From Candidatus Kryptobacter tengchongensis (GTDB lineage: Bacteria; Bacteroidota; Ignavibacteria; Kryptoniales; Kryptoniaceae): a DNA stretch of 64,000 nucleotides. The stretch spans positions 427,001-491,000 of the forward strand of contig FAON01000012.1 in assembly GCA_001485605.1 (NCBI GenBank), read 5' to 3'. Position numbers and translations under genes: made by a program. This document shows positions 1-64,000 of the stretch, piece after piece; position 1 is the stretch's first letter; the number at the start of each line of letters is the position of its first letter. The notes beneath the pieces were generated by a model, which saw nothing but the letters and a program-made list of their open reading frames with translations, searched no databases and was not told where the DNA came from.

Positions 1-203
1 AGGAGTTAACACCGCAGGGCAAAGTAAAGAAGAAAATTTCAAAAGAGGCATTAATGCAGAAGTTTCAGATAAGTTTGTTTGAATTAAATGATGATAGATT
101 AAGGCAGGAAATTTTAAATCTTGATATTGACAATATGACACCTCTTCAAGCTCTTTTAAAACTTCAAGAGTTAAGGGGAAGGATAAAGAATGGGGAAATA
201 TAG
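1..203 (+). CDS. mutS: DNA mismatch repair protein MutS, C-terminal end (partial)
   Basis: The frame starting at base 3 is open to a TAG at 201-203 and encodes the last ~66 residues of a protein whose beginning lies outside the window. The tail has the typical MutS C-terminal pattern: a QISLFE stretch, then a segment ending DIDNMTPLQALLKLQEL, which is the conserved helix after the ABC ATPase domain that helps dimerisation. MutS recognises mismatched bases and recruits MutL. The next gene's ATG lies inside the last codons of this one (14-base overlap), so the two may be co-transcribed. Identification rests on the short tail only. Confidence 0.8.
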   Translation, partial: ELTPQGKVKKKISKEALMQKFQISLFELNDDRLRQEILNLDIDNMTPLQALLKLQELRGRIKNGEI

Positions 204-3200
204 TGAAAAAATAAAAAAAATAGTTGTTCTTCTATTTGCTTTGTTAAATTATGTGATTTGCGATATTGGTGACGGAATAATTAGAGAAAATGTTATGGAA
301 AGATTGGTAATAATTAAGTTAAAATCAAAAATAAGAAAAGAAGGTAAGCGGTTTATAGAATTAACGGGATTTAGAGCAATTGATTTAAAGCTGAAAAAAT
401 TTAAAGCTGTGGAGATACAGGAGATATTTCCAAATCACAGAGATAAAGAATTAAATAGAATATATCTTGTAAGGTATACTGACAACATATCGCCCGAAAT
501 TGTAGCAAAAGAACTATCATACGAGCCTGAAGTTGAATATGCAGAACCTAAAATCATCCACACATTAGCTTTTGAGCCAAGTAATGACCCAAAGTATGTT
601 GATGGTTCTCAGTGGGCGTTAAGAAAAATTCAAATAGAGTATGTTTGGCAAAATTTAATCGTGGATTCAATTTTAATTGCAATTATTGATACAGGTGTGG
701 ATATACTACACGAGGATTTAAAAGATAATATATGGTATAATCGTAGAGAAATACCTAATAATGGGATAGATGACGATAACAATGGTTATATAGATGATGT
801 AGTTGGGTGGGACTTTGCAGGGAGAGACGGATTTACTCCTGATAATCAGCCTTTTCCTGGGCATCCCCATGGTACTCATGTGGCTGGTATTGTTGCAGCT
901 TCAACAAATAACGGCATCGGAATAGCGGGGGTATTTCCAAAATCAAAAGTTATGGTTGTTAAGGTTTCATCAGACGATCCTAATGACACTAGGATTATTT
1001 ATGGGTATGAAGGGATAGTTTATGCAGTTGATAACGGGGCAAGAGTGATAAACTGCAGTTGGGGTTCTTACATGCCGTCAAAATTCGGTCAGGATGTGAT
1101 AAATTACGCCATAAGAAATGGTGTTATAGTTGTTGCTGCAGCTGGAAATAAAAATAGTGAAATACCTTTCTACCCCGCCTCATATGAAGGGGTTATATCT
1201 GTGGCTGCTACTGACTCTTTAGATAGAAAAGCATATTTTTCAAATTTTGGAAAAAGAATTGATATCTCTGCTCCTGGTGTTAATATAATCAGCACTTTTC
1301 CGGGGAATAGATATGCCTACTTAAGTGGAACTTCTATGGCATCCCCTCATGTGGCTGGTGTAATTGCAATTTTACTATCACAAAATTTAGCTTTGACATC
1401 TGAACAAGTAAAACAAAAGATAAGAATAACAGCGGATAAAATTGATGATTTAAATCCGGAATTTAAATACAAACTGGGATATGGAAGACTAAATGCTTAT
1501 AGGGCTTTGACACTTGAAATGCCGGCGGTGAAGGTTGAAGAGATAAACTTTGTGGATGAAAATTTGAATGGAGTTTATGAACCCGGAGAAAACATCAATG
1601 TGACGGGTATCTTGAAAAACTATTTAACAAGGGCTACTTCCCTTTACATTGAAGTTGTTGAGATCAGCGAAAATGCTTTGGAATCCTTAAATAGATTTAT
1701 TTTTATTGGGGGAGTTGAAACTTTTCAAATAAAATTATTTCAATTTGGATTTAGGGTAAGTAATCAGGTTAATGAAAATACAAGAGCCCATATTGTTTTT
1801 AAGTTTTCGGATCAAAATTACCAATATGAGGATTACTATATAGTTAATCTCTTGATTAATCAAACTTTTCTTGATCATAATACGGATAGTTTAGTGGCTA
1901 CAATTACAAGTCAGGGCAATATAGGGTTTAATGATTATCCAAATAATACTGAAGGTAGTGGATTTTTATTCCAAAAAATTGAAAACTTATTATTTGAAGG
2001 TGCTTTAATAGTTGGGATTGACAGCATTAGGGTTGTTGATTCAGCCAGAGATCACACTGGAAAGAACAAGGTTAACGATTTTAACATAGTCCATCGTTTT
2101 ACTATTAAAGTCCCCGGGAGCTTAGCTCCGCAGGAAGGTTTGTGTATATTTGATGACAGTAGAGCCGCTGATAATAAAATTGGTTTAAGGTTTAAATTTG
2201 AAACATTTGCATACGATAGATATTTAATAGTTAAATTGACGATTAGAAATATTTCGGATTTAGTTTTTGAAAGCATCTTTGCAGGTATGTTTTTTGATTG
2301 GGATATTGGTTCAGTTTATAACAATAACCTTGTTTTTGATAGCACCTATCATATGGTGTATGTTTATGATTCTCTTAAATTTTCGGGTAGTTATGCCGGC
2401 GTTTCCTTACTTTATCCAAGAGAAAAAATTAACTTTTTTGGAATTGATAATGATTACAGGACTCCAGGCAATCCATTGCCAATATGGGATGGTTTTACAA
2501 AGAAGGAAAAATGGAAAGCTTTAAGCAGTGGAATTACAAGGACACAGGTCAAAAATACTGATGTTTCTTTTGTTATATCTGCAGGGCCGTTCGCCCTCCT
2601 ACCAAATAATGAAATTATTGTATCTTTTGCAATATTTGCAGCCTCATCTCTTCAGGGTTTAAAGACTCTCTCATCTTTAGCCAATAATAAATGGAGTGAA
2701 ATTTTATCCGGAGTGGGGAATAAACCACCCATATTTACCAAAAAAATGTCAAATGAAATTACTGTGAATGAAGGCGAAACCTTAAAATTTAAATTTGAAG
2801 CGATTGACCCTGATAATGACCCAATTTATTTTATCCCTATCAAAATACCTTTAAATGCAAATTTATCAACAAATGGCTACTTTGAATGGACTCCAAATTA
2901 CGATGATGGCGGAGACCATATTATAAATGTTGGTGTCACCGATGGTATATATACGGTATCTTCTATAACTATTGCTCATGTTAACCGTAAACCTAAATTT
3001 GTAGCTTTTTTCAGCGATACCCTTATAGATGAGGGGGAAAAACTGGAATATAAATTTATTGCGTATGACCCCGATAATGACACCGTAAGATATCGTTTAT
3101 CCTCACCTGTTCCTAATGCAAAGATTGATTCAAGTACAGGTGTTTTTACATGGAAACCAGATTTTTATCAATCTGGAGAATATCTTTTTAAAGTATTTGT

Positions 3201-4110
3201 ATCTGATGCTCATATTTCAGATTCAGTTGAATTTAAAATAAAAGTTGTAAATATGGGCCCTTTGTTCCCTCCGAAATATGGAGTTGTAATAGATAGACCA
3301 AATGATCAAGGTTATTATCTCAAATTTTACTTTGTAAGATCAATAAATGATACCCTGTCATCTTCTTATTCCCCTGACTCGGCTAAAGTAGAATTTTACG
3401 AGATTTTAAGGGAGGGAGAAAATTCACCAGAGTCATTTTTTATATTTTATCCGCTTGGGAACTCAGACACAGTTGTAGTTGATGTTCCAACATATGGTGA
3501 TACTACGTTAAGAAGTTATTATATTAGGTCAGGTAATAGGAGAACCTATTCATCTTTGATATATGTTGGAAGTGCTAAACCAGTGGATAACATTCCACCG
3601 GAACCAATTCCACTTAATTCCCTTAGAGCTTATGATGATAAAAGCGATAACGGCACGAAAATAGTGTTAAATTTTAAACTTTCACCAAGCGATGGAAAAA
3701 CCTGGTCAGACGGTAAATTTGTTTACCCAGAGTTAATAGGTTACAAAGTTTATAAGGATAATGAATTTTTTACAATCATACCACCGGGAGATTCAATTGT
3801 ATCAATTGACGTTGGAGATAGAATTAAACACTTCTATTCAATATCTGCTTTTGATGGGGTAAATGAATCGGAAAGATCATCCCCTAACTTTGCTATCGCT
3901 ATTGACAATACATTGTTTTGCGATTTTAACGCTGATTATGAAGTTAATATATTTGATTTATATCTGTTTGCATTAAATTTTGGCACAGATTTTGACACAT
4001 ATCCGGAATTTGAGGCTTTATTTGATTTGAACGATGATTTGAAAATAGATGTTCAAGACTTGATTATATTTTCAAGAAACTTTGGCATAAAAATTGTAGA
4101 TAAAAAGTGA
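190..4110 (+). CDS. secreted subtilisin-like (S8) serine protease with cadherin-like and dockerin-like modules
   Basis: 1306 residues. A hydrophobic N-terminal segment (about residues 10-25) looks like a signal peptide. It is followed by a propeptide-like region and an S8 peptidase domain with the full catalytic set: Asp167 (AIIDTGVD), His227 (PHGTHVAG), the oxyanion Asn320 (AAAGNKN) and Ser382 (SGTSMASPHVAG). After a long beta-rich middle come two cadherin/Ig-like repeats (about 845-1020) with DPDND and FxWxP motifs. The last ~60 residues hold two calcium-loop motifs of dockerin type (DFNADYEVNIFD and DLNDDLKIDVQD). Unlike the next two genes it has no T9SS sorting domain, so attachment through the dockerin is plausible (inference). 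It probably degrades extracellular proteins; the substrate is unknown. Confidence 0.88.
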   Translation: MGKYSEKIKKIVVLLFALLNYVICDIGDGIIRENVMERLVIIKLKSKIRKEGKRFIELTGFRAIDLKLKKFKAVEIQEIFPNHRDKELNRIYLVRYTDNISPEIVAKELSYEPEVEYAEPKIIHTLAFEPSNDPKYVDGSQWALRKIQIEYVWQNLIVDSILIAIIDTGVDILHEDLKDNIWYNRREIPNNGIDDDNNGYIDDVVGWDFAGRDGFTPDNQPFPGHPHGTHVAGIVAASTNNGIGIAGVFPKSKVMVVKVSSDDPNDTRIIYGYEGIVYAVDNGARVINCSWGSYMPSKFGQDVINYAIRNGVIVVAAAGNKNSEIPFYPASYEGVISVAATDSLDRKAYFSNFGKRIDISAPGVNIISTFPGNRYAYLSGTSMASPHVAGVIAILLSQNLALTSEQVKQKIRITADKIDDLNPEFKYKLGYGRLNAYRALTLEMPAVKVEEINFVDENLNGVYEPGENINVTGILKNYLTRATSLYIEVVEISENALESLNRFIFIGGVETFQIKLFQFGFRVSNQVNENTRAHIVFKFSDQNYQYEDYYIVNLLINQTFLDHNTDSLVATITSQGNIGFNDYPNNTEGSGFLFQKIENLLFEGALIVGIDSIRVVDSARDHTGKNKVNDFNIVHRFTIKVPGSLAPQEGLCIFDDSRAADNKIGLRFKFETFAYDRYLIVKLTIRNISDLVFESIFAGMFFDWDIGSVYNNNLVFDSTYHMVYVYDSLKFSGSYAGVSLLYPREKINFFGIDNDYRTPGNPLPIWDGFTKKEKWKALSSGITRTQVKNTDVSFVISAGPFALLPNNEIIVSFAIFAASSLQGLKTLSSLANNKWSEILSGVGNKPPIFTKKMSNEITVNEGETLKFKFEAIDPDNDPIYFIPIKIPLNANLSTNGYFEWTPNYDDGGDHIINVGVTDGIYTVSSITIAHVNRKPKFVAFFSDTLIDEGEKLEYKFIAYDPDNDTVRYRLSSPVPNAKIDSSTGVFTWKPDFYQSGEYLFKVFVSDAHISDSVEFKIKVVNMGPLFPPKYGVVIDRPNDQGYYLKFYFVRSINDTLSSSYSPDSAKVEFYEILREGENSPESFFIFYPLGNSDTVVVDVPTYGDTTLRSYYIRSGNRRTYSSLIYVGSAKPVDNIPPEPIPLNSLRAYDDKSDNGTKIVLNFKLSPSDGKTWSDGKFVYPELIGYKVYKDNEFFTIIPPGDSIVSIDVGDRIKHFYSISAFDGVNESERSSPNFAIAIDNTLFCDFNADYEVNIFDLYLFALNFGTDFDTYPEFEALFDLNDDLKIDVQDLIIFSRNFGIKIVDKK

Positions 4111-4129
4111 TATAAATCACATTACCCCC

Positions 4130-4267
4130 TTGACAAATGTTTTTTTGTTTATTATATTATATCGTGAAAAAGGTCTTGACAAATTAATTTTTTTGAATTA
4201 TATTTATAGCAAAGTTTCAGTTTTTTCGTTTTAAAATCTTGACAATTTGAGTTTTTTGTATTATATT
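4130..4267 (+). promoter_or_regulatory. three tandem sigma70-type promoters
   Basis: The 300-base gap between the protease gene and the next gene contains three near-identical promoters. Each is TTGACA, then exactly 17 bases, then TATATT: 4130-4135/4153-4158, 4176-4181/4199-4204 and 4239-4244/4262-4267. All point towards the 1810-residue surface protein gene at 4412, leaving a 5' leader of roughly 140-250 bases. Nothing else is recognised in the gap apart from the Shine-Dalgarno GGAGG just before the ATG. The match is seen directly; activity is inferred. Confidence 0.75.
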
Positions 4268-4411
4268 TAAGACAGTAGTGAGAATGAAGTAAAAAATGTG
4301 TGAGGTGTTTGGAATGGAAAATTGATAATGATTTGGCTATAAGTGGGAAATTGTAGAAGTGCTAGATTTTTAACAAAATTTTAAAAACAAAAATAAAATC
4401 ATGGAGGTAAC

Positions 4412-7400
4412 ATGAAGGTTAAGTCATTGTTTGTTTTAATTTTATTTCTCATAACTGGAAATTTACTCGCTCAATCCGTTGAAAATTATATTTGGCCATT
4501 CACAGTTGGTCCTACAAGTAAAGGGGTTCAGGTAACAAAGGTTAAGATTACAGCTGGTAGTTCTGCTCTTTCAATTAATAGTTTAACACTTACTTATAAT
4601 ACCAGTGGAATTAATCTGAGTGACTTTGATTCAGTATCTATCTACAGAAGTGATGTGTCTGGTTCAAGATTGTTAGCTACAAAAACAGGCTTAAGTGGAG
4701 GTGATGGTACTACTATTGGCTATAATGTTAATATCCAGGTTGATGCTAATAAGAGTACTTATTTGTACATCGTTGTTTCACTTAAAGCACCGGTTAACAC
4801 AACTGGCACTTTTAGATTCAATGTGACTCAAACTAACCCACCTGTAGCAATAACACAAGATAATGATAATATTACAGTTTCTTCAACTTATTTCGCTTTT
4901 TTGAGCGCGGAAGCATTGGATGAAAATAGCGATGGGAAGGTTGAGAAGATAAGGATAAGAATGAACGATCAGATTAATGATGCAACTTTAGTACCATCAT
5001 CATTTACAGTTAAAAGAAGAACACAGGCTGATGAAACAGAATCAACCATTAATGTAAGCTCTGTTTCAACGGGTGCGACTGCAAATGATAATATTTTTGA
5101 AATTATCCTTGCCAATCCTGCTCCAAAAAGCACAGGTGATTACTATGAGGTTAATTTTGATGGGAGCACTCCAACGATTAGAAACCTCTCTGGTACATTA
5201 ACTGCACAAACGCAATTTTTAGCCACGGTTGATAAAGCATTACCTGTCATTGTTAGAGTTACCACGAAAGATAATGATAGTAACGGAAAACTTGATGCTC
5301 TTGATTTTGAATTCAGCGAAAATGTTGTTATTGGTGATTCATCAGCGGCTGATGGAATGGATAATTTAGTTGTTACCAATGTTGTTATTAATAATAGTGA
5401 TTACTCGTCAACGGGTTTTGTTACAGTTAAATCTTTTGCATTAAATGAAGTTGGGTATAATACGGGCGTAACCCCAGCAGTAACATACAGTCGGGCAGGA
5501 AAGAGTACGATTTTGGATCGTGAGGGGCAGGAAATAAGAGATGGGCTAAGTGTGACATCAGTTGATGAGGCAAAGCCTCGGCTCGTCAAGATATGGACAC
5601 TTGATACTAATAAAGATGGTAAACTTGATAAATTTGCAGCGATATTTTCTGAACCGATAAGAATCCCGGCTACTGATACTGTTGGGGGCAAGAATGATAC
5701 TATTAGAGTTTTTAAAATCAATTCTTCAACAGGTGCTGGGAATTATTCTGTTAGATATGAGAAAAATCAATATGGTGGTTTTATAAGACTTGCGACGGCT
5801 CCGCTTACGCTTGGGGATTCTATCCTTGTTGATATAATTGGTCCCGGGTATTATGATACGGGGATTTCGTTTAATGTTGCCTTTGATACTTCCCAAGCAT
5901 TGAGTAACAGACAAAATACTTATTATACAATCCTTGATGCAGCTGGAAACATTGCGGATGCAATTTCTTCTATTACAACCACTGATGGGGCAGAGCCTGT
6001 TCTTTTGAGTGCAGTTACACAAGATACTGACGGAAATGGTAAAATTGATAGATTTTTGCTCACATTTAGTGAAAAGCTTGATACTACTGGCATTACATCA
6101 TTGCTTTCATCGGGTATGACATTTACAACTCAATTGCCTTTCAGATCTGGACAAACATATAATATAAAGACGGTGTATCCAGCGGTTGATTTGATTCAAG
6201 CCCCTAATGACCAACATATATTAAAAGTAACAGTTGAAAAGCTTGGTGGTCAAGATGTTCCATTTAATACTGCGGATAGGCCGGTATTTTCATATACCCC
6301 GGGTAATCTGAAAGATGCTGCGGGTAATAAGACATCAGCTATAACAGGATTTGTACTTTCTGACAACGCAGCTCCGGTTTTGTATTGGGCTGTGTTCTAT
6401 GATGATGATAAGAATGGGAAATTTGATAAAGTTTTGTTGAGATTTACCGAAGATATATATAACCCAAGCATTACGGAATTGAACAATTTAGATGGTGTTC
6501 GGGTAAATGCAAAAGTTAAAGTGTTTAGTTATAACTCACAAATAAGTGTAGTTCCAGGTTCATTTGTGGAACAGTATAATGCACAAACGTTAACTTCGGA
6601 TATATGGGTTAATTTGGATACATCTGATCTTGATATACCGCTTGGGACAGATCCGGTCGCTCAGGGTATGAGGGTTGAATATGTGCAAGATGGAACTACA
6701 TCAGACCTTGTTGATGCGAATAATCAGGCTATAGTTGTCAGCACAACATTGTCGGGAGGTGCTATAAAAGACGCGGCGAAACCGCTTGTTCATAAAGCAG
6801 AAACGATGGATCTTAATAAGAATGGTAAGATTGATCATTACAAGATTTATTTCACTGAAAAAGTCAAAGATAGCTCATTTGATGGCTTTACAACAGATTC
6901 AACAATTGGGAATGTGGTAAGCAATTGGGTTGTGAAGGGATATACCGGTGTTAGGTTTGATCCAACTGTTTCTGGTGATGTGAAAAATGATAGTATAATT
7001 TACATTGCATTTAATGAAAGTGGCGCTTTTGATACCGATAAAAAACCAGATGTTCTGCTTAGCAATTCCACGCTTGTTGATTTAGCAGATACCACTGATT
7101 TTTCGCCAAGTTTTGCCGATTCAATTAAAATTGGTGTTGAAGAGTTAGATCGCGCAAACCCGGTATTATATCAAGCTATTGGTCAGGTTAATAGCAAGAA
7201 TTTGAGAATTTGGTTTAGCGAACCAGTAGTATCAGGCGTAGCGCCTACACAATTTATATATGATAATGAAGGTACAGGTAATGATAGGGCAAAGAATGTT
7301 GTGGGTGTGACAGGAAGTGGTGCGGTTTATACGCTTACTACTGATGATACATTAACGGTTGACGATGTGGAAAGGGATTCGTTAGGGGTGCTTCCAAGTA

Positions 7401-9844
7401 ATACTATAAAGGATGCTGCTAACAATATAGCTATTAATTTTGGTGGGGCGACAAAGATTTCAATTGATGATAGGATACCGCCTACAGTTACTAAGATTGA
7501 ATTTTATGATAGAAATAATAATGGTAAACTTGATAGCATGGTTGTTTACTTTAGTGAAGATATAAACTTACTTTCAGTTGATGGAAATCTTGGACTTGGC
7601 AAGAGAGGGAATCCGGTGACAACATGGGTAGTAAGTGGAAGGAGTAATGTTAGGGCTTCGTTATTTGGTTTTCCATCGGTATCGTCTGACAGAGTGCCTT
7701 TTGTTTTTGATGAGATTCCAGGTGATGAGGGAGATACTGGTGAAATGCCTGATGTAACAGTAACAGGTTCAACTATTGCTGATTTCAAACCTAATTATCT
7801 GGTTAATGTGACATCTGCTGATATTGTTGAGACAGACAAGGCTGGACCGGCTATTATGAATACTCCGCTTACAAAGATCGTTGCGCCAAATGTTGTAGAA
7901 GTTAGGTTCAGTGAACCTGTTAAATCAGCTACATTTAGTGGTGCGGATCTTGAATTTCAAATTGCCTCAACTGGTCGTTTTCTTAATAATAATCAAATGA
8001 CTTCGGTTAAGTTGCTTGATGGTGGGAGAACGGCGCGTGTATTCTTTGACAATAACTATTTTGTGTCAAGTGCAAGTGGTGAATATAAGGTAAGATTTTC
8101 TGGCTCTGGTGTGGTCACTGATGCAGCTGGTAATGGTAATACTCAGACCGGTCTTCAAAATCTCACATATGCAGTTACGGTAGCTTCACCAAGTGGTAGT
8201 GTTACAGCTCTTCCGGCGCAGATTCAGGGTGCTATACTTGAAGCTAAGTTTAAGCGTTCAAGCAATGATCCGTTCAGCAGTGAATACAAGGAAGGATATA
8301 TTCAGGTGACAAGGTATGAGATTTATCGTCGCCTTGCTGGTGATGCTGGGGCACCACTGTATCCGGTATTTAGCTTTGTGCCACCTTCAAAGAATACGGT
8401 GAGCGGAGATACAATAGCTGTAAGATTTGTTCCAATACCACTTGATACGCTTGTTTACGATTACTTTATAGTTGCAGTTGCTGGCGATAAAGCTTCTGGT
8501 AGGGAAGCTGAACCATTGAAGATTGAGAATATCAATAATTATATTGTTGCAAATCTTAGCCTCAAGGGTGAAGGTGCGTTGCCGGGTATAGAGTCAGTTA
8601 GCTCAGGGCTTGTATACCTTGGTAGCGCGAAGCTTCCGGCTGATTTGACGCCACCTGCTGCACCTGGCAAGTTTATTGTGGTTGATGATCCTGCGGATAA
8701 TGGTTTAGGTTTGATTGCGAGGTTTGAGCTTTCACCTGATGATGGTAAGTTTATTGAATTTACAACCTGGGCCGGTACTCAAAGGATACCGCTTGTAAGT
8801 GGTTACAATATTTATGACGGTACAGGGAAGCTTATAGCAACGATTCCAGCTGGTGTTAAAGAGTACAGATTTAATGCGCTCAACAGAGAGCTCAATACTT
8901 ATGTAATTAGGGCAACCGATGGTGGAAATGATTCTGAGCCATCAGCTCCAAATAAAGCTATTGCTGTTGATAATTCAGTGGTTGGTGATTTCAATTCAGA
9001 TAGGAGAGTGGATGTTTTTGACCTTGTGATCTTTTCCAAGTTCTATGGTTTAGGTTCAAGTGATGGTGAGTATGACGTTGTTTTTGATCTCAATCGTGAT
9101 GGGCAAATTAATATCTATGATCTTGTAGAATTCAGCAAAGTTTTTGGTACATCAGTTTCAAGCAAAGTGAATGTACCTGAAAAGCTTGGATATTTGAAGG
9201 GTGATATAAAGATAGATACTGAGACACTTGAAGGTGAGAGGGTGAGCGCAATATTGAAGCTTACTGGGGTATCAAATTTGAAAGGTTATCAGTTTAACAT
9301 AAAGATTGAGAATGGAGAGATTGAGAGAGTAGATGGGGGCAAGGAATTTGGCTTGTTTGTTGAGAAAGCTTCCGCCAGCGGAAGGCTTGTCGCTGGCGTC
9401 TCGCTGGCGGAGGTTTCCTCCGAACCGGAGCTTGTGAGTCTTGTGATTAAGGTTAAAGACCCATCTGAGCCGGCGAGGATAGAAATCAATGATATTGTTG
9501 TGATTACCAATAATGATGAAGCAGGCTTATTGAACAATGTTTCCTATGAAGCGAATATTATTCCGAAGAAATTCGCTCTTATGCAGAACTATCCAAATCC
9601 GTTTAACCCATCAACAACTATAAGGTTTGATATCCCGAAAGAAGCAAGAGTTAAGGTGGTAATATATGATATTATGGGCAGACAAGTTAGGACGCTTGTT
9701 GATGAGGATTTAAAGCCTGGAGTATATAAGATAACCTGGGATGGGCGGAATGATAATGGTGAGATACTCTCAAGCGGGATTTATTTCTATAGGATAGTGG
9801 CTGATAAATTTGTGGATGTTAAGAAGATGGTATTGTTGAAGTAA
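4412..9844 (+). CDS. large T9SS-secreted surface protein with Ca-binding loops, dockerin-like and cohesin-like modules
   Basis: 1810 residues with a clear signal peptide (cleavage near LLAQS, about residue 21). The body is a series of beta-rich modules. Most are introduced by a calcium-loop motif of the form DxNxNGKxD followed by FSE or FTE (near residues 170, 285, 397, 537, 663, 799 and 1032), resembling bacterial Ig-like adhesin repeats. Near residue 1530 is a dockerin-like pair of loops (DFNSDRRVDVFD and DLNRDGQINIYD), then a cohesin-like segment, and finally a T9SS type A sorting domain (about 1720-1810) with YPNPFNPST and a terminal KKMVLLK. It is likely exported and anchored at the outer surface; an adhesive or scaffold role is an inference. 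A GC-rich palindromic stretch lies inside the gene. A strong terminator follows. Confidence 0.8.
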   Translation: MKVKSLFVLILFLITGNLLAQSVENYIWPFTVGPTSKGVQVTKVKITAGSSALSINSLTLTYNTSGINLSDFDSVSIYRSDVSGSRLLATKTGLSGGDGTTIGYNVNIQVDANKSTYLYIVVSLKAPVNTTGTFRFNVTQTNPPVAITQDNDNITVSSTYFAFLSAEALDENSDGKVEKIRIRMNDQINDATLVPSSFTVKRRTQADETESTINVSSVSTGATANDNIFEIILANPAPKSTGDYYEVNFDGSTPTIRNLSGTLTAQTQFLATVDKALPVIVRVTTKDNDSNGKLDALDFEFSENVVIGDSSAADGMDNLVVTNVVINNSDYSSTGFVTVKSFALNEVGYNTGVTPAVTYSRAGKSTILDREGQEIRDGLSVTSVDEAKPRLVKIWTLDTNKDGKLDKFAAIFSEPIRIPATDTVGGKNDTIRVFKINSSTGAGNYSVRYEKNQYGGFIRLATAPLTLGDSILVDIIGPGYYDTGISFNVAFDTSQALSNRQNTYYTILDAAGNIADAISSITTTDGAEPVLLSAVTQDTDGNGKIDRFLLTFSEKLDTTGITSLLSSGMTFTTQLPFRSGQTYNIKTVYPAVDLIQAPNDQHILKVTVEKLGGQDVPFNTADRPVFSYTPGNLKDAAGNKTSAITGFVLSDNAAPVLYWAVFYDDDKNGKFDKVLLRFTEDIYNPSITELNNLDGVRVNAKVKVFSYNSQISVVPGSFVEQYNAQTLTSDIWVNLDTSDLDIPLGTDPVAQGMRVEYVQDGTTSDLVDANNQAIVVSTTLSGGAIKDAAKPLVHKAETMDLNKNGKIDHYKIYFTEKVKDSSFDGFTTDSTIGNVVSNWVVKGYTGVRFDPTVSGDVKNDSIIYIAFNESGAFDTDKKPDVLLSNSTLVDLADTTDFSPSFADSIKIGVEELDRANPVLYQAIGQVNSKNLRIWFSEPVVSGVAPTQFIYDNEGTGNDRAKNVVGVTGSGAVYTLTTDDTLTVDDVERDSLGVLPSNTIKDAANNIAINFGGATKISIDDRIPPTVTKIEFYDRNNNGKLDSMVVYFSEDINLLSVDGNLGLGKRGNPVTTWVVSGRSNVRASLFGFPSVSSDRVPFVFDEIPGDEGDTGEMPDVTVTGSTIADFKPNYLVNVTSADIVETDKAGPAIMNTPLTKIVAPNVVEVRFSEPVKSATFSGADLEFQIASTGRFLNNNQMTSVKLLDGGRTARVFFDNNYFVSSASGEYKVRFSGSGVVTDAAGNGNTQTGLQNLTYAVTVASPSGSVTALPAQIQGAILEAKFKRSSNDPFSSEYKEGYIQVTRYEIYRRLAGDAGAPLYPVFSFVPPSKNTVSGDTIAVRFVPIPLDTLVYDYFIVAVAGDKASGREAEPLKIENINNYIVANLSLKGEGALPGIESVSSGLVYLGSAKLPADLTPPAAPGKFIVVDDPADNGLGLIARFELSPDDGKFIEFTTWAGTQRIPLVSGYNIYDGTGKLIATIPAGVKEYRFNALNRELNTYVIRATDGGNDSEPSAPNKAIAVDNSVVGDFNSDRRVDVFDLVIFSKFYGLGSSDGEYDVVFDLNRDGQINIYDLVEFSKVFGTSVSSKVNVPEKLGYLKGDIKIDTETLEGERVSAILKLTGVSNLKGYQFNIKIENGEIERVDGGKEFGLFVEKASASGRLVAGVSLAEVSSEPELVSLVIKVKDPSEPARIEINDIVVITNNDEAGLLNNVSYEANIIPKKFALMQNYPNPFNPSTTIRFDIPKEARVKVVIYDIMGRQVRTLVDEDLKPGVYKITWDGRNDNGEILSSGIYFYRIVADKFVDVKKMVLLK
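9371..9421 (+). repeat. GC-rich palindromic element inside a coding region
   Basis: A short GC-rich block in an AT-rich gene. TCCGCCAGCG (9371-9380) is the exact reverse complement of CGCTGGCGGA (9402-9411). The core CGCTGGCG recurs at 9391-9398, and GGAGGTTTCCTCC (9409-9421) is a further palindrome. The reading frame stays open and encodes ASASGRLVAGVSLAEVSS. Composition and self-complementarity unlike the flanks suggest an inserted repetitive element that kept the frame. Confidence 0.55.
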
Positions 9845-9855
9845 GATTTAAATTG

Positions 9856-9887
9856 AACCCCTCCCCTATAGATGGGGAGGGGTTTTT
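9856..9887 (+). terminator. intrinsic terminator
   Basis: An 11-bp GC-rich stem, AACCCCTCCCC with GGGGAGGGGTT, around a 7-base loop and followed by TTTTT. It lies 11 bases after the stop of the 1810-residue protein gene. Confidence 0.9.
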
Positions 9888-9917
9888 AAATTAAAAAATA
9901 AAATGAATGGGGTAGAT

Positions 9918-11756
9918 ATGAGAAAGGTTTTTGAAATTATTTTGTTAGTTTTGTTTACAACCTTTATTACAAATGGTGGGCAGAATCAAAGAGCAAGGGT
10001 TTTTATTGATTTTAATACTAAAGCTGGTAATCAAAATTTAGTCCAATTTTATTATCCATTTAGAGCTGGGGATACTTTGTATTTTGAAATTAGAGGGGAT
10101 TCCCTTGCTGGGTTGATAGCTTATGATTTTAGGATTGGTTATGATACAAGTTATTTCCAATTTCTTACAGCAACAGCAAATAGTAATATATCAGGTGAAG
10201 TCAATGTTTTAAGGTTAAATGGTGGTTCGTTATTCACTGAAATAAGTAACGAGGTAACCCCTGGAGAGGTAGTTTTTGCGACATTGCTTAGGTCACAGGA
10301 TTCAAGTAAATATGTAAGTGGTTCTGGTCTTTTGGGGGTTTTGAGTTTTAGAGTTAAGTCTAGTAATTTTACTAGTAAAATTAGAGTCATTAAAGCTAAT
10401 TTTCTTGATTATCAAAATGGGAAAGACACAATAACTTATAATGTTGATTATACGGTTGGATCAGTGCAATTAGTTAACATAAGTGAAGCTCGGGTTGATG
10501 CAGATAGTAATTATGTACCTGATAAATTAGATCAGATTTTAGCAGTTGAAGGAATAGTAACATCAATAAATTATACTGCTTCAGCGGGTAGCTCATCATA
10601 TTATATACAGGATGGGACTGGTGGTATAAATGTATTTTTAAGTGGTCAGGTAGTTAATCTTGACCCTGGTGATAGGATTAGGGTTGTAGGTAAAATAATT
10701 CAATTTAGAGGTTTAACTGAAATCTCGCCATTTGATAGTAGCGGTATTATTTTAATTTCAAAAGGTAACCAAATTCCTTCGCCTGTTAGAATAAGTGTAA
10801 GAAATTATCTTGCAAATGCTGAGGCATATGAGGGTCGTTTAATAAGGGTTGATTCACTTTGGAAAGCGAGTGGAACATGGCCCGGGGAAAATTCGGATGC
10901 AAATTTATTATTTGTATCATTTGATAAACAAGATACAATACTAATAAGGATAGATCGTGATACTGATATTGATGGGCAGAGGGAGGTTCAATACCCTGTA
11001 AGTGTAGTTGGGATAGCAAGTCAATTTACAAATAAAATCCCGCCGAATGATGGGTATCAAATTTTGCCAAGATTTTATACAGATTTTATACCTATAAATT
11101 TGCCACCATCAGCATTTAGTTTAACATCCCCGGGGGATAATTATAGTTTTCAATTTTTGTTTGGCGATACTTTATTAACATTTACATGGGATAAAAGCAT
11201 GGATTTGAACGTGCCCCCAGATTCTGTAATGTATAAATTTCAAATTTATTTTCCATCAACAGGCAGGTTATTTAAGCGGGATTCATTAACTACAAATTCA
11301 TATAATCTAACTTATTCAGAGATTTTGCCATACTTCTTGGGAACAGATACGGTGATTACAGGACAGTGGAGAGTTATAGCGTTTGATTCAAAGGGTGCGG
11401 AGACAAGTTCAAATCAGATATTTAATATTATATTGAGGAAAAAACCTGTCTTGGTTTCTGAATACAGTGAGATACCGAAGGAATTTGCACTTTATCAAAA
11501 TTATCCGAATCCGTTTAACCCGACGACTTTAATCAAGTTTGATGTTCCAAAGGAGACAAATGTTAAGATAGTAATTTATGATATTCTTGGGAGGGTTGTA
11601 AAGAATCTTGTGGATGAAAATCTTAAACCAGGAGCATATAAAGTTATATGGGATGGTACAGATGCTTCAGGTGCAAAGTTGCCAAGTGGGATATATTTTT
11701 ATAGTATGATTACAGAGAACTATATAAATGTGAAAAAAATGGTGTTGCTTAAGTAA
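9918..11756 (+). CDS. secreted cohesin-like / OB-fold protein with T9SS sorting domain
   Basis: 612 residues from the ATG at 9918, chosen because GGGG lies about 7 bases upstream and the protein then starts MRKVFEIILLVLF, a signal peptide; an ATG at 9903 is possible. Residues about 25-165 form a beta-rich module resembling cohesin or carbohydrate-binding folds (FEIRGDSLAGLIAYDFRIGY, then a conserved FRVKS strand). Residues about 190-390 resemble secreted OB-fold domains (AVEGIVTSINY, YYIQDGTGGINVF, GDRIRVVGKI). A fibronectin-like region and a T9SS type A sorting domain (YPNPFNPTT, final KKMVLLK) follow. Its neighbours carry dockerin-like modules, so it may hold them at the cell surface. The role of the OB-fold part is unknown. 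Confidence 0.7.
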   Translation: MRKVFEIILLVLFTTFITNGGQNQRARVFIDFNTKAGNQNLVQFYYPFRAGDTLYFEIRGDSLAGLIAYDFRIGYDTSYFQFLTATANSNISGEVNVLRLNGGSLFTEISNEVTPGEVVFATLLRSQDSSKYVSGSGLLGVLSFRVKSSNFTSKIRVIKANFLDYQNGKDTITYNVDYTVGSVQLVNISEARVDADSNYVPDKLDQILAVEGIVTSINYTASAGSSSYYIQDGTGGINVFLSGQVVNLDPGDRIRVVGKIIQFRGLTEISPFDSSGIILISKGNQIPSPVRISVRNYLANAEAYEGRLIRVDSLWKASGTWPGENSDANLLFVSFDKQDTILIRIDRDTDIDGQREVQYPVSVVGIASQFTNKIPPNDGYQILPRFYTDFIPINLPPSAFSLTSPGDNYSFQFLFGDTLLTFTWDKSMDLNVPPDSVMYKFQIYFPSTGRLFKRDSLTTNSYNLTYSEILPYFLGTDTVITGQWRVIAFDSKGAETSSNQIFNIILRKKPVLVSEYSEIPKEFALYQNYPNPFNPTTLIKFDVPKETNVKIVIYDILGRVVKNLVDENLKPGAYKVIWDGTDASGAKLPSGIYFYSMITENYINVKKMVLLK

Positions 11757-11792
11757 GGGAGTTATATTGCCGGATAATATTCCTTTTAATTG

Positions 11793-11824
11793 CCCTTGCT
11801 ACCCTTTGGGAGCAAGGGTTTTTT
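11793..11824 (+). terminator. intrinsic terminator
   Basis: CCCTTGCT, a one-base bulge, CCC, loop TTT, GGGAGCAAGGG and then a run of six T. It ends the surface-protein block before the phenol operon. Confidence 0.9.
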
Positions 11825-11876
11825 GTTTTATTATAGGGGTTATAAAGTAATCTTTGCGTTTCGTAATTTAACTCAT

Positions 11877-11895
11877 TGTTTCACATAGTGAAACA
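11877..11895 (+). promoter_or_regulatory. probable IclR-family operator
   Basis: A perfect inverted repeat TGTTTCAC-ATA-GTGAAACA with 8-bp arms, 16 bases upstream of the -35 box and about 75 bases before the iclR start codon. A partial extra copy (CAGTGAAAT) follows at once. IclR-type regulators usually bind such palindromes near their own promoters, so autoregulation and control of the downstream operon are inferred. Confidence 0.6.
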
Positions 11896-11911
11896 GTGAA
11901 ATTATTGGCTA

Positions 11912-11940
11912 TTGACATGAATTGGGATATTTTTTATCTT
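11912..11940 (+). promoter_or_regulatory. promoter of the phenol-degradation operon
   Basis: TTGACA (11912-11917), a 17-base spacer and TATCTT (11935-11940), about 30 bases before the iclR start. It has the same spacing as the other promoters in this window. Confidence 0.65.
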
Positions 11941-11970
11941 AATTCTGGATAAAAGATAATTTGAAAGTTC

Positions 11971-12768
11971 ATGTCCATCGCACAAAAAAATAACTCGGTT
12001 GAGAAAGCGTTTGCAATTTTATCTGTTTTTTCGCAAAATGGGGGGAAATTTGAGTTTGGGGTTGGGGAGATAAGTAAAATTTTAAAAATGCATAAAGCCA
12101 CTGTTCATAGATTTCTCCGCTCGCTGGAGAAAATTGGGGTTATTGAAAAAAATAGCGAGACAGGGAAATACAGGTTAGGACTTAAACTTTACGAACTTGG
12201 GAATAGTGTGTCGTTAAAGAAAATTATGGTGGATAGAGCGAGAAAGTATCTTGAGGATTTGCATTGGTATTTGAACGAGACTGTTCATTTTGCAACGCTT
12301 AAAAACGGGGAGGTTGCGTATCTTGATAAAATAATTGCCGATAGGAATTTTGTTATAATTTCGGAAGTTGGGAAGCGACTTCCTGCACATTGCACGGGGC
12401 TTGGTAAGGCAATGCTTGCTTTTTTGCCTGAAAAGGATGTTAAAAGAATTATAAAGGAGAAGGGGTTGAAAAAATTTACAAAAAACACGATAACGAATCG
12501 GAAAAAGTTTTTTGAGGAATTGAAAAGGATCAGGGAAAGAGGTTATGCAATTGATGATGAAGAGATTGAAGATGGCTTAAGATGTATTGCGGCGCCCGTT
12601 TTTAATGGTGAGGGGAAAGTAATAGCAGCGGTTAGTATTTCTGGACCATCAAGCCGAATAAATGAAGAAGTCTATGATGAGTATTCAAAATATGTGATTA
12701 AAACTGCAAAGTTAATTTCAGAAGAGCTTAAAAATATAGATTGGGGAATGTTGGGATGTATGAGTTAA
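11971..12768 (+). CDS. IclR-family transcriptional regulator
   Basis: 265 residues. An N-terminal winged helix-turn-helix (about 8-70, with SVEKAFAILSVFS and the recognition region HKATVHRFLRSLEKIGVIE) precedes the IclR effector-binding domain (about 80-255, with LPAHCTGLGKAMLAF and the signature RCIAAPVFNGEGKVIAAVSISGPS). It is the first gene of the phenol/meta-cleavage operon and overlaps the start of the next gene, so it is almost certainly its regulator, responding to an aromatic or muconate-type ligand (inference). Classical dmp operons are controlled by the sigma54 activator DmpR instead. A palindromic operator candidate lies just upstream. Confidence 0.92.
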   Translation: MSIAQKNNSVEKAFAILSVFSQNGGKFEFGVGEISKILKMHKATVHRFLRSLEKIGVIEKNSETGKYRLGLKLYELGNSVSLKKIMVDRARKYLEDLHWYLNETVHFATLKNGEVAYLDKIIADRNFVIISEVGKRLPAHCTGLGKAMLAFLPEKDVKRIIKEKGLKKFTKNTITNRKKFFEELKRIRERGYAIDDEEIEDGLRCIAAPVFNGEGKVIAAVSISGPSSRINEEVYDEYSKYVIKTAKLISEELKNIDWGMLGCMS

Positions 12769-14255
12769 ATGAATTAACACATAAAGTTGGGGTTATCGGT
12801 AAAGTTCTTGAGCTTAAGAATTTCATTGGTGGTAAATTTGTTGATTCGGTGAGTGGTAAAAGGTTTGAGAGCAGATATCCTGCAACGAATGAGGTTATCG
12901 CAACTGTTCCTGAAAGTGGTAAAGAAGATGTTGAAATGGCGGTTAAATCGGCGGTTGAAGCTTTTAAAGTTTGGGGGAAAATGCCTGTTAAAGAGAGAAG
13001 TAAGTATTTGATGAGGATTTCGGAGCTTATTATGGATAAACTTGATGAGCTTGCATATCTTGAGTCAATAGATGTTGGGAAGCCGATAAAGCTTTCAAAG
13101 GGGATGGAGGTGCCGCGGGCGTCTTATAATTTTTCTTTCTTCGCTGAGTTTGCGAAGTATGTTCATACAGAGTTTTATGAGACGGATGATCGCGGGGCGA
13201 TAAATTATGTTTTGAGGCGTCCAGTTGGTGTTGCGGGATTAATAACACCATGGAATCTTCCACTTTTGCTGACTACCTGGAAGGTTGCTCCATGTCTTGC
13301 AGCTGGAAATACATGTATAATAAAGCCCTCTGAGCTCACACCGATAACTGCGACAAAACTTGCGGAAATAGCAGCTGAGGCTGGGCTTCCGGATGGGGTT
13401 TTAAATGTTGTTCATGGTTTTGGTCCTAATTCGGCAGGTGAGTTTATTGTTTCGCATCCAGAGGTAAAATTGATCTCGCTTACAGGGGAGACAACCACAG
13501 GTCAAACTATAATGCGAACTGCTTCACAGCATCTTAAAAAACTGTCCTTTGAACTTGGGGGTAAAAATCCAAATATAATTTTTGCTGACGCAGATATTGA
13601 GCAGGCGCTTGATGTAACGATTCAGTCAAGTTTTTCCAATCAGGGTGAGGTTTGCTTGTGTGGTTCAAGGATTTATGTTGAGAGAAAAGTTTATGATGAG
13701 TTTGTTGAAAAACTTGTTGAGCGTGCTAAAAAAGTTAAAGTTGGAGATCCGCTTGATCCGGAAACTGATATGGGGGCGTTGATAAGTGAAGAGCACCTTC
13801 AAAAGGTGCGCACCTACCTTGAAATAGCAATTGAAGACGGTGGCAAAATCTTAACAGGAGGTAAAACGCCAGAGCACCTTCCTGAAAAATTTAAGTCAGG
13901 AAATTGGCTTGAACCTACCGTAATCGTGGGGTTAAATGATAACTGCAGAGTTATAAGAGAAGAAATCTTTGGTCCAGTTGTAACTATCTCACCATTTGAT
14001 ACAGAAGAGGAAGTTATTGAGAGAGCAAACAATACGCATTATGGGCTTAGCGCAACGATTTGGACAAAAGATTTAACAAGAGCACATCGCGTTGCTGGGC
14101 AAATTGAAGCCGGCGTCATATGGATTAACACATGGTTTTTGAGAGATCTGAGAACCCCATTTGGTGGGATGAAAATGAGCGGAATCGGAAGGGAAGGTGG
14201 AATTTATAGTTTTGAATTCTATACGGAGCTTAAAAATGTGTGCATAAAACTGTAG
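12756..14255 (+). CDS. dmpC: 2-hydroxymuconic semialdehyde dehydrogenase
   Basis: 499 residues from the ATG at 12756, which lies inside the iclR 3' end; a TTG at 12741 is also in frame. It oxidises 2-hydroxymuconic semialdehyde to 4-oxalocrotonate with NAD+, entering the oxalocrotonate branch of meta-cleavage. Aldehyde dehydrogenase motifs are intact: TPWNLPLLLTTWK, cofactor SLTGETTTGQ, the general base in SFELGGKNPNIIF, the nucleophile Cys in QGEVCLCGSRIYV and a C-terminal EEIFGPVVTI. The HMSD type is chosen over betaine aldehyde dehydrogenase because of the operon and the CLCGSRIYV motif. It is followed by dmpE after a 40-base gap. Confidence 0.9.
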   Translation: MYELNELTHKVGVIGKVLELKNFIGGKFVDSVSGKRFESRYPATNEVIATVPESGKEDVEMAVKSAVEAFKVWGKMPVKERSKYLMRISELIMDKLDELAYLESIDVGKPIKLSKGMEVPRASYNFSFFAEFAKYVHTEFYETDDRGAINYVLRRPVGVAGLITPWNLPLLLTTWKVAPCLAAGNTCIIKPSELTPITATKLAEIAAEAGLPDGVLNVVHGFGPNSAGEFIVSHPEVKLISLTGETTTGQTIMRTASQHLKKLSFELGGKNPNIIFADADIEQALDVTIQSSFSNQGEVCLCGSRIYVERKVYDEFVEKLVERAKKVKVGDPLDPETDMGALISEEHLQKVRTYLEIAIEDGGKILTGGKTPEHLPEKFKSGNWLEPTVIVGLNDNCRVIREEIFGPVVTISPFDTEEEVIERANNTHYGLSATIWTKDLTRAHRVAGQIEAGVIWINTWFLRDLRTPFGGMKMSGIGREGGIYSFEFYTELKNVCIKL

Positions 14256-14295
14256 GTCAGGCGAGATAAAGGTAAAACCAATTTAAATTATTTTC

Positions 14296-15075
14296 ATGTC
14301 AAATTATATTGAAATTTTTGCAGATGAACTATACTCAGCTGAGGTTAACTTAACCCCTATTGAGCCGTTGACATCAAGAAATGGAAGCATGACAATTGAG
14401 GATGCTTATAAAATTCAACTTAAAAATGTTGAGAGGAAGTTAAAAAGTGGTTGGAGGATTAAAGGGAAGAAGATTGGGATTACAAGTTTTGCGGTTCAGA
14501 GAATGCTTAATGTAAACCAGCCTGATTTCGGTTATCTTTTTGATACGATGTATGTTGAGGATGGGGGAGTGATCAAGCTTAGCAGTTTAATTCAGCCAAG
14601 GGTTGAAGGTGAGATTGCATTTGTAATGGAAAAGGATTTAAGTGGACCTGGAGTTACGGAAGCAGATGTTTTAAGAGCCACAGCCTTCGTTGTTCCATCA
14701 ATTGAAATAGTTGATAGCCGAATAAAAGATTGGAAAATAAAAATTCAAGATACAATTGCAGATAATGCTTCTTCCGGTTTGTTTGTTCTTGGCGGTAAGA
14801 AGACATTGGTTGATAATCTTGATTTTAGATGTTTGGGGATGATACTTGAGCAGAATGGTGAAGTTGTTGTTTCTGGAGCTGGGGCAGCTTCACTTGGAAA
14901 TCCTGTAAAGGCAGTCGCATGGCTTGCAAATAAACTTTCAGAATTTGGCGAGTATTTAAGAGCTGGTGAGATCATCCTTTCAGGGGCGCTTGCCCAACTT
15001 GTGGTCCCGAAGAAAGGTGATTTTTTCAAAGTATCAATTCAAAAACTTGGAAGCGTGAGTGTAAAATTTGAGTGA
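14296..15075 (+). CDS. dmpE: 2-oxopent-4-enoate (2-hydroxypenta-2,4-dienoate) hydratase
   Basis: 259 residues, the usual length for this family. It adds water to 2-hydroxypenta-2,4-dienoate to give 4-hydroxy-2-oxovalerate. Family motifs seen: KGKKIGITSFAVQRMLNV, QPDFGYLFDTMY, the metal-binding region RVEGEIAFVM, IEIVDSRIKDWKI, and GAGAASLGNPVKAVAWLANKL near the end. The downstream paralogue dmpH differs at the DSRY/KDFKFD site. The hydratase assignment over the decarboxylase rests on the KIGITS and QPDFG motifs and is fairly sure. Confidence 0.85.
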   Translation: MSNYIEIFADELYSAEVNLTPIEPLTSRNGSMTIEDAYKIQLKNVERKLKSGWRIKGKKIGITSFAVQRMLNVNQPDFGYLFDTMYVEDGGVIKLSSLIQPRVEGEIAFVMEKDLSGPGVTEADVLRATAFVVPSIEIVDSRIKDWKIKIQDTIADNASSGLFVLGGKKTLVDNLDFRCLGMILEQNGEVVVSGAGAASLGNPVKAVAWLANKLSEFGEYLRAGEIILSGALAQLVVPKKGDFFKVSIQKLGSVSVKFE

Positions 15076-15084
15076 AATTAAATC

Positions 15085-15345
15085 ATGTATGCAAGGTTTA
15101 CAAGGTTTCTTGATAAATTTGTTGAGTTTAGACTTTCACATTATTCAGATTGGCTTGAATCAGGTGAACTTGTGATGCCATACGAGATATTTGAAGACTT
15201 CAGGGTTAGAAACAAAATTACTCTTGTTGCAGATACCGAAGAGGATAGGCGAAAGATAAACGAGTATTTAAAGCACCTTATCAGGTTAAACATCAAAACT
15301 CCTGATGAGATTGACCTTGATGAATATTTTCCAACAAAATTTTAG
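15085..15345 (+). CDS. small DmpK-like protein (probable phenol hydroxylase P0 component)
   Basis: 86 residues, between dmpE and dmpF with gaps of under 10 bases. It matches no family at first sight. Its first half, FLDKFVEFRLSHYSDW, then ELVMPYEIFEDFRVRNKITLV, follows the pattern of DmpK (a RFVEF stretch, then an E-L-V-hydrophobic-P motif, then F..F..N.V..L). DmpK is the ~90-residue assembly component of multicomponent phenol hydroxylases, and no other dmpK lies beside dmpL here. The C-terminal third (IRLNIKTPDEIDLDEYF) does not look like DmpK. If right, the gene has moved away from the hydroxylase cluster. It could instead be an unrelated small protein. Confidence 0.5.
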   Translation: MYARFTRFLDKFVEFRLSHYSDWLESGELVMPYEIFEDFRVRNKITLVADTEEDRRKINEYLKHLIRLNIKTPDEIDLDEYFPTKF

Positions 15346-15351
15346 TTAAAA

Positions 15352-16302
15352 ATGCAAAATGGGAAAGTTAAATGTGCGATTGTTGGAAGTGGGAACATAG
15401 GGACTGATCTTTTGATAAAAATTCTGCGATATTCAAAAAATCTTGAACCAGTTATGATGATCGGGATAGATCCAAGTTCTGATGGGCTTGCGCGGGCAAA
15501 GAGGCTTGGGATTGAAACGACTTATGAGGGAATAGAGGGATTTTTAAAAAGGAAAGATGTTGTTGAGCAGGTTAAAATTATATTTGAGGCAACAAGTGCG
15601 AGGGCACATCTTCAAAATGCTCCGATTTATGAAGAGCTTGGGAAAATCGCAATTGACCTAACTCCAGCTGCTATAGGTCCTTATGTTGTTCCCCCGGTGA
15701 ATTTAGGAGAACATCTTGACAAGTTAAATGTTAACTTAATAACTTGTGGTGGTCAGGCAACGATCCCTATGGTTTATGCTGTTTCAAGAGTCGTTGATGT
15801 CCATTACGCTGAGATCGTATCCTCAGTGGCAAGCAAGAGCGCTGGACCTGGGACAAGGCAAAATATAGATGAATTTACACAAACAACTGCTAAGGGTCTT
15901 GAGGTTATCGGTAAAGCAAGGAAGGGGAAGGCGATAATAATTTTAAATCCTGCTGAACCACCAATTATTATGAGAAATACTGTCTACACGATAACAGATG
16001 AATGCGATATTGAGGAGGTTAAAGAATCAATTTATCAAATGGTTGATGAGGTTAAAAAATATGTCCCGGGGTATAACCTAAAATCTGAGCCAATTTTTGA
16101 CCCACTTGATAAATATCCGATAAAGATACCTGGTTATGGCGAGTTCAACCGTGGTTATAAAGTGACAATTTTACTTGAAATTGAAGGTGCAGGGCATTAC
16201 CTGCCTAAATATGCCGGAAACCTTGATATAATGACATCAGCAGCACTTAGAGTTGGGGAGCTTTTTGCCGAGAAAATTTTAGAAAAGTCAACAGTTCAAT
16301 AA
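15352..16302 (+). CDS. dmpF: acetaldehyde dehydrogenase (acylating)
   Basis: 316 residues, normal for DmpF/MhpF. It converts acetaldehyde, NAD+ and CoA to acetyl-CoA, working as a complex with the aldolase DmpG encoded next, which channels the aldehyde. Seen: Rossmann motif [31 protein letters not shown], the catalytic Cys in [16 protein letters not shown], and [16 protein letters not shown]. It ends 17 bases before dmpG. No anomalies were seen. Confidence 0.95.
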
Positions 16303-16319
16303 ACAATAGGAGCCAAAAA

Positions 16320-17354
16320 ATGGACAAAAAAATTATCATAAATGATGTGACGCTTCGCGATGGGATGCATGCGATGTCCCATCAATACGAAATTGAAGAC
16401 ATGGTTGAGATAGCGAAGGCGCTTGATGAAGCTGGGGTTGATATAATTGAGGTTTCACATGGGGATGGTCTTGCTGGAAATGCAATAAATTATGGTTTTT
16501 CAAAATATCCAGAAACAGAATACATTTCAGCAGTTGCTGATGTATTAAAGAATGCAAAACTTGATGTGTTGCTCTTACCAGGAATTGGTACAATCGCTGA
16601 GCTTGAGGTTGCCATTGATCTTGGTGTCAAAGTTGTAAGAATTGCAACACATTGCACTGAGGCGGATATAGCAATTCAGCATATTGAGTATTCAAAAAAG
16701 AGGGGACTTGATGTTGTAGGTTTTTTGATGATGGCGCATATGATCACGCCAAGTGAGCTTGTAAAACAGGCTAAAATAATGGAGCAGGCGGGGGCTGATT
16801 GTGTCTATGTTGTTGATTCAGCAGGAGCGATGCTTCCGCAAGATGTTGCAGATAGAGTTAAAGCTTTTAAGGATAATTTAAGTTGCCAGGTTGGATTTCA
16901 TGCTCATCATAATCTTTCGCTTGGTGTAGCAAATTCGCTTTCTGCTGTTCAAAATGGGGCAGATAGAATTGACGCATCTCTTTGTGGGCTTGGCGCTGGA
17001 GCAGGAAATGCCCCACTTGAGGTTTTGATCGCTGTCTTTAATAAAGCGGGGATAAAAACAAATTGTGATCTCTATAAACTAATGGACGCAGCTGAAAATC
17101 TCGTCAGACCAATGATGAAAAGAAAGAATGTTGAAGTTATAATTGACAGAGATAGTTTATCGCTTGGATATGCTGGGGTTTATTCGTCATTTTTGCTCCA
17201 TGCGAAAAGAGCAGGACAAAGGTTCGGAGTTGATACAAGAGATATTTTAGTTGAACTTGGACGCAGAAAAATGGTCGGAGGACAAGAGGATATGATAATT
17301 GATGTTGCGGTTGAACTTGCAAAGAAATTAGGGAGAGAAATTGAGGTTGGATAA
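16320..17354 (+). CDS. dmpG: 4-hydroxy-2-oxovalerate aldolase
   Basis: 344 residues, as in the family. It cleaves 4-hydroxy-2-oxovalerate to pyruvate and acetaldehyde in a (beta/alpha)8 HMGL-like barrel that needs a divalent metal. Motifs: the N-terminal [36 protein letters not shown], the metal ligands in [15 protein letters not shown], and [19 protein letters not shown]. The C-terminal domain that contacts DmpF is present. An AGGAG-type ribosome site precedes the ATG. Confidence 0.95.
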
Positions 17355-17374
17355 AAAATAAACTTTGTAAAAAT

Positions 17375-18181
17375 GTGTCGGCAAAAACACAAAAAAACAA
17401 GAGTAGTAAATTAAAGCAAATTGCAAGGTATCTTCATCAGTGTGAGGTTGAAAGGAAAGAAGCTGATCAAATTGTAAGGGCGTATCCCGAGCTTACAATT
17501 GATGATGCATATTTGATTCAGAAAGAGCTTGTTGGTATTAAACTTTCGCAAGGGGGTAAAATCATCGGATATAAACTTGCTTTTACAACACGCACCAAAC
17601 AAAGGTCAATGGGGATTTCAAGTGTTGGCTTTGGTTATCTTTTCAATTATATGAAAATAGATGATGGCGGGGAACTTAACTTAAATCATCTAATTCATCC
17701 CAAGGCGGAAGCAGAGATTGCTTTTATAATTGGGGAGGATCTCTATGGGGATGTTTCACCTTATGAGGTGATTGAAGCGACGAAATTTGTTGCACCTGCG
17801 ATTGAATTTGTTGATTCAAGGTATAAAGATTTTAAATTTGATTTAATTGATGTGATTGCTGATAACTTTTCAGCGTCAAGGTTTGCAATTGGGGCAGATG
17901 TAAGAAAACCGAGCGAAGTTGATTTAAGATTATCTGGGGTTATTTTTGAGAGAAATGGCATTCCTGAAAAAACTGGTGCTTTGGGGGCTGTGCTTGGGAA
18001 CCCGGCAATTGCTGTAGCACAACTTGTTAAGTTTCTCTCAAAGCGTGGGGAAAAAGTTAAATCTGGAAGCATAATTTTAACTGGAAGCATAACCGAAGCA
18101 ATTGATGTTAAAGAGGGGGATTTTATAAAAGTCACAATATGTGGTGTAGGTGAAGTTTCAACTTTCGTCGTGAAAAAATAA
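17375..18181 (+). CDS. dmpH: 4-oxalocrotonate decarboxylase
   Basis: 268 residues from a GTG start; no better ATG exists before the conserved region. It decarboxylates 2-oxo-3-hexenedioate to 2-hydroxypenta-2,4-dienoate, normally in a complex with DmpE, which it resembles as a paralogue. Motifs: IIGYKLAFTTRTKQRSMGI, KAEAEIAFIIGEDL, DSRYKDFKFDLIDVIADN (typical of the decarboxylase), and ILTGSITEAIDVKEGD. Together with dmpC and dmpI it completes the oxalocrotonate branch. Confidence 0.88.
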   Translation: MSAKTQKNKSSKLKQIARYLHQCEVERKEADQIVRAYPELTIDDAYLIQKELVGIKLSQGGKIIGYKLAFTTRTKQRSMGISSVGFGYLFNYMKIDDGGELNLNHLIHPKAEAEIAFIIGEDLYGDVSPYEVIEATKFVAPAIEFVDSRYKDFKFDLIDVIADNFSASRFAIGADVRKPSEVDLRLSGVIFERNGIPEKTGALGAVLGNPAIAVAQLVKFLSKRGEKVKSGSIILTGSITEAIDVKEGDFIKVTICGVGEVSTFVVKK

Positions 18182-18193
18182 AGGGATATTTAT

Positions 18194-18439
18194 ATGCCAG
18201 TTGTAATTATAAATATGCTTGAAGGAAGGACAAGGCAGATGAAGAGAGAGTTAATAAAAAAGGTGACAGACGCTGTCGTTGAATCTTTAAAAGTTAACCC
18301 TGAAAGCGTTCGTGTGATAATCAATGAGATTTCAAAAGAAAATTTTGCTGTTGCGGGCTTACCAATTGAAGAATACAGGCAGAAAAAGGAGAATGGGCTT
18401 TTAGGGATGAAAACCATTAAAAAGACAAATGAAAAATAA
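18194..18439 (+). CDS. dmpI: 4-oxalocrotonate tautomerase
   Basis: 81 residues, 12 bases after dmpH. After Met removal the protein begins with Pro1 (MPVVIINMLEGRT), the catalytic base of the tautomerase superfamily. Arg residues in GRTRQMKRELIKKVTDAV and PESVRVIINEI fit the substrate-binding set. It isomerises 2-hydroxymuconate to 2-oxo-3-hexenedioate. The usual protein has about 62 residues; this one has a basic C-terminal tail of about 18 residues that may alter oligomer packing. Confidence 0.9.
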   Translation: MPVVIINMLEGRTRQMKRELIKKVTDAVVESLKVNPESVRVIINEISKENFAVAGLPIEEYRQKKENGLLGMKTIKKTNEK

Positions 18440-18454
18440 AACGGAGGTGCTATT

Positions 18455-19483
18455 ATGTCAGTGCAGTATGAGATCAAGCAAAAGGTAATTGAACCGAAAC
18501 GACTTGCGTTTGATTATCTTTTGAAAAGATATGGGAACAGACAGGCTTCAAGATACGAAGAGGCAACAGTTGATATCCAGCAGAGGGAAAACTTTCACTA
18601 CAGACCGACTTGGAGAGAAGGGGTGGAAATTTTTGATAAGAATTATTCCGAGTTGAAATTGACTGATTATTATGCTTTCCTTGATCCGAGGCAGTATTAC
18701 TATTACACTTACAATGCAACAAGGGCGAAAAATTATGAGGCTGTTGATAAGTATTTTGAATTTTGCGAGGAGCGTGGTTTTTTTGAAAAGGTGGATGAAG
18801 ATTGGCTTAAAGTTTTTAACAGGTATTTCGTGCCGTTGAGACATCTTGAATATGCAGGTTGGATTTTGCTTGTGGGGGTTGCGAGATTTGGTTATGGGAC
18901 CTCAATAACTCAATGTGCGGAGTTTAACGCTTGTGACAAGTATGGGAATGCACAGCTTATAACAAGAATTGCTTTTGAGCTTCCTGAACCAGATGGTGAT
19001 ATTTTTGAAAATGCTAAAAAGACATGGCTTGAGGACAAAATTTTTCAACCCTTGCGAGAATATGTTGAGAAGCTGTTGACTGTTCAAGATTGGGGTGAAG
19101 TTTTAATAGGTCAAAACCTCGCCGTTGATGTTTTCATTAATCCGCTTGTTCATATTGAACTTGATAATCTTGCTGTTGAGAATGGGGTTTCAATCTTTTC
19201 GTTCTTTAGCAAGTATTTTTACGATATGTATAAAGATAATATGCGCTGGACAGAAGAATTGTTCAAGGTTTTGCTCGCCGATCCAAATTATGGTGAAAGC
19301 AATAGGAAATTTATTGAGTCAAAGTTGAATTATTACGCTGGTAAAATTTCAAGTGCTGTTGATGAATTTGCAGATATTTTCAAAATGCCAAGGAAGAAAG
19401 GCGATTTTAAGAAAGCAAAAGAGAATGTATTAAATCATGCGCGTGAGGTTTATGGCAAACTTGGTTTAAACATCAAAATTTAA
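18455..19483 (+). CDS. dmpL: phenol hydroxylase beta subunit (P1, DmpL type)
   Basis: 342 residues, close to the usual ~330. This is the non-metal-binding partner of the alpha subunit in the (alpha-beta-gamma)2 diiron hydroxylase. Family signs: NFHYRPTWREGVEIFDKNY, LKLTDYYAFLDPRQYYYYTY, LRHLEYAGWILLVGVARFGYG and CAEFNACDKYGNAQLITRIAFEL. An exceptionally strong ribosome site (CGGAGGTGC) precedes the ATG; the same extended site marks dmpM, dmpN and dmpB, suggesting high translation of the oxygenases. The phenol versus toluene monooxygenase choice rests on the P1-P5 gene order. Confidence 0.9.
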   Translation: MSVQYEIKQKVIEPKRLAFDYLLKRYGNRQASRYEEATVDIQQRENFHYRPTWREGVEIFDKNYSELKLTDYYAFLDPRQYYYYTYNATRAKNYEAVDKYFEFCEERGFFEKVDEDWLKVFNRYFVPLRHLEYAGWILLVGVARFGYGTSITQCAEFNACDKYGNAQLITRIAFELPEPDGDIFENAKKTWLEDKIFQPLREYVEKLLTVQDWGEVLIGQNLAVDVFINPLVHIELDNLAVENGVSIFSFFSKYFYDMYKDNMRWTEELFKVLLADPNYGESNRKFIESKLNYYAGKISSAVDEFADIFKMPRKKGDFKKAKENVLNHAREVYGKLGLNIKI

Positions 19484-19500
19484 AAAGGGGAGGTGCAGAG

Positions 19501-19803
19501 ATGGTAGCAGTAGAAACAAAAAGGGAAAGATTTGTGTCGGTTGATATTCAGAAAACCGAGGAGGGTTATAATGTTGTACAGGCAATTTTAAAAGATAACC
19601 CTGGAGCGAGGATTGATGAATTCCCTGGTTATTACAAGGTAAAGCATCCTGAAAAACTTATTGTTAATCGTGAGACGGTTGAAAAATTTATGGGACGGCC
19701 GTGGGACACGCAGGAATTTAACCTTGTGATAATTTCTTACGCTGGAAACTTCGCTGAGTGGGATGATGAGAAAATCTTGATTCAGTGGGATACTCATATG
19801 TAA
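19501..19803 (+). CDS. dmpM: phenol hydroxylase activator/effector protein (P2, DmpM)
   Basis: 100 residues (usual ~90). It is the cofactorless MmoB/DmpM-type effector that binds the hydroxylase and tunes access to the diiron site. Seen: an AILKDNPGARIDEFPGYYKVKHPEKL segment and a C-terminal FAEWDDEKILIQWD. It has its own strong site (GGGGAGGTGC) and lies between the beta and alpha subunit genes, the canonical L-M-N order. Confidence 0.92.
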   Translation: MVAVETKRERFVSVDIQKTEEGYNVVQAILKDNPGARIDEFPGYYKVKHPEKLIVNRETVEKFMGRPWDTQEFNLVIISYAGNFAEWDDEKILIQWDTHM

Positions 19804-19835
19804 AAAAATTAAAAATACAACGGAGGTGCAAGGCT

Positions 19836-21374
19836 ATGGCGAAAAAGAAATTAACACTGGCTCAAAAGTATCATATTTACACGCGTGGACTTGATTGGGA
19901 GCCAACTTATGTTAGCAAAAAAGATATTTATCCGTATGCTGAATATGAGGGGATTAAAATCAAGGATTGGAACAAGTGGGAAGATCCGTTCAGAATGACT
20001 ATTGAAGCATATTGGAAATATCAAGCTGAAAAGGACAGAAGGTTTTATGCGATACTTGATGGATTCATTCAGAATCAAGGGCATTTAACTCTTTCTGATG
20101 CAAGGTATTTGAACTCAATTAAACTTTTCATTCAGGGCGTCACACCGCTTGAGTATATGGCTCATCGTGGTTTTGCTTTTGTCGCAAGGCATCTTCCTGG
20201 GGCTGGTCCGAGAACCGCGGGATTTTTCCAGTCAATGGATGAGCTAAGGCATACCCAAATTGAGGTTCACGCAGCAAGCAATTTTAATAAATATTATGAT
20301 GGCTTTCATTCAATGACGCATATGCATGATAGGGTTTGGTATTTAAGTGTTCCAAAATCTTATTTTGATGATGCTGTGACTGCTGGACCATTTGAGTATG
20401 TAACTGCAATTTCGTTTTCGTTTGAATATGCTTTGACAAATTTGCTTTTCGTTCCATTCATGTCAGGCGCTGCTTATAACGGGGATACGCCGACGATGAC
20501 ATTTGGTTTTAGTGCGCAATCCGATGAATCAAGGCATATGACGCTTGGCTTACAGGTAGTGAAATTTTTGCTTGAGCAACATGAAGATAATGTTCCTATA
20601 ATTCAAAGATGGATTGATAAATGGTGGTGGCGTGGATATAGGTTGACATCTCTCGTTGGAGCAATGATGGATTATATGCTTCCGAAAAGAGTCATGTCGT
20701 GGAAGGAATCATTTGAACTTTATATTGAAGATCAAATACTTGAAGGATTGTTCAGGGATCTTGAAAGGTATGGAATTAGACCACCTTTACATATGGAGCA
20801 ATCCATCAAGGAGAAGGAATTTTTATCGCATGATGTTTATTGGATTTTGTTCTCATTTACATTTGCAGCAGCTTTCCACTCATGGATTCCAAAAGAGGAG
20901 GAGATGGAGTGGCTTGCCGAGAAATATCCAAGAACATTCAATCAGTATTATCGCTGGAGGTATGAGAAAGCCAAAGAAGCAAAAACGCCATTGCCTGGAG
21001 AGAGATTTTATTACATAGGTTTACCCCAACTTTGTCAGGTGTGTCAGATACCAATGGGATTTACCGACCCCGATGACCCGAAGAATTTTGTTCAAAGGTA
21101 TGTTGAATATGAAGGTGAGATTTACCATTTCTGTTCAGATGGTTGCAAGTGGATATTTGAGCAAGAGCCAGAAAAATATGTCCAAGCATGGTTACCCGTC
21201 CATGAGATTTACAAGGGGAATTGTTTTGCTGAACCACCTAAAGGTCCGGATGATGTGGTCCCGCAAGTTTTGAAGTGGTATAATATTCAGACTGATAACT
21301 TTGATTATTTTGTCTCTGAGGATTACAAGAATTGGAAGGAGTGGCATAAAGATATGGCGACTGTTGTTGTGTAA
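19836..21374 (+). CDS. dmpN: phenol hydroxylase alpha subunit (P3, DmpN), diiron oxygenase
   Basis: 512 residues from the ATG at 19836, chosen because CGGAGGTGC lies 8 bases upstream; the frame is open further upstream. It is the catalytic subunit that hydroxylates phenol to catechol using O2. Both iron-ligand helices are visible: a first with DELRHTQIEVHAASN and a second with SAQSDESRHMTLG, giving the two ExxH motifs. Active-site region ISFSFEYALTNLLFVPF is present. The C-terminus carries a YHS-type metal domain (LCQVCQIPMGF ... GEIYHFCSDGCKWIF) as in DmpN. An intrinsic terminator follows directly. Confidence 0.95.
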   Translation: MAKKKLTLAQKYHIYTRGLDWEPTYVSKKDIYPYAEYEGIKIKDWNKWEDPFRMTIEAYWKYQAEKDRRFYAILDGFIQNQGHLTLSDARYLNSIKLFIQGVTPLEYMAHRGFAFVARHLPGAGPRTAGFFQSMDELRHTQIEVHAASNFNKYYDGFHSMTHMHDRVWYLSVPKSYFDDAVTAGPFEYVTAISFSFEYALTNLLFVPFMSGAAYNGDTPTMTFGFSAQSDESRHMTLGLQVVKFLLEQHEDNVPIIQRWIDKWWWRGYRLTSLVGAMMDYMLPKRVMSWKESFELYIEDQILEGLFRDLERYGIRPPLHMEQSIKEKEFLSHDVYWILFSFTFAAAFHSWIPKEEEMEWLAEKYPRTFNQYYRWRYEKAKEAKTPLPGERFYYIGLPQLCQVCQIPMGFTDPDDPKNFVQRYVEYEGEIYHFCSDGCKWIFEQEPEKYVQAWLPVHEIYKGNCFAEPPKGPDDVVPQVLKWYNIQTDNFDYFVSEDYKNWKEWHKDMATVVV

Positions 21375-21384
21375 ATTTTTAAGT

Positions 21385-21406
21385 GCGGGCTTGTGCCCGC
21401 TTTTTT
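21385..21406 (+). terminator. intrinsic terminator inside the phenol operon
   Basis: GCGGGC (21385-21390), loop TTGT, GCCCGC (21395-21400), then TTTTTT. It lies 10 bases after dmpN and 35 bases before the dmpO start, with no new promoter recognised in between. It may lower transcription of the reductase and downstream genes relative to the hydroxylase core. Confidence 0.8.
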
Positions 21407-21440
21407 CAAAATAAAAAATAAAAATTGGAGGTTTTATAAA

Positions 21441-21764
21441 ATGCCAGTCAAGGCTCTTTATAACTACAAATTCCCTCCACGCGATAGAGCAGAGGTTTTC
21501 GGCGATGATATAATCGTTTACGCATACTGGATTGATAACCCATTTTTCTGCGCAGGTTCTGCCTGGAGGGTTCCGAAAAATATGAAATGGAAAGATTTCG
21601 TTGGACAGATTTTTGGGCAACTTTACGGGCTTGATCCCGATTTTAAGAAAGTCAAGAAATGGAAATGGTATCACTTTGAAAGTGAATTCAATCCAGATGA
21701 TGAAAAGACCCTTGCAGAGCTTGGTTTAAGGCATAAATCAATAGTTAAATTTAAACCTGCTTAA
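21441..21764 (+). CDS. dmpO: phenol hydroxylase gamma subunit (P4, DmpO)
   Basis: 107 residues from the ATG at 21441, which follows TTGGAGGTTTT; upstream frame would run through the terminator. Small structural subunit of the hydroxylase. Family features: MPVKALYNYKFPPRDRAEVFG, IVYAYWIDNPFFCAGSAWRVP and WKDFVGQIFGQLYGLDPDF. Slightly shorter than the usual ~118 residues. Confidence 0.92.
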   Translation: MPVKALYNYKFPPRDRAEVFGDDIIVYAYWIDNPFFCAGSAWRVPKNMKWKDFVGQIFGQLYGLDPDFKKVKKWKWYHFESEFNPDDEKTLAELGLRHKSIVKFKPA

Positions 21765-21782
21765 ACAAATTGACTTTATTCC

Positions 21783-22850
21783 ATGAGGTATAAAATTAAA
21801 ATTGAGCCACTTGGTGTTGAAATAAGCTGTGGCGAAGAGCAAACAATTCTTGATGCGTGTTTAAGAAACGGTGTGTGGGTTCCTCATGCATGCACTCACG
21901 GGACATGTGGGACATGTAAGTCAAAAATTTTGGAAGGCGAGGTTGATTTCGGGCTTGCTTCAAATTTTGCGTTGATGGATTTTGAAAGAGAAGAAGGTTA
22001 TGCGTTGCTTTGCACTGCAAAGCCGAAGTCTGATATCGTGATTGAAGCTGATGTTGAAGTTGAAGAAGGAATTGAATTTTATCCAGTGAAAGACTTTGTT
22101 GGAAAAGTTATTGATATTGATGATTGCGCAAGGGATACGAGAAAATTGTTTATTGAAATTGTAAACGATAAAATTTTCTATCTTGCCGGTCAATATATTC
22201 AACTTTACATTCCGGGAACAGATCAGAATCGTGCTTATTCAATTGCTTCAAGACCGCTTGGGGAGGGGAACTCTATAATTGAGCTTCAAATAAAGAAAGT
22301 CCCGGGCGGTCTTGGCTCAAAATATATTTTTGATGAGTTGAAGCAGGGTGATAGGGTTAAGTTTGCGGGTCCTTTTGGTAGATTTGTTTTGAGAAAAAAT
22401 TTTGATAACCCGATGCTCTTCCTTGCTGGTGGGACTGGACTTGCGCCGATAAAAGCTATGATACTTGATGCGATTGAAAGTGGTGTGAAACAGGAAATGT
22501 ATTTATTTCATGGTGTTAGATCAACGAGAGATTTATATGACCAAGATGTTTTTTCAAGGATTGAGCAGGAAAACTCAAATTTCCATTATATTCCTGCGCT
22601 GTCCGAAAAATTGCCCGAAGACGAATGGAGTGGTGAGCTTGGCTTTGTTCATGAGGTGCTTGAGAGAAAATTTCAAAAATTTTCAGGTTTCAAGGCATAT
22701 ATCTCTGGACCACCGCCAATGGTTGATGCGTGTATAAAGGTATTGATGCGAGGAAGGTTATTCGCAGAGGATATTTATGTTGAAAAATTCTTCAATGAAA
22801 AAGATAGGATAACCGGAGGATCAAAAGTTGGAGTTGTATCAAGGATTTAA
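21783..22850 (+). CDS. dmpP: phenol hydroxylase reductase (P5, DmpP)
   Basis: 355 residues. It passes electrons from NADH through FAD and a plant-type 2Fe-2S cluster to the hydroxylase. N-terminal ferredoxin domain with cysteines in CTHGTCGTCKSKI and LLCTAKP; FAD domain with NRAYSIASRP (about 150); NAD domain with FLAGGTGLAPIKAM and a C-terminal YISGPPPMVDAC. The length matches DmpP (353). It lies 18 bases after dmpO. Confidence 0.95.
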   Translation: MRYKIKIEPLGVEISCGEEQTILDACLRNGVWVPHACTHGTCGTCKSKILEGEVDFGLASNFALMDFEREEGYALLCTAKPKSDIVIEADVEVEEGIEFYPVKDFVGKVIDIDDCARDTRKLFIEIVNDKIFYLAGQYIQLYIPGTDQNRAYSIASRPLGEGNSIIELQIKKVPGGLGSKYIFDELKQGDRVKFAGPFGRFVLRKNFDNPMLFLAGGTGLAPIKAMILDAIESGVKQEMYLFHGVRSTRDLYDQDVFSRIEQENSNFHYIPALSEKLPEDEWSGELGFVHEVLERKFQKFSGFKAYISGPPPMVDACIKVLMRGRLFAEDIYVEKFFNEKDRITGGSKVGVVSRI

Positions 22851-22865
22851 AAATAAAGAAACTTT

Positions 22866-23699
22866 ATGATGACCGAGGTTGAAAAAGTTAAAATTGGCGA
22901 ATATTATGAGGTCGTAGGTAATATCAAGACACATTTTCACAGGGCTGGCTCTGGGATGCCGATTGTTTTTATACACGGTTCTGGACCCGGGGTTTCAGCT
23001 TGGGCAAATTGGAGATTGAATTTGCCATTTTTTGTTGAAAATGGTTTTGAGGTTTTTGCCCCGGATATTGTTGGCTTTGGTTATACTGAAAGACCCGAAA
23101 ATTTTGAATACACACATAAAAACAGAATAAAGCATGTAATTGATTTCATCAAACATTTTGAACTTGAAAATGTTAACATTGTGGGAAACTCCATGGGTGG
23201 AGCCATTGCCCTTGCGGTTGCTCTTGAAATTCCGGAAAGAATTAGACGTCTTGTGATAATGGGAAGCGTTGGTGTTAAGTTTCCAATAACTGAGGGACTT
23301 TTAACTGTATGGGGATATAAACCAAGTATTGAAAATATGAGAAAAGTTATTGAAACTCTTTCAAGTAATCCAGATCTTGTTGGCGATGATTTGGTTCGGA
23401 TGAGATATGAGGCATCAATTCAACCTGGATTCCAAGAAACATACGAAAAAATGTTTTATCCACCGTATCAAAAACATCTTGATGAAATGGATGTTGAGGA
23501 TAGGTTAAATGAGATAAAAATTCCAACTCTTATAATCCATGGGAAGCTTGACAAAGTTATACCTTACCAAATAAGCATAAGAATTTTTGAGAAAATGCCA
23601 AATGCTGAGTTACATATTTTTGGCGATTGTGGACATTGGACCCAGATTGAGAAAAGGGACGAGTTTAATGAACTTGTAAAGGATTTTCTTTTAAGATAA
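22866..23699 (+). CDS. dmpD: 2-hydroxymuconic semialdehyde hydrolase
   Basis: 277 residues, alpha/beta hydrolase. It hydrolyses the meta-cleavage product directly to 2-hydroxypenta-2,4-dienoate and formate (or another acid), the alternative to the dmpC-I-H branch. Motifs: oxyanion FIHGSGPGVSAWANWR, nucleophile GNSMGGAIALAVA, acid HGKLDKVIP and base DCGHWTQIEKRDEF. The hydrolytic branch is usually needed for methyl-substituted phenols, so the host may use cresols too (inference). Confidence 0.9.
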   Translation: MMTEVEKVKIGEYYEVVGNIKTHFHRAGSGMPIVFIHGSGPGVSAWANWRLNLPFFVENGFEVFAPDIVGFGYTERPENFEYTHKNRIKHVIDFIKHFELENVNIVGNSMGGAIALAVALEIPERIRRLVIMGSVGVKFPITEGLLTVWGYKPSIENMRKVIETLSSNPDLVGDDLVRMRYEASIQPGFQETYEKMFYPPYQKHLDEMDVEDRLNEIKIPTLIIHGKLDKVIPYQISIRIFEKMPNAELHIFGDCGHWTQIEKRDEFNELVKDFLLR

Positions 23700-23714
23700 A
23701 AAGTGAATTTGAAG

Positions 23715-24152
23715 ATGCAATTAATGCGAAAGTATGTGCTTACTTCAGAAATAGCTCGCGAGATTATAAACAAAGCGGAAGAGAAAGCAAAGGAGTTTGG
23801 TGTAAGGGTTTGTATAGCTGTAGTTGATGATGGGGGGAATTTACTTGAATTTCGCAGGATGACAGGTGCGCCAATTTTAAGCATTGGGATATCGCAGAAC
23901 AAAGCTTATACAGCAATTGCGTTCGGTTTGCCAACGAGCAAATGGTATGAATTGATAAAAGATGAACCAGCGCTTTTGCATGGAATTGTTCATACGCCAC
24001 GGTTGGTGATCTTTGCTGGTGGTGTCCCGATCAAAGTTAATGGTCAGATAATTGGTGGGATTGGCGTAAGCGGAGCAACAGCTCAGCGGGATGAAGAAAT
24101 TGCTTTAGCTGGAATTTCAGTAGTTGAAAATTTAACAAATATAGAGCAATGA
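23715..24152 (+). CDS. GlcG/HbpS-family (DUF336) protein
   Basis: 145 residues from the ATG at 23715; a GTG at 23703 and an ATG at 23724 are alternatives. It has the single GlcG/HbpS domain: KAEEKAKEFGVRVCIAVVDDGGNLLEFRRM, SKWYELI, then GGVPIKVNGQIIGGIGVSGATAQRDEEIA. Members bind haem or small ligands and their role in catabolic operons is unclear. It overlaps the ferredoxin gene by 4 bases, so it is translated with it. A role in protecting or maturing the ring-cleaving dioxygenase is only a guess. Confidence 0.85.
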   Translation: MQLMRKYVLTSEIAREIINKAEEKAKEFGVRVCIAVVDDGGNLLEFRRMTGAPILSIGISQNKAYTAIAFGLPTSKWYELIKDEPALLHGIVHTPRLVIFAGGVPIKVNGQIIGGIGVSGATAQRDEEIALAGISVVENLTNIEQ

Positions 24153-24502
24153 ACAATGGTAGATCATTTAAAATACATCTCTTGCCAAATGATATAACAT
24201 TTCTCTGTTATGAGAAACAAACAATTCTTGAATCTGCCTTGAAAGCTGGGATTGAACTTCCGCACGGTTGCACAAAGGGTGGTTGTGGTGTTTGTAAAAT
24301 TAGGGTTAAAGGTAGAGTTGATTTCGGAAGAGTTTCAAAGGTTATGCTCACAGATCAAGAGAAAGAGAATGGATTTTGTCTTTCGTGCAGGGCGATTCCG
24401 CTTGAGGATATTGAAATATCTCTCATTGATGGTTCGCATGCAAAGGTTGTAAGATATGATGAATTTTACTCGTTTCTCTTTAAAACAAGAACAAATCTTT
24501 AA
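24149..24502 (+). CDS. dmpQ: 2Fe-2S ferredoxin, catechol 2,3-dioxygenase reactivating (DmpQ/XylT type)
   Basis: 117 residues. Plant-type ferredoxin with cluster cysteines in HGCTKGGCGVCKIRV and a distal FCLSCRA. XylT/DmpQ proteins reduce the oxidised iron of catechol 2,3-dioxygenase back to Fe(II); position just upstream of dmpB is the usual one. Overlaps the GlcG-like gene by an ATGA junction and ends 22 bases before the dmpB ATG. Confidence 0.88.
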   Translation: MNNGRSFKIHLLPNDITFLCYEKQTILESALKAGIELPHGCTKGGCGVCKIRVKGRVDFGRVSKVMLTDQEKENGFCLSCRAIPLEDIEISLIDGSHAKVVRYDEFYSFLFKTRTNL

Positions 24503-24524
24503 AAACCAAAAACGGAGGTGCGCT

Positions 24525-25448
24525 ATGCCATTTAGGATTTCTCGGCTCGGCTATGTTGAGGTTAAGGTCCTTGATCTTGATGATGCCCTTGATTTTTACA
24601 CAAATGTCCTTGGACTCCAGCTTGTTGAAAGGGTTGGAAAGAAAGCGTATCTAAAAACTTGGGATGACCAACTTGCTTATTCTGTTATATTGACCGAGGC
24701 TGATTCACCAGGGATGGTAAGAGCAGCTTGGAGAACTGTTGACCCAGAGGATGTTGATTACTTTGAGAAAAAGCTAAAGCAGTATGAGGTGCAGTATCAA
24801 GTCATTCCAGAGGATTATAAGCGTGGCAAGGCTATAAGCTTTAAGACACCATCCGGGCATACTTTTGAGATTTTTAATGAAATTGAAATTCCAGGGAATG
24901 CCCTTCCAAAGGATAGTCCCGATCCCTGGCCAAGGGGTCTTAAATCCGATGCGATAAACCCACCAAAGATTGATCACACTCTTATAACAGCCCCGGATCC
25001 AACGAAAATGATAAAGTTTTGCGAGGAGGTTTTAGAGTTCAGGGCAACGGAGTATATAGTAAACGGCGAAGGTCAGCCAATAGCAGCGTGGTTATATCAA
25101 GCAAGACAGCAACCCCATGACCTTGCGGTTATACCTGGAAGAGAAGCTGGAATGCATCATTTCGCATTTCATATATCAAGTGCACAGGATATCTTCCGTG
25201 CAGCGGATATTATGGTTATGAACGATGTTAAGATTGACTGGGGCCCAGGGCGCCATGGAATAACTCGCGGCTCAGGAATTTACTTCTTTGATCCATTTGG
25301 GAATAGAATTGAGACATTTGGTGGGTATACCGCATATTTATTTGACCCGGGTGCAAAGCCGATAATCTGGACAGAGGAGACAATGGGTAAAGGTGTGTTC
25401 TATTATGAGCGCAAGCTTGTTGAGACATTCTTGACTGTTTATACATAA
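24525..25448 (+). CDS. dmpB: catechol 2,3-dioxygenase
   Basis: 307 residues from the ATG at 24525, which has the extended ribosome site CGGAGGTGC; this gives exactly the XylE/DmpB length. It is the extradiol ring-cleavage enzyme turning catechol into 2-hydroxymuconic semialdehyde. Two vicinal-oxygen-chelate domains. The iron ligands are visible as His in PPKIDHTLI, His in REAGMHHFAFHI and Glu in FGNRIETFGGYT. It is the last gene of the operon and is followed by a strong terminator. Confidence 0.95.
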   Translation: MPFRISRLGYVEVKVLDLDDALDFYTNVLGLQLVERVGKKAYLKTWDDQLAYSVILTEADSPGMVRAAWRTVDPEDVDYFEKKLKQYEVQYQVIPEDYKRGKAISFKTPSGHTFEIFNEIEIPGNALPKDSPDPWPRGLKSDAINPPKIDHTLITAPDPTKMIKFCEEVLEFRATEYIVNGEGQPIAAWLYQARQQPHDLAVIPGREAGMHHFAFHISSAQDIFRAADIMVMNDVKIDWGPGRHGITRGSGIYFFDPFGNRIETFGGYTAYLFDPGAKPIIWTEETMGKGVFYYERKLVETFLTVYT

Positions 25449-25458
25449 TTTTTTTAAG

Positions 25459-25485
25459 AGCGGGGCTTTATGCCCCGCTTTTTAT
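25459..25485 (+). terminator. intrinsic terminator of the phenol operon
   Basis: AGCGGGGC, loop TTTAT, GCCCCGCT, then TTTTT, just after dmpB. The remaining ~135 bases before nrnA are AT-rich and show no convincing promoter box. Confidence 0.9.
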
Positions 25486-25622
25486 TTGTTTTTCCTTTCT
25501 TATACTATCCTTCCTTTGTTGTCTCAAAACCTATCCCCCGATAATTAATTTGTTTGTTTCATTTCTTCAATATAAATTTTTAAAACACTTTGTCATTTTA
25601 AAACAAATTCACTTTGTTCCAA

Positions 25623-26651
25623 ATGCAAAATAGAAATTACTTGCCGATAGATGAAGTTAAATATGTTGTAAAAAAGTCGCAAAATTTTGTCATCACCACC
25701 CATGTTAATCCAGATGGCGATGGGCTTGGTTGTGAAATGGCTCTTTTATATTTCCTTGAGAAACTTGGGAAATATGCAACCGTTATAAATGTCAGCGAAA
25801 CCCCAGATAATTATAAGTTCCTTGACCCGGAAAATAAAATTTTAACTTTTAATGAGGGCGATTATGATCATATTGAGAAAATTTTAAATGCTGATGTCAT
25901 CTTCATCTGCGATATGAATCAATCGCATAGGTTGAGGGCAATGGAGAAATATGTGCTTCAAAGCAAGGCAATAAAAATCATAATTGACCATCATCTTGAA
26001 ACACAAAATTTCGCAGATTATTATCTAATTGATGTTGATGTCCCAGCAAGTGGTGAAATCGTGTATAAACTTATAAAGTCGTTTGATGGTTTTGAGATAG
26101 ATAAAAAAATTGCAACTGGAATTTACACCGCGATTATGACAGACACTGGCTCTTTTAGATTTCCAAGGACTGATTCTGAAACCCATCGCATAGTTGCGGA
26201 GTTGCTTGATGCTGGTGTAGATCCAACCGAAATCTATGAAAAGGTCTATGAACAAAGCTCCATTGGTAGAATAAAACTTCTTGGCAAATGTCTTTCTGAT
26301 TTAGGAACGGAATATGATGGACAACTTGGTTACATTATTGTGACACAGCAAATGTTGAAGGATTATGGGGTAAAGGAATGGGAAACAGATGGATTTGTTC
26401 AATCAATTTTAAGTATAGCCGGGATTAAGGTGGCTATTTTTATTCTTGAGCTGAGAGATGGAGTCAAATTAAGTTTCAGGTCAAAAGGTGATATACCTAT
26501 AAACGAACTTGCAAAGGAATTTGGAGGGAATGGTCATAAGAATGCAGCTGGAGCACGACTTTATAGTGTTTCAGTTGACGAAGTTTTAGAGCAAGTTCTT
26601 AAAAAAGCTGAAAAATATGTTTATAAAAAACAAATAGGGGTTGAAAAATGA
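25623..26651 (+). CDS. nrnA: DHH-family oligoribonuclease / pAp phosphatase (NrnA type)
   Basis: 342 residues from ATG 25623; a TTG at 25614 is in frame. Phosphoesterase of the DHH/DHHA1 family that degrades nanoRNA and 3'-phosphoadenosine 5'-phosphate. Manganese motifs: THVNPDGDGLG, ICDMNQ, IIDHHLE (the DHH motif) and TDTGSFRFPRT; the C-terminal DHHA1 substrate motif is GGNGHKNAAG. Overlaps pepA by 4 bases. Turnover of pAp would link to sulfur assimilation, fitting the cysteine genes downstream (inference). Confidence 0.9.
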   Translation: MQNRNYLPIDEVKYVVKKSQNFVITTHVNPDGDGLGCEMALLYFLEKLGKYATVINVSETPDNYKFLDPENKILTFNEGDYDHIEKILNADVIFICDMNQSHRLRAMEKYVLQSKAIKIIIDHHLETQNFADYYLIDVDVPASGEIVYKLIKSFDGFEIDKKIATGIYTAIMTDTGSFRFPRTDSETHRIVAELLDAGVDPTEIYEKVYEQSSIGRIKLLGKCLSDLGTEYDGQLGYIIVTQQMLKDYGVKEWETDGFVQSILSIAGIKVAIFILELRDGVKLSFRSKGDIPINELAKEFGGNGHKNAAGARLYSVSVDEVLEQVLKKAEKYVYKKQIGVEK

Positions 26652-28165
26652 AGTTGACATATTCAAAGGGCACCATAGGAACAATTAAAGCAGATTCAAT
26701 TATTGTCTTTACATTTCAGGATGAAAATTTGCTTAAGGAAACTGCAAATAAGCTTGATAAATTTCTTAATGGTCAGGTAAGTGCTTTAATCTCTGCTGGG
26801 GATTTCAAAGGTAAGGAAAAAGAAATAGCAGTTCTCTATCCGACTAATTCAAACATAAAATCAAAGCGTGTGATCCTTTCGGGTCTTGGTGAGGTAGACA
26901 AAGTAACGCTTGAGAAATTGCGTCGTTCAACTGCGGTCGCTTCTAAGAAAGCACAAAGTTTGAAATCTGAAACAATTGCGATTGAGTTTCCTGATTATTC
27001 GCTCATTAAAGACAAAATAAATGAATCTCTTGATTATATCGCTCAATCAATAGCTGAGGGTTCTGTTCTCGCACTTTATAAATTTGATAAGTATTTAACT
27101 GATGAGGAAAGGAAAAATCGCAAGGTTAGAGAGGTAATTGTATTTTCAGAGAAAGATTCAAAAGAAATAAGGGAAGGGATAAGGGTTGCTGATATAGTTT
27201 GTAGCGCTGTTTATTTTGCTCGTGACCTTGCGAATGCCCCAGCAAGTGAGATTTATCCTGAAACGCTTGCTAAAGCTGCGGTGAGTTCGGGTAAAAAATA
27301 TGGTTATAAAGTGAAAGTGCTTGGTAAACCTGAGATTGAAAAACTCGGCATGGGTGGATTGCTTGCTGTAAATTCGGGAAGTGCAAAACCACCACGATTT
27401 ATAATTATGGAATATAATGGAAATCCGAGAAGTAAAGAAAGGTATGTGATCGTTGGTAAAGGGATAACATTTGACAGTGGTGGAATCTCTATAAAGCCAG
27501 CGCAAGGTATGGATGAAATGAAAATGGATATGTCGGGTGCAGCTGCTGTAATTGCGACGATGGAAGCAGTTGCAAGGTTGAAATTACCCGTTAATCTCGT
27601 TGGGCTTGTCCCGGCAACTGAAAATATGCCAAGCGGTTCTGCTTATAAACCCGGGGATATTTTGAAGACATATATTGGTAAAACTATTGAGGTTGACAAT
27701 ACTGACGCAGAAGGTAGGATAATACTTGCGGATGCCCTTGGTTATGCTCAAAAATATAAGCCAACGGCGATAATTGATCTTGCGACATTGACTGGAGCAT
27801 GTGTTGTAGCGCTTGGATATTTCGCAACAGGTATGTTTGGGAACGATGAAAAACTTATGGAAGAAATTAAAAAAGCAGGTGAAAAAACCTATGAGCGAGT
27901 CTGGCAACTCCCAACATGGGATGAATATGATCAACTTATAAAAAGTGATGTGGCTGATGTAAAAAATACAGGTGGAAGGTGGGCTGGGGCGATAACCGCT
28001 GCAAAGTTTCTACAAAAGTTCGTCGGAAATTACCCCTGGGTTCACCTTGATATAGCTGGAACAGCAATGCTTGATAAAGAATATGATTATCAACCTAAAG
28101 GTGGCTCCGGAGTTGGAGTAAGATTGCTGGTTGAATTCTTTAGGAACAAATCAAAGAACAAATGA
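26648..28165 (+). CDS. pepA: cytosol (leucyl) aminopeptidase, M17 family
   Basis: 505 residues. Removes N-terminal residues from peptides with two metal ions. N-terminal non-catalytic domain, then the catalytic domain with VGKGITFDSGGISIKP, MDMSGAAAVIA and the signature NTDAEGRIILADAL. A typical C-terminal GTAMLDKEYDYQPKGGSGVGVR is present. Starts within the last codons of nrnA. A weak hairpin (around GGTTTTCTATTATAGAAACC) lies just after the stop. Confidence 0.95.
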   Translation: MKLTYSKGTIGTIKADSIIVFTFQDENLLKETANKLDKFLNGQVSALISAGDFKGKEKEIAVLYPTNSNIKSKRVILSGLGEVDKVTLEKLRRSTAVASKKAQSLKSETIAIEFPDYSLIKDKINESLDYIAQSIAEGSVLALYKFDKYLTDEERKNRKVREVIVFSEKDSKEIREGIRVADIVCSAVYFARDLANAPASEIYPETLAKAAVSSGKKYGYKVKVLGKPEIEKLGMGGLLAVNSGSAKPPRFIIMEYNGNPRSKERYVIVGKGITFDSGGISIKPAQGMDEMKMDMSGAAAVIATMEAVARLKLPVNLVGLVPATENMPSGSAYKPGDILKTYIGKTIEVDNTDAEGRIILADALGYAQKYKPTAIIDLATLTGACVVALGYFATGMFGNDEKLMEEIKKAGEKTYERVWQLPTWDEYDQLIKSDVADVKNTGGRWAGAITAAKFLQKFVGNYPWVHLDIAGTAMLDKEYDYQPKGGSGVGVRLLVEFFRNKSKNK

Positions 28166-28261
28166 GGTTTTCTATTATAGAAACCAAAAGATGAATATAG
28201 AATATGAGCCAAGATTGTAATTGTAGACATAACAAAGAAAGCAGATTTTACTTCAACATAG

Positions 28262-29182
28262 ATGCGAGATTCAATTTTATCAAAAATCGGGAACACTCCG
28301 CTTATAAAAATAGCGAAAATAACTTCACACTTAAAAAATATATCTATTTATGCCAAGGCGGAGTGGTTCAACCCCGGGGGTTCGGTTAAAGACCGACCCG
28401 CACTTTATATGATAATGGATGGGATAAAGCGTGGTCTTTTGACAAAGGATAAAATCATAATTGATGCAACGAGTGGGAATACCGGAATAGCTTATGCGAT
28501 GATTGGCTCTGTCCTTGGTTATAAAGTTAAACTTGCCCTTCCAAGTAACGCAAGCCCTGAAAGAAAGAAAATCCTTAAAGCGTACGGGGCTGAACTCATT
28601 TTTACAGACCCGCTTGAGGGAACTGATGGAGCTCAAAAAGTTGTCAAAGAGATTGTTGAAAAAGATCCAGAGCGATATTTTTACCCTGACCAATATAATA
28701 ATTCTGCAAATTGGCGTGCTCATTATGAAACTACAGCAGTTGAGATTATAAATCAGACAGGCGGAAAGTTAACCCATTTCGTTGCCGGACTTGGAACAAC
28801 GGGAACATTTGTTGGCACTGCAAAAAGGTTGAAAGAATTTAACCCTAAGATAAAAACAGTAGCTGTTCAACCCGATTCGCCACTTCACGGCATTGAAGGA
28901 CTAAAACATTTGCCAACCGCAATTGTCCCGGGAATTTTTGAGCCCGATCTCGTTGATGAGCTGATTGAGGTTTCAACTGAGGAATCTTATAAAATGGTAA
29001 AGTTGCTTGCAAAAAAAGAGGGTCTATTTGTAGGTGTATCTTCCGGTGCGGTTATGTCAGCATGTTTAAAGCTGGCGGAAGAGATTGAAGAAGGTTTAAT
29101 TGTCACAGTTTTTCCAGACTCTGGATTTAAATATCTAAGTGAAAAATTTTGGGAGGAAATAAATTTTGAGAGCGCAAAATGA
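28262..29182 (+). CDS. cysM: cysteine synthase (CysM/CysK family), probably CysO-dependent
   Basis: 306 residues, fold-type II PLP enzyme. The PLP lysine lies in FNPGGSVKDRPALYM; the phosphate loop is GLGTTGTFVGTAKRL; the substrate loop is ATSGNTGIAYAMIG. It makes cysteine from an activated serine and a sulfide donor. Because the gene overlaps a JAMM protease gene and is followed by a CysO-like carrier and an E1-like activase, the donor is probably protein thiocarboxylate, as in the mycobacterial CysM/CysO pathway (context inference). Confidence 0.88.
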   Translation: MRDSILSKIGNTPLIKIAKITSHLKNISIYAKAEWFNPGGSVKDRPALYMIMDGIKRGLLTKDKIIIDATSGNTGIAYAMIGSVLGYKVKLALPSNASPERKKILKAYGAELIFTDPLEGTDGAQKVVKEIVEKDPERYFYPDQYNNSANWRAHYETTAVEIINQTGGKLTHFVAGLGTTGTFVGTAKRLKEFNPKIKTVAVQPDSPLHGIEGLKHLPTAIVPGIFEPDLVDELIEVSTEESYKMVKLLAKKEGLFVGVSSGAVMSACLKLAEEIEEGLIVTVFPDSGFKYLSEKFWEEINFESAK

Positions 29183-29607
29183 TAGAAATCTCAAATGAAA
29201 TAATTCAAAATATAAAATTTCATGCTGAGGAAACATATCCTGAGGAATGTTGCGGCGTTTTGATTGGAAAATTTGATGTTGCAGGAAAAACCGTCTTTGA
29301 AATTTTGAGGCTTGAAAATTCAAGAGAGGATGAAAAACATAGACGATATTTGATAAAACCGCAAGATTATCTCAACGCTGAAAGATATGCAAGAAAAATG
29401 GGTTATGATATCGTTGGATTTTATCATTCCCATCCTGAACATCCAGCTATACCTTCCGAGTATGATAGGGAACATGCTTTCCCGTTTTTATCTTACATCA
29501 TCGTTTCAGTTAAAAAAGGAAACGCGGTAGAAATTAACAGTTGGGTTTTAAAAGAGGACAGAAGCGAGTTTGAACTTGAAAAAATTGAGATTAAAAACAA
29601 AATTTAG
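29179..29607 (+). CDS. JAMM/MPN-domain metalloprotease (Mec-like)
   Basis: 142 residues. Zinc JAMM motif is complete: catalytic Glu in AEETYPEECCGVLIG and the ligands in HSHPEHPAIPSEYD (HxHPx5PSxxD form). Homologues (Mec+ in mycobacteria, QbsD in pseudomonads) cleave the cysteine from CysO or trim the tail of a sulfur carrier to expose Gly-Gly. It overlaps cysM by 4 bases and is followed at once by the carrier gene, whose product ends in Gly-Gly-Asn, so both roles are possible here. Confidence 0.9.
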   Translation: MIEISNEIIQNIKFHAEETYPEECCGVLIGKFDVAGKTVFEILRLENSREDEKHRRYLIKPQDYLNAERYARKMGYDIVGFYHSHPEHPAIPSEYDREHAFPFLSYIIVSVKKGNAVEINSWVLKEDRSEFELEKIEIKNKI

Positions 29608-29616
29608 ATGTGTAAA

Positions 29617-29895
29617 ATGCCAATTAAAGTTATGATTCCAACACCATTGAGACCATATACGGAAAATAAAGATACACTTGAAGTTGAGGGACAAACAATA
29701 AAAGAGTTGCTTGATAATATGGTCAGTAAATATCCTCAGCTAAAGCGTCACCTCTTTTCAGAGGATGGGAGATTGAGAAGTTTTATCAATATCTATGTCA
29801 ATGATGAGGATATAAGATATCTTGACGCTGAAGACACGAAAGTTGGCGAAAATGATATTGTCAGCATAATTCCGGCGATTGCTGGTGGAAATTGA
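29617..29895 (+). CDS. cysO: CysO-like sulfur carrier protein with Gly-Gly-Asn tail
   Basis: 92 residues from ATG 29617 (MPIKVMIPTPLRPYT); an ATG at 29608 is also possible. Beta-grasp ubiquitin-like fold of the MoaD/ThiS family. IPTPLRPYT, FINIYVNDEDIRYLD and the end SIIPAIAGGN closely follow CysO. Carriers act through a C-terminal Gly-Gly that is adenylated and thiocarboxylated; here one Asn follows the Gly pair, so it probably must be removed first, presumably by the adjacent JAMM protease. Confidence 0.85.
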   Translation: MPIKVMIPTPLRPYTENKDTLEVEGQTIKELLDNMVSKYPQLKRHLFSEDGRLRSFINIYVNDEDIRYLDAEDTKVGENDIVSIIPAIAGGN

Positions 29896-29917
29896 AAAAT
29901 AAAGTTTGGAGGTTCTT

Positions 29918-31108
29918 ATGGACGGTGAAGTTTTGAGAACGGATTTTCTAAATCTGCAAGCAGGAAAAGTTGAGCTAACACGGGAGGAATTTTTAAGATA
30001 TGGGCGTCATCTAATAATGCCCGAGGTTGGGCTTAAAGGGCAAAAGAAGTTGAAATCAGCGAGTGTTTTAATAGTTGGTGCTGGCGGACTTGGTTCACCC
30101 CTTGCATTTTATCTTACCGCAGCTGGGGTTGGCAGGATTGGAATAGTTGATTTTGATGTTGTTGATTTATCAAATCTTCAGCGACAGATAATTCACACAA
30201 CAAAGGATGTTGGCAGATCAAAACTTGAATCAGCAAAAGAGAAACTTGAAGCGTTAAATCCAAATGTTAAAATTGAAACATATGAGACGCGTCTTACAAG
30301 TGAGAACGCACTTGAGATAATAAAGGATTATGACATAATCATAGATGGGACGGATAATTTTCCAACTCGTTATCTTGTAAATGATGCCTGTGTTCTTTTG
30401 AAGAAGCCTAATGTTTATGGAAGCATATTCAGATTTGAAGGGCAGGCATCTGTTTTTTATGCCGAATTTGGACCTTGCTATCGTTGTCTTTATCAAGAAC
30501 CACCCCCACCAGGTCTTGTCCCAAGTTGTGCTGAAGGTGGTGTTCTTGGAGTTTTGCCCGGAATTATAGGGACAATTCAAGCGCTTGAGGCAATAAAGTT
30601 AATTTTGGGAGTCGGAGAACCATTAATTGGGAAATTGCTTTTGTTTGATGCTTTGAAGATGAAATTTAGGGAGGTAAAATTAAGAAAAAATCCTCAATGT
30701 CCAATTTGTGGTGAAAATCCAACAATAAAGGATCTGATTGATTATGAGGCATTTTGTGGAGTCATGCCTGAGCAAATTCTACATGAAACTGGTTTGGAGA
30801 TAACGGCTGAGGAATTGAAGGCAAAACTTGAAAACGGAGAAGATATAATTTTGATAGATGTTCGCGAACCCCATGAATACGAGATTAACAGAATCCAGGG
30901 GAGCATTTTAATTCCGCTTTCAAGGCTTGCGGAGGAAGTTAACAAGCTTGATCAGACTCGTGAAGTGGTGCTTTACTGCAAGATGGGTGGTAGAAGCGCA
31001 AGAGCTGTTCAATTCCTTAGAGAACTTGGCTTCACTCGTGTTAAAAATCTTGCTGGTGGGATTGACGCATGGATTGAAAAAATTGACCCAAGCATGCCAA
31101 GATATTGA
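29918..31108 (+). CDS. moeZ: E1-like adenylyltransferase/sulfurtransferase (MoeZ: MoeB-rhodanese fusion)
   Basis: 396 residues from ATG 29918, preceded by TTGGAGG; a TTG at 29906 is in frame. N-terminal ThiF/MoeB domain (about 20-270) with VGAGGLGSPLAFYL, the RQIIH region and zinc cysteines in GPCYRC and CPICGENP. C-terminal rhodanese domain (about 290-390) with the sulfur-carrying Cys in VLYCKMGGRSARA. It adenylates the carrier C-terminus and transfers sulfur to form the thiocarboxylate used by CysM. Confidence 0.92.
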   Translation: MDGEVLRTDFLNLQAGKVELTREEFLRYGRHLIMPEVGLKGQKKLKSASVLIVGAGGLGSPLAFYLTAAGVGRIGIVDFDVVDLSNLQRQIIHTTKDVGRSKLESAKEKLEALNPNVKIETYETRLTSENALEIIKDYDIIIDGTDNFPTRYLVNDACVLLKKPNVYGSIFRFEGQASVFYAEFGPCYRCLYQEPPPPGLVPSCAEGGVLGVLPGIIGTIQALEAIKLILGVGEPLIGKLLLFDALKMKFREVKLRKNPQCPICGENPTIKDLIDYEAFCGVMPEQILHETGLEITAEELKAKLENGEDIILIDVREPHEYEINRIQGSILIPLSRLAEEVNKLDQTREVVLYCKMGGRSARAVQFLRELGFTRVKNLAGGIDAWIEKIDPSMPRY

Positions 31109-31149
31109 TTTTTTTATCTACTTTTTTTAATTTAAAAAAGGTTTCACCT

Positions 31150-31224
31150 GCCCCTGTAGCTCAGCATGGATAGAGCAGCGGTTTCCTAAACCGCGTGTCG
31201 CAGGTTCGAATCCTGCCAGGGGCA
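31150..31224 (+). tRNA. tRNA-Arg (anticodon CCU)
   Basis: Complete cloverleaf: acceptor GCCCCTG/CAGGGGC, D arm, anticodon stem GCGGT/ACCGC with loop TTCCTAA (anticodon CCT at 31185-31187), variable loop, and T arm with GGTTCGAATCC. Discriminator A; CCA is not encoded. Reads AGG. Confidence 0.95.
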
Positions 31225-31227
31225 CTC

Positions 31228-32286
31228 TTAATTTAACAAATGCACATTTCCCACATGAACCCTCTTTAAACCCGCTGACCTTGCAGCATCAACGCATTCG
31301 TTCATTAACTTCCTTGATGTCGTAGGAAGATCATAAAAATAAAACTGCGGATAAAATGCGAGCAATGAATATGGAATGTTTTCATCAAATTGTCTTATAA
31401 ATTTCGCAATTTTATAAACTTCGTCCGCATCAATATACCCAGGGATTATAAGTGTGCTCGCTATGACAAGCGGTGGTTCGGGGCGTTTGTCTATAAAACG
31501 ACATGCAAACTTAAAATTTTCAAGCGTTTTACGGTTGCTCACCCCACACAATGCGATGTTAAGATTTTCATCATACGCTTTGAGGTCAAATTTTATACAT
31601 CCACCAGATTCAAGCGATAATTTAACGGCGATTTCAAGAAACTTTTTATTCATATTACCGTTTGTTTCCCAGCAAATTCTGACTTTGCCTTTCTTTTCAA
31701 TAGCGATTTTTGAGGTTTGAATCGCATGGATTATTTGAGTTGATGGATCACCCCCAAAATAACAAATGCAAAAAGTCTCCTTATCAACGACATCAGCAAG
31801 TTCTTCAGCCGAAATTTTTCTTGCTCTTTTTATATTTATTTCTCTGAAATGCCAGTTTTGACAGAATAAGCAATTGAAACTGCAGCTTTGGTAAAACACC
31901 GCAAGATTTTTCTTACCATATTGTTTTGAACCTTCACAAACCCAACTCGCAACGCAATTTGTCGGAAGGGGATCAAAATACCAGTGAAGTAAACCCGCTT
32001 TTGATGTCCCACCGATATGCGAGATTTTAGTTCCGTCATTTAACCTTAATCCACAATATCCAAACTTATATTTGGGAATTCTACATTCGTTTCCGCAAAT
32101 TTTACATTCAATTCCATCGTCGGAGTTTGGTATCTCTTCGGGCAGGTTGAATTCTCTTCTTGTTTTAGCATGAAAATTTAAGATTTCGCTTAAAATATCG
32201 TTTTTATTTTTTCTGATACAATCAATACATGCGTTTAATGTTTTGGAAACTAATTTTTCCTCGCCACAAACCCTGCAAAGGTTCAT
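31228..32286 (-). CDS. radical SAM protein of the AmmeMemoRadiSam / pyruvate formate-lyase activase-like type
   Basis: 352 residues. An N-terminal cysteine-rich zinc-like part (CRVCGEEK, CIDCIRK, CKICGNECRIPKYKFGYCG) precedes the radical SAM domain with the cluster motif CSFNCLFCQNW (CxxxCxxC form) and a YFGGDPS SAM-binding glycine motif. Members are found in many anaerobes and thermophiles; the reaction is not established. The start lies close to tRNA-Arg's 3' end on the opposite strand reading away. It is separated from the upstream M16 gene by a hairpin. Confidence 0.8.
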   Translation of the reverse strand: MNLCRVCGEEKLVSKTLNACIDCIRKNKNDILSEILNFHAKTRREFNLPEEIPNSDDGIECKICGNECRIPKYKFGYCGLRLNDGTKISHIGGTSKAGLLHWYFDPLPTNCVASWVCEGSKQYGKKNLAVFYQSCSFNCLFCQNWHFREINIKRARKISAEELADVVDKETFCICYFGGDPSTQIIHAIQTSKIAIEKKGKVRICWETNGNMNKKFLEIAVKLSLESGGCIKFDLKAYDENLNIALCGVSNRKTLENFKFACRFIDKRPEPPLVIASTLIIPGYIDADEVYKIAKFIRQFDENIPYSLLAFYPQFYFYDLPTTSRKLMNECVDAARSAGLKRVHVGNVHLLN

Positions 32287-32296
32287 AGCAAAGACA

Positions 32297-32318
32297 AGGG
32301 GCGGTTTAAACCGCCCCT
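32297..32318. terminator. 22-base perfect palindrome, probable terminator
   Basis: AGGGGCGGTTTAAACCGCCCCT lies between the M16 gene stop and the radical SAM gene start (minus strand). T-rich tracts flank it on both strands (TTTTATTTTT on the plus side, TTGTCTTT on the minus side), so it could end transcription in either direction. The plus-side tract is the stronger. Confidence 0.6.
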
Positions 32319-32322
32319 GATT

Positions 32323-33810
32323 TTATTTTTCAAAAACTTCATCAACCGGTATAATTTTAAAAGATTCTGGTTTCGCGTTAAGTTTATATTCCTGAATTAT
32401 TTTGTCCTCATCAAGAATTGATTGAGCAACGGGGCTTACATAAGTTATCGGGCTTGGCTTGTTTGAAATTAAATCGTCCATATAAGATTTAGCGTCCTTT
32501 GTAACCGCTACTATTTTTATGTTTTCAAAGTTAAGATATTTTCTTATCGCATTATTAACATCATCAACCGTGAGTTTTGGTAGTTCCTTTTGAATTTTAT
32601 CAATAAAATACTCAATCCCGTACCAATCGGAGTCCATCATATATCCAAGCCGTCTATTAAGTGTTTGAACCCAGAGTTTTGAATAGTTTAATAAAAATTC
32701 CCTTGTTGATTCAAAATCTTCTTTACTTAATCCTTTCTTGACCAAAATTTCAAGTTCTCTTATTGCTTGTCTTAAAACAAAATGTCTATTTTTATTTTCA
32801 ACAGGTCTTATCCAGACGCTGAAATATTGCTGGCGTCTTGGGATATTTGGCACAGGGAATGTTGAGCCACCATCTTGAACGAAATGTTCAATGTATGAGT
32901 AATCCCCATAGTTTAATCCACGCTGACCTCTTATCTTTTGCATTAAAATTCCATTGAAAGTTCTGTGTTCGCCAAAGTATGAATTTGCAATCATCAGAGA
33001 ATAAAAATCCTTATGTGAGCGGTTAATTGATATCGGGAAGCCAAACGATATTGCTGTTGATCTTGTCTCCTTTTCAATCAATAAAAATTCAAGCCCGTTA
33101 ATTTTCTCTGGCTCTGGAAGTTTAACTTGTTCAGGTTTGCCTGGTGGAAGTTTTGCGAAATCCCTTTTTATTTTCTGTATCAATTTCTTTGGATAACCCC
33201 CAGCTATCCCGAAAACTATGTTTCCCTGAGTGAAATGTTTTTTGTAAAAGTTCTTCACATCCTCAAGTGTGATGTTGTTCAGCCCTTGAACAGTTCCAAA
33301 TTCAGGAGAATTATAAGGATGATTTTCATATATAAACCAAACAAGCGCCTGCTTTCCAAGCTCCTCGTCATTTCCACTTCTTATCGTCGCTTTGATATAA
33401 TTTAGCAGCAAATCTTTATTCCTTTTGAAATCCTGCTCATCAAATCTTGGGTTCAAAATCAAATCTGAAAAAATCTTGTAAAATTTTTCAAGATGATCCC
33501 TATGAACCTCTCCAATTATAACGCTGACCTCTTTATCAAATTGATAATTTATCCTTGCTGCCCATGGATAAAGTTTTTCTTGAATTTCCTTGTACGTCAG
33601 TTCTTTTGTCCCACCTTGCGCAAGCATCAAAATTGTCAAAGCGTTTAATCCTTCCTTACCTTTGGGATCGTTTATAGAGCCAGTTTCAATCATAACTCTA
33701 AAGGTTATTATCGGATAATTTGGACTGTAAAGTTCTTTAATTCTTATTTCTGAATTTTTTGCTGATGAAATCATTACTGCAAGCAACATTAATAAAACTA
33801 TTTTCTTCAT
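32323..33810 (-). CDS. M16-family peptidase homologue lacking the zinc motif
   Basis: 495 residues with a signal peptide (MKKIVLLMLLAVMISSA). It has the M16 fold (GSINDPKGKEGLNALTILMLAQGG in place of the HxxEH helix, and later a FGIAGGYPKKLIQKIKRDFAKLP region) but no HxxEH, so it should be the non-catalytic subunit. M16 enzymes often work as heterodimers, and the active partner gene lies directly upstream with a 4-base overlap. Probably periplasmic; substrate unknown. Confidence 0.88.
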   Translation of the reverse strand: MKKIVLLMLLAVMISSAKNSEIRIKELYSPNYPIITFRVMIETGSINDPKGKEGLNALTILMLAQGGTKELTYKEIQEKLYPWAARINYQFDKEVSVIIGEVHRDHLEKFYKIFSDLILNPRFDEQDFKRNKDLLLNYIKATIRSGNDEELGKQALVWFIYENHPYNSPEFGTVQGLNNITLEDVKNFYKKHFTQGNIVFGIAGGYPKKLIQKIKRDFAKLPPGKPEQVKLPEPEKINGLEFLLIEKETRSTAISFGFPISINRSHKDFYSLMIANSYFGEHRTFNGILMQKIRGQRGLNYGDYSYIEHFVQDGGSTFPVPNIPRRQQYFSVWIRPVENKNRHFVLRQAIRELEILVKKGLSKEDFESTREFLLNYSKLWVQTLNRRLGYMMDSDWYGIEYFIDKIQKELPKLTVDDVNNAIRKYLNFENIKIVAVTKDAKSYMDDLISNKPSPITYVSPVAQSILDEDKIIQEYKLNAKPESFKIIPVDEVFEK

Positions 33811-35141
33811 TTTTCTTCCTCCGTTAATGTTACTATTGTTCTATTTTCTTTTGTAAAGTATTTTTGAACTGCTCTCATTATATCCTGCGGTGTGACTTTT
33901 TCATATAGCGAATAAAGTTCGTTGACGGATTCGGGATCGCCAGTTAGCTGGAAATAATGTCCCACGATATAAGCAACGCTGTTTGGATTGTCAAGTGACA
34001 TGGCAAATGAATACTTAAGATAAGACTTCACCTGCTCAAGCCGTTCTTTTGAAACTGGTTTCGTTTTTAATTCTTCAATTGCATTAAAAATTTCATTTTT
34101 TACAGAATCAATTAAATCGTTTCTTTTTATCCGTGCAAGGATTACAAACAAAAATGGATCTCTTCTATCAGGAGCTTCACCTTGAATGAAATCAACCCAT
34201 TGCTTTTCAATTACTAATTTTTGATAGAGAGGTGCTGTTTTTGAGAAAAGAAGTTCGGAGATAAAATCAATTGATGCACGTTCAATGTTCTTTGTTGAAA
34301 ATTCGGGCACATGGTAAGCAATTGCAAGATATGGCAATGTTTTACCTTTCCAGGCAATGTGCCCAACTTTTTCCTCGGTCTGTGGCGGTTCAACAGGGAT
34401 ATCTGGTTTGTAACCGCCCCTTTTCCAACTTCCATAGTATTTTTTCACAAGTTCAATTAGCTTATTCTGGTCAAAATCTCCAACCACGACAATTGCGCAA
34501 TTTTCGGGACGATAATAACGATCAAAAAATTGCAAGCTGTAATCATATTGATTAGGCATATCAAGTATATCTTTTAAAAACCCTATCGTTGTGTGTTTGT
34601 AAGTGTGAGTTGTAAAAGCAAGGTCTTGAAGTTTCTCATAAATGGAAAGGAACGGGCTTGATGCACTTTTGTTGTATTCACCAAGAATTGCCCCGGCTTC
34701 TGTTTTGAACTGTTCCACCGTATACTTTAAATTCATAAAACGGTCGGATTCAATATCAATTATTGTCTCAAGCGCATCACTACTTGCGACAATGTGATAC
34801 GCAGTCCAATCAGCAGTTGTGAAAGCGTTTGAGTCAGCACCAAGGCGTTTTAAGATATCATTATAAACTTGTTCTGGGTATTTATCCGTCCCCCGAAACA
34901 TCATATGTTCAAAAAAGTGTGCGAATCCAGATTTTCCTGGCTCAACTTCATTTCTTGATCCAGCTCTGACCACTGTGTAGTAAGCTATTATCCCAGGGGA
35001 ATCAAACGGAACAGATAAAACAGTTAGCCCATTTTCAAGCACGACTTTGTTAATCTTGAAAGGGAAAATTTTGTTTTGTGAAATGGCAAGGTTTAAGATA
35101 GAAAGCATAAGGAGGATAACTAATTTTTTCATTTTTTGCAT
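33807..35141 (-). CDS. M16-family zinc metallopeptidase, catalytic subunit
   Basis: 444 residues from the ATG at 35141; a TTG at 35162 and an ATG at 35132 are alternatives. Signal peptide-like start (KKLVILLMLSILNLAISQ). The inverted zinc motif HFFEH (about residues 75-79) is intact within SGFAHFFEHMMFRGTD, and the third ligand region EAGAILGEYNK follows. Pairs with the motif-less gene downstream. It likely degrades peptides in the periplasm. The ~100 bases upstream to the S9 gene are AT-rich without a recognisable signal. Confidence 0.9.
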   Translation of the reverse strand: MQKMKKLVILLMLSILNLAISQNKIFPFKINKVVLENGLTVLSVPFDSPGIIAYYTVVRAGSRNEVEPGKSGFAHFFEHMMFRGTDKYPEQVYNDILKRLGADSNAFTTADWTAYHIVASSDALETIIDIESDRFMNLKYTVEQFKTEAGAILGEYNKSASSPFLSIYEKLQDLAFTTHTYKHTTIGFLKDILDMPNQYDYSLQFFDRYYRPENCAIVVVGDFDQNKLIELVKKYYGSWKRGGYKPDIPVEPPQTEEKVGHIAWKGKTLPYLAIAYHVPEFSTKNIERASIDFISELLFSKTAPLYQKLVIEKQWVDFIQGEAPDRRDPFLFVILARIKRNDLIDSVKNEIFNAIEELKTKPVSKERLEQVKSYLKYSFAMSLDNPNSVAYIVGHYFQLTGDPESVNELYSLYEKVTPQDIMRAVQKYFTKENRTIVTLTEEEK

Positions 35142-35260
35142 AATTTTTGTTTTAAAGTTCAATTCAGTTTTAATTTAAAAAACATCAAATTACAAAACTA
35201 ATACATCACTATCCCATTAGTCATTTGGTTTAAAGATTGTGCTTTGGCGATTAAAATATG

Positions 35261-37276
35261 CTATTTTTCCATGGTCAGTTTAGTTTCTCGTCCAAGATGC
35301 TTGTTGAACCAAGCTATGATTCTTTTCCCAATATCTGCGATAAATTTTGGCTCTTGAACTCCGTGCGGTGTTCTTGGGTAAATTATCATCTCTGTTGGGC
35401 AACCTTGTCTCTTTAAAGCATTATAAAATTCTTTGCCTTGCGAAATTGGAACTCTAACATCAACCTCGCCATGGATGATTTGAGTTGGAGTTGTTACTCC
35501 CTTAACATTAAAGATAGCCGAATGTTTCATATAAACATCAAGCCTATCCCAGAATTCCCCAGAGAAATAATCGGGCAGAAAGCTTGGTATATCCGCTGTG
35601 CCTGTAAAGCTTATTAAATTCGTCACTCCAGCGCCAACGCTTGCTGCTTTGAATCTTTTGGTTTTTGTCACTATAAACGATGTCATATAGCCACCATAGC
35701 TCCATCCAGCGACACACAAACTTTCAGGATGGGCAACGCCAAGTTCAATTAGTTTATCAACCCCTGCCATCAAGTCATCATAATCACCAAATCCCCAATC
35801 ATTGTAATTTGCGAATCTAAATTCTTTGCCATAACCAGTGCTTCCTCTTGGGTTTGGTCTCAGCACGACATAGCCCTCTTGTGCAAATGCTTGAATTGGA
35901 TAAACAGCACCTGCTGATGTGAAGTTTTGAGTGAAAACGCTTGCTGGTCCGCCGTGGATTAGGAGAACAAGAGGATATCTTCGCCCTTTTTCATAATTTA
36001 CTGGATAAGTGACGAGACCTTCAATTTCAAATTTACCATCTTTTGATTTCCAAGTTAAAATTTCTGTTTTGCCCATTGGGAGTTTTGGAAAGTCTGAATT
36101 AACATCTGTCAATCGCTTCGGTTCAAATTTTTTCAAGCTTGTTATATAAACATCTGGTGGTGTTTCCGAATTTTGATAAACAAATGCCATTGTTGAGCCA
36201 TCTAAACTAAATGAAACACCTGAATAATTCCCGTTATCTGGAGTTAAAGCCCTTGGTTTTCCTCCGTCAATAGGCACAGAATAAATGCGAAACGATGTTC
36301 TATAAGCTTCGCTAACATAAATTTCCTTACTATCTTTTGACCATGAAATTATTCTGCAATTTTCATCTGGGGTTGGGGATAACCTTTTGGCTTCTCCGCC
36401 GGTTGCGGGGATGATATAAACATACCTTAACCCAGCCCATTTTATCATACCACCATCAGATTCAAAAGCTATCCACTTCCCATCGGGCGAAAACCTTGGG
36501 TTAGCGTCTGAACCTGACCATTTGATCAACGGTTTTATTTCACCACTATCTGATGGAATGATTGAAATATCTGATGTCGTCCAAACATCTGCAGTTGGAT
36601 TTGCCTGATGCGCGAAAACGATAAATTTTCCATCTGGGGACCAGTCAAATGAGGTCACATGAAATTCACCAGATGTCAAACGCTTAACGGGATATTCGCC
36701 TTTCTTATCTTTCTCAAGTTTGACAATATAAAGATGCGCATACTTATAATTTTTATCAACGATGATCATATCAAGTTTTTCTCTCTTCGCCTTTGCTTCT
36801 TCTTCCGTTTCGGGGTCAGCACTGGTAAATGCAATCATTTTTGAATCGGGTGACCATCTATAAGATATAACCCCTGACTTAACATTTGTTATCTGCTCTG
36901 CTTCCCCGCCAGTTAATCTCAGAAGCCATATTTGATTTTTACCGTCTTTCCCTCTTGTTGAAAGAAATGAGAGATATTTACCATCTGGGGAAAAGGATGG
37001 TTCTGTACATGATTTCTCTCCAAATGTAAATTGGTAGTTCATTTTTCCATCTGATGAAACAACCCAGATATGCGTGAGATATTCAGATTTTTCCCCCTCC
37101 ATCAAGGGAACTGAAACAGTATAAGCAATAAGTTTTCCATCAGGTGAGATTGCGGTTGTGCCAACTCGCTTGAACTTTATCATAACATCGGGTGTCCATT
37201 TTTCCTGGGGAAGTAAGAAGTTAGCCGCAAACAAGATTATGATGATTTGAGCCAGTATAAGATTTCTTCTCGTCAT
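35261..37276 (-). CDS. secreted S9-family prolyl oligopeptidase / dipeptidyl peptidase-like enzyme
   Basis: 671 residues with a signal peptide (ILAQIIIILFAANFLLPQ). N-terminal beta-propeller (about 30-390) with several TolB/DPP-type SPDGK repeats, then an alpha/beta hydrolase domain with nucleophile motif GWSYGGYMTSF (Ser about residue 525), an Asp in HGEVDVRVPISQ and the His in PRTPHGV. It cleaves short peptides, probably after Pro or acylated residues. With the M16 pair it makes a peptide-scavenging block. Confidence 0.9.
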   Translation of the reverse strand: MTRRNLILAQIIIILFAANFLLPQEKWTPDVMIKFKRVGTTAISPDGKLIAYTVSVPLMEGEKSEYLTHIWVVSSDGKMNYQFTFGEKSCTEPSFSPDGKYLSFLSTRGKDGKNQIWLLRLTGGEAEQITNVKSGVISYRWSPDSKMIAFTSADPETEEEAKAKREKLDMIIVDKNYKYAHLYIVKLEKDKKGEYPVKRLTSGEFHVTSFDWSPDGKFIVFAHQANPTADVWTTSDISIIPSDSGEIKPLIKWSGSDANPRFSPDGKWIAFESDGGMIKWAGLRYVYIIPATGGEAKRLSPTPDENCRIISWSKDSKEIYVSEAYRTSFRIYSVPIDGGKPRALTPDNGNYSGVSFSLDGSTMAFVYQNSETPPDVYITSLKKFEPKRLTDVNSDFPKLPMGKTEILTWKSKDGKFEIEGLVTYPVNYEKGRRYPLVLLIHGGPASVFTQNFTSAGAVYPIQAFAQEGYVVLRPNPRGSTGYGKEFRFANYNDWGFGDYDDLMAGVDKLIELGVAHPESLCVAGWSYGGYMTSFIVTKTKRFKAASVGAGVTNLISFTGTADIPSFLPDYFSGEFWDRLDVYMKHSAIFNVKGVTTPTQIIHGEVDVRVPISQGKEFYNALKRQGCPTEMIIYPRTPHGVQEPKFIADIGKRIIAWFNKHLGRETKLTMEK

Positions 37277-37292
37277 AACTTCGCCTCCATTT

Positions 37293-38327
37293 TTAATTTG
37301 TTAAAAATACCTTTAGTTTAAGTTTTGATTTAATAACTTCCCAGAATTTATCTGGCTCACCATCAAGTCGCCATATAGCGATGCCAGCAAGATTATATTT
37401 ATTCACAAGGTCAAGTTTTTCAGATAAACTTTCTTCATCTTCAAAATAAATCACATTTTCAACTCCGTTTTCATCTTTAAACCTAAAATATGGTGCTTTT
37501 GCTTTTCTATCCCATTTCTTTTTCAAATTATATTTGCTCATAACATCTTTAAGCTCAGGGTAATAAATCCCTCGTCCTTGCTCATTTCCCTTCCACCATC
37601 TTCCGTAGAAAGGTATTCCAAGTATAATTTTTTGTGGTTTTATTCCCTGTGAAATCGCAAATTTTATTGTTTCTTCCACCCACCACTTTGGCGCAATTGG
37701 TCCAGGGGGATCAAGTCTTCCTGCATAATCATATCCCATTATCACAAAATAATCAACCACTTCACCAAGTTCAGAATAATCATAAACCCCAGCCCAGCCA
37801 GTAAATTTTTCAGATGTTTTTGCAACTACATCAACACTTACAACTTTCCCGTAGTTATGAAGTTTTGCGCTCACAAGCTCAACAAACTTAGTATATCCAT
37901 CACGAACATTCACAAATGGTCCTTCAAAATCAAGGTTTATTCCAATGTAATTTCCATTTAGAACAAGTTTTAAGATTGAATCGGCGATCATTTCTCTAAC
38001 TTTTGGTTCAGAAAGCAATGCCTCAGCAATATCAACACGAAAGCCTTGATTAACTATGAGTGGCATTAAAGGCAGATCATTTTGACGGGAGAAAATTAAA
38101 AGATTTGAGTCAATGTCAGCGATGATATTTCCAGCGCTGTCAAACCTAAACCATGTTGGGGAAACAATGGAAATGGAAGAAAAATTCTTTTGAAGAGATA
38201 GAAAACTTGTAGTATCTGCTTTGACGACCCAAGCGATGATAATTTTCGGATGGTATTCAAATGGTGGTCTTAAGGTTGCGCACGAAGATAAAAGAAAAAT
38301 TAACGGGATTAAAAATCTTGCTCTCAT
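37293..38327 (-). CDS. GH18-family glycoside hydrolase, probable lipoprotein
   Basis: 344 residues. Starts MRARFLIPLIFLLSSCATL, a lipoprotein signal with lipobox LSSC. The (beta/alpha)8 domain has the GH18 motif as YIGINLDFEGPF, with the catalytic Glu, then YFVIMGYDYAG and ILGIPFYGRWW, and a C-terminal GIAIWRLDGE. This resembles the spore-cortex/YaaH-like and chitinase-like branch that acts on GlcNAc-containing polymers. Substrate (peptidoglycan or chitin-like) is not decided by sequence. Confidence 0.88.
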   Translation of the reverse strand: MRARFLIPLIFLLSSCATLRPPFEYHPKIIIAWVVKADTTSFLSLQKNFSSISIVSPTWFRFDSAGNIIADIDSNLLIFSRQNDLPLMPLIVNQGFRVDIAEALLSEPKVREMIADSILKLVLNGNYIGINLDFEGPFVNVRDGYTKFVELVSAKLHNYGKVVSVDVVAKTSEKFTGWAGVYDYSELGEVVDYFVIMGYDYAGRLDPPGPIAPKWWVEETIKFAISQGIKPQKIILGIPFYGRWWKGNEQGRGIYYPELKDVMSKYNLKKKWDRKAKAPYFRFKDENGVENVIYFEDEESLSEKLDLVNKYNLAGIAIWRLDGEPDKFWEVIKSKLKLKVFLTN

Positions 38328-38339
38328 AAATTATCAAAA

Positions 38340-39218
38340 TTAAATTTCTATGCCGGCAAGTTCAGCCATTGTTTTATAGATTGCCGAGTAATCTTCATTT
38401 TCATATTTTGAAAGAGTTTGAACAAACATCTCACGAATTGATGAAATAACGGGAAATGGAATTTTCAAGTCAAGTGCTAAATCAAGGACTAAATTTATGT
38501 CTTTCAACATATGTTTGACATAGAAATTCGGCTCAAAGTTTCCGTTTATTATCGTTTTGCCCTTGTTTTGATACATTGCTGAGTTGAGGGCGGAATTTTC
38601 AAGCACTTCAAGAACTATTTCTTTTGGAATCCCGGATTTTTCTGCAAGGACGAATGCTTGGGATAATGCAACGATCATTGTGGCTATCATTGAGTTCATG
38701 GCAAGTTTCAAAATTGTCGCTTTCTCCACCGAATCAAACTTCCATGTTTTCTTTCCCAAAACTTTAAAAATTTCTTCGCATTTTTCTATTGCAGATTTAT
38801 CACCGCCAGCAAAAATTAACAATGTTCCATCACCAGCCTGAGTTTTACTCCCGAGCACTGGAGCATGGATAAAGTAAGCACCTTGTTTTTTGTAATCACT
38901 GTAAAGCTTGAGAGTTGTAGATGGTGAAACTGTGCTCATATCAATATGGATAAATCCATTTTTTAGATTGTTGAAGATTCCGTTTTTATCATATGCGATG
39001 TTTTCAAGTGCTTTTGAATCAGCAAGCATTGATATTGTGATGTCGCAATTCTTTACAATCTCAGCTGGTGATTCAACAGGGGTTATCCCTTTATCCCCAA
39101 GTTTTAAAATTTTTTCTTTTGTTCTGTTGTATACGACAAGCTCATATCCGTTATTTAAAAGTCTTTTTGCCATCATTTCTCCCATTATTCCAAGTCCTAT
39201 GAAACCGATTTTCTTCAT
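38340..39218 (-). CDS. beta-hydroxyacid dehydrogenase (3-hydroxyisobutyrate dehydrogenase family)
   Basis: 292 residues from ATG 39218, which has GGAGGG just upstream; a TTG at 39230 is in frame. N-terminal Rossmann motif KIGFIGLGIMGEMMA, VYNRTKEK (an R suggests NADP preference), the substrate motif FIHAPVLGSKTQAGDGTL, and the catalytic Lys in LKLAMNSMIATM. The GLYR-type of the family reduces succinic semialdehyde or glyoxylate; the exact substrate cannot be read. Confidence 0.88.
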   Translation of the reverse strand: MKKIGFIGLGIMGEMMAKRLLNNGYELVVYNRTKEKILKLGDKGITPVESPAEIVKNCDITISMLADSKALENIAYDKNGIFNNLKNGFIHIDMSTVSPSTTLKLYSDYKKQGAYFIHAPVLGSKTQAGDGTLLIFAGGDKSAIEKCEEIFKVLGKKTWKFDSVEKATILKLAMNSMIATMIVALSQAFVLAEKSGIPKEIVLEVLENSALNSAMYQNKGKTIINGNFEPNFYVKHMLKDINLVLDLALDLKIPFPVISSIREMFVQTLSKYENEDYSAIYKTMAELAGIEI

Positions 39219-39233
39219 TTCACCCTCCAAATT

Positions 39234-40319
39234 TTATTTTACAAAAATCATAAGTTTTGAAGCGATAAAATCCCCTGCGAAAATCGTATAAACATAAACC
39301 CCACTTGCAAGGTCATCGGCGTTAAAAATCACATAGTGCAAACCCGAGCCTTTTTCCTCATCTACGAGTGTTTTGACTTCTCTCCCGAGCAAATCATAGA
39401 CCTTGAGGATAACTCGCCTTGGCTCGGGAAGATAATATCTTATAACTGTTGAAGTGTTAAATGGGTTTGGATAATTTTGAAAAAGCTCAAATTTATTAAA
39501 TTTGACTTCTTCTTCGGCGACTTGCGATGGTGGATCAGCATTTATGATTTCACCAGCTCTTACGGTTACAGTTCGCTTATAAAGTCCATTTAATGCTGTT
39601 ATTGTATAAGTTCCAGGCTTGACCTCACCTATTGCGTAATTTTCCTGATAAATATCATCGCTTCCTATATAAGGGTCATTGAAATTATATGTCAAAGCAT
39701 AGCTAAAAGTTGTATAGGGTGGTCTTGGTTTAGGGTCAGGACTTATATCAACTCGGGTTGAGTTGGGAGCGTTTGGAATTTTGCCGTAAATAGCACCTGT
39801 TCCATTCATTGCAAACCAAAGTTCCGGGTTTCGCCTCGTTCTATAGGATTCATATCTTGGTGTCCCAAGACGAATTTCAAAATGTAAGTGAGGTCCTGTT
39901 GAATATCCTGTATTCCCTGAGATTGCAACTGGTTCACCAGCTTTGACGCTGTCCCCCTGATTCTTTAATGGTTTTGAGAGATGTCCGTAAAGTAAATATA
40001 AATCTTTTCCTTCCCATTGCCCTTTAATAAAAATATAATTTCCTGCCCCATTGGGTTCATAACCACCAATTGTGTCGTATGGGTTATATGCAACAAAATA
40101 AATTATACCATCGCAAGCCGAGTAAACGGTGTCGTATCTTACGAGGATGTCAACGCCAGTATGAGCTCTATTTTGGGGATCGCGGATATTTGGTTCACCG
40201 TAAAGATATGAGCCGTTGATTTGAATATGATCTGGCACGGGGCGTTTTAATCTAAAACTTTGAGGATAAAGAAATTGCACAAGGATTAAAAAAAGTGGTA
40301 AAATTTTTAACATTTTCAA
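39234..40319 (-). CDS. M23-family peptidase with T9SS sorting domain
   Basis: 361 residues with signal peptide (ILPLFLILVQFLYPQ). LytM domain with zinc ligands in HTGVDILV and the HLHFE motif in GPHLHFEIRLG, also YGHLSKPL. A short carboxypeptidase-regulatory-like segment follows, then a T9SS type A sorting domain (YPNPFNTSTVIRYYLPEP, ending ASKLMIFVK). It likely cuts peptidoglycan or extracellular peptides at the cell surface. Overlaps thiI by 4 bases, which links a surface enzyme and a tRNA-modification gene in one transcript. Confidence 0.9.
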   Translation of the reverse strand: MKMLKILPLFLILVQFLYPQSFRLKRPVPDHIQINGSYLYGEPNIRDPQNRAHTGVDILVRYDTVYSACDGIIYFVAYNPYDTIGGYEPNGAGNYIFIKGQWEGKDLYLLYGHLSKPLKNQGDSVKAGEPVAISGNTGYSTGPHLHFEIRLGTPRYESYRTRRNPELWFAMNGTGAIYGKIPNAPNSTRVDISPDPKPRPPYTTFSYALTYNFNDPYIGSDDIYQENYAIGEVKPGTYTITALNGLYKRTVTVRAGEIINADPPSQVAEEEVKFNKFELFQNYPNPFNTSTVIRYYLPEPRRVILKVYDLLGREVKTLVDEEKGSGLHYVIFNADDLASGVYVYTIFAGDFIASKLMIFVK

Positions 40320-41548
40320 TCTTCAATTTTTTCAACTATGTTTTTGTCAAGGAAATCGGCATATATATTTTCAACTTCGGCGTTTGAAAGGGAAATTTCA
40401 ACAAGTTCATTCCAGTTGATTTTCTTTTCCACTTCAAATATATCATTAAGATCCGCCCATGTTTCAGGATGTCTTCCTGTTAAGAAACTGCAACAATCAT
40501 CATATGGCTGGCTTGAAATTTCGTAAGTTCCTATCTCCCTTGATTTTTGAATTATCTCTTCCTTGTCAATTCCGATTAAAGGTCTTAATATCGGCAGGTT
40601 AGCAATTTGATTTATCACTCTTATATTTCTTAATGTCTGAGAGGCAACTTGACCTAAGCTTTCACCTGTTACCAAAGCTTCGGCTTTTTCTTTTTCGGCG
40701 ATTTTTTCCGCAATTTTTATCATTAATCTTCTGTATAAAATTGTCCTTAGTTCAACGGGGGCGTTCAAAACAATTATACGCTGTGCTTCGGCTATGGGAA
40801 CGATGTAGAGTTTTGAGTGAAGTTGAAACCTGCTTAAAATTTTAACAATCTGTTTTACTTGCTCAATTGAATCATAAGATGTGTAGGGGTAGCTGTGATA
40901 ATGAACAAATACAACCCTTGCGCCTCGTTTCATAATCATATATGATGCCACTGGCGAGTCAAATCCCGCTGACAACAGCGAAACAACTTTACCGCTTGAG
41001 CCAACAGGTAATCCACCAGGACCTTTAAATCTATCGGCGTAAACATAAACTTCTCTATCAACTATTTCAATATGCACAGTGATATCGGGATTTTTTAGGT
41101 CAACTTTAATTTCTTTGCCATCGCTTTTAAATTTTTCAAGTATAAAGGCTCCAACTTTCTGGTTCACTTCAACGGAGTTAAGAGGGAATTTTTTGTTTTG
41201 TCTTTTTGTCTTTACGCTAAAGGTTTTAAAATTTTTGCTTTTCAAGACCTTTAAACTTGCCTCACAAATTTTTTCTATATCAAGAGCTGAAACAATTCCA
41301 ATCCCGTAATTTGTCAATCCGAAGACATTATTTAATCTTGACTTAACAATTTCAATTTTTTCGGTGTCTTCAAATCCAAATGGGAGGACGATCTTTAATC
41401 TTCCGTACCCACGCATCACCATGTTTTGTTTCACTATATCTGAAAGCATAAAAGCGATGTTTGTTCTTAACTTCTTCTCAAATATCTCTCTATTTTTTTG
41501 CTTTAGGGCAACCTCATGGTAATGACATATTACAACGGCTGAGCTCAT
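40316..41548 (-). CDS. thiI: tRNA 4-thiouridine synthase ThiI (without rhodanese domain)
   Basis: 410 residues. N-terminal ferredoxin-like and THUMP domains, then the PP-loop adenylating domain with VVSLLSAGFDSPVASYMIMKRGARV, and TGESLGQVASQTLRNI. A C-terminal DDCCSFLTGRHPET region is present, but the rhodanese domain of E. coli ThiI is missing, as in Bacillus-type ThiI. It makes s4U8 in tRNA. Sulfur must come from a separate sulfurtransferase. The ~80 bases to the next gene on the plus strand form a divergent intergenic region. Confidence 0.93.
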   Translation of the reverse strand: MSSAVVICHYHEVALKQKNREIFEKKLRTNIAFMLSDIVKQNMVMRGYGRLKIVLPFGFEDTEKIEIVKSRLNNVFGLTNYGIGIVSALDIEKICEASLKVLKSKNFKTFSVKTKRQNKKFPLNSVEVNQKVGAFILEKFKSDGKEIKVDLKNPDITVHIEIVDREVYVYADRFKGPGGLPVGSSGKVVSLLSAGFDSPVASYMIMKRGARVVFVHYHSYPYTSYDSIEQVKQIVKILSRFQLHSKLYIVPIAEAQRIIVLNAPVELRTILYRRLMIKIAEKIAEKEKAEALVTGESLGQVASQTLRNIRVINQIANLPILRPLIGIDKEEIIQKSREIGTYEISSQPYDDCCSFLTGRHPETWADLNDIFEVEKKINWNELVEISLSNAEVENIYADFLDKNIVEKIED

Positions 41549-41629
41549 AAAGTCTTGTTTTTGATTTTAAATCTAAAGTAAAAATTATTTTAAATGAAAG
41601 TTAAAATCAAATCAACGGAGGTGTAATCT

Positions 41630-42340
41630 ATGGCGGTAGAGAAAATTTTAAACTATGTTGGAATTGTCGGGGTGATAGCTTTTTTGTTGATTTATGGTTT
41701 TGAACTTGCCCCACACCACGATGGACCCCCTGTATCAATCAAATGGATAAAAGAAAATTTGGGCACAGAGGGATTTTGGTATGTTAACTTATAGAAAGCC
41801 GACGAAAAATTTGTGGAAATCAGAAACTGTTTTCATGGCATTTGTAGTTGCTTTGATGACGGAGATGTTTGGTTGACCATTTTTAATTTTTCTTGTCTCT
41901 TCAATTTTTGATGTTCCAATTATATCAAAAAAATATTTTGAAGCATTTGGGCATCTGCCAGCAAAGATCGGGACATTGATAAGTATCATTGGACTATTTT
42001 TAATTTCAGCTGGCGGGGCAGAAATTCATAAAATGGGGGGCTTGTAACTGATGGAATTTATGAGTTCATACGCCATCCTCAATACACTGGAATTTTTCTT
42101 GTTGCATTCGGGTGGCTTATACACTGATCATCGCTGGTAACTTTATGCCCTGTTCTGGTTGGAGCTTATATTTGGCTTTCAATTCAAGAGGAGAAGGAAC
42201 TTGTTGAGGTTTATGGTCAAACTTACATTGAATATGCAAGTAAAACGAAGAGACTTATCCCGTATCTTGCAAGAAAAAGTTTTGATGGTTTAGCTATTAT
42301 TTTTATTATTCGTTATTACGGTTTCCGAGAACCTCGTTAA
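41630..42340 (+). pseudogene. decayed isoprenylcysteine methyltransferase-like membrane protein gene
   Basis: An intact start with a strong site (ACGGAGGTG) and 54 codons is stopped by TAG at 41792-41794. Downstream, pieces of the same type of protein continue in shifting frames: KNLWKSETVFMAFVVALM, LPAKIGTLISIIGLFLISAG, then [24 protein letters not shown], and IQEEKELVEVYGQTYIEYASKTKRLIPYL. The HPxYTG and EEkxLxxxxGxxYxxY motifs are those of ICMT/PEMT-like methyltransferases. Several stops and frameshifts mean it is not functional. It borders CRISPR array 1. Confidence 0.8.
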
Positions 42341-42541
42341 TAAGTTAACACTTGTGATTTTGAATATCTAATTGATTTACAATCACTTTCCCTTGCTCTG
42401 ACGCAAATCTTGACACATTGTCAGGGAGGTTCTCGGAAAAATCAGGGGTAAAAGTTAACACAAAAGGACTTGACTTTTGGGATAAAATTTATTATATTTA
42501 AGTGTGTGAATTAGTTTATTTAAAGTTTTGTTTTACCGTGG
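42322..42541 (+). promoter_or_regulatory. CRISPR array 1 leader
   Basis: Sequence before the first repeat shared with the array 2 leader. Blocks in common: GCTCTGAC, GTCAGGGAGGTT, CGGAAAAAT, GTTAACA and a promoter TTGACT (42470-42475), 17 bases, TATATT (42493-42498). GTGTGAATT at 42504-42512, just after the -10 box, copies the first bases of the repeat. An exact 14-bp inverted repeat (42322-42335 and 42426-42439) occurs only in this leader. The transcript would run into the array from the left. Confidence 0.75.
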
Positions 42542-43034
42542 GTGTGAATCGAACCTGTGAGGGATTGAAACTTTAAAGCGTTTTTAACCCACGAATAGTC
42601 ATCTTTGTGTGAATCGAACCTGTGAGGGATTGAAACAAATACTTCACGGGTATAAATATAACTGGCGTTTCCTGTGTGAATTGAACCTGTGAGGGATTGA
42701 AACTAAACACTTAACAAAACTCCATCGGGCAATTTCTCAGTGTGAATTGAACCTGTGAGGGATTGAAACAATTTATTCCCATAAACCCCCAAATGTTCAT
42801 ACGCGTGTGAATTGAACCTGTGAGGGATTGAAACTAACTTGCCCACGCCTTCATCGCAGACCCAAACGCATGTGTGAATTGAACCTGTGAGGGATTGAAA
42901 CTCGGTAAGTATTTTCTCAAGAGAAGGTATTTTAGCAAGTGTGAATTGAACCTGTGAGGGATTGAAACAGTTGACAAATTGAAAAAATATCATTATATTT
43001 ATTAGTGTGAATTGAATTCGTGAGGGATTGAGAT
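42542..43034 (+). CRISPR. CRISPR array 1: 8 repeats of 30 nt, 7 spacers
   Basis: Repeats start at 42542, 42607, 42674, 42740, 42805, 42872, 42939 and a degenerate last one at 43005. Each begins GTGTGAAT and ends GGGATTGAAAC; the last eight bases, ATTGAAAC, are the classic crRNA 5' handle, which agrees with a leader on the left. Spacers are 35-37 nt. The first two repeats read GAATCGAACC, the next five GAATTGAACC. The last repeat has several changes and marks the old end. No cas gene lies in the window, so the array depends on cas genes elsewhere. Confidence 0.97.
42971..42999 (+). promoter_or_regulatory. promoter-like sequence inside the last spacer of array 1
   Basis: TTGACA (42971-42976), 17 bases, TATATT (42994-42999), the same form as the other promoters in this window, lying wholly within the last spacer (42969-43004) and pointing at the gene at 43122. 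It may serve that gene. Confidence 0.55.
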
Positions 43035-43121
43035 GAAATTCTTGATTCATTGCCTAAAAACTTATTTCACGACAACTATGGATATTTTGTGTTAAGTTAA
43101 AATCATAGGAGGGAGATTAAA

Positions 43122-43970
43122 ATGTTAAGGAGTTTATTTTTAGTTTTAATTTTGAATTCTTTAATTTCTTGTGATAAGTTATTTCCACAGCTATCATCTA
43201 CAGGTGTTCCTGATCCTTGGGTCGGGGCAGGGGTTTATCTTTTTGATGGGCATCAAATATTTTCTGACAATAAGCTATTTGCAAGGGAATTTAATCAAGC
43301 GGGTGATTTTGCTAATCTAAATGTTAAAAGGTCTTTCGAGTTAAAAGATTTAACTAGGAAAGTTGATGAAAGGGTAAGGGTTGGGGGAAGCCTCGGCATC
43401 ACGGGTTTATATCCCATCTTGCTTTTTCGCTCTGATATAAAAAAGGATCACATTGGTGGAATGAGTACATATTACATCGGTGATGGTCCGTGGCAGAGGG
43501 GATTTATAACGACAGGGGATTGGAGGGAGGATAAAGGAAGTGAAGATAAATTTAAAAGATACAGGATTTATTTGGGTATGGGGACTCCGTATGCATTTAA
43601 TTTGGGTTTCAAATATAGGGTGTCAAAAAGTTGGTTTATAGAAATAGAAAGACCAATACTTCCAGTTTTATTTCCATTAGCTTTTAGTTTTGGGACTTCA
43701 ACTAAGGAGTATGTTAATCCACCGAGATTTATATTTCTTGATTTAGAAGCTAAGGTTGTGATAGGATATCATCTTACTATAGCTTATGAGATTGCAAGTT
43801 TGGGACTTTTTTCACCACCTCCTGGATTTGGTGGAGGTTTATTGGGAGAGATAGACCTTGAGACAGCATTAGGTCTTATGATATACTTAAGAGTTGGCAT
43901 TGTTGATTATCTTTTCGGTAGAGACTATATCTATCCTTACTTTCAGCTTGGATTTGGATTGAATTTTTAA
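43122..43970 (+). CDS. putative outer-membrane beta-barrel or lipoprotein of unknown function
   Basis: 282 residues, not assigned to a family. Starts MLRSLFLVLILNSLISCDKL, an export signal; LISC could be a lipobox. The second half alternates polar and hydrophobic residues in strand-like runs (NLGFKYRVSKSWFIEIE, LTIAYEIASLGLF, LGLMIYLRVGIVDYLF) and the protein ends FQLGFGLNF, with the terminal Phe common in outer-membrane barrels. A clear site AGGAGGGAG precedes the ATG. It is 28 bases upstream of the next secreted-protein gene, so they form an operon between two CRISPR arrays. Confidence 0.6.
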   Translation: MLRSLFLVLILNSLISCDKLFPQLSSTGVPDPWVGAGVYLFDGHQIFSDNKLFAREFNQAGDFANLNVKRSFELKDLTRKVDERVRVGGSLGITGLYPILLFRSDIKKDHIGGMSTYYIGDGPWQRGFITTGDWREDKGSEDKFKRYRIYLGMGTPYAFNLGFKYRVSKSWFIEIERPILPVLFPLAFSFGTSTKEYVNPPRFIFLDLEAKVVIGYHLTIAYEIASLGLFSPPPGFGGGLLGEIDLETALGLMIYLRVGIVDYLFGRDYIYPYFQLGFGLNF

Positions 43971-43998
43971 ATAGTTAAATTAAAGTAGGAGAGTTAAA

Positions 43999-45879
43999 AT
44001 GCGGAGATTAGAGTTATTCCTTGGGGTTATTTTTTATTTTCTTTGTACAAGTTTTACCTGTGCTCATGATCAGTATGTGCATCAATATATTTGTGTTGAA
44101 GCTTACAAACTTTTGAAGCTCACGCTTGGAGGCGACTTTCCAGAAATGCTTGAATATCTTGGGGGGTTGGGAAGTGCGAATGTTGCATGGGATCCATATA
44201 CAGAAAAGAGATACATTACAACAGGGGCTTGGGTAGAAGATGAAATGGACGCTGTTTATGGCTATTCAAAGGATTATCCACCTGTGATAACAGGTGCTCC
44301 GGGTGTGATAGGGTATATAATTCTTAGATTTTTCCCCAAAGATCCATTTGTTTCTTCTACTCATTTTTGGGATGCCGATAATGGTGATAATTTAAAAACT
44401 GACTTGGAAGGAACTGTAGGGGGACTTTACTTTAAATTTACAGTTCCGAATGCTTATCAAAAGATGCAAGCCTATGCGTTTGGCAGAGAAGGTGTTACTG
44501 TGGTATTTTCGCGCTCTTGCAGGATAGCAACTCTTTATGATGGTCTTGTGCCTGTACTCGGTCTTAGATTTAGATATAGTTCTCTTGGGTGGCTTTATAA
44601 AACGGGGAATATTTATGTTGAGAAATATCTGGGTATCGGTGGTGAGTGGGAAGATGTTGGAGATTCAATAACAATTGATCCTCGAAGCCGTTTTTTGAAA
44701 TCTATTGTTTATGAAATTCTTGGCAGAATGTGTCATTTACTTGGAGATATGAGTGTTCCTGCACATGCGCATAGAGATGCTCATGGTTCAGATGATGATG
44801 GGATAAGAATGGATTCATATGAGGAGTGGATGAAGAGTTATTACACATTTTGGGATGCACAGAAAGTATATGAACAATTTGGTGGATTTTTGAATCTATA
44901 TCAAAGTAGGAATCCACTTCATTTTTTGATGTATACTACACAACAGATTGCGGATCACTTTGGAAGTAATGGTCCATACGAAGGGGATGGGAATAATGTT
45001 ATTGGTGGGGATCCATTACCTGAGGAGATAAAGTATTTAAATCAAGTAAATCTTTCATCACTTGGTGAGCCAACAACGATGAATGGACCATTTGATGTGG
45101 TAAGGTTGAGGAACATTCGTGATAAGACATTTCCACAGGCAATTCGAGCAGTTGCAGGTCTTTTGTATTGGTTTGCGAAGGAAGCTGGGCTTCAATTTGA
45201 GAGCATTCTACCTCTTTCTGTAACAATTTCTGGTCCAAGTGTAGCACCTTGTGCAACTGGAACCTGGTATGCAAACGTCAGTGGTGGGGTGCCTGGATAT
45301 TCTTATCAATGGTACCAGATGTATTGTAATAATGATGCAGGCGCTGTGTCAACAATTAGTACGTCAACAACTAGTAACAAAGTTGAACCTTTACGTCCCC
45401 CTTGCGAGTGGACACCGGTTGGTACGAATAGTCCTACGCTTCAATTATATTGGTGTGGTGGCAGTGGCTATCTTAGAGTTGATGTAACTGATGCTCTGGG
45501 GAATTCTGCATCGGCTCAATACTATGTTCAAGGTGCTGGTGGTGGTGAGCCTGTGCCTAACTTGCAGGATGGACATAAAATTGAGCTTGCTAAACCACTT
45601 CCTGTGGAATTTTCTATTAGAAGTTATCCGAACCCATTTAATCCTTCTGCTACGATAAGTTATGAATTACCAACCGATGGCTTTGTGAGACTTTCTGTTT
45701 TTGATGTTCTTGGTCGAGAGGTTGAAGTTCTTGTGAATGAGATAAAACCTGCTGGCTTCTATGATGTGTCGTTTGACGCTTCAAATTTACCAAGTGGGGT
45801 TTACTTTGCCAGAATTTCTGTTGTATCAAACGAAGGGAAATCATTTGTTCAGACGATTAAGATGGTGTTAACGAAGTAA
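43999..45879 (+). CDS. secreted zinc-dependent phospholipase C-like protein with Ig-like and T9SS domains
   Basis: 626 residues with a signal peptide (ELFLGVIFYFLCTSFTCA). Residues about 20-320 resemble the alpha-helical zinc phospholipase C / S1-P1 fold: HDQYVHQYICVEAYKLL near the mature N-terminus and the metal-ligand pattern GRMCHLLGDMSVPAHAHRDAH (about residues 240-262). Then an Ig-like module (about 410-520) with CATGTWYANVSGGVPGYSYQWYQM-type strands, and a T9SS sorting domain (SYPNPFNPSATISYELP, ending IKMVLTK). It may be a surface lipase or nuclease; the reaction is inferred from the motif only. Confidence 0.65.
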   Translation: MRRLELFLGVIFYFLCTSFTCAHDQYVHQYICVEAYKLLKLTLGGDFPEMLEYLGGLGSANVAWDPYTEKRYITTGAWVEDEMDAVYGYSKDYPPVITGAPGVIGYIILRFFPKDPFVSSTHFWDADNGDNLKTDLEGTVGGLYFKFTVPNAYQKMQAYAFGREGVTVVFSRSCRIATLYDGLVPVLGLRFRYSSLGWLYKTGNIYVEKYLGIGGEWEDVGDSITIDPRSRFLKSIVYEILGRMCHLLGDMSVPAHAHRDAHGSDDDGIRMDSYEEWMKSYYTFWDAQKVYEQFGGFLNLYQSRNPLHFLMYTTQQIADHFGSNGPYEGDGNNVIGGDPLPEEIKYLNQVNLSSLGEPTTMNGPFDVVRLRNIRDKTFPQAIRAVAGLLYWFAKEAGLQFESILPLSVTISGPSVAPCATGTWYANVSGGVPGYSYQWYQMYCNNDAGAVSTISTSTTSNKVEPLRPPCEWTPVGTNSPTLQLYWCGGSGYLRVDVTDALGNSASAQYYVQGAGGGEPVPNLQDGHKIELAKPLPVEFSIRSYPNPFNPSATISYELPTDGFVRLSVFDVLGREVEVLVNEIKPAGFYDVSFDASNLPSGVYFARISVVSNEGKSFVQTIKMVLTK

Positions 45880-45949
45880 GTTTGCGGTTGAGTGCAGGGT
45901 TGATTGGTAGTATATTTCTGCTGACTTTGTAAAAAGTTAACAGATGAGT

Positions 45950-46118
45950 TTTGAAATAACTTGAGGTTGTGCTCTGACACAATTTAAGACATTTTGTCAG
46001 GGAGGTTAGCGGAAAAATAGGTGTTTTGGGTTAACATTTTGGGTCTTGACTTTTGGTTTGAAATTTATTATATTATGGTGTGTGAATCTTGTTATGTTTA
46101 AGTTTTATTTTACGGTTA
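45950..46118 (+). promoter_or_regulatory. CRISPR array 2 leader
   Basis: Homologous to the array 1 leader over about 150 bases: GCTCTGACA, TTTGTCAGGGAGGTT, CGGAAAAAT, GTTAACA, then TTGACT (46046-46051), 17 bases, TATATT (46069-46074). GTGTGAATC at 46080-46088 repeats the first bases of the CRISPR repeat at the expected transcription start, 39 bases before repeat 1. Confidence 0.75.
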
Positions 46119-46738
46119 GTGTGAATCGAACTTGTGAGGGATTGAAACAGATTGTCAATTTCGATAAAGCCATAACGAGTGTATAGTGTGAATCGAACCT
46201 GTGAGGGATTGAAACGCTTATATACACTTGATTAATTGAATAATGCCGTCCAGTGTGAATCGAACCTGTGAGGGATTGAAACGCTTGTTTCAATTCCTGT
46301 TCAACCTTTTCAATTTCAGGTGTGAATCGAACCTGTGAGGGATTGAAACAGATATTTCAAAATTTTCTCCACCTGTTGCTTTTCAGGTGTGAATCGAACC
46401 TGTGAGGGATTGAAACTTTTAACTGAATCGGGTGTCTCCGTAACGGGTGCTAGTGTGAATCGAACCTGTGAGGGATTGAAACTTGTTCAAGCCTCCCGTA
46501 ACATAATGGGGGATGGAAGTGTGAATCGAACCTGTGAGGGATTGAAACCTTAATCTCGATTATTCTCTCGTTAAATTTGCGATACTGTGTGAATCGAACC
46601 TGTGAGGGATTGAAACAGTTGCTTTAAAGGTAAAAGCTTCAAAATCAAAACAAGTGTGAATCGAACCTGTGAGGGATTGAAACGTGGTTATATTTGCGTT
46701 GTTGACTTACAGCGTTTTTATGTGTGAATCGTACCTGT

Positions 46739-46760
46739 CCCTAAGGGATCCCCTCGGGAT
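46739..46760 (+). repeat. 22-nt palindromic insert in CRISPR repeat 10 of array 2
   Basis: Inserted between CCTGT and GAGGG, the loop of the repeat hairpin. It begins CCCTAAGGGAT and ends CTCGGGAT and consists of two short palindromes, TCCC-TAA-GGGA and TCCC-CTC-GGGA. Confidence 0.85.
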
Positions 46761-46825
46761 GAGGGATTGAAACACTTTTGTTGGGGGCGTTATAAAGGTA
46801 CCCCCAACGTGTGAATCGTACCTGT

Positions 46826-46867
46826 CCCTAAGGGATCCCCCTAAGGGGTCCTTAGAACCTTCGGGAT
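46826..46867 (+). repeat. 42-nt palindromic insert in CRISPR repeat 11 of array 2
   Basis: Same insertion point as in repeat 10. Begins CCCTAAGGGATCCCCCTAAGG, continues with GGTCCTTAGAACC and ends TTCGGGAT. It is built from CCCTAAGGG-type palindromic units. Confidence 0.85.
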
Positions 46868-46968
46868 GAGGGCTTGAAACTTAAAATTGCCATAAAGAAA
46901 ATCTCTAACGATTGGGTGTGAATCGTACCTGTGAGGGATTGAAACAAAAACAAACGGAGAGATAAATT

Positions 46969-47487
46969 ATGTACTGGTTAACTTTTACCATCACATTGAT
47001 AACTGTGGTTTCATTGGGCTGGTTGAAGATCACCAAAACTTGGTGGGATCTTCTTTGGTTTGGGGGATTTTTAATCTTATGGGTTAGTATTCGGTATCTC
47101 GGGTATAAAATTAAGGTGAAACCTCTTATAGAAAAAGTAAATGAATTACTTATGATATATGAGTCGTATAAATCAAAATCACAAAATCCTTCTAGTTTCA
47201 TGGAAATAATAGATAGATATCAAAATTATCTCAAACCTACAGTAAGTGCAATTGGTTATATACTTAACTATTTTGGTCATCCATTATTGGGTTCAACAAT
47301 AGGGTTTGTTGGGCGTGAAGTTATAAATTTTTTAGCGGAGCGTGCTAAAAGTAAAAGTAAATATGAGCGGGAGCTTTTGGAACAAATAAAAACCCTCCAA
47401 AACGAGATTGAGCGAGCTAAAAGTCGGATGAAACTATCTATTGTAGCAATGCAACTTACAACTGTGGCTTTGTATTCATTTTGGTGA
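46969..47487 (+). CDS. small membrane protein with coiled coil, unknown function
   Basis: 172 residues, not recognised. Two N-terminal membrane spans (LTFTITLITVVSLGWL and LLWFGGFLILWVSIRYLG) are followed by a cytoplasmic helical part, a possible third hydrophobic segment (YILNYFGHPLLGSTIGFVG) and a charged coiled coil (KSKYERELLEQIKTLQNEIERAKSRM), then a hydrophobic C-terminus. The start has an ACGGAGAG site that begins right after the last repeat of CRISPR array 2. Position suggests transcription from the CRISPR leader or a nearby unseen promoter. A link to defence is possible but not shown. Confidence 0.65.
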   Translation: MYWLTFTITLITVVSLGWLKITKTWWDLLWFGGFLILWVSIRYLGYKIKVKPLIEKVNELLMIYESYKSKSQNPSSFMEIIDRYQNYLKPTVSAIGYILNYFGHPLLGSTIGFVGREVINFLAERAKSKSKYERELLEQIKTLQNEIERAKSRMKLSIVAMQLTTVALYSFW

Positions 47488-47540
47488 CATTTCTCCTTAG
47501 ATAAGGATATAGCGAAGTGATCCCCTTAGGAATTTGTTTA

Positions 47541-47671
47541 AGGTGTTGTTTTACCTTGCATGTGAATCGGACCTGTCCCTAAGGGATTCCTCTAAGGTCC
47601 AAGGGGCTCTCCTAAGGAGTCCATAGGACCTTAGGAGGGTCCTTAGGACCTTCGGGATGAGGGATTAAAAC
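47541..47671 (+). CRISPR. one-repeat CRISPR relic with leader end and 82-nt insert
   Basis: A single altered repeat: ATGTGAATCGGACCTGT (47560-47576) and GAGGGATTAAAAC (47659-47671), split by an insert at 47577-47658. The bases before it (GTGTTGTTTTACCTTGC) match the leader ends of arrays 1 and 2 (GTTTTGTTTTACCGTGG). The promoter part of the leader is gone, replaced by palindromic sequence (TCCTTAGATAAGGA at 47494-47507). No spacer follows; decayed coding sequence begins at once. Confidence 0.8.
47577..47658 (+). repeat. 82-nt palindromic insert in the CRISPR relic
   Basis: Same site as the inserts in array 2. Begins CCCTAAGGGATTCCTCTAAGG and ends ACCTTCGGGAT, with internal palindromes such as CTCCTAAGGAG and GGTCCTTAGGACC. 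It is the longest of the series 22, 42 and 82 nt. Confidence 0.8.
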
Positions 47672-48057
47672 TTGGAGTAAAAGGGTTTCGCACAAGTCCA
47701 ACAACTGTTGAGACTCGGTTTGTGCGATATGATTTCATTCAGTCTAAAGTGATTGACACATTATCAGTGGTTGCTGGCAAAGATAACTAACATCCTTGGT
47801 ATTCACCGGATGGTATTAAGATTGCATTTTTATCGGATAGTAAGCTTTGGTTAATGGACACTACAGGTTCAAATTTACAGCAGCTTACAACCCAAAACGT
47901 TGATTGTACTTTTGGGTTGCTATTTAGTTGGAGTCCAGACGGCAAAAGCATAGTCTGTGCTGTTTATCATTCGCATGATTGGACTTGCTCTAACGGGGTG
48001 CTCTGGATAGTGAATACGACAGGTATAAAGCGGCAACTAACATTTAACCCGAATTAA
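47671..48057 (+). pseudogene. fragment of a TolB/WD40-like beta-propeller gene
   Basis: One frame is open across the region apart from a TAA at 47788-47790. It encodes about 1.5 TolB-type propeller repeats: WYSPDGIKIAFLSDSKLWLMD, LQQLTTQNV, then FSWSPDGKSIVCAVY and RQLTFNPN before the final TAA. There is no start codon or signal peptide, and the sequence begins exactly at the end of the relic repeat. It is therefore a truncated, dead gene. The ~170 bases after it hold only AT-rich sequence with no recognisable feature. Confidence 0.75.
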
Positions 48058-48225
48058 CCAATTAAATGATAGGAAGGTGATGTTTTATGAGATGACTACG
48101 CGTAATAATAGCTTCCAGTTCTAATAGCTTGGGATAAGAACGGACAAGTGATGCATACTAATTGTTTCATGTTTTTGATGTTGAATTAAAGTTGAGCATT
48201 TGATTTTAGGGGTCTTTGGATAAAC

Positions 48226-48254
48226 TTGAAATTTTGGGTTGTATTTATTATATT
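48226..48254 (+). promoter_or_regulatory. promoter of tRNA-fMet / rpsT
   Basis: TTGAAA (48226-48231), 17 bases, TATATT (48249-48254), placing the start about 10 bases before the tRNA. Confidence 0.75.
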
Positions 48255-48271
48255 TATACCTGCAAAAATAC

Positions 48272-48344
<73 letters not shown>

Positions 48345-48377
48345 CAAAATTTAAAAATTAAAAACTGGTTGAATTAA

Positions 48378-48653
48378 ATGCCAAATCTTAAGTCCGCTGA
48401 AAGGAGAATGAGAAAATCTGAAAAAAGAAGGATGCGAAACAGACATTACAAGTCAATGATGAAAACATTTATTAAAAAAGTTAAAAACGCAGGGACGAAA
48501 GAAGAAGCTGAACTTATGTTGAAGAAGGTTTATTCAATTCTTGATAAGCTAGTTGCCAAGGGGATCATTCACAAAAACAGGGCAGCATCTTACAAATCTA
48601 AGCTTGCACAGTTTGTCAACAACTTCCCTATAACTCAACCTCAACAGGCATAA
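48378..48653 (+). CDS. rpsT: 30S ribosomal protein S20
   Basis: 91 residues. Typical basic S20: MPNLKSAERRMRKSEKRRMRN, MMKTFIKKVKNA, then AYSILDKL-like helix KVYSILDKLVAKGIIHKNRAA and SYKSKLAQ. It binds 16S rRNA. It lies 33 bases after the initiator tRNA and shares its promoter, so the tRNA is probably released by processing of a joint transcript. A strong terminator follows. Confidence 0.95.
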   Translation: MPNLKSAERRMRKSEKRRMRNRHYKSMMKTFIKKVKNAGTKEEAELMLKKVYSILDKLVAKGIIHKNRAASYKSKLAQFVNNFPITQPQQA

Positions 48654-48675
48654 AGTAAAAAAGTTTGGGGCAAAG

Positions 48676-48699
48676 GGCGGGTTTTAACCCGCCTTTTTT
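48676..48699 (+). terminator. intrinsic terminator after rpsT
   Basis: GGCGGGTT, loop TT, AACCCGCC and TTTTTT. Confidence 0.9.
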
Positions 48700-48797
48700 A
48701 TTTTTAACAAGGGGGAAAATTAGAAAAGATGAAATTGTCACTTTCCAGTTTGGTTTTATAGGTTCAAGCTTGACTTCCCAGAAAATTCTTTTGTCAT

Positions 48798-48826
48798 TTG
48801 TTTTGATTTTTTCAATTGATTATATT
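48798..48826 (+). promoter_or_regulatory. probable carB promoter
   Basis: TTGTTT (48798-48803), 17 bases, TATATT (48821-48826), 27 bases before the carB GTG. The -35 box is weak, but the spacing and -10 match the other promoters. No pyrimidine attenuator structure is seen in the ~150-base gap. Confidence 0.5.
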
Positions 48827-48853
48827 TGCTGAAAAATTTCAAGGCTGGGAAAG

Positions 48854-51800
48854 GTGAAAGTAGATATAAAATCCGTCCTTATCATAGGAAGTGGTCCAAT
48901 CGTAGTGGGGCAAGCGTGTGAATTTGATTATTCGGGAACACAAGCTTGTAAAGTTTTAAAGCGTGAGGGTGTAAGAGTTATACTTGTCAATAACAATCCA
49001 GCTACTATAATGACTGATCCAGAATTTGCTGATGCAACTTATCTTGAACCATTAACACCATATTTTCTTGAAGAGATCATAAAGAGAGAAAGACCAGATG
49101 CAATTCTTCCAACGCTTGGGGGTCAAACCGCTTTAAATCTCGCAGTTCAACTTCACGAATTGGGAATTCTGCAGAAATATGGTGTTAAGCTTATAGGTTC
49201 AAGCATTGAAACAATAAAGAAAGCAGAGGATAGAGAACTTTTCAAGAGGTCAATGGGTAAAATTGGGCTTAAAGTCCCAGAGAGCACTTTTGTTCAAAGT
49301 GTTGAAGAGGGTTTAAAATTTGCTAAAGATATTGGCTTCCCATTGATTTTAAGACCAAGTTTTACGCTTGGTGGAACCGGTGGGGGAATTGCGTATAATT
49401 TTGAAGATTTAGAGAAAAAGCTTGAAAGAGCTTTGATTGAAAGCCCGATCAAAAAAGTTTTAATTGAACGATCTTTAATTGGCTGGAAAGAGTATGAGCT
49501 TGAGGTTATGCGTGATAGAAAAGATAATTTTGTCGTTGTCTGCTCAATTGAAAATTTCCATCCGATGGGAGTTCACACAGGGGATTCAATCACAGTTGCA
49601 CCTGCACAAACATTAACAGACAAAGAATATCAAAGGCTTCGTGATTATGCCAAGATGATAATGAGCGAGATTGGAGTTGAAACTGGTGGAGCGAACATTC
49701 AATTTGCGGTAAATCCCGATACTGGTGAAGTTTATGTCATTGAGATGAACCCTCGGGTTAGTAGGAGCTCAGCTCTTGCGAGCAAGGCAACTGGTTTTCC
49801 AATTGCGAAGATAGCGACGCTACTCGCCCTTGGATATACACTTGATGAAATTCAAAATGACATCACAAAGAAAACGCCAGCATCTTTTGAACCATCAATT
49901 GATTATTGCGTCGTCAAGATACCAAGATGGGACTTTGAAAAATTTAAAGAGGTTGATGATGTGCTCGGGGTTCAAATGAAATCAGTTGGCGAGGTCATGG
50001 CAATTGGAAGAAATTTTAAATCTGCATTTCAAAAAGCTATAAGATCACTTGAAATTGACAGATTTGGGTTTGGGTGTGATGGGAAGGATGAAATTCAAAC
50101 TTTTGAAGATGCTAAAATTTTAAGGGGAAAAATCATTGAGCGATTAAAACTAAACAAGTGGGATAGTTTTTTCTGGATAAGATATGCTTTTATGGCTGGT
50201 TTAACTGTTGATGAAGTTTATGAGTTGACGGGAATTGATAAATGGTTTCTTCATAATTTAAGAGAAATTCTTGAGATTGAGGATGAGTTAAGGAGGGTTT
50301 CTAACATTTTCAAGCTTGCCGAAGAAGAACCGTTATCCGCAAGGGAAATAATTTTAAAAGCAAAGAGGAATGGATTCTCAGACAGACAGCTTGCGTTTAT
50401 ATGGGGTGAAAGTGAAAGCACGATAAGAAATTTAAGGAAAAAACTTAACATCACACCTGTTTACAAAGCTGTTGACACATGTTCTGCGGAATTTGAGTCT
50501 TACACCCCATATTTTTATTCAACTTATGAATTTGAAAATGAATCAGTTCCAACAGATAGAAGAAAAATCTTGATCATTGGAAGTGGTCCAAATAGAATTG
50601 GTCAGGGGATTGAATTTGATTATACGAATGTTCATGCTGTTTTTGCTCTCAAAGAGGAGGGTTATGAAACGATAATGGTCAATTGTAATCCAGAGACGGT
50701 CTCAACGGACTATGATACAGCGGATAGATTGTATTTTGAACCTATAACTTTTGAGGATGTTATGAACATAATTGAACTTGAGAAACCGGATGGAGTTATA
50801 ATAAGTTTTGGCGGTCAAACTCCGCTTAAACTTGCGAAATCTTTTGAAGCAAATGGTGTAAAAATTCTTGGCACCTCGCCCCAAAGTATAGATATAGCAG
50901 AAGACAGAGGTAAATTTACAAAATTGCTTGATGAACTCGGGATAAATTATCCACCCTGTGGGTATGCTCGCTCAATTGATGAAGCTGTTGAAACAGCTGA
51001 TAAAATTGGTTTTCCTGTTTTAGTTCGTCCATCTTATGTTCTCGGGGGAAGAGCAATGAAAATAATTTATTCAAAAGATTCATTAGCTGATTATTTGAGA
51101 AGTGAAATTGGGATCTCCTGGGAGAACCCTGTTTTAATAGATCAATTTCTTGAGGATGCGTTTGAATTTGATGTTGATGCAATATGTGATGGGGAAAAGG
51201 TTTTAGTTATGGGGATAATGGAACATATAGAAGAGGCTGGAATTCACTCCGGTGATAGTTCATGTGTTTTCCCGCCGATTATGGCGGAGGATGACACAGT
51301 TGAAAAGATAATTGAATACACATGGAAAATAGCACTTGCTTTGAAAGTTGTCGGTTTGATAAACATTCAATTCGCAGAAAAAGATGGTAAGGTTTATGTC
51401 CTTGAGGCAAATCCACGATCGTCAAGAACAGTCCCGTTTATAAGCAAAGCAACGGGTATCCCATTCGCTAAGATTGCAACTAAAGTTCTCGTCAAAAGTT
51501 CTGATGTTGTAATTGAAGAGTTTAATCTTCGTGATCTTAACTTAAAAAGTATCGCTCTCAAGGCTTGTAAAGCACCCGTTTTTTCATTTTCAAAATTTCC
51601 AAATGTAAATGTTTTCTTGGGTCCAGAGATGAGGTCAACGGGTGAAGTTATAGGTTTATCTTATTCTTTCGGTGAATCTTTTGCTAAGGCGCAGATTGGA
51701 GCTGGAAACAACTTACCGACATCTGGAGCTGTTTTGATAAGTGTAAACGATAGGGATAAGAATTTCAAAACGATTAAAATCGCAAAGGAATTTGTCAATC

Positions 51801-52144
51801 TTGGCTTTAAGATAATTGCAACAGATGGAACGGCAAAGTTTTTGAACGCAAGTGGGATTGAAGCCGAAAAAGTTTATAAAGTAAACGAGGGACATCCCGA
51901 TATTGTTGATTACATAAAGGCTGGGAAAATAAACTTCATCATAAATACACCGCTTGGAGAAGTTTCAAGGTTTGATGAGTTTGCAATTGGCAGGAGCGCA
52001 ATTGAATATAAAATTCCATTTGTCACAACTCTTTCAGCAGGTTTGAGTGCAGTTGAAGCAATTAAAAGGTTGAGGCAAGAAAGGTTAACGGTGAAAAGTT
52101 TACAAGAGTATCATATGGAAATAAATCTTGAAATATCAAAATGA
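48854..52144 (+). CDS. carB: carbamoyl-phosphate synthase large subunit
   Basis: 1096 residues from a GTG start with AAAGG upstream. The two halves of the synthetase are both visible: N-terminal [25 protein letters not shown] with ATP-grasp [15 protein letters not shown], and the second half [25 protein letters not shown] with [15 protein letters not shown]. The C-terminal allosteric (MGS) domain is present. It makes carbamoyl phosphate from bicarbonate, ATP and ammonia from CarA. The gene order carB-carA, with a 4-base overlap, is the reverse of the common carAB. Confidence 0.96.
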
Positions 52145-53232
52145 AAAAGGCAAAACTTGCTCTTGAAAATGGCGTCGTGGTTGAAGGAATAAATTTTGGC
52201 GCCGAGGGTGAGACAACAGGTGAGGTTGTTTTTAATACTTCTTTGACCGGATATCAAGAGGCTATAACTGATCCATCGTATAAAGGACAAATTTTAATTT
52301 TTACAAATCCATTGATCGGAAACTATGGTGTAAATGAAGAAGATATTGAGTCAAGGGCTCCACAGGTTGCGGGTGTTGTCGTTTATGAAATTTCAAAGCT
52401 TTACAGCAACTGGCGGGCAACAGATTCACTTGAAAATTATCTGAAAAAGCATGGCGTTGTTGGAATTTCTGGTGTTGATACAAGATTTCTTGTAAGGCAG
52501 ATAAGAGAAAAAGGAGCGATGCGTGGAGTTATATCAACAATTGATTTAGACGATCAAAGCTTGATAACGAAGGCGAGATCAGTTGCAGAAATGAACGGAC
52601 TTGATCTTGCAATTTCTGTTACTGGAAATGAAAGTTATTTCTTTTCAAAAATTAATGAGGCGAAATTTTTCGTTGTTGTTTATGATTTCGGCGTAAAATT
52701 TAACATTATGAGGAAATTAAAAAATCTTGGTTGTAATCTTTTAGTTGTCCCTGCAAATACCAGTGCTGACCATGTTTTATCTTTAGATCCAGACGGGATT
52801 GTTCTTTCAAACGGACCAGGCGATCCATCCGCTTTAACTTATGCAGTAGAGAATATAAGAAAGCTTATTGGTAAAAAGCCAATTCTTGGAATTTGTCTTG
52901 GGCATCAACTTCTTGGGCTTGCAATTGGTGGGAAAACATATAAAATGAAATTCGGGCATCGTGGTTCAAATCATCCCGTCAAAAATTTGATCACCGGTAA
53001 AATTGAGATAACCTCTCAAAATCACGGTTTTGCAATTGACCCCGATTCAATAAAAAGCACAACAGCCGAGGTCACACACATAAGTTTAAATGATGGAACT
53101 ATTGAAGGGATGAGATTAAAAGATTTTCCTGCTTTTTCGGTTCAATATCACCCTGAGGCGTCGCCAGGACCACATGATAGTGGTTATATTTTTGAGGAAT
53201 TTGTTAATTTGATGAAAAGTTGGGAAGTGTGA
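52141..53232 (+). CDS. carA: carbamoyl-phosphate synthase small subunit (glutaminase)
   Basis: 363 residues. N-terminal CarA domain ([34 protein letters not shown]) and class I glutamine amidotransferase domain with nucleophile Cys in [23 protein letters not shown], and the His/Glu in [13 protein letters not shown]. It supplies ammonia to CarB for arginine and pyrimidine synthesis. Overlaps carB by ATGA, so it is translationally coupled. Confidence 0.96.
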
Positions 53233-53292
53233 TTTTGTTTTTGTTTTTATGTGATTTAAATTTTTTTAAAAGCAAAAGAAAAATTTCACAGT

Positions 53293-56200
53293 ATGAGCGT
53301 CGTTTTAAGTTTCCCACCTGAAAAGAGGATAATTGACATAAGGAAGGAGATAGAGAACAGGATAAAGGCGGGGAAATTTGATTCCTTTATTTACATCGTG
53401 CCGACGCGAAGGAAGATAAGGGAATTGAGAAGGGAACTTCTTGAGTTCTCAAGGAATGGGGTGGCTCCAGATCTTAATCTTTTCACGCTTGAGCTTTTTG
53501 CGAGAAGTTTGTATTACTCCGCAAAACTTGAAAAGCCAAAATATCTTATATCTGAGACGATTCAGTCACTTGTCTTTCAAACGGCAATTGAAAAGGTGAT
53601 TGAAGAACTTGTGTATTTCAAGCCACCAGGGCAAATAGCTCGGAGGGAACTTCCAATTGGGACGATAAATAAAATCATTGATACGATAGTTGGTCTTAAG
53701 GAAGATGGGATTTATCCTGCGAGATTGCGTGATGAAATTGAAAAGGTTGAAAAAGATGAGGATAGGATGAAGCTCAGCGATCTTGTTAAAATTTATGAAC
53801 AGTATGAGACTCTTTTAATGAGCAATGGATTCATTGATGTCCCCGGGATTTTCAAGGAGTTAAATTATATACTCAATTCTGAAAATGTTAATTCGGTTTT
53901 CAGGGGTGCGTTTTACAATGTTGATTCAATTTTCATTGAAGGTTTCTCAATGTTTCGCTTGCCAGAGATAGAATTCATAAAAATTCTCACAAAAGTTCAT
54001 GACCTCTCAATTATCATAATGTTTGATTACTTTGAAAGAAATGACAATCTGTTCGGGCATCTTACCGACTGCTATACCAAATTCATAGATGCTGGATTTA
54101 AAAGGTATGAGATAAGACCAAGGACGGAAAACGATAGATTTGCAAGGCACATTAACAAATACCTTTTCAATTACATTGGTTCAACACTTGATGTAAAATA
54201 CGATGCTAAAAAGAGCGTAACGCTGATTGAAGCAAGGGACAGGATAGATGAGGTCAGAACCATAGCACGGGTGATAAAGAAAATTGTAAGTGAAAGACCG
54301 GACATTGATTTGAGCAAAATTTGCGTCGCAACATATAGACCGGAAAAATATACAAATCTTTTCAGAGAAATTTTTGCTGTTTATGGAATCCCGGCAAACA
54401 TAACGGATAGATTTTATCTTGAGCGTTCTCCTCTTGTTTCGTCAATAATTTCTCTTCTTGAAATTCCAATTAATGATTACAGGATAAGTGAGATAATAAA
54501 AGTTTTGATGAGTCCATATTTTAATTTTTCAGCTATCGTTGGGAGGCAATTAAAGTCGGAGAATATATATTCTGTTTCAAAGGAACTTAAGATCAAAAGC
54601 GGGAGGGAATTCTGGTGTGAAAGGGTTAAGAAACGAATTGAGATAATAAAATCAAGAATTGAAACGACAAATGATCGGGATGAATATGAACAACTTTTGA
54701 GGGAGAAGAAACTTTTTGAGGATGCACTTGCGGATTATACCGATCTCATGGAAAAAGTTGTTGATGAGTTTAATGCACTGATGACCCCGTCCGAATTTAA
54801 AGATAAACTTCATAGAGTTCTTGCTGAACTTAAAGTTCATGAGCAAATTTTGAAGGTCCCGAGAAGAGTTGCAACTCATGATGAAATTGAAAGAGATGCA
54901 AGAGCGTATCAAAAATTTATGGAGGTTGTTGATGAGTTGCTTGAGGTTTTTGAATTTAACATGAGGAAAAGAGAAAGATACAGTTTGAATTATTATGTTG
55001 ATTTGATCAAAAAAGCCTTGCCAAGGGTTCGCTATAACATAAGGCAAAAATATGGATACGGAATTTATGTTACAACACTTGAGGAGACAAGGGGTTTGAA
55101 TTTTGATGTGATGATAATCGCAGGACTTGTTGATACGGAATTCCCTTCAGTGTATGAGCCAGAAGTTTTTTTAAGTGAAGGCTTAAGGAAGACGAAAAAA
55201 ATGCATAGATTTGATGAACGCTATCTTTTCTACCAAGGCGTCGTTAATTTTAAATCACATCTTTACTTGACCTATCCAAAGACCGATGCGGAAAACGAGC
55301 TTGTGAGGTCAAGGTTTATTGATTCACTTGAGCAAGTAATTGATTTTGAGAAAGTTGATTCATCAGCTTTTAAAGATGGAATTTTCTCAAGCGATGAGCT
55401 TTATGAACGTTACGGGAGATTCCTAAAGTTTAATTCTGGAGAACTTAACACATTTGACTTTGTATCCGAGAAGTTTAAGAGGCTTGTTGAAAATTATGGG
55501 GACAAGCTCAAACATATTTTTGACATCTCAAAGATAAATTTGAACAGAAGCGAATTACATTCGGAGGACTATCTTGAATATGAAGGGATTATAAGACCAG
55601 TTTATGATGAGGAGAAGAAGAAACTTGGTGAACAGGAAGATAAAATTTTTTCTATTTCACAAATTGAGACATACGGTAAATGTCCATATAGATATTTCGT
55701 TGAAAGGGTTCTTGCGCTTGAAGGTTTTGAAGAGATTGAAGAATTTCTTACTCCAATTGAAAGAGGGATACTTTATCATGAGGTTCTTTACGAATTTTAT
55801 ACAAGATGGCGTGAAACTGGCAAGAGTATTTCAGAAGATAAGGAAAGCGCAACTGAATTAATTAAAAAGATAGCCAGGGAAAAGGCGAAGGAATTTGAAA
55901 TAAATCATCCCTTGTGGAGGGTTGAATTGAAAGAGCTTGAACAAAGCATGGTTGAGTTTATTTCAAAAGAAGCGGAGATGAATTTGAAGTTGAGTTTTAA
56001 ACCAGCTTATTTTGAAGTTGCGTTTGGTCCGAGGGTTGGAATAAGGAGAAGCAGTGATAAGGAGCTTTCAACGATTGAACCAGTTCAACTTGGAGGGGTG
56101 AAAATTCAGGGTAAAATTGATAGAGTTGATGTGAGCGGTGAGGAGTTCATAATCTATGATTATAAAACGGGCAAAGTTAATGTAAAAGAAGAGGAGATTG

Positions 56201-56580
56201 AGAAGGGGATTCATCTTCAAATTCCGCTTTACATAAGAATTGCGGAGGAAATTTTTAAAAAACAAGGTAAGGAAATGAAAGGAGTTGGTGGATATAATTA
56301 TGTTGTTCGTCGGGGTATTAATAGAAAGGCTGTTATAGCTTGTGAAAAAATTAGGGTTGACAAAAGAGAAAAAAACTACTTTAGAGAGGAGGAATTTAAT
56401 CTTAGGATTGATAATGCGGTTAGCAAAGTTAGTGAATTTTCTGGTAAAATAAAAGGGGGCAAATTTAATTTGACGGAGCATGATGATATGTTGGGGAGTA
56501 TATGTGGAAATTGTGCGTATATTGAAATTTGCAGGATAAATGAAGTTAAATTCGGGGTTCAAATAAAAAAATGGGGCTGA
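53293..56580 (+). CDS. addB: AddB-like nuclease/helicase subunit with Fe-S nuclease domain
   Basis: 1095 residues. The N-terminus resembles AddB (FIYIVPTRRKIRELRRELLEF) but lacks a Walker A motif, so helicase activity here is doubtful. The C-terminal PD-(D/E)XK RecB-type nuclease is intact: ERGILYHEVLYEF, GKIDRVDVSGEEF, YDYKTGK. Four cysteines of the AddB-type 4Fe-4S cluster are placed as expected (ETYGKCPYRYF upstream, then CGNCAYIEIC near the end). With AddA it resects double-strand breaks for recombination. Overlaps the exonuclease gene region. Confidence 0.85.
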   Translation: MSVVLSFPPEKRIIDIRKEIENRIKAGKFDSFIYIVPTRRKIRELRRELLEFSRNGVAPDLNLFTLELFARSLYYSAKLEKPKYLISETIQSLVFQTAIEKVIEELVYFKPPGQIARRELPIGTINKIIDTIVGLKEDGIYPARLRDEIEKVEKDEDRMKLSDLVKIYEQYETLLMSNGFIDVPGIFKELNYILNSENVNSVFRGAFYNVDSIFIEGFSMFRLPEIEFIKILTKVHDLSIIIMFDYFERNDNLFGHLTDCYTKFIDAGFKRYEIRPRTENDRFARHINKYLFNYIGSTLDVKYDAKKSVTLIEARDRIDEVRTIARVIKKIVSERPDIDLSKICVATYRPEKYTNLFREIFAVYGIPANITDRFYLERSPLVSSIISLLEIPINDYRISEIIKVLMSPYFNFSAIVGRQLKSENIYSVSKELKIKSGREFWCERVKKRIEIIKSRIETTNDRDEYEQLLREKKLFEDALADYTDLMEKVVDEFNALMTPSEFKDKLHRVLAELKVHEQILKVPRRVATHDEIERDARAYQKFMEVVDELLEVFEFNMRKRERYSLNYYVDLIKKALPRVRYNIRQKYGYGIYVTTLEETRGLNFDVMIIAGLVDTEFPSVYEPEVFLSEGLRKTKKMHRFDERYLFYQGVVNFKSHLYLTYPKTDAENELVRSRFIDSLEQVIDFEKVDSSAFKDGIFSSDELYERYGRFLKFNSGELNTFDFVSEKFKRLVENYGDKLKHIFDISKINLNRSELHSEDYLEYEGIIRPVYDEEKKKLGEQEDKIFSISQIETYGKCPYRYFVERVLALEGFEEIEEFLTPIERGILYHEVLYEFYTRWRETGKSISEDKESATELIKKIAREKAKEFEINHPLWRVELKELEQSMVEFISKEAEMNLKLSFKPAYFEVAFGPRVGIRRSSDKELSTIEPVQLGGVKIQGKIDRVDVSGEEFIIYDYKTGKVNVKEEEIEKGIHLQIPLYIRIAEEIFKKQGKEMKGVGGYNYVVRRGINRKAVIACEKIRVDKREKNYFREEEFNLRIDNAVSKVSEFSGKIKGGKFNLTEHDDMLGSICGNCAYIEICRINEVKFGVQIKKWG

Positions 56581-56582
56581 AC

Positions 56583-57353
56583 ATGACGGGGCGAGTTATA
56601 TTTGATATTGAAACATCTGGATTTCCAATTGAGGTTTTTGATTCGGCGCAGTATGAGTATTTGATGAAATTTGCAGAGGAGGAAGAAAGCGAAGAGAAGC
56701 GTGAGAAAGAAAGGGCAAAGGTAATTGAAAGGTTAAACCTTTATCCTTTGACTGCGCAAGTTGTGGCAATTGGGATGTTGAATGTTGATTCATCTCAAGG
56801 TGTGGTGCTTTATCAAGCAAATGAGAAAGAAGAATGGACGCAGGAAATTGATAAGGTGCTAAACATTTTTGCTCCAGATGAAATTAGGAAAGATAAAGTT
56901 AAGATAAAATTTATTTCCGGGACTGAGGTGGAGATAATCCAAAAGTTCTGGGAATATATTTCAAAGTTCAAGATATTTATAACATTTAACGGGCGTGGGT
57001 TTGATTGTCCATTTTTGATGTTGAGGTCGGCGATTTTGGGTATAAAGCCAAGCCGTGATCTTATGGAATATAACAGGGCGAAGCGTGAACCACATATTGA
57101 TCTTCTTGATGAATTTACATTCTTCGGGATCACAAGAAAATTTTCGCTTGATTTTTATTGTAAAGTTTTCAATATAGAAAGTCCAAAATCCCATGGTATA
57201 ACGGGGCATGATGTGAATCAATTGTTCAATGAGGGGAGGTTCAGGGATATAGCTCAATATTGTATGTATGATTTAATTGCGGAGGCGGAGTTATTTTTCA
57301 GATGGGAACAGTTTTTAAATCCAAAAAACATTGGAAGCAATAGCTATTTATGA
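56583..57353 (+). CDS. predicted 3'-5' exonuclease (DnaQ/PolB-like RNase H fold)
   Basis: 256 residues from ATG 56583, with GGGG 8 bases upstream; an ATG at 56571 inside addB is possible. DEDDy-type exonuclease motifs: VIFDIETSGFP (motif I), FITFNGRGFDCPFLMLRS (motif II) and AQYCMYDLIAEAELFFRW (motif III with YxxxD). The family is related to the proofreading domain of DNA polymerase B. It sits between addB and addA with overlaps on both sides, so it is probably part of the same repair function. Confidence 0.85.
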   Translation: MTGRVIFDIETSGFPIEVFDSAQYEYLMKFAEEEESEEKREKERAKVIERLNLYPLTAQVVAIGMLNVDSSQGVVLYQANEKEEWTQEIDKVLNIFAPDEIRKDKVKIKFISGTEVEIIQKFWEYISKFKIFITFNGRGFDCPFLMLRSAILGIKPSRDLMEYNRAKREPHIDLLDEFTFFGITRKFSLDFYCKVFNIESPKSHGITGHDVNQLFNEGRFRDIAQYCMYDLIAEAELFFRWEQFLNPKNIGSNSYL

Positions 57354-60300
57354 GGTTGACGGAATCACAAGAGAAAGTTATAAAATCGCCTAAACATTTA
57401 TCTGTCACTGCGGGTGCTGGCTCCGGAAAGACCACCGTTTTAATTGAGAAATACATCAAAATACTTGAAGATCTTGTTGAGTCAAGGGTTGGCAAGGGCA
57501 TATCAGTTGAAGATTTAAGTGATATAGTTGAAAGCATAGTTGTTATAACTTTTACTGAAAAAGCCGGGAGTGAGTTGAGGGAAAGAGCAACGGAAGCGAT
57601 AGAGCGAAGAATAAAAGAAGCGAGGGAGAAAAATGATATTAAGATGTTGAAGGTATTTGAAGAGTTAAGAGATGCGATGCCCTCTGCTGTGATTGGGACA
57701 ATTCACTCTTTTTGTGCCCGAATCCTTCGGGAGTTCGCGGTGACGGCGGGGGTTGATCCTAACTTTACAATCCTTGAAGGAGCAGAAAGGGATCAGGTGA
57801 TTGATATAATAATTGAGGACAAGATAAAGGAATTCTTAAAACGGGAAAGTGAAGAATCCGAACGACTTTTCGGGATAATTGAACGTATGAAGATAAACAA
57901 CTTTTACAGGTTCATCAAGAAACTTATCTCTTCAAGGGAACTTGTGGAGAAAGTCAAGCGTGATATTTATCTTGCCAAGAGCGATGATGAAATAATTGAT
58001 ATGTGGAGGGATAAAATTTTTGAGTATGTTTTGAGGGTTTTTGAGGGAAGCAAAATGGCAAATGCGCTTAGAAGTTTGAGCGGACATATTTTTGAGGGCG
58101 ATGTTGAATTTCGCAACCGTGCAAATGAGTTTGATGAGGCAATTAAAAATGAAGATGTTAAAAGTGCATACAGGATTTTTATAAATGTTTTTTTTAACAT
58201 TTTTACCAAGAAAAATGAACCTCGGAAGGAAGAGGTTCTTGAACCATTGAGTAAGAAATCAGTAGAGGTGCAGAGGGAAATTTGGAAAGTGCTTGAGGTT
58301 ATTAAAAGGGTTTATAATGATATAAAAGATTTACAACTTGATAAATTTGACGAATTTAAAGAGTTTCACCGCCAGTATATTAAAGATACGAGGTTGATTA
58401 TTTCGCTCTATGATGAGATAAACCGTGAATATGAGAATTTCAAAATTCAAAATGGTTATCTTGACTTTGAGGATTTGCAATTGAAGGTGAGAGAATTGCT
58501 TGAGAAAAGCGAAGATGTGAGAAGTGAACTGTCAAAGAGATTCAGATATATAATGATTGATGAGTATCAGGATACGAATTATTTGCAGTATGAGATTGTT
58601 AAGAGGTTGATAAGGGATTTTTCGGAGAAGATAAAACTTTTTGTGGTTGGCGATGACAAGCAAAGCATATACGGTTTCAGGGGTTCAGATGTTGAGGTTT
58701 TTGATAAGACGAGATTTGAAATCCGTGGCAGAGAGGACGGTGAGGAGATATATTTAGGTGAAAGTTTTAGGCTTTTGAAGGGGATTGCGGGATTTGTTAA
58801 TCATGTTTTTGGCAAAATAATGAGCGAAAGGATAAGTGTTCATGAGGTTGAATATAAAGAGATAGTCGTTGGAAGAGATGTTGATGACGATGGAGTTGTT
58901 GAAATGCTGGTTGTTAAAAAAAGCAAGGATGAAAAAATTAGAGATTATAAAATTGTTGAAGCTGAATTTGTTGCTAAAAGGATTTTGAGATTACTTCAAG
59001 ATGAGAACGCTTATGTTTATAAAGATGGCGAGAAAAAGAGGATTGAAGCTGGGGATATTGCAGTTTTAATAAGGAATAGGGAAGTTTTAAAGCCACTTGA
59101 AAGCGCATTTGTTGAGCTTAACATTCCTTACATCGTTTCAAGTGGTATAGGATTTTATCAGACGCAGGAAATTTATGACTTTATGAATTATTTCAAGTTT
59201 ATTGTGAATACAAATGACGATGTTGCGCTTGTTGGAATTTTGCGTTCGCCATTTTTTGGGATAAGTGATTCTGAAATTTTTAGGATTTCGGTTTATGGCA
59301 GAGGTTCAACATTTTGGGAAAAAGTTAATGATTATGTTGAGCGTGCGGGAGAGCCGATGCCATCGGATAGATTAAAACGTGCAGTTGAAATTTTAACGGA
59401 AGATTTGATCGTTGCAAATAGGATGTCCATCCCGTCTTTGATTCAAAGGATAATTGAGAACACGATGTATAATGGATCAGTCCTACCGATGCGAAGGGGT
59501 GAGCAAATGATTGCGAATATCCAAAAGTTGATTGATATAGCAAGGGAATTTGAAACAAAGGGATTGAATAATCTTTATGATTTTGTTGAACAATTAAGAT
59601 TTCTTTCGGAGGTGCATTTGCGTGAGGGACAGGCAAGTGTTCAAGCAGGGATTGATGCGGTGCAGATAATGACAATACATTCTGCAAAAGGGCTTGAGTT
59701 TCCAGTTGTCGTTTTGCCGTTTTTGGGTGAAAAAGTTAGCGTCAGATCAAACGAAAGGTATAACATTGATGTTGATTATGGAATAGGGCTTGGACTCAAG
59801 GAGAATGAGAGTGATTCTAAAGAAGTTGAATTACCAATTGATTCCGTTCATAAACTCATAAGGCAACATAAAACGATCGCGGAAGAGAAAAGGGTTTTAT
59901 ATGTTGCGATGACGAGGGCAAGAGATGTTTTGATTGTCTCTGGAACTTATGGGGATAAAAATGAGGAAACATATCTTGACTGGGTTTTGAGTGCGCTTGA
60001 GGTCAGGGATAAAATTGATTATATCCCCGAAGTTGAAATTCCAACAGAGATAACTTTTAAAGGTGGGGACAAGCAGAATTATGTTGTGAGGGTTAAGGTT
60101 TACAGATATCCCAAAGATTTTGCTGAATCCTCTCTTGCTCCTGTTAGACGCGCCATTGATATTGAAATTGACGAAGATAAACTTTTCCTCGCACCGCTTG
60201 AATCCAAACCTTACGGTGAATTTTTTACTGCTACGCAACTGCAGACATTTTCACTCTGCCCAATGAAATTTTATCTTAAGTTTAGGCTTGGTCTTCCAGA

Positions 60301-61042
60301 GTTAAAAAGAGAGATTGTTTTTAATGAAGAATTTGAAGATGTTACAGCGCCACCTTATGAAGATGATTTTAAAGATGAGATCGTTGGAACTGTAAAGGGT
60401 AGAATTGTGCATGAAGTTCTTGAAAGGTGGAAGGGCGAGGTTAACGATGAAAAACTTAAAGAGGTTGTTTTGTTTACAATTCGTCAAAATGGGATTGCAA
60501 ATGAAAAAAAGGCTGGGGCACTATTTGAGTATGTGATGGGTGAGGTTAAAAGGGTTTTGGATTCGGAATTTGGTAAAAGGGTTTTCTCTTCCGATGAGCA
60601 TCATGCGGAGTATGGGATAAGTGTGAAATTTGGAGATGGTTATCTTATGGGGAAAATTGATAGATTATATAAAGTTAATGGGGAGTGGGAAATTGTTGAC
60701 TTCAAAACAGATGATATTGAAGCCAGAGAAATTGAGACAAAAAGAAAGGAATATGAAGTTCAACTTGGTGTTTATGCATATCTTTTGAGCAAACTTTATC
60801 CAGAGCAGAAAGTTTTCAGAGGTTATATCTTGTTTACGAAGTTTCCCGATTTACCTGTTGAGGTAGTTCATACGCAGGAGACATTAAAAGAGTTTGAGGG
60901 TGAGATTGCCAAGATGATTGAGACTATAAAACAGATGGATTTAAAATTGGATACTTCAATTTCCTCTGACTTCAAGGAGCATTGTTATTATTGTGGGTAT
61001 TTCAACAGCGATGATAGGAAATGTATTGGCGGGAGGTTATGA
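57350..61042 (+). CDS. addA: AddA-like UvrD/RecB helicase-nuclease
   Basis: 1230 residues. SF1A helicase motifs: SVTAGAGSGKTTVLIEKYI (Walker A, Lys27), IGTIHSFCARILREF, IDEYQDTNYLQYEIV, VVGDDKQSIYGFRGSD, MTIHSAKGLEFPVVVLP and VLYVAMTRARDVL. C-terminal RecB nuclease with GRIVHEVLERW, GKIDRLYKVNGEWEIVDFKTD. Unusually for AddA, cysteines suited to a Fe-S cluster flank this domain as well (LCPMKFYLKFRLG before it and HCYYCGYFNSDDRKC at the end). It forms the motor of an AddAB enzyme. Confidence 0.9.
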   Translation: MRLTESQEKVIKSPKHLSVTAGAGSGKTTVLIEKYIKILEDLVESRVGKGISVEDLSDIVESIVVITFTEKAGSELRERATEAIERRIKEAREKNDIKMLKVFEELRDAMPSAVIGTIHSFCARILREFAVTAGVDPNFTILEGAERDQVIDIIIEDKIKEFLKRESEESERLFGIIERMKINNFYRFIKKLISSRELVEKVKRDIYLAKSDDEIIDMWRDKIFEYVLRVFEGSKMANALRSLSGHIFEGDVEFRNRANEFDEAIKNEDVKSAYRIFINVFFNIFTKKNEPRKEEVLEPLSKKSVEVQREIWKVLEVIKRVYNDIKDLQLDKFDEFKEFHRQYIKDTRLIISLYDEINREYENFKIQNGYLDFEDLQLKVRELLEKSEDVRSELSKRFRYIMIDEYQDTNYLQYEIVKRLIRDFSEKIKLFVVGDDKQSIYGFRGSDVEVFDKTRFEIRGREDGEEIYLGESFRLLKGIAGFVNHVFGKIMSERISVHEVEYKEIVVGRDVDDDGVVEMLVVKKSKDEKIRDYKIVEAEFVAKRILRLLQDENAYVYKDGEKKRIEAGDIAVLIRNREVLKPLESAFVELNIPYIVSSGIGFYQTQEIYDFMNYFKFIVNTNDDVALVGILRSPFFGISDSEIFRISVYGRGSTFWEKVNDYVERAGEPMPSDRLKRAVEILTEDLIVANRMSIPSLIQRIIENTMYNGSVLPMRRGEQMIANIQKLIDIAREFETKGLNNLYDFVEQLRFLSEVHLREGQASVQAGIDAVQIMTIHSAKGLEFPVVVLPFLGEKVSVRSNERYNIDVDYGIGLGLKENESDSKEVELPIDSVHKLIRQHKTIAEEKRVLYVAMTRARDVLIVSGTYGDKNEETYLDWVLSALEVRDKIDYIPEVEIPTEITFKGGDKQNYVVRVKVYRYPKDFAESSLAPVRRAIDIEIDEDKLFLAPLESKPYGEFFTATQLQTFSLCPMKFYLKFRLGLPELKREIVFNEEFEDVTAPPYEDDFKDEIVGTVKGRIVHEVLERWKGEVNDEKLKEVVLFTIRQNGIANEKKAGALFEYVMGEVKRVLDSEFGKRVFSSDEHHAEYGISVKFGDGYLMGKIDRLYKVNGEWEIVDFKTDDIEAREIETKRKEYEVQLGVYAYLLSKLYPEQKVFRGYILFTKFPDLPVEVVHTQETLKEFEGEIAKMIETIKQMDLKLDTSISSDFKEHCYYCGYFNSDDRKCIGGRL

Positions 61043-61485
61043 CTTATATTTTATTGATTTTTCTCAAATCGGAGATTGAGAAAGTTGTTGGTAGGCTTGG
61101 TAAGGTTAAGCTTTCCGCGGGGTATTATGTTTATGTTGGTTCGGCGAGGTTAAATTTTGAACATAGGATAAGGAGGCATCTTGCGAGAAAGAAAAAATTG
61201 TTTTGGCATATAGATTATCTTCTTTCAGATGCGAAAGCGAAGGTTGTGGATGTATTTTATGTGGATGAAGTGATTGAACATGAAGTTGCAAGGAGTTTGC
61301 ATGAGTTAGGTTTCAAGGTGGTGGAAAATTTTGGAAGTTCAGATTGTAGTTGCCCGGGGCATTTGTTTTATGTGGATAGTAACAAAAGATTTGAGAAGGT
61401 GATTAAAAGGGTCAAGTTAAGTAAATTTAGATATATTGAGTTTAAAAAATATGGGACAGGTTTGAAGAATCCAAAAGGAATTTAG
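61039..61485 (+). CDS. DUF123 / GIY-YIG-like nuclease-fold protein
   Basis: 148 residues from ATG 61039, which has GGGAGG upstream and overlaps the addA stop; an ATG at 61021 is in frame. Features of DUF123: YYVYVGSARLNFEHRIRRHLARKKKLFWHIDYLL, then EVARSLHELGFKVVENFGSSDCSCPGHLFYV. Such domains are fused to endonuclease III or stand alone in archaea and thermophiles; activity is not established. The position suggests a DNA-repair role. Confidence 0.85.
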   Translation: MTYILLIFLKSEIEKVVGRLGKVKLSAGYYVYVGSARLNFEHRIRRHLARKKKLFWHIDYLLSDAKAKVVDVFYVDEVIEHEVARSLHELGFKVVENFGSSDCSCPGHLFYVDSNKRFEKVIKRVKLSKFRYIEFKKYGTGLKNPKGI

Positions 61486-61610
61486 TGAAGCTCGGAGGAA
61501 AATTTTATGCCAAAATTTATAAATCTGTTGAATCAAGATTTGAATTGTTAAAGTTTGATTTATTTTCAAAAATCGCTAAATTTTTTTGAAAAACTTTAAG
61601 TTTAAAAGTT

Positions 61611-62768
61611 ATGGCAAATACAGTTTTAAAGACGGAAAAGAAACGAGGTTTTATATTTGCATGCACGGATAAAAGTGAAGGCGATTTTTTAAAAAATTTG
61701 ATTTTTGCTACAAATAGAACATATGCGTACAAAGTTTCAGCAATTAGGAAGGGTGATTTCATTTTTCTTTACAATCTTGACACGGATACGATTTATGGAA
61801 CATTTATAGCAAAAAGCGATGGTTTATATGATAAATCACTTCCAATTTTCGGCGGGAAATATCCATATTATGTAGAAGTTGAACCTTTGGGTGAAATTGT
61901 AAAAAAGTCTGGCGCAAGTAAAATTTTTAAAAAGCTTCATATAACATGGAAAGATATTTTAACTAATAAAGGGGTTGAGATATTAAATTTTCTCATTCGT
62001 GGCGAAACTGTTATTTTCAATGGTGAGAATTTAACTGATGAATCTTTTAGACCTCCAATCTTTTCTACAACATTGTGGGATTACCCAAGACAAAGTTATG
62101 GGGACACACCAAAGGGCGATAATAAATATCCAGGCGTAACCCCGGCATTTATAATCTATAATTTAATTCACAGATACACTGAACCTGGGGATTTAGTTTG
62201 TGACCCTATGGCTGGTTCAGGAACTACGATTGATGTTTGCAAGGAAGAAAAGCGAAAGGTTATCGCCTTTGATATTGTTCCAACCAGGTCTGATATCATT
62301 CAAGCAGATGCAAGAAATCTTCCTTTGAAAGATAATTCGGTTGATATGATTTTCATTGATTCACCATATGGAGACAATATAAAATATAATGACCATCCTC
62401 TAAATATCGGGCATATACCCGCAAGTGAAGATAAGTTTTACGATGAGCTTGAGAAGGTGATGGTTGAGTGCCATAGAGTTTTAAAGGATGAGAAAATTTT
62501 AGCGTGGCTTATTGGAGACCAATGGGCAAAGGGAATTTTTATTCCTGTTGGTTTTAAGGTTTACGAGAGGTTGACGAAATACTTTGAGCCGGTTGATGTC
62601 ATTTGCGTTGTAAGGCGGAATCAGTCCTCAAATACACCATTTTGGCACAGTCAGGCAATCAAACATAACTTTTACTTAAGGGGATTTAAATATCTTATCA
62701 TCGTGAGAAAAACTCAGGCGAGGAAGGATAAGAAAGTCAAGATAAAGTGGGGGTATTATGAAAGATAA
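61611..62768 (+). CDS. DNA methyltransferase with N-terminal DCD-like (PUA-fold) domain
   Basis: 385 residues. Residues about 10-85 resemble the DCD domain: FIFACTDKSEGDFLKNLIFA, KGDFIFLYNLDTDTIYGTFIA, KSDGLYDK and then FGGKYPYYVEV. From about residue 145 comes an amino-methyltransferase: the SAM motif DPMAGSGTT (198-206), ADARNLPLKDNSVDMIF and the catalytic DSPYGD (250-255, in place of DPPY or SPPY). It should methylate an exocyclic amine of A or C; the choice is not clear. It overlaps the restriction endonuclease gene by 11 bases, so the pair is a type II restriction-modification system. The N-terminal domain may read modified DNA (inference). Confidence 0.82.
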   Translation: MANTVLKTEKKRGFIFACTDKSEGDFLKNLIFATNRTYAYKVSAIRKGDFIFLYNLDTDTIYGTFIAKSDGLYDKSLPIFGGKYPYYVEVEPLGEIVKKSGASKIFKKLHITWKDILTNKGVEILNFLIRGETVIFNGENLTDESFRPPIFSTTLWDYPRQSYGDTPKGDNKYPGVTPAFIIYNLIHRYTEPGDLVCDPMAGSGTTIDVCKEEKRKVIAFDIVPTRSDIIQADARNLPLKDNSVDMIFIDSPYGDNIKYNDHPLNIGHIPASEDKFYDELEKVMVECHRVLKDEKILAWLIGDQWAKGIFIPVGFKVYERLTKYFEPVDVICVVRRNQSSNTPFWHSQAIKHNFYLRGFKYLIIVRKTQARKDKKVKIKWGYYER

Positions 62769-63438
62769 GAAGCAATTTACTGATAAGTTGAAAAAACAAA
62801 TTTTGGAAGAGATCAAAAAGCGTGGGTTAAATGATTTATCTTTAATCCTTAATGATGCTCGCCGTAAGTATTTATCCAAAATTAAAAAGTATAAAATAAA
62901 GGATGCTGAACAATCATGGAAACCATTTAAGGGGAATTTTTTGGAAGATGTGATATTAGGTTATATAATTGAGGAGATTAAAAAGGCAGGATTAGAAGTA
63001 GAGAAGGGAAGACCACTTGAAAAAGCAAGAGATGATAAATTGGGGGAGTGCTTATCATTAGTAAAGCGAAAATTAGCTATTGACTACGGAGAATTTGGTT
63101 TACATTTACCTGACGCTGACTTAATAATATATGACCCCAAAGAGTGTAAACCCATTGCGGTAATATCTTCAAAAGCAACTTTACGTGAGAGAATTGCTCA
63201 AACTGCTTACTGGAGTATAAAACTGAAGCAAGGCAATGTGACAAGAAATATAAAAGTTTTATTTATAACTCTTGATGAAGATAAAGATTTAAAATTGAAA
63301 GAACCTGCGAAGAAAGGCAGAGCGATAGCTGAAATAGACATAGATTGCACTTATGTAATAACTGATGATAAGATTGAAGAGAGTGATAAAGTTAAAAAAA
63401 TAGATAAATTCTTTGATGACTTGAAAAAGTTTGTTTAG
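62758..63438 (+). CDS. type II restriction endonuclease, probably BsaWI/CCGG family
   Basis: 226 residues. A PD-(D/E)XK-like active site can be placed: a Glu in KGNFLEDVILGYII (about residues 59-70), PDADLIIYD (118-126) and SSKATLRERIAQTAYW with Lys139 and Arg143/145. The SSKxTLRER form is that of CCGG-type enzymes such as BsaWI (WCCGGW), so a site of that type is likely but unproven. It is translated from within the methyltransferase 3' end. Lysine-rich composition fits a thermophile. The ~80 bases after it contain no recognised feature. Confidence 0.65.
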   Translation: MKDKKQFTDKLKKQILEEIKKRGLNDLSLILNDARRKYLSKIKKYKIKDAEQSWKPFKGNFLEDVILGYIIEEIKKAGLEVEKGRPLEKARDDKLGECLSLVKRKLAIDYGEFGLHLPDADLIIYDPKECKPIAVISSKATLRERIAQTAYWSIKLKQGNVTRNIKVLFITLDEDKDLKLKEPAKKGRAIAEIDIDCTYVITDDKIEESDKVKKIDKFFDDLKKFV

Positions 63439-63517
63439 TTTTTACCCTTCCTCTTGCAAAGATTGGGATGTTGGGATTAAATTTAAACGGTTTTAAAAAT
63501 AAAATTTTAAAATTTTG

Positions 63518-64000
63518 ATGAAGCACATTTATACCATTTTATCGTTGTTAATTTCATTTTCACTTCTTGCTCAGCCGAAGTTTGAATTTCGGGGTTTATG
63601 GGTTGCAACGAGTAGACTTGATTTTCCCCTTTCAACAAGAGCAAGTGAGCAAAAACAAGAACTTGATAGAATTGTTGATGTTGCCAGAGCAGGGAAATTT
63701 AACGCGATTGTCTTTCAAGTGCTTTCAAGAGGACAAGCATATTATGAGTCAAACATAGTCCCCTGGGCTTCATATCTTACATCACCTTTGATGGTTGATC
63801 AAGATGGAACGCTTTATCCAAATCTCGGCACACCTCCAGGAACAAAAGAAGATCCTCCACAATTTTACGATCCATTGAAATATCTCATTCAAAAAGCAAA
63901 GCAATATGGAATTGAAGTTCACGCTTGGTTAAATGTCTATAACCTTTTAACCTTACCTGATACGAGTTACCGACTTGCCGTTTCACAGCCAAGGCATATC
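63518..64000 (+). CDS. GHL10-type (DUF187) glycosyl hydrolase, N-terminal part
   Basis: 161 codons are open to the window edge. Signal peptide MKHIYTILSLLISFSLLAQ, then the YngK-like start EFRGLWVATSRLDFP, IVDVARAGKFNAIVFQV, RGQAYYESNIVPWASYL and GIEVHAWLNVYNLL, where the His-Ala-Trp-Leu-Asn motif is typical. Members are secreted proteins that act on polysaccharide or peptidoglycan. The C-terminus is outside the window, so a T9SS domain cannot be checked. Confidence 0.85.
   Translation, partial: MKHIYTILSLLISFSLLAQPKFEFRGLWVATSRLDFPLSTRASEQKQELDRIVDVARAGKFNAIVFQVLSRGQAYYESNIVPWASYLTSPLMVDQDGTLYPNLGTPPGTKEDPPQFYDPLKYLIQKAKQYGIEVHAWLNVYNLLTLPDTSYRLAVSQPRHI

Follow-up and report, generated by a model that had tools for sequence, protein, structure and literature searches.

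Two repeats near the leader-distal end of a CRISPR array of Candidatus Kryptobacter tengchongensis, and a relic repeat downstream of them, are interrupted by palindromic inserts of 22, 42 and 82 nt. This raises the question of where the inserts came from and why all of them break the repeat at the same point. We addressed this question for a 64,000-nt stretch of contig FAON01000012.1 (positions 427,001 to 491,000, hereafter the window) and for related sequences in other public genomes. We consider it fairly probable that the inserts are dispersed quasi-palindromic insertion elements of ~22 bp that hit the repeat loop, that nested insertion lengthened them, and that some were copied along with the array.

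The window contains two arrays of the same 30-nt repeat, GTGTGAATCGAACCTGTGAGGGATTGAAAC, each preceded on the forward strand by a conserved leader (Table 1). Counted from the leader-distal end of array 2, the second repeat carries the 42-nt insert and the third the 22-nt insert. A type I-B cas operon (Cas1b, Cas2, Cas3, Cas4, Cas5t and Cst2) is encoded at the start of the same contig, adjoining an array with the same repeat. Cas genes next to the window arrays themselves were ruled out, the neighbours being ThiI, peptidases and other genes. Searches against Rfam returned no match for the inserts and only a weak match of the repeat to CRISPR-DR2. Aligned with three other leaders of its own genome, the remnant upstream of the relic repeat at 47560 scored higher than all 500 shuffles. 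Because a leader-like stretch precedes it, this repeat seems to have opened an array that is now dead, rather than being a stray one. Just inside the remnant, ATCCCCTTAGGAA (47510-47535) resembles another small palindrome insertion. Small lone, cargo-like genes were also seen directly behind old insert-bearing or distal repeats, both in the window (46969-47487, no family) and in a second species of the genus, G003 (L275:5485-5916, no family, and 6498-6974, an HTH regulator).

Table 1 CRISPR arrays, inserts and neighbouring features of the window (C1 to C11, contigs of the same genome).
Feature	Position	Strand	Description
CRISPR array 1	42542..43034	+	8 repeats, 0 inserts; comparison array
CRISPR array 2	46119..46945	+	12 repeats; upstream leader; from repeat parsing and leader similarity
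Repeat with 22-nt palindromic insert	46722..46773	+	T-variant repeat GAATCGTACC
22-nt insert TCCCTAAGGGATCCCCTCGGGA	46738..46759	+	Exact match to dispersed family pattern TCCCNAAGGGATCCCNTNGGGA
Repeat with 42-nt insert	46809..46880	+	
42-nt insert	46825..46866	+	22-nt unit plus 20 nt near its centre; module GGGTCCTTAGRACCTTCGGGA; basis includes direct comparison
Final repeat of array 2, no insert (empty site)	46916..46945	+	Same T variant
172-aa ORF between array 2 end and relic array	46969..47487	+	Without family match
Leader-like remnant	47535..47559	+	20/25 identical to leader ends of three other arrays
Relic repeat with 82-nt insert	47560..47671	+	
82-nt insert	47576..47657	+	23-34-nt exact words in common with palindromic elements on C1, C3, C4, C9 and C11

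In all three cases, the insert separates the 30-nt repeat into the same halves, GTGTGAATCGNACCTGT and GAGGGATTGAAAC. The split point is CCTG^TGAGGG, for which CCTG / TCCC...GGGA / TGAGGG is an equally valid register. Each insert starts with TCCCTAAGGGAT and ends with TCGGGA, and the exact 12-mer TCCCTAAGGGAT occurs at only these three places in the whole 2.68-Mb genome (0 for the backwards control). The sequence-only reading had described inserts of 22 and 42 nt, and an 82-nt insert in a relic, at an identical point and with a shared start and end; every checkable detail of this description was right.

The 22-nt unit is not confined to this genome. Among the matches listed, its pattern TCCCNAAGGGATCCCNTNGGGA was present in more than 117 stretches of public genomes, where chance would give about two by our own estimate (19 fixed bases, 257 Gb). 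The carriers among these matches belong to Bacteroidota, Ignavibacteria, Calditrichia, Marinimicrobia, Desantisbacteria, Ratteibacteria, Patescibacteria and others, and rich genomes hold up to ~29 copies, the number in a Desantisbacteria genome. In a phylum-wide sample, the pattern was found in 12 of 395 genomes, all from the window's class or closer, with none for the reversed-pattern control. The viral contigs scanned for the family contained 0 copies. A sister palindrome family, TCCCNAAGGGATCGCTTYGCCGA, forms a dense cluster on a single contig of genome G001 (contig C16, L171:10000-20000). The earlier proposal of a small palindromic mobile element is supported both by this dispersal across many bacteria and by the existence of clean empty sites.

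Where empty counterparts of the inserted sites were found, they join exactly across the 22 nt, and target duplication is absent. Such sites were recovered for CRISPR repeats and for copies of tRNA-Pro, tRNA-Ser and tRNA-His; the loci that have them include L077, L106, L124 and L192. The tRNA-Ser copies are split in the D-loop (twice at L077, at 4001 and 4414, with an intact gene nearby, and at L112:6148-6169, judged by position), in the anticodon loop (L106:711-732, also with an intact gene nearby) or in the T-loop (L124:1579). A tRNA-His is split in its T-loop (L111:7913-7934), and removing the 22-mer restores the tRNA-His prediction. In the window's own genome (contig C7, ~62,100-62,470; L336:1420-1830), an intact tRNA-Pro is flanked by two degenerate copies with inserts of exactly 22 nt. 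One of these lies in the T-loop at GGTTC^; the other lies at the junction of D-stem and anticodon-stem, which is not a hairpin loop and counts against a loop rule. The GGTTC^ bond was hit in three different tRNAs of three organisms (the tRNA-Pro above, L124 and L111), and a structural target is therefore directly testable. More generally, clean empty sites in tRNA genes and CRISPR repeats make the insertion rule measurable.

At least three of the four bases of a CTTG motif beside the insertion point matched in 36 of 79 distinct sites (7.8 expected) and in 14 of 32 held-out sites (3.3 expected), some of the latter being different places in genomes also represented in the first set. Left and right scores were uncorrelated, and the motif is therefore one-sided; the flank logo displays it, and empty sites have it as well. 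Perfect stems closing over the insertion point were also enriched, both those of at least 5 bp (36 of 111 distinct sites vs 14.6 expected) and those of at least 6 bp (21 of 111 vs 5.0; held-out sites, 7 of 32 vs 1.1). By contrast, an RNA loop test based on minimum free energy (MFE) placed 23 sites in hairpin loops vs 18.8 at control positions, which is not significant, and another comparison of this kind gave 41% of sites vs 37% of controls. The idea that the element targets hairpin loops thus survived in part: the CRISPR inserts all sit in the loop and T-, D- and anticodon loops of tRNAs are hit, but since the perfect-stem test was enriched and the MFE test was not, a loop preference finds support only as local inverted repeats. 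The CTTG-like motif is the stronger determinant of the site.

The CRISPR repeats of G003 provided a second view of the same insertion point. Here, several old repeats on independent contigs are split at this very base by 22-nt inserts, and the insert, TCCCGAAGGGATCCCTTAGGGA, is of the reverse-complement type of the window's TCCCTAAGGGATCCCCTCGGGA, both fitting TCCCNAAGGGATCCCNTNGGGA. One insert lies in the last repeat of an array (C15) and another near the distal end of an array in which inserted and empty repeats alternate (C25). On C5, a decayed distal tail contains further insert-bearing repeats, several in number, which follow each other every ~88-91 nt with spacer-length gaps. Among the 681 intact repeats obtained by half-repeat parsing of all fetched arrays, every insert was located at CCTG^TGAGG and none elsewhere (the family-wide pattern search for inserted repeats excluded GAGGG). 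Counted without the C25 repeat, the inserts occupy the oldest, most leader-distal repeats. The C25 repeat departs from this pattern; it lies upstream of the shared tail by three repeats.

These arrangements probably reflect a mix of recurrent insertion and copying with the array. Recurrent insertion is favoured because inserted and empty repeats alternate, both in C25 and in array 2, where the empty repeat at 46916 is older than the inserted one at 46809. Copying is favoured by the periodic tail of G003, by two repeats of different arrays that have changes in common inside as well as outside the insert, and by the exact 22-mers of the window's genome and of G003, whose restriction to CRISPR repeats favours copying within arrays over repeated arrival from a genome-wide pool. 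Copying might even account for all of the inserted repeats: a palindrome would have entered an ancestral leader-proximal repeat once, Cas1-Cas2 would have duplicated the whole 52-nt repeat, and the short repeat would have returned by loss or recombination. We regard this as a serious possibility, as the insert-bearing repeats of the decayed tail keep their period with normal spacers between them, and two repeats of different arrays share the repeat-body change GAATTGCA together with the insert change GGAA. However, losses or recombination are then needed to explain the alternation, and the two species carry the inserts in opposite orientations, while array 2 by itself has inserts of different sizes.

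The longer inserts bear on a different alternative, namely growth in place, which the sequence-only reading had offered beside a mobile element. Template switching at the hairpin during replication would, in that case, have lengthened the repeat's own palindrome without any mobile element. The lengths 22, 42 and 82 obey L' = 2L-2, which may be coincidence, the inserts are composed of similar small palindromes, and their size order matches the position toward the old end. Nevertheless, we judge growth in place unlikely, since the same 22-mer occurs at unrelated sites and in several phyla with clean empty sites, and for the core 22-mer it is largely refuted. Nor is it needed for the 82-nt insert, whose long exact words recur in dispersed palindromes elsewhere in the genome. 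The 21-nt module GGGTCCTTAGGACCTTCGGGA is found again on C1 and in genome G001, and related elements include 22-mers within 22-mers (L054). Given that the 82-nt insert shares modules with other loci and that 22-mers lie inside 22-mers, nested insertion of dispersed units would explain the size series better. Long mosaics of small nested palindromes within a recurring repeat, CCCCCTCTCTAAAATTTAGAGAG^GGGGAATTAAAGGGGGTGAG, were observed at L291, L293, L299 and L303 (contigs C11, C4 and C1 of the window's genome).

We then considered whether the extended repeats could be functional. As the earlier reading had anticipated, the 30-nt repeat is predicted to fold as RNA (-4.9 kcal/mol) with a CCU/AGG stem and the insertion point in the loop; as DNA it scarcely folds (-0.8 kcal/mol). 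The base of this stem is predicted to stay intact in all three lengthened forms, in agreement with the proposed longer hairpin on the same base, and only the 82-nt insert is unusually stable for its composition (z of -4.1, with no shuffle as stable; z of about 0 for the 22- and 42-nt inserts). Because the repeat folds as RNA and scarcely as DNA, and because tRNA loops are hit, insertion might have taken an RNA-level route. It is very improbable that the long repeat was retained to serve crRNA processing or to act as an insulator or terminator. Such a role would fit the preserved outer stems, the 8-nt tag ATTGAAAC, which is unbroken where the insert is 22 nt long, and the stably folding 82-nt form, but the carriers are confined to distal repeats that are old and partly decayed, the 22- and 42-nt forms do not exceed shuffles in stability, and none of the repeats is insert-bearing in the arrays examined of other genomes in the genus. 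That the inserts change Cas6 processing is a conjecture. Finally, an assembly or sequencing artefact can be practically dismissed: palindromes and repeats are difficult to assemble and array contigs are broken in several genomes, but independent assemblies of another species have the insert at the identical base, in the opposite orientation, and the same family is present in many public genomes.

Insertion of a dispersed element, combined with copying, could have proceeded as follows. A copy of the 22-bp unit would enter DNA cleanly beside a short CTTG-like motif, without target duplication, and often where the flanks can pair, for example in the loop of a CRISPR repeat, a tRNA arm or another palindromic sequence. 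For this genus, such a site would be the type I-B repeat loop CCTG^TGAGGG. Further palindromic units would then insert into the first insert, giving 42 and 82 nt. Inserted repeats may persist among the old leader-distal repeats, where selection on crRNAs is presumably weak, and some were probably copied together with their insert during array growth. Actual movement, like the order of events, is what we infer from these patterns; no present/absent allele was seen between otherwise identical genomes, which counts against this reading.

As to the enzymology, single-strand insertion of the HUH/Y1 type is our best guess, although a rather doubtful one, suggested by the absence of target duplication together with a one-sided short motif, the signature of IS200/IS605-type elements. 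A Y1_Tnp match was absent in six of the seven genomes of the genus, including G003. Among carriers of the 22-mer, most have a Y1 transposase, as do non-carriers, and G003 and G001 have none. None of the 20 Y1 loci examined was flanked by two 22-mers, with one lone 22-mer near L306. A REP-associated tyrosine transposase (RAYT) was rejected as the mobiliser, as the RAYT of the same genome has different, GTAG-type REPs and no Y1 gene is accompanied by a pair of 22-mers. This single RAYT (NF047646; contig C14, L176:1020-2190) resides amid a cluster of GTAG-type REPs (GTAGGTGCACCCTTTAGGGTGCG, CGCAGGCTAAAGCCTGCGGCTACC). More speculatively still, there might exist a class of ~22-bp bacterial mobile DNA, spanning several phyla, that inserts without target duplication into the loops of structured-RNA genes (CRISPR repeats and the T-, D- and anticodon loops of tRNAs) as well as its own hairpin. 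RNA structure, and not DNA sequence, might be its guide, and Cas1-Cas2 could afterwards duplicate inserted repeats whole.

The family looks like mobile DNA of a largely overlooked kind, with hairpin-forming sequences as its recurrent targets. It suggests that, beyond the GTAG/CGTC REP families, there are minimal mobile palindromes that are widespread and easily missed. Runs of ~52-nt repeats with normal spacers also raise the question of whether Cas1-Cas2 duplicates a loop-inserted repeat and how Cas6 handles it. Our literature search for palindromes in CRISPR repeats, or for palindromes that target loops, returned only papers on REP/RAYT and on mitochondrial hairpin elements.

Among known systems, type I-B CRISPR repeats (with Cas1b, Cas3, Cas5t and Cst2 on the same contig) are the host sequence of the inserts. 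REPs and REPINs with their RAYTs resemble the 22-mer family in being dispersed, non-coding palindromes of 20-40 nt, present in many copies and nested or clustered, and are thought to move as single strands. REPs are, however, defined by a GTAG/GTGG or CGTC head and by their link to a RAYT (PMC2817692, PMC3733652), whereas the flank logo of the 22-mers has no such head and they flank no RAYT gene. IS200/IS605 elements, mobilized by the HUH Y1 transposase TnpA, insert as single strands without target duplication at a short one-sided motif (PMC2817692), which for IS608 is a tetranucleotide (PMC5934647). The 22-mers share both features, a likeness of sequence signature, but they are 22 nt long and geneless, and Y1 is undetectable in most of the genus. 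The GC clusters and hairpin elements of yeast, fungal and sponge mitochondria are likewise tiny and dispersed in intergenic regions, sometimes inside rRNA genes (PMC2800124). Their sequences are unrelated to the 22-mers, and they belong to organelles rather than bacteria, without CRISPR targets. The palindromic elements of Rickettsia are ~100-150 bp long and lie mostly in ORFs. Like them, the 22-mers are palindromic and inserted in gene sequences, but their unit is 22 bp and their sites are RNA-encoding and intergenic.
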